A stretch of 5,799 nucleotides of DNA from Pseudomonadota bacterium (lineage in GTDB: Bacteria; Myxococcota; Polyangia; GCA-2747355; JACKDQ01). The stretch is from the NCBI GenBank assembly GCA_030591195.1, contig JAUVBO010000232.1, forward strand, positions 1 through 5,799, written 5' to 3'. Positions 1-5,799 of this stretch are shown here, piece after piece; the first letter of the stretch is position 1, and the number at the start of each line of letters is the position of its first letter. Both the position numbers and the translations under genes were made by a program. Under the pieces are notes generated by a model that ran no database searches, was not told the DNA's origin, and saw only the letters and a list, made by a program, of their open reading frames with translations.

Positions 1-75
1 GCGGCCTACGAGGTGCAGGGTACGCCGCGGATCGAGGTCCTCGACGTCGCCGCCAGCCTGCGGCCTGGTCTCTAG
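1..75 (+). CDS. C-terminal end of an unidentified protein (partial)
   Basis: Frame 1 is open from the first base to a TAG at 73-75 and encodes 24 residues ending in IEVLDVAASLRPGL. Third positions are mostly G or C, as in the clear genes nearby, and a non-coding spacer with a new ribosome binding site follows. I therefore read it as the tail of a gene that starts outside the window. The fragment is too short to assign a family. Its stop is 124 bp before the next start, so co-transcription with the lipoprotein gene is possible but not shown. Confidence 0.55.
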   Translation, partial: AAYEVQGTPRIEVLDVAASLRPGL

Positions 76-199
76 CTATCTATCGGCAATCTCCGTCCCA
101 GCGAACGCTTCCGCAGTGCTCGCGGCAGAGGGTCGTGACGCTCGGCTCTTGCTCGGCGCCGAGGTTCGTGCGAAGCAACCCGAACACCGGAGGTCGACG

Positions 200-856
200 A
201 TGAGAAACAGCGCCCTCGTCTGGTCCTCGCTGCTCCTCGTTGCCTGCGGCAGCCGGACGGTTCAGGTGGCAGGCGACGCCGCCGCACCCGACGGGTTCGG
301 TGCCGATCTGGCAACCAGAGCTGACGGGGCCACTCCTCCGGCTGATCTCGAGCCGTTCTGCTCCGGAACCGCCAAGGCGTCGCTCAACGGCGCTGCGCTG
401 ACGCTCGAGCAGGTGACGGGCGAGGACTACAACTCGGCAGCCCACGCAGAGGGAGCCAGGGTGCGGCTCGTCGGTGCCACGTCGTCTGGCGATCGGTGGG
501 AGGTCAACGTCCAGGTCATGCTCGGGCTGAGGCGGACGCTCGTTGACGAGCCCTTGCCCACCGCCGTGGACATCGGGCCGCCTGCCGGTCTCGAGGCGGA
601 TGTCTTCTTCATGAAGCCGCCCGGCTGCGCCTCGGATCCGACCTGTCAATCAGATCTCCTGGCGACCGAGTACCACCGCTTCTCGGGACGCGTGACCCTC
701 GACGGCGAGGACTACCACAGCCCGCTCGAGCTCCGGCTCTGCCTGTCAGCCAGTGACGAGGGCTCGCGGTCCGCCCCGGACAACCTCGTTCACTCGGTCC
801 AGGTCTACCTGCCCGCCGTGACCATCCCCCGGTGGCGGCTGCCGTGGGCCCCGTGA
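200..856 (+). CDS. Predicted lipoprotein of unknown function (218 aa)
   Basis: This gene encodes an exported, lipid-anchored protein that I do not recognise. The ATG at 200 follows a GGAGG at 189-193 with a 6-base gap. It opens a lipoprotein signal peptide: a short basic start (MRN), a hydrophobic stretch and the lipobox LVAC, with the lipidated cysteine at residue 16. An upstream GTG at 116 would bury this signal behind 28 charged residues, so I reject it. Residues 17-53 form an Ala/Asp/Gly/Pro-rich linker. The folded part (about 54-215) has four more cysteines (54, 143, 149, 181) and alternating hydrophobic stretches such as RWEVNVQVML and FSGRVTLDG, suggesting a mostly beta fold with possible disulfides. 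It converges on the peptidase gene with 103 bp between stops. The signal peptide is well supported; the function is unknown. Confidence 0.85.
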   Translation: MRNSALVWSSLLLVACGSRTVQVAGDAAAPDGFGADLATRADGATPPADLEPFCSGTAKASLNGAALTLEQVTGEDYNSAAHAEGARVRLVGATSSGDRWEVNVQVMLGLRRTLVDEPLPTAVDIGPPAGLEADVFFMKPPGCASDPTCQSDLLATEYHRFSGRVTLDGEDYHSPLELRLCLSASDEGSRSAPDNLVHSVQVYLPAVTIPRWRLPWAP

Positions 857-959
857 GCTACTCCCCGCCCCTTCCCGGAGACTCTGCCCTGCCCTGGGGG
901 TCACGGCGTCAGGGAACTGGATTCGTGCCGCCGTCTTCCTTGCGTGGCCGACGAGACGC
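857..959. other. Convergent intergenic spacer without a convincing terminator
   Basis: These 103 bases separate the stop of the + strand lipoprotein gene from the stop of the - strand peptidase gene. The only pairing I see is a weak CCCTG (892-896) with CAGGG (910-914) across a 13-base loop, with no T run. I see no coding frame here beyond overlapping shadows. Confidence 0.4.
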
Positions 960-1709
960 CTAACGCACGACGCGTCCGAAGAGGGTCCTGGCCGGAAGCA
1001 CGCCCCACCTGAGGCTCTCGGTGCCGTACCACCCGTAGGCGATGGTTCGTCCGGCCTTGTTGGTCACGAAGAGCACGGTGCCGAAGCCGAAGCCGCCGCC
1101 GCTGTCGGCGGCGCGGGTGTCGTCCTGGTGTGGCAGCGAGGTGGCGTCGAGGATCCGGGCCAGATATAGCCGCGGCTTGCCGGGGATCGGTGTCGGCCGA
1201 TCGACGATGAACCCCACGTGCCCGGTGACCTTCGACCGCGAGAGCGGCGAGCGGAGCCAGGCGAACAGATCGCCAGGGCGGGCCTGGGAGATGTGGGCGA
1301 GGCGCTGCCAGCCGCGACGCCCACGCTTCGTCGGCGCGCGCCTGATCGCGTGATAGAAGTCCCTGGCCAGCGGCCGGCGCCGGTTGAGCGCGCGGAGCGC
1401 CCCCGGTGCTGTCCGACGCAGGATCCACGCGGCCATGCCCGAGCAGTCCCAGGCGTAGTAGCCGGCTTTGCGCCGCACCACGGTCCGGGCCTGATAGCGC
1501 GTCTTGCGCACGCTTGCCGCGAGCTTGTTGATCGTGTGGACCACCCGGCTCGCGGCGCGGCCGGCCGCGGCTCGCGGCTCGAGCCGCTGCTCGGCCCGGC
1601 GGTGCTGGCGCCTGCTGCTGCTGCTGCCGGATCTGCGGGGCTCGGTCGCGCCAACCAGCGCGACGGCGGCAGCGACCACCAGCGGCGGCTTTGCAAGGCG
1701 AGCCCGCAT
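960..1709 (-). CDS. Secreted NlpC/P60-like cysteine peptidase (249 aa)
   Basis: This is a likely cell-wall peptidase or amidase of the papain-like NlpC/P60 (or CHAP) type. Seen in sequence, with numbering from the ATG at 1709: a signal peptide with basic MRARLAK, a hydrophobic core LVVAAAVALV and a likely cut after GA at residue 21. An Arg/Ser-rich linker runs to about residue 80. Then comes YYAWDCSG with the probable catalytic Cys89, RPGDLFAW (145-151), GHVGFIV with the probable catalytic His164, and ILDATSLPH with Asp188 and His194 as candidates for the third residue. The order DCSG, PGDL, GHVG is the family hallmark. A TTG at 1727 would add six residues before the signal peptide and has no better ribosome binding site. 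The purine-rich AGCAGGG directly before the ATG is too close to be ideal, so the start is moderately sure. The gene lies 64 bp downstream of the zinc-finger gene on the same strand. The substrate cannot be read from sequence; the mature protein is unusually arginine-rich. Confidence 0.82.
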   Translation of the reverse strand: MRARLAKPPLVVAAAVALVGATEPRRSGSSSSRRQHRRAEQRLEPRAAAGRAASRVVHTINKLAASVRKTRYQARTVVRRKAGYYAWDCSGMAAWILRRTAPGALRALNRRRPLARDFYHAIRRAPTKRGRRGWQRLAHISQARPGDLFAWLRSPLSRSKVTGHVGFIVDRPTPIPGKPRLYLARILDATSLPHQDDTRAADSGGGFGFGTVLFVTNKAGRTIAYGWYGTESLRWGVLPARTLFGRVVR

Positions 1710-1743
1710 CCCTGCTTGATACGTCAACAGCGCGCGACTTCAC

Positions 1744-1772
1744 CCGCAGACCACAAGGGTCCGTCGCTGCGG
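1744..1772 (-). terminator. Stem-loop between zinc-finger and peptidase genes (possible attenuator)
   Basis: On the - strand, immediately after the TAA of the zinc-finger gene, CCGCA (with a 6-base bulge) plus GACC can pair across a CTTGT loop with GGTC plus TGCGG. This gives about nine pairs. There is no T run after it, so a simple intrinsic terminator is unlikely. It could be a partial terminator, a processing site or chance in GC-rich DNA. Confidence 0.25.
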
Positions 1773-1773
1773 C

Positions 1774-2040
1774 TTAGCGCATCTGGCTGCCTTTGCTACC
1801 GCGGCGGTTGTAGCCGACGGCGATCGCCTGCCTGGCGTCCTCGTCGCGCTGGCAGGCGACGCAGAGCTGTACGCCGGGGACCGCGCGGCGGCGCGCCTCG
1901 GGGATCGGCTCGTCGCACGCCTCGCAGTGCGAGCGGGCCTCGCCGCGAGGTAGGCGCCGGCGGATCTGTCCGAGCGCGTCGTCGATGCTGGCGTCGATCT
2001 GCTCCTGGACCGCGCCGTCTTTGGTGAAGCCACTGGCCAT
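1774..2040 (-). CDS. ybiI: YbiI-type DksA/TraR family C4 zinc-finger protein (88 aa)
   Basis: This is a small cytosolic zinc-finger protein of the DksA/TraR superfamily, close in length and layout to Escherichia coli YbiI, as I remember that sequence. The start MASGFTKD, the motif PRGEA, the four zinc ligands Cys39-x2-Cys42 and Cys60-x2-Cys63, the intervening PIPEARR and PGVQLC, and the tail GYNRRGSKGSQMR are all typical of YbiI proteins. DksA relatives act on RNA polymerase through its secondary channel. YbiI-type proteins lack most of the long coiled coil, and their role is poorly known. The ATG at 2040 has GGAG eight bases upstream. The peptidase gene follows on the same strand after 64 bp and an unknown gene diverges on the other side. 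The family call is firm; the exact role is not. Confidence 0.93.
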   Translation of the reverse strand: MASGFTKDGAVQEQIDASIDDALGQIRRRLPRGEARSHCEACDEPIPEARRRAVPGVQLCVACQRDEDARQAIAVGYNRRGSKGSQMR

Positions 2041-2057
2041 CGCGAATCTCCAGCTGG

Positions 2058-2085
2058 ATCATACGCGGTAGACACCGGTCGGCAA
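2058..2085 (-). promoter_or_regulatory. Candidate sigma-70-type promoter for the zinc-finger gene
   Basis: On the - strand, TTGCCG (2085-2080), a 16-base spacer and TATGAT (2063-2058) resemble -35 and -10 elements (4/6 and 5/6 matches). The predicted transcript start near 2051 would fall at the edge of the GGAG ribosome binding site (2051-2048). That makes the leader very short and weakens the call. Confidence 0.3.
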
Positions 2086-2105
2086 GCGCGAGGACGCCGA
2101 GCGCC

Positions 2106-2133
2106 TTGACACCACTGCCGACAAGGCTAGACG
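2106..2133 (+). promoter_or_regulatory. Candidate sigma-70-type promoter for the 231-aa gene
   Basis: A perfect TTGACA (2106-2111) is followed after 16 bases by TAGACG (2128-2133), a weak -10 with three consensus positions. It lies about 40-65 bases before the ATG at 2172, a sensible leader length. The exact -35 stands out in this GC-rich spacer, but the poor -10 keeps confidence modest. Confidence 0.35.
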
Positions 2134-2171
2134 ATGCAGCGGTTTTTGCCGTAGCTGTCGAGTGGAGAAGT

Positions 2172-2867
2172 ATGGGAATCCTGAGCCGCGAGCTGATCGT
2201 CAACTGGAACGCCACGCATGCCCCCGTCAAGGAAGCGCTAGACCGCAACGAGAAGCACCCGTTCGCGCTTCTCGATACCGACAAGGGGTGGAGCCACATC
2301 ACCTTCTATCGGCCCGGCACCCCCAGCGAGGATGTGCTGTTCGACATCGACCGGCTGGAACACATCGCGAAGGACAGCGCGTTTTATCTCCCAGGCGACG
2401 TGTTGAGCCAGCACAACAAGATCGTGATCACCGCGACCTCCGAGCCGGGAAACCACTCGGCGCAGATCTACGGCCTGGGCCGGTTCCTCGCCGCCTACGC
2501 CAAGCAGTACCGCAACACCAAGAAGTACCCGGACCTCGGCTTCTACGGCAAGGTGGGGGGGATCTACGATCGCCCGGAGAAGGGCAGAGCGCTGATCATC
2601 TACGCCACCTCCGACGAGGGACTGCTCAAGGTGCTCGAGGCGATGGAGGCGATCCTACCCACCGTGCGAACCAAGGGCGTCACGCTGGGGCACCACCTCG
2701 CGAACGGGCTCAGTGATATCCCGCGGCTTCTCGAAGGCCTCGGTGACAGCTCCTATCGCCGGTCGGGCGCCGAGCTGTTCCGGATCTCCGACCTCAAGCA
2801 CTTCACGATGGTGCTCCGGCAGGTGCGCCGCGACCACAGCAAGTATCTGTTCGTGCAGCCGCGCTAG
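2172..2867 (+). CDS. Cytosolic protein of unknown function (231 aa)
   Basis: I do not recognise this protein. The ATG at 2172 has GGAGAAG just upstream (2164-2170, rather close). A longer reading from a TTG at 2106 begins inside a consensus -35 hexamer and adds residues unlike the rest, so I prefer 2172. There is no signal peptide, membrane segment or cysteine, so it is probably cytosolic. Visible blocks are GWSHITFYRPGTPSEDVLFD (39-58), HNKIVITATS (81-90), IYGLGRFLAAYAKQYR (99-114), GKVGGIYDRPEKGRALIIYA (126-145), a helix-like LLKVLEAMEAILP (151-163) and a basic C-terminal part with SSYRRSG (193-199). The mix of beta-like and helical blocks looks like one compact domain. The phrase GHHLANGLSDIP followed by SSYRRSG loosely recalls HopA1-like effector domains, but that is too weak to use as a name. 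Its stop is 15 bp from that of the opposing lipoprotein gene. Confidence 0.78.
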   Translation: MGILSRELIVNWNATHAPVKEALDRNEKHPFALLDTDKGWSHITFYRPGTPSEDVLFDIDRLEHIAKDSAFYLPGDVLSQHNKIVITATSEPGNHSAQIYGLGRFLAAYAKQYRNTKKYPDLGFYGKVGGIYDRPEKGRALIIYATSDEGLLKVLEAMEAILPTVRTKGVTLGHHLANGLSDIPRLLEGLGDSSYRRSGAELFRISDLKHFTMVLRQVRRDHSKYLFVQPR

Positions 2868-2884
2868 TCTACTGGCTGGCGGCT
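2857..2884. terminator. Stem-loop spanning both stop codons of a convergent gene pair
   Basis: AGCCGC (2857-2862) plus GCTAG (2863-2867) can pair with CTGGC (2872-2876) plus GCGGCT (2879-2884) around a TCTA loop, with a 2-base TG bulge. On the + strand this is 11 pairs including one G-U; on the - strand that pair becomes C-A. The stem covers the TAG of the + gene and most of the stop codon of the - gene. No T run follows. It is probably a compact two-way terminator or 3'-end stabiliser. Confidence 0.42.
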
Positions 2885-3368
2885 ACCAGAAGTCGCCGCA
2901 TTCCCTCAGCGAGTAGCACAGGCCTTCTTTCCACCTCGGGTCGGTGGGGGTCACACCGTTGCTGGCGGCCAGCTGGGCCCAGTCACCGTCCCGATCCAGG
3001 CAGGCTTCCTCTTCGGGGGTCGCGCGGTACTCCTCGATGCACTCGGCGATGCAAGCGGGCACCGGGTCACCGCACTTCGGCGAGCAGCCGCTGACGTTGC
3101 CCGCGCTGTCGAAGAAGGTGCAATCGTAGGGCCCACAGGCGCCTGACACGCAAGTGCTCGCCGGCTCGCAGCCCTCATATTCCTTCCCCACGAGACAGGA
3201 GCAGACCTTGTCGCAGCGCGACGCCGGCGTGGGCGTCACATGGGCCTGAGGCTCGACGAGCATGTCGCCCTTGGCCGGCTCGCTGCCGACCGGTTCATCA
3301 ACCGTCCCGCAGGCCACACACAACAAGATGCTGCACGACAGGACACCCAACCAGCTTTGTCGACTCAT
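2883..3368 (-). CDS. Cysteine-rich predicted lipoprotein (161 aa)
   Basis: This encodes a small exported lipoprotein of unknown function, dense in cysteine. The ATG at 3368 follows AGAGGAG with a suitable gap, and opens a signal peptide (MSRQSW, then a hydrophobic stretch) with lipobox CVAC and lipidated Cys20. A longer reading from 3419 would place 17 charged residues before it and is rejected. Residues 21-50 form a Glu/Pro/Thr linker. The mature part has 14 further cysteines, at 52, 56, 58, 67, 73, 78, 83, 95, 99, 106, 110, 123, 151 and 157. The even number is compatible with up to seven disulfides. RCDKVC and PACIAECIEEY have C-x3-C spacing, as in small disulfide-bonded helical hairpins. 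It ends in LRECGDFW. The upstream neighbour, a 361-aa lipoprotein gene, diverges across 308 bp and could share control. Confidence 0.85.
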   Translation of the reverse strand: MSRQSWLGVLSCSILLCVACGTVDEPVGSEPAKGDMLVEPQAHVTPTPASRCDKVCSCLVGKEYEGCEPASTCVSGACGPYDCTFFDSAGNVSGCSPKCGDPVPACIAECIEEYRATPEEEACLDRDGDWAQLAASNGVTPTDPRWKEGLCYSLRECGDFW

Positions 3369-3371
3369 ACG

Positions 3372-3389
3372 ATCTCCTCTTGCGAGAGG
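3372..3389 (-). promoter_or_regulatory. Ribosome binding site of the cysteine-rich gene, in a small hairpin
   Basis: On the - strand CCTCT (3389-3385), loop CGCA, then AGAGG (3380-3376) form a perfect 5-bp stem. Its right arm is part of the ribosome binding sequence AGAGGAGAT (3380-3372) ahead of the ATG at 3368. Folding would mask the site, so translation could be tuned here; a 5-bp stem is weak evidence. Confidence 0.3.
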
Positions 3390-3541
3390 CGCACGCAGCA
3401 CACCATTGCTTGGGACCAACCATCGGTGTGCCCCAGCGCTGCGATCGCCTCGTTGTTTGGTTGTGCTGTGACCTTTGCACGGGCCGGGCCAGGCGCTAAC
3501 CAGCGGAGATCTCGCTCGGCGCGTTGCTTGGCGCCCGCGAT

Positions 3542-3559
3542 CGTGAATGTTGGTTCACG
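3542..3559. repeat. Inverted repeat CGTGAA-6-TTCACG
   Basis: Perfect 6-bp arms (3542-3547 and 3554-3559) flank TGTTGG. It lies in the divergent region about 118 bp before the ATG at 3677. The size suits a dimeric repressor or activator site; no regulator is identified. Confidence 0.4.
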
Positions 3560-3570
3560 GGGGCGACCGG

Positions 3571-3590
3571 GCCAGTTTGGCTCAACTGGC
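3571..3590. repeat. Inverted repeat GCCAGTT-6-AACTGGC
   Basis: Perfect 7-bp arms (3571-3577 and 3584-3590) flank TGGCTC. The centre is exactly 30 bp from that of the inverted repeat at 3542-3559, close to three helical turns, and both have a 6-base middle. It lies 86 bp before the ATG at 3677. Confidence 0.42.
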
Positions 3591-3604
3591 ACAGTCGACA
3601 CCTG

Positions 3605-3634
3605 TTGCCAGGCCTCGCCGCCTCGGAGTATCTG
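3605..3634 (+). promoter_or_regulatory. Weak sigma-70-like promoter before the 361-aa gene
   Basis: TTGCCA (3605-3610) matches the -35 consensus at five of six positions. After 18 bases TATCTG (3629-3634) is a poor -10. The predicted transcript start near 3641 falls inside the direct repeat at 3633-3656, which would fit repression by a protein bound there. Confidence 0.25.
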
Positions 3635-3656
3635 TTTACCTGAATATGTTTACCTG
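3633..3656 (+). repeat. Exact 10-bp direct repeat TGTTTACCTG
   Basis: TGTTTACCTG occurs at 3633-3642 and again at 3647-3656, separated by AATA, giving a 14-bp period. It is an AT-richer island ending 20 bases before the start codon at 3677. Such placement suits an operator close to the transcript start. Confidence 0.5.
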
Positions 3657-3676
3657 TGAGCTGCGGGAGGTCTTCG

Positions 3677-4762
3677 ATGCGGTGTTGGCGCGCCATCAGA
3701 CGGGCGCCTCGGATCATGGCGCTGGCTGGGTGGGCGCTCGTCGTCGGCAGCGGCTGCGGCGGCGACGCTGGGCCCGCCAACCTGTCGGATGCAGCGGTCG
3801 AGCCAGACCTGCCCGCGGCCGACGCCGGCAGAGATCCCGACGCGTCGGCGCCTCCTGACCTGCCCGAGCCCGACCTCGGGCCGCCGCTGCCCGTCGATCC
3901 CGAGCTGGCCGACTACGTCGCGCTCGTGGCCCAGGCCGAGGCCAAGCTCGACGTCGATCCGCCGCGCATGCTGGCGGTGATGCGGCAGCTCTATTACGGC
4001 GCGCCGTGGAGCGCCACCTCCAGCAACAGCCTGTGGAAGCTGGTCATCCCGTGCAGCCCGAAGCTGACCGATCCGCGCGGCGAGCTCGGCGACGAGCTGT
4101 TTGGCGCGCTGACCGCCAGGGCCGAGCTGGGCGGCGTCGACGTCGGCCACGTCTTCGCCGGTCTCGAGGCGATGGTCTGTCCCTCGGCCAAGGTCTTTGT
4201 CGTCGACATGAACAACGAGGACTTCGCCACCTGGGGCGGTGACCTCGGGGCCGCCGTGGCCGCGCGCGCCGCCTGCCTCGCCCTCGGCGCCGAGGCCACG
4301 ACCACGCCCAACTGCGGCGGCAAGCCGGGCGGACAGCCGCTGGACTTCTACGTCGGGGTGCACGCACTGGCCGTCGACATCGAGGGGGACCTCGACCCGT
4401 ACGTCATGCGCGCCCAGTTGATGGGCAGCTCGTGCGCCGAGTCGCGGATGCTTCCGCTGGTGCTGAAGCGGCCGCTGTCCGAGCTGTTTGGCGACTACTA
4501 CCTCCGGACCGACTCGGCCCTGGGGCTGGCTCGGCGCCAGCGCGATCGCTGCATCATCGAGCTGCTCGGCGGCGAGCTCGACGGCGGCCAGCTCGCCAAC
4601 CGGGACGCCCTCGTCGAGCAGATCACATCCCAGGTGGCCAGCTTCGCCGAGACGTACTATCTGACGATCCGTACCGGGACGCTCGACGCCGCCGAAAAGA
4701 CCGCGATGGCCACCGACGCGCTCGAGGTCGTCGGTGACTTCATCGACGGCCTGCAGCCGTAG
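3677..4762 (+). CDS. Predicted lipoprotein of unknown function (361 aa)
   Basis: This encodes an exported lipoprotein that I cannot assign to a named family. The ATG at 3677 follows GGGAGG at 3665-3670 by six bases; a GTG at 3656 lies inside a direct repeat and lacks a site of its own. The signal peptide has a strongly basic start (RCWRAIRRAPR), a hydrophobic core and a slightly atypical lipobox GSGC with Cys27. Residues 28-75 are an Asp/Pro/Ala linker (for example PDLPEPDLGPPLPVDPE). The domain from about 76 to 361 is mainly helix-like. Its most family-like block is GVDVGHVFAGLEA (153-165) followed by DFATWGGDLG (182-191), which may mark a conserved or catalytic site with His158, Trp186 and Asp189. 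The mature domain has cysteines at 126, 168, 200, 213, 253 and 292. It ends in a helix-rich FIDGLQP. The propeller gene follows after 208 bp on the same strand but has its own promoter-like sequence. Confidence 0.85.
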   Translation: MRCWRAIRRAPRIMALAGWALVVGSGCGGDAGPANLSDAAVEPDLPAADAGRDPDASAPPDLPEPDLGPPLPVDPELADYVALVAQAEAKLDVDPPRMLAVMRQLYYGAPWSATSSNSLWKLVIPCSPKLTDPRGELGDELFGALTARAELGGVDVGHVFAGLEAMVCPSAKVFVVDMNNEDFATWGGDLGAAVAARAACLALGAEATTTPNCGGKPGGQPLDFYVGVHALAVDIEGDLDPYVMRAQLMGSSCAESRMLPLVLKRPLSELFGDYYLRTDSALGLARRQRDRCIIELLGGELDGGQLANRDALVEQITSQVASFAETYYLTIRTGTLDAAEKTAMATDALEVVGDFIDGLQP

Positions 4763-4773
4763 CGAAGCTTCTC

Positions 4774-4836
4774 GATCGAGCCGCCGGTGGTGTGCACTGG
4801 CACCAGCAGACCTCGTGTGCTGGCACAGATCGAGCC
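4774..4836 (+). repeat. Nested repeats upstream of the propeller gene
   Basis: GATCGAGCC occurs at 4774-4782 and 4828-4836. Between these copies lie GTGTGC-AC-TGGCAC (4790-4803) and GTGTGC-TGGCAC (4815-4826), which differ by two inserted bases and start 25 bp apart. Both inner copies contain the inverted pair GTGC/GCAC. They lie about 110-145 bp before the predicted start of the sigma-54 promoter, the usual distance for activator sites. Confidence 0.4.
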
Positions 4837-4846
4837 AATCTGGCTC
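4832..4846. repeat. Inverted repeat GAGCCA-ATC-TGGCTC
   Basis: Perfect 6-bp arms (4832-4837 and 4841-4846) surround three bases. It could be the 3'-end hairpin of the preceding lipoprotein transcript, about 70 bp after its stop, though no T run follows. It could instead be a protein-binding site upstream of the next promoter. Confidence 0.35.
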
Positions 4847-4909
4847 TGCGGAGAGCGGGGGACGTCAGCAGAAGTCGCATGGTCGCCGTGCATTAGGCGG
4901 CTGAGGGCT

Positions 4910-4926
4910 TTGGCGCGAGCGTTGCA
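4910..4926 (+). promoter_or_regulatory. Sigma-54 (RpoN) -24/-12 promoter
   Basis: TTGGCGCG-AGCG-TTGCA matches the RpoN consensus YTGGCACG-N4-TTGCW at every defined position except one (G for A in the -24 block). The GG (4912-4913) and GC (4924-4925) have the required 12-bp offset. Transcription would begin near 4936, giving a leader of about 35 bases to the ATG at 4971. Known biology: such promoters need an ATP-driven enhancer-binding activator, and these are abundant in myxobacteria. Confidence 0.65.
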
Positions 4927-4947
4927 AGTGTCGCAAGAGTCGCAAAA
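4921..4947 (+). repeat. Three tandem 9-bp units overlapping the -12 element
   Basis: GTTGCAAGT, GTCGCAAGA and GTCGCAAAA follow one another without gaps. The core GTYGCAA is shared by all three. The first unit contains the TTGCA of the sigma-54 promoter, and the other two cover the predicted transcript start and early leader. Confidence 0.5.
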
Positions 4948-4970
4948 GCTGGCGAGAGGAGGACCGAGGC

Positions 4971-5348
4971 ATGTATCGATCTCTTCAAGCATGGGTCTTG
5001 CTCGGGTTCGTCGCTGCTGGTTGTGACTCCCGTGTTCCGACGAATGTCGGCTCGTCCCCTGATGGGGCGCTCGACGATTCCACGTTGGCGCCCGACGCTG
5101 GTGTGGATGCCCCACGATCGGACGTCGTTGCTCCCGCGCCGCCGGACGCGAACGTCGCCCCCGATCTGCCTCCCACGACGGGCTGTGGCCCTCTGCCGCC
5201 GGCGTCGGCGGGACCGCCGTGCGGCCCCGCAGGCAACCCGTGCACCGTGCTCTGCGACGAGCTGCCGCCCTCGAACAAGGCTGGCCACAGGACAGAGCAA
5301 CCTGGCCTCGCGATCGACGAGGACGGTCGAGCTCACGTCCTGCACTAG
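4971..5348 (+). CDS. N-terminal product of the interrupted gene (125 aa lipoprotein) if the TAG is obeyed
   Basis: If the TAG at 5346-5348 is real and read as stop, the product is a 125-residue lipoprotein made of signal peptide, acidic/proline linker, a Cys-rich patch and an incomplete first blade. It would lack the repeat domain and is unlikely to fold as a propeller. This is an alternative reading of the same locus, not an extra gene. Confidence 0.45.
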   Translation: MYRSLQAWVLLGFVAAGCDSRVPTNVGSSPDGALDDSTLAPDAGVDAPRSDVVAPAPPDANVAPDLPPTTGCGPLPPASAGPPCGPAGNPCTVLCDELPPSNKAGHRTEQPGLAIDEDGRAHVLH

Positions 5349-5799
5349 ACCGACGAGGTGAACGCCAAGATCCACTACGCGATCCGGTTGGCCGACGGCA
5401 CCTGGCAGACGGAGACGACGCCGCTCGCCCGGGGCGGTCCGATGGCCTTCGACACCAAGACCGGCGCGGCCTACGTCCTGTCTCGCTCGGAGCCAGCCAC
5501 GCCAGCCACGCTCTGGCGACGCGATGGCTCGGGGTGGGCGCAGCTGGCCCAGCCTCCCATCACCAGCGCCTCGGGGCTGGTCTACGAGGCGAACACGAAG
5601 ACAGGGGTGCTCCATGCCGCTGCGACGACCCAGAGCGGGCTCGCATACGGTCGCTGGGATGGCGCGTGGACCTCGACGCCAGTGGGTGCTCCTCTGTCCA
5701 ACCACAGCGCGCGCGCCATCGCGCTCTCGGCGGGTGGCCAGCCACACCTGGTGATCCAGGGCAAGCTACAGGGCGACTCGGGCTGGCGCTACTTCCACC
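4971..5799 (+). pseudogene. Beta-propeller-like lipoprotein gene interrupted by in-frame TAG (3' end outside window)
   Basis: One reading frame encodes an exported lipoprotein with a repeat domain but contains a TAG at 5346-5348 (codon 126). The ATG at 4971 has AGGAGG eight bases upstream (4957-4962). The signal peptide ends in lipobox AAGC with Cys18. Residues 19-70 are an Asp/Pro/Ala linker, followed by a short cysteine-rich stretch (72, 84, 91, 95). Repeats begin near residue 112. After the stop the same frame stays open for 150 codons to the window edge, with strong G/C bias at third positions. Tryptophans at 145, 189 and 233 in GTW, SGW and GAW are spaced exactly 44 residues apart, and VLH/VLS/VLH motifs precede them. 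This is typical of propeller blades of the BNR or sialidase-like sort. The stop falls within the first visible blade (HVLH, stop, TDEV). Explanations are a recent nonsense mutation, a sequencing error or readthrough. No good start with a ribosome binding site follows the stop; GTG at 5358 is the nearest. Confidence 0.75.

Follow-up and report, generated by a model that had tools for sequence, protein, structure and literature searches.

The window, the whole stretch of 5,799 nucleotides that was analysed, is apparently an entire contig and carries a lipoprotein gene at its right-hand end. The frame of this gene (4971–5798) contains only one stop, a TAG at codon 126, and is still open at the window end (Table 1). 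As the window apparently equals the contig and the frame runs past its end, the gene is present without its 3' end. The piece ahead of the TAG comprises, in order, a predicted signal peptide with a lipobox cysteine (Cys18), a low-complexity linker, a CGP..PC motif and the putative start of the first blade of a propeller. The ribosome-binding site at the gene start was computed to be strong, with a duplex energy of -12.0 kcal/mol for the 20 bases upstream of 4971, compared to a 5% level of -7.6 kcal/mol and a median of -3.0 kcal/mol for random 20-mers of the window. Promoter-like or terminator-like sites were not found in 4760–5799, and tRNA genes were not found in the window. Searches with the lipoprotein gene and its pieces returned only sub-cut-off matches in Pfam, the pre-stop piece had no match among plasmids, and the DNA of the gene had none among phages.

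Table 1 Positions of the lipoprotein gene, its parts and the TAG-ended neighbours within the window.
Feature	Position	Strand	Basis
AGGAGG, the lipoprotein gene's probable ribosome-binding site	4957..4962	+	sequence; 8 bases upstream of ATG 4971
Pre-stop piece, 125 codons	4971..5345	+	profile match and alignment A1
In-frame TAG, codon 126	5346..5348	+	stop at this column in 0/27 distinct relatives
Post-stop piece, 150 open codons, ended by the contig end	5349..5798	+	profile match; third-position GC 0.87, which fits coding
Neighbour gene ending in TAG, 231 aa	2172..2867	+	81% identical relative of 232 aa ends within one residue
Neighbour frame, lipoprotein-like, TAG end, candidate start	3656..4762	+	open frame list
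Neighbour frame, weak CHAP match, TAG end	960..1727	-	Pfam and gene ends
Neighbour frame, lipoprotein-like, TAG end	2883..3419	-	open frame list

The three plus-strand frames at 200–856, 3656–4762 and 4971–5798 all read lipoprotein-like with Asp/Ala/Pro-rich linkers, the former two having no match in Pfam or NCBIfam. On the minus strand, the frame at 960–1727 (listed start TTG) matched the CHAP domain weakly, with an E-value of 4e-4 that misses the curated cut-off, and that at 1774–2040 encodes a predicted DksA/TraR-family C4 zinc finger protein (NCBIfam NF008243, above cut-off) whose nearest relatives are found in Deltaproteobacteria and Myxococcales MAGs (70–80% identical). The product of 2883–3419 is Cys-rich and lipoprotein-like; the ribosome-binding site of ATG 3368 (-9.1 kcal/mol) beats that of the listed TTG at 3419 (-4.7 kcal/mol). 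The gene at 2172–2867 has no Pfam or NCBIfam match, yet 19 relatives besides itself were found (41–81% identity). Matches came from 12 of the 377 phylum genomes and from none of four genomes in the order of G002. Judged by these relatives, it represents a conserved family to which Pfam and NCBIfam assign no function.

One gene on both sides of the TAG

The initial annotation had described the frame from 4971 as coding both before and after the TAG, and as a propeller-type lipoprotein gene with one nonsense codon and no frameshift. An open frame beyond the TAG is weak evidence for this when taken alone, since 150 codons would stay open by chance with a probability of about 0.08 given the base composition of the frame, and since three of the four TAG-ended neighbours precede 75–92 open codons (the four runs being 92, 87, 16 and 75 codons). 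A family profile was therefore what decided the matter: it was built from seven intact full-length relatives (418–555 aa), and each piece matched it separately, the pre-stop piece at profile positions 7–116 (E 8.2e-8) and the post-stop piece at positions 127–254 (E 6e-15). Among 400 shuffled controls (200 per piece) the lowest E-value was 0.22, and no other open segment in the window came below 0.052 (102 segments of at least 30 residues). The two matches are collinear with no frameshift between them, ruling out a frameshift or a chimera at the site. With homology as the decisive evidence, the two pieces flanking the TAG are read as one gene, and the observation of a single in-frame TAG within a coding frame was confirmed. 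The proposed lipoprotein signal is likewise consistent with the alignment, as the cysteine is aligned in all eight rows of A1, and the propeller assignment agrees with the family match and with the predicted structure of an intact relative (see below). The earlier interpretation held for one interrupted gene encoding a predicted propeller lipoprotein; its unfixed residue at the stop did not hold, and general TAG suppression and phase switching are argued against.

A divergent member of an unnamed lipoprotein family

The relatives came from some searches and not from others. A phmmer search with the read-through protein (5.8 billion proteins; 3342 candidates) returned no match at E 0.01, and scanning genome contigs by pattern gave 36 stretches, none of them a relative. 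In a first look at four genomes, the best match had an E-value of 0.0027 and none was taken as a family member; one weak match in these genomes (E 0.106) contains an internal TGA. The phylum was reached via a relative of the DksA-like neighbour in a Myxococcales genome (L002), and a six-frame search of 377 genomes gave matches of E 1e-3 or better in at least 11 genomes, at no fewer than 12 places. No internal stops were found in these places, where several matches span the TAG position, nor in the at least 15 places of a further search of the same 377 genomes. In the order of G259, one of the genomes that match the neighbour gene at 2172–2867, the family was found in none of four genomes. Four named members are encoded by Polyangium mundeleinium, P. 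jinanense, P. sp. 6x1 and P. spumosum (P0022–P0025), and are annotated as "hypothetical protein" or "Lipoprotein". A literature search joining Polyangium, lipoprotein and beta-propeller found nothing.

Homology places the window gene in this unnamed lipoprotein family of Polyangium and other genomes of the phylum, as a divergent member. Like the Polyangium proteins, its product has the lipobox cysteine, the linker, the CGP..PC motif and an R.D..P motif ahead of the first blade, and the conserved Trp, Gly and His residues of the blades align throughout the piece contained in the window. Cys18, Cys84, Gly85, Pro90 and Cys91 are invariant across the eight rows of A1. The gene differs from the Polyangium family in sharing only 26–32% identity with the seven relatives in A1, in carrying the TAG and in having its 3' end outside the window. 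The seven intact relatives have uninterrupted frames (418–555 aa), and that of the window gene is broken at codon 126; it is thus a disrupted member of the family by descent, non-working as read. In a tree of 20 rows, no end branch is longer than that of the window row (2.71, the next being 2.38), which could be plain divergence. A metagenome relative, P0033, has a first ~45 residues that misfit the family, with the remainder fitting; by eye, this N-terminal stretch appears to be another frame of the same region, and P0033 may be a second family member with a lesion or an error just upstream of the same blade.

The fold of the family was approached through the intact relative P0025, whose family has no match in Pfam. 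Its model (pLDDT 83.5, pTM 0.83) had propellers as structure matches, and the family members are accordingly predicted to be beta-propellers. The TAG maps to strand 109–117 of the model, where the predicted propeller starts. Compared to the PLL/PHL lectins of Photorhabdus and to the Bacteroides propeller enzymes BT3686 and BACINT_00347, identity was 11–16% and the TM-score on the query 0.50–0.54 across the two groups, a predicted likeness of fold, with any sugar binding or catalysis being putative. Among PDB sequences, the window protein gave one weak, chance-like match (E 0.24). The family profile matched two lectins (E 3e-5 and 1e-4) with no single stretch passing alone, and a thrombin fusion (E 0.0098) on its low-complexity part.

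Residue at the TAG column and termination at TAG

From a comparison of internal blades, it had been suggested that the ancestral residue at the stop was not fixed. The comparison proved misleading: among 27 distinct relatives, the TAG column holds Ser in 21, Ala in three, and Arg, Thr and Ile in one each, and in the closer alignment A4 Ser is found in 15 of 16 rows. Five of the rows (L109–L112 and L114) belong to distant relatives that are aligned at the column with little certainty; leaving these out, 22 distinct rows hold 19 Ser, two Ala, one Arg and no stop. L088 has a gap at the column in the pairwise alignment and Ala in the multiple alignment. The 27 relatives are ~30% identical to the window gene, and closer ones were not found. 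The initial annotation had also considered homologs that end at this position and are followed by a separate downstream gene, and this arrangement was seen in none of the 27. The stop comes early in the gene (codon 126, with at least 420 expected) and at a column that codes for an amino acid in the intact relatives, as would be the case for a nonsense pseudogene.

TAG serves as an ordinary stop in the window, ending four of its six other called genes. For one of these, at 2172–2867, the end is backed by homology, and the agreement with its 81% identical relative to within one residue argues that TAG is a working terminator here. Genome-wide recoding of TAG was ruled out by the four TAG-ended neighbours, which also argue against the general TAG suppression proposed earlier.

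Readings of the in-frame stop

We favour the reading that the lipoprotein gene is interrupted by one real, recent and non-programmed nonsense codon, being either a null allele at strain level or a pseudogene of very recent origin, with a probability of about 0.62; this figure, and the weight given to every other reading, is a judgement. Translation would begin at 4971 behind the ribosome-binding site computed as strong, and the product would, judging from its lipobox, be exported and lipidated at Cys18. It would end at the TAG after 125 residues, as a lipoprotein that retains the linker and CGP..PC motif. As this product would stop inside the first blade, the propeller could not form, going by the model of the intact relative. 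The part beyond the TAG would be untranslated, or translated by rare basal readthrough only.

The lesion would have to be young, as the 150 post-stop codons contain zero further lesions. At the 5% level and with an assumed indel:substitution ratio of 0.1, this limits unconstrained drift to ~0.05 substitutions per site, with limits between 0.08 (ratio 0.05) and 0.03 (ratio 0.2), and 0.19 when stops alone are counted. The post-stop piece shows no sign of decay, which speaks against the favoured reading, as do its retention of 14 of 28 core-invariant residues and the missing 3' end of the gene. Counted from Cys72 on, the window protein keeps 11 of 17 such residues before the stop; for nine other divergent relatives the counts are 5–15 before and 11–22 after it, seven of the nine exceeding 14 in the post-stop part. 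The residues kept and the long branch fit a divergent family member whose lesion is young or, should the base call be wrong, one that carries no lesion.

Such a wrong call is the main competitor, and we consider it possible but clearly less probable than a real allele. The TAG would then stem from an erroneous base call or consensus in a contig of metagenome type, the organism itself having an intact gene. A miscalled base and a genuine in-frame stop look the same in a contig, the window's protein is one sequence on one contig with no second copy, no other lesion lies within the gene, and conserved post-stop residues are retained to about the extent seen in intact relatives. Two weak arguments stand against an error: the other five genes of the contig are open as listed, with no frameshift or stop in their called frames, so that the contig does not seem error-rich, and the site has neither a tandem nor an inverted repeat.

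The remaining readings, in which the stop is part of how the gene works, are all improbable. According to the survey of Belinky et al. 2021 (PMC7918605), in-frame stops are widespread in bacterial genes and mostly short-lived in evolutionary time, with dN/dS values below 1, and frequent readthrough is suggested. The window gene resembles the cases in that survey in having a lone in-frame stop with the frame continuing beyond it, but the surveyed stops were common to orthologs of at least two species and this one is found in one sequence only. A suppressor or near-cognate tRNA might read the TAG at a low level, yielding some full-length propeller lipoprotein with the stop setting the dose. The frame beyond the TAG does still resemble a family member, and the survey (PMC7918605) offers a precedent. 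However, a conserved readthrough site would show a stop at the same place in relatives, and here none of the 27 (~30% identical) has one; TAG ends most other called genes of a window that contains no tRNA. With none of these relatives, all distant, sharing the stop, readthrough is without positive support and is unlikely. Less likely still is a genuine TAG that is maintained and, through a low rate of readthrough, acts as a dose switch on the cell surface, by which mostly the short CGP..PC lipoprotein and little of the full-length protein would be made.

Least probable of all, if narrowly, is separate translation of the two pieces, the second from an internal start downstream of the TAG. In-frame starts do occur there, GTG 5358 and ATG 5442, and the upstream match of the latter is borderline (-7.2 against the 5% level of -7.6 kcal/mol). 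GTG 5358, the nearest downstream start, has no ribosome-binding site, its value of -1.8 kcal/mol being weaker than the random median. Moreover, the second piece would have no signal peptide and, if started at 5442, would also have an incomplete first blade. A split at the TAG column occurs in none of the 27 distinct relatives, ruling out two genes by design. Strain-level phase loss had been a further option of the initial annotation. In 5246–5446, no inverted repeats were found and the direct repeats were limited to two short ones (10–11 bases, two copies each), and there was no tandem array at the TAG site; repeat-driven phase switching was ruled out on these grounds. Of the options listed at the outset, a young nonsense allele and a base-call error thus remain.

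A single TAG matters little on its own, given that the survey (PMC7918605) reports such stops as widespread among bacterial genes. What is of use is that the residue at the TAG column is now known from relatives, and that 150 open codons in DNA of 68% GC can be seen to be weak evidence until homology is added. The affected gene probably encodes a surface lipoprotein of a myxobacterium-like bacterium, and with it an uncharacterised family of predicted propeller lipoproteins without a Pfam match is now described.
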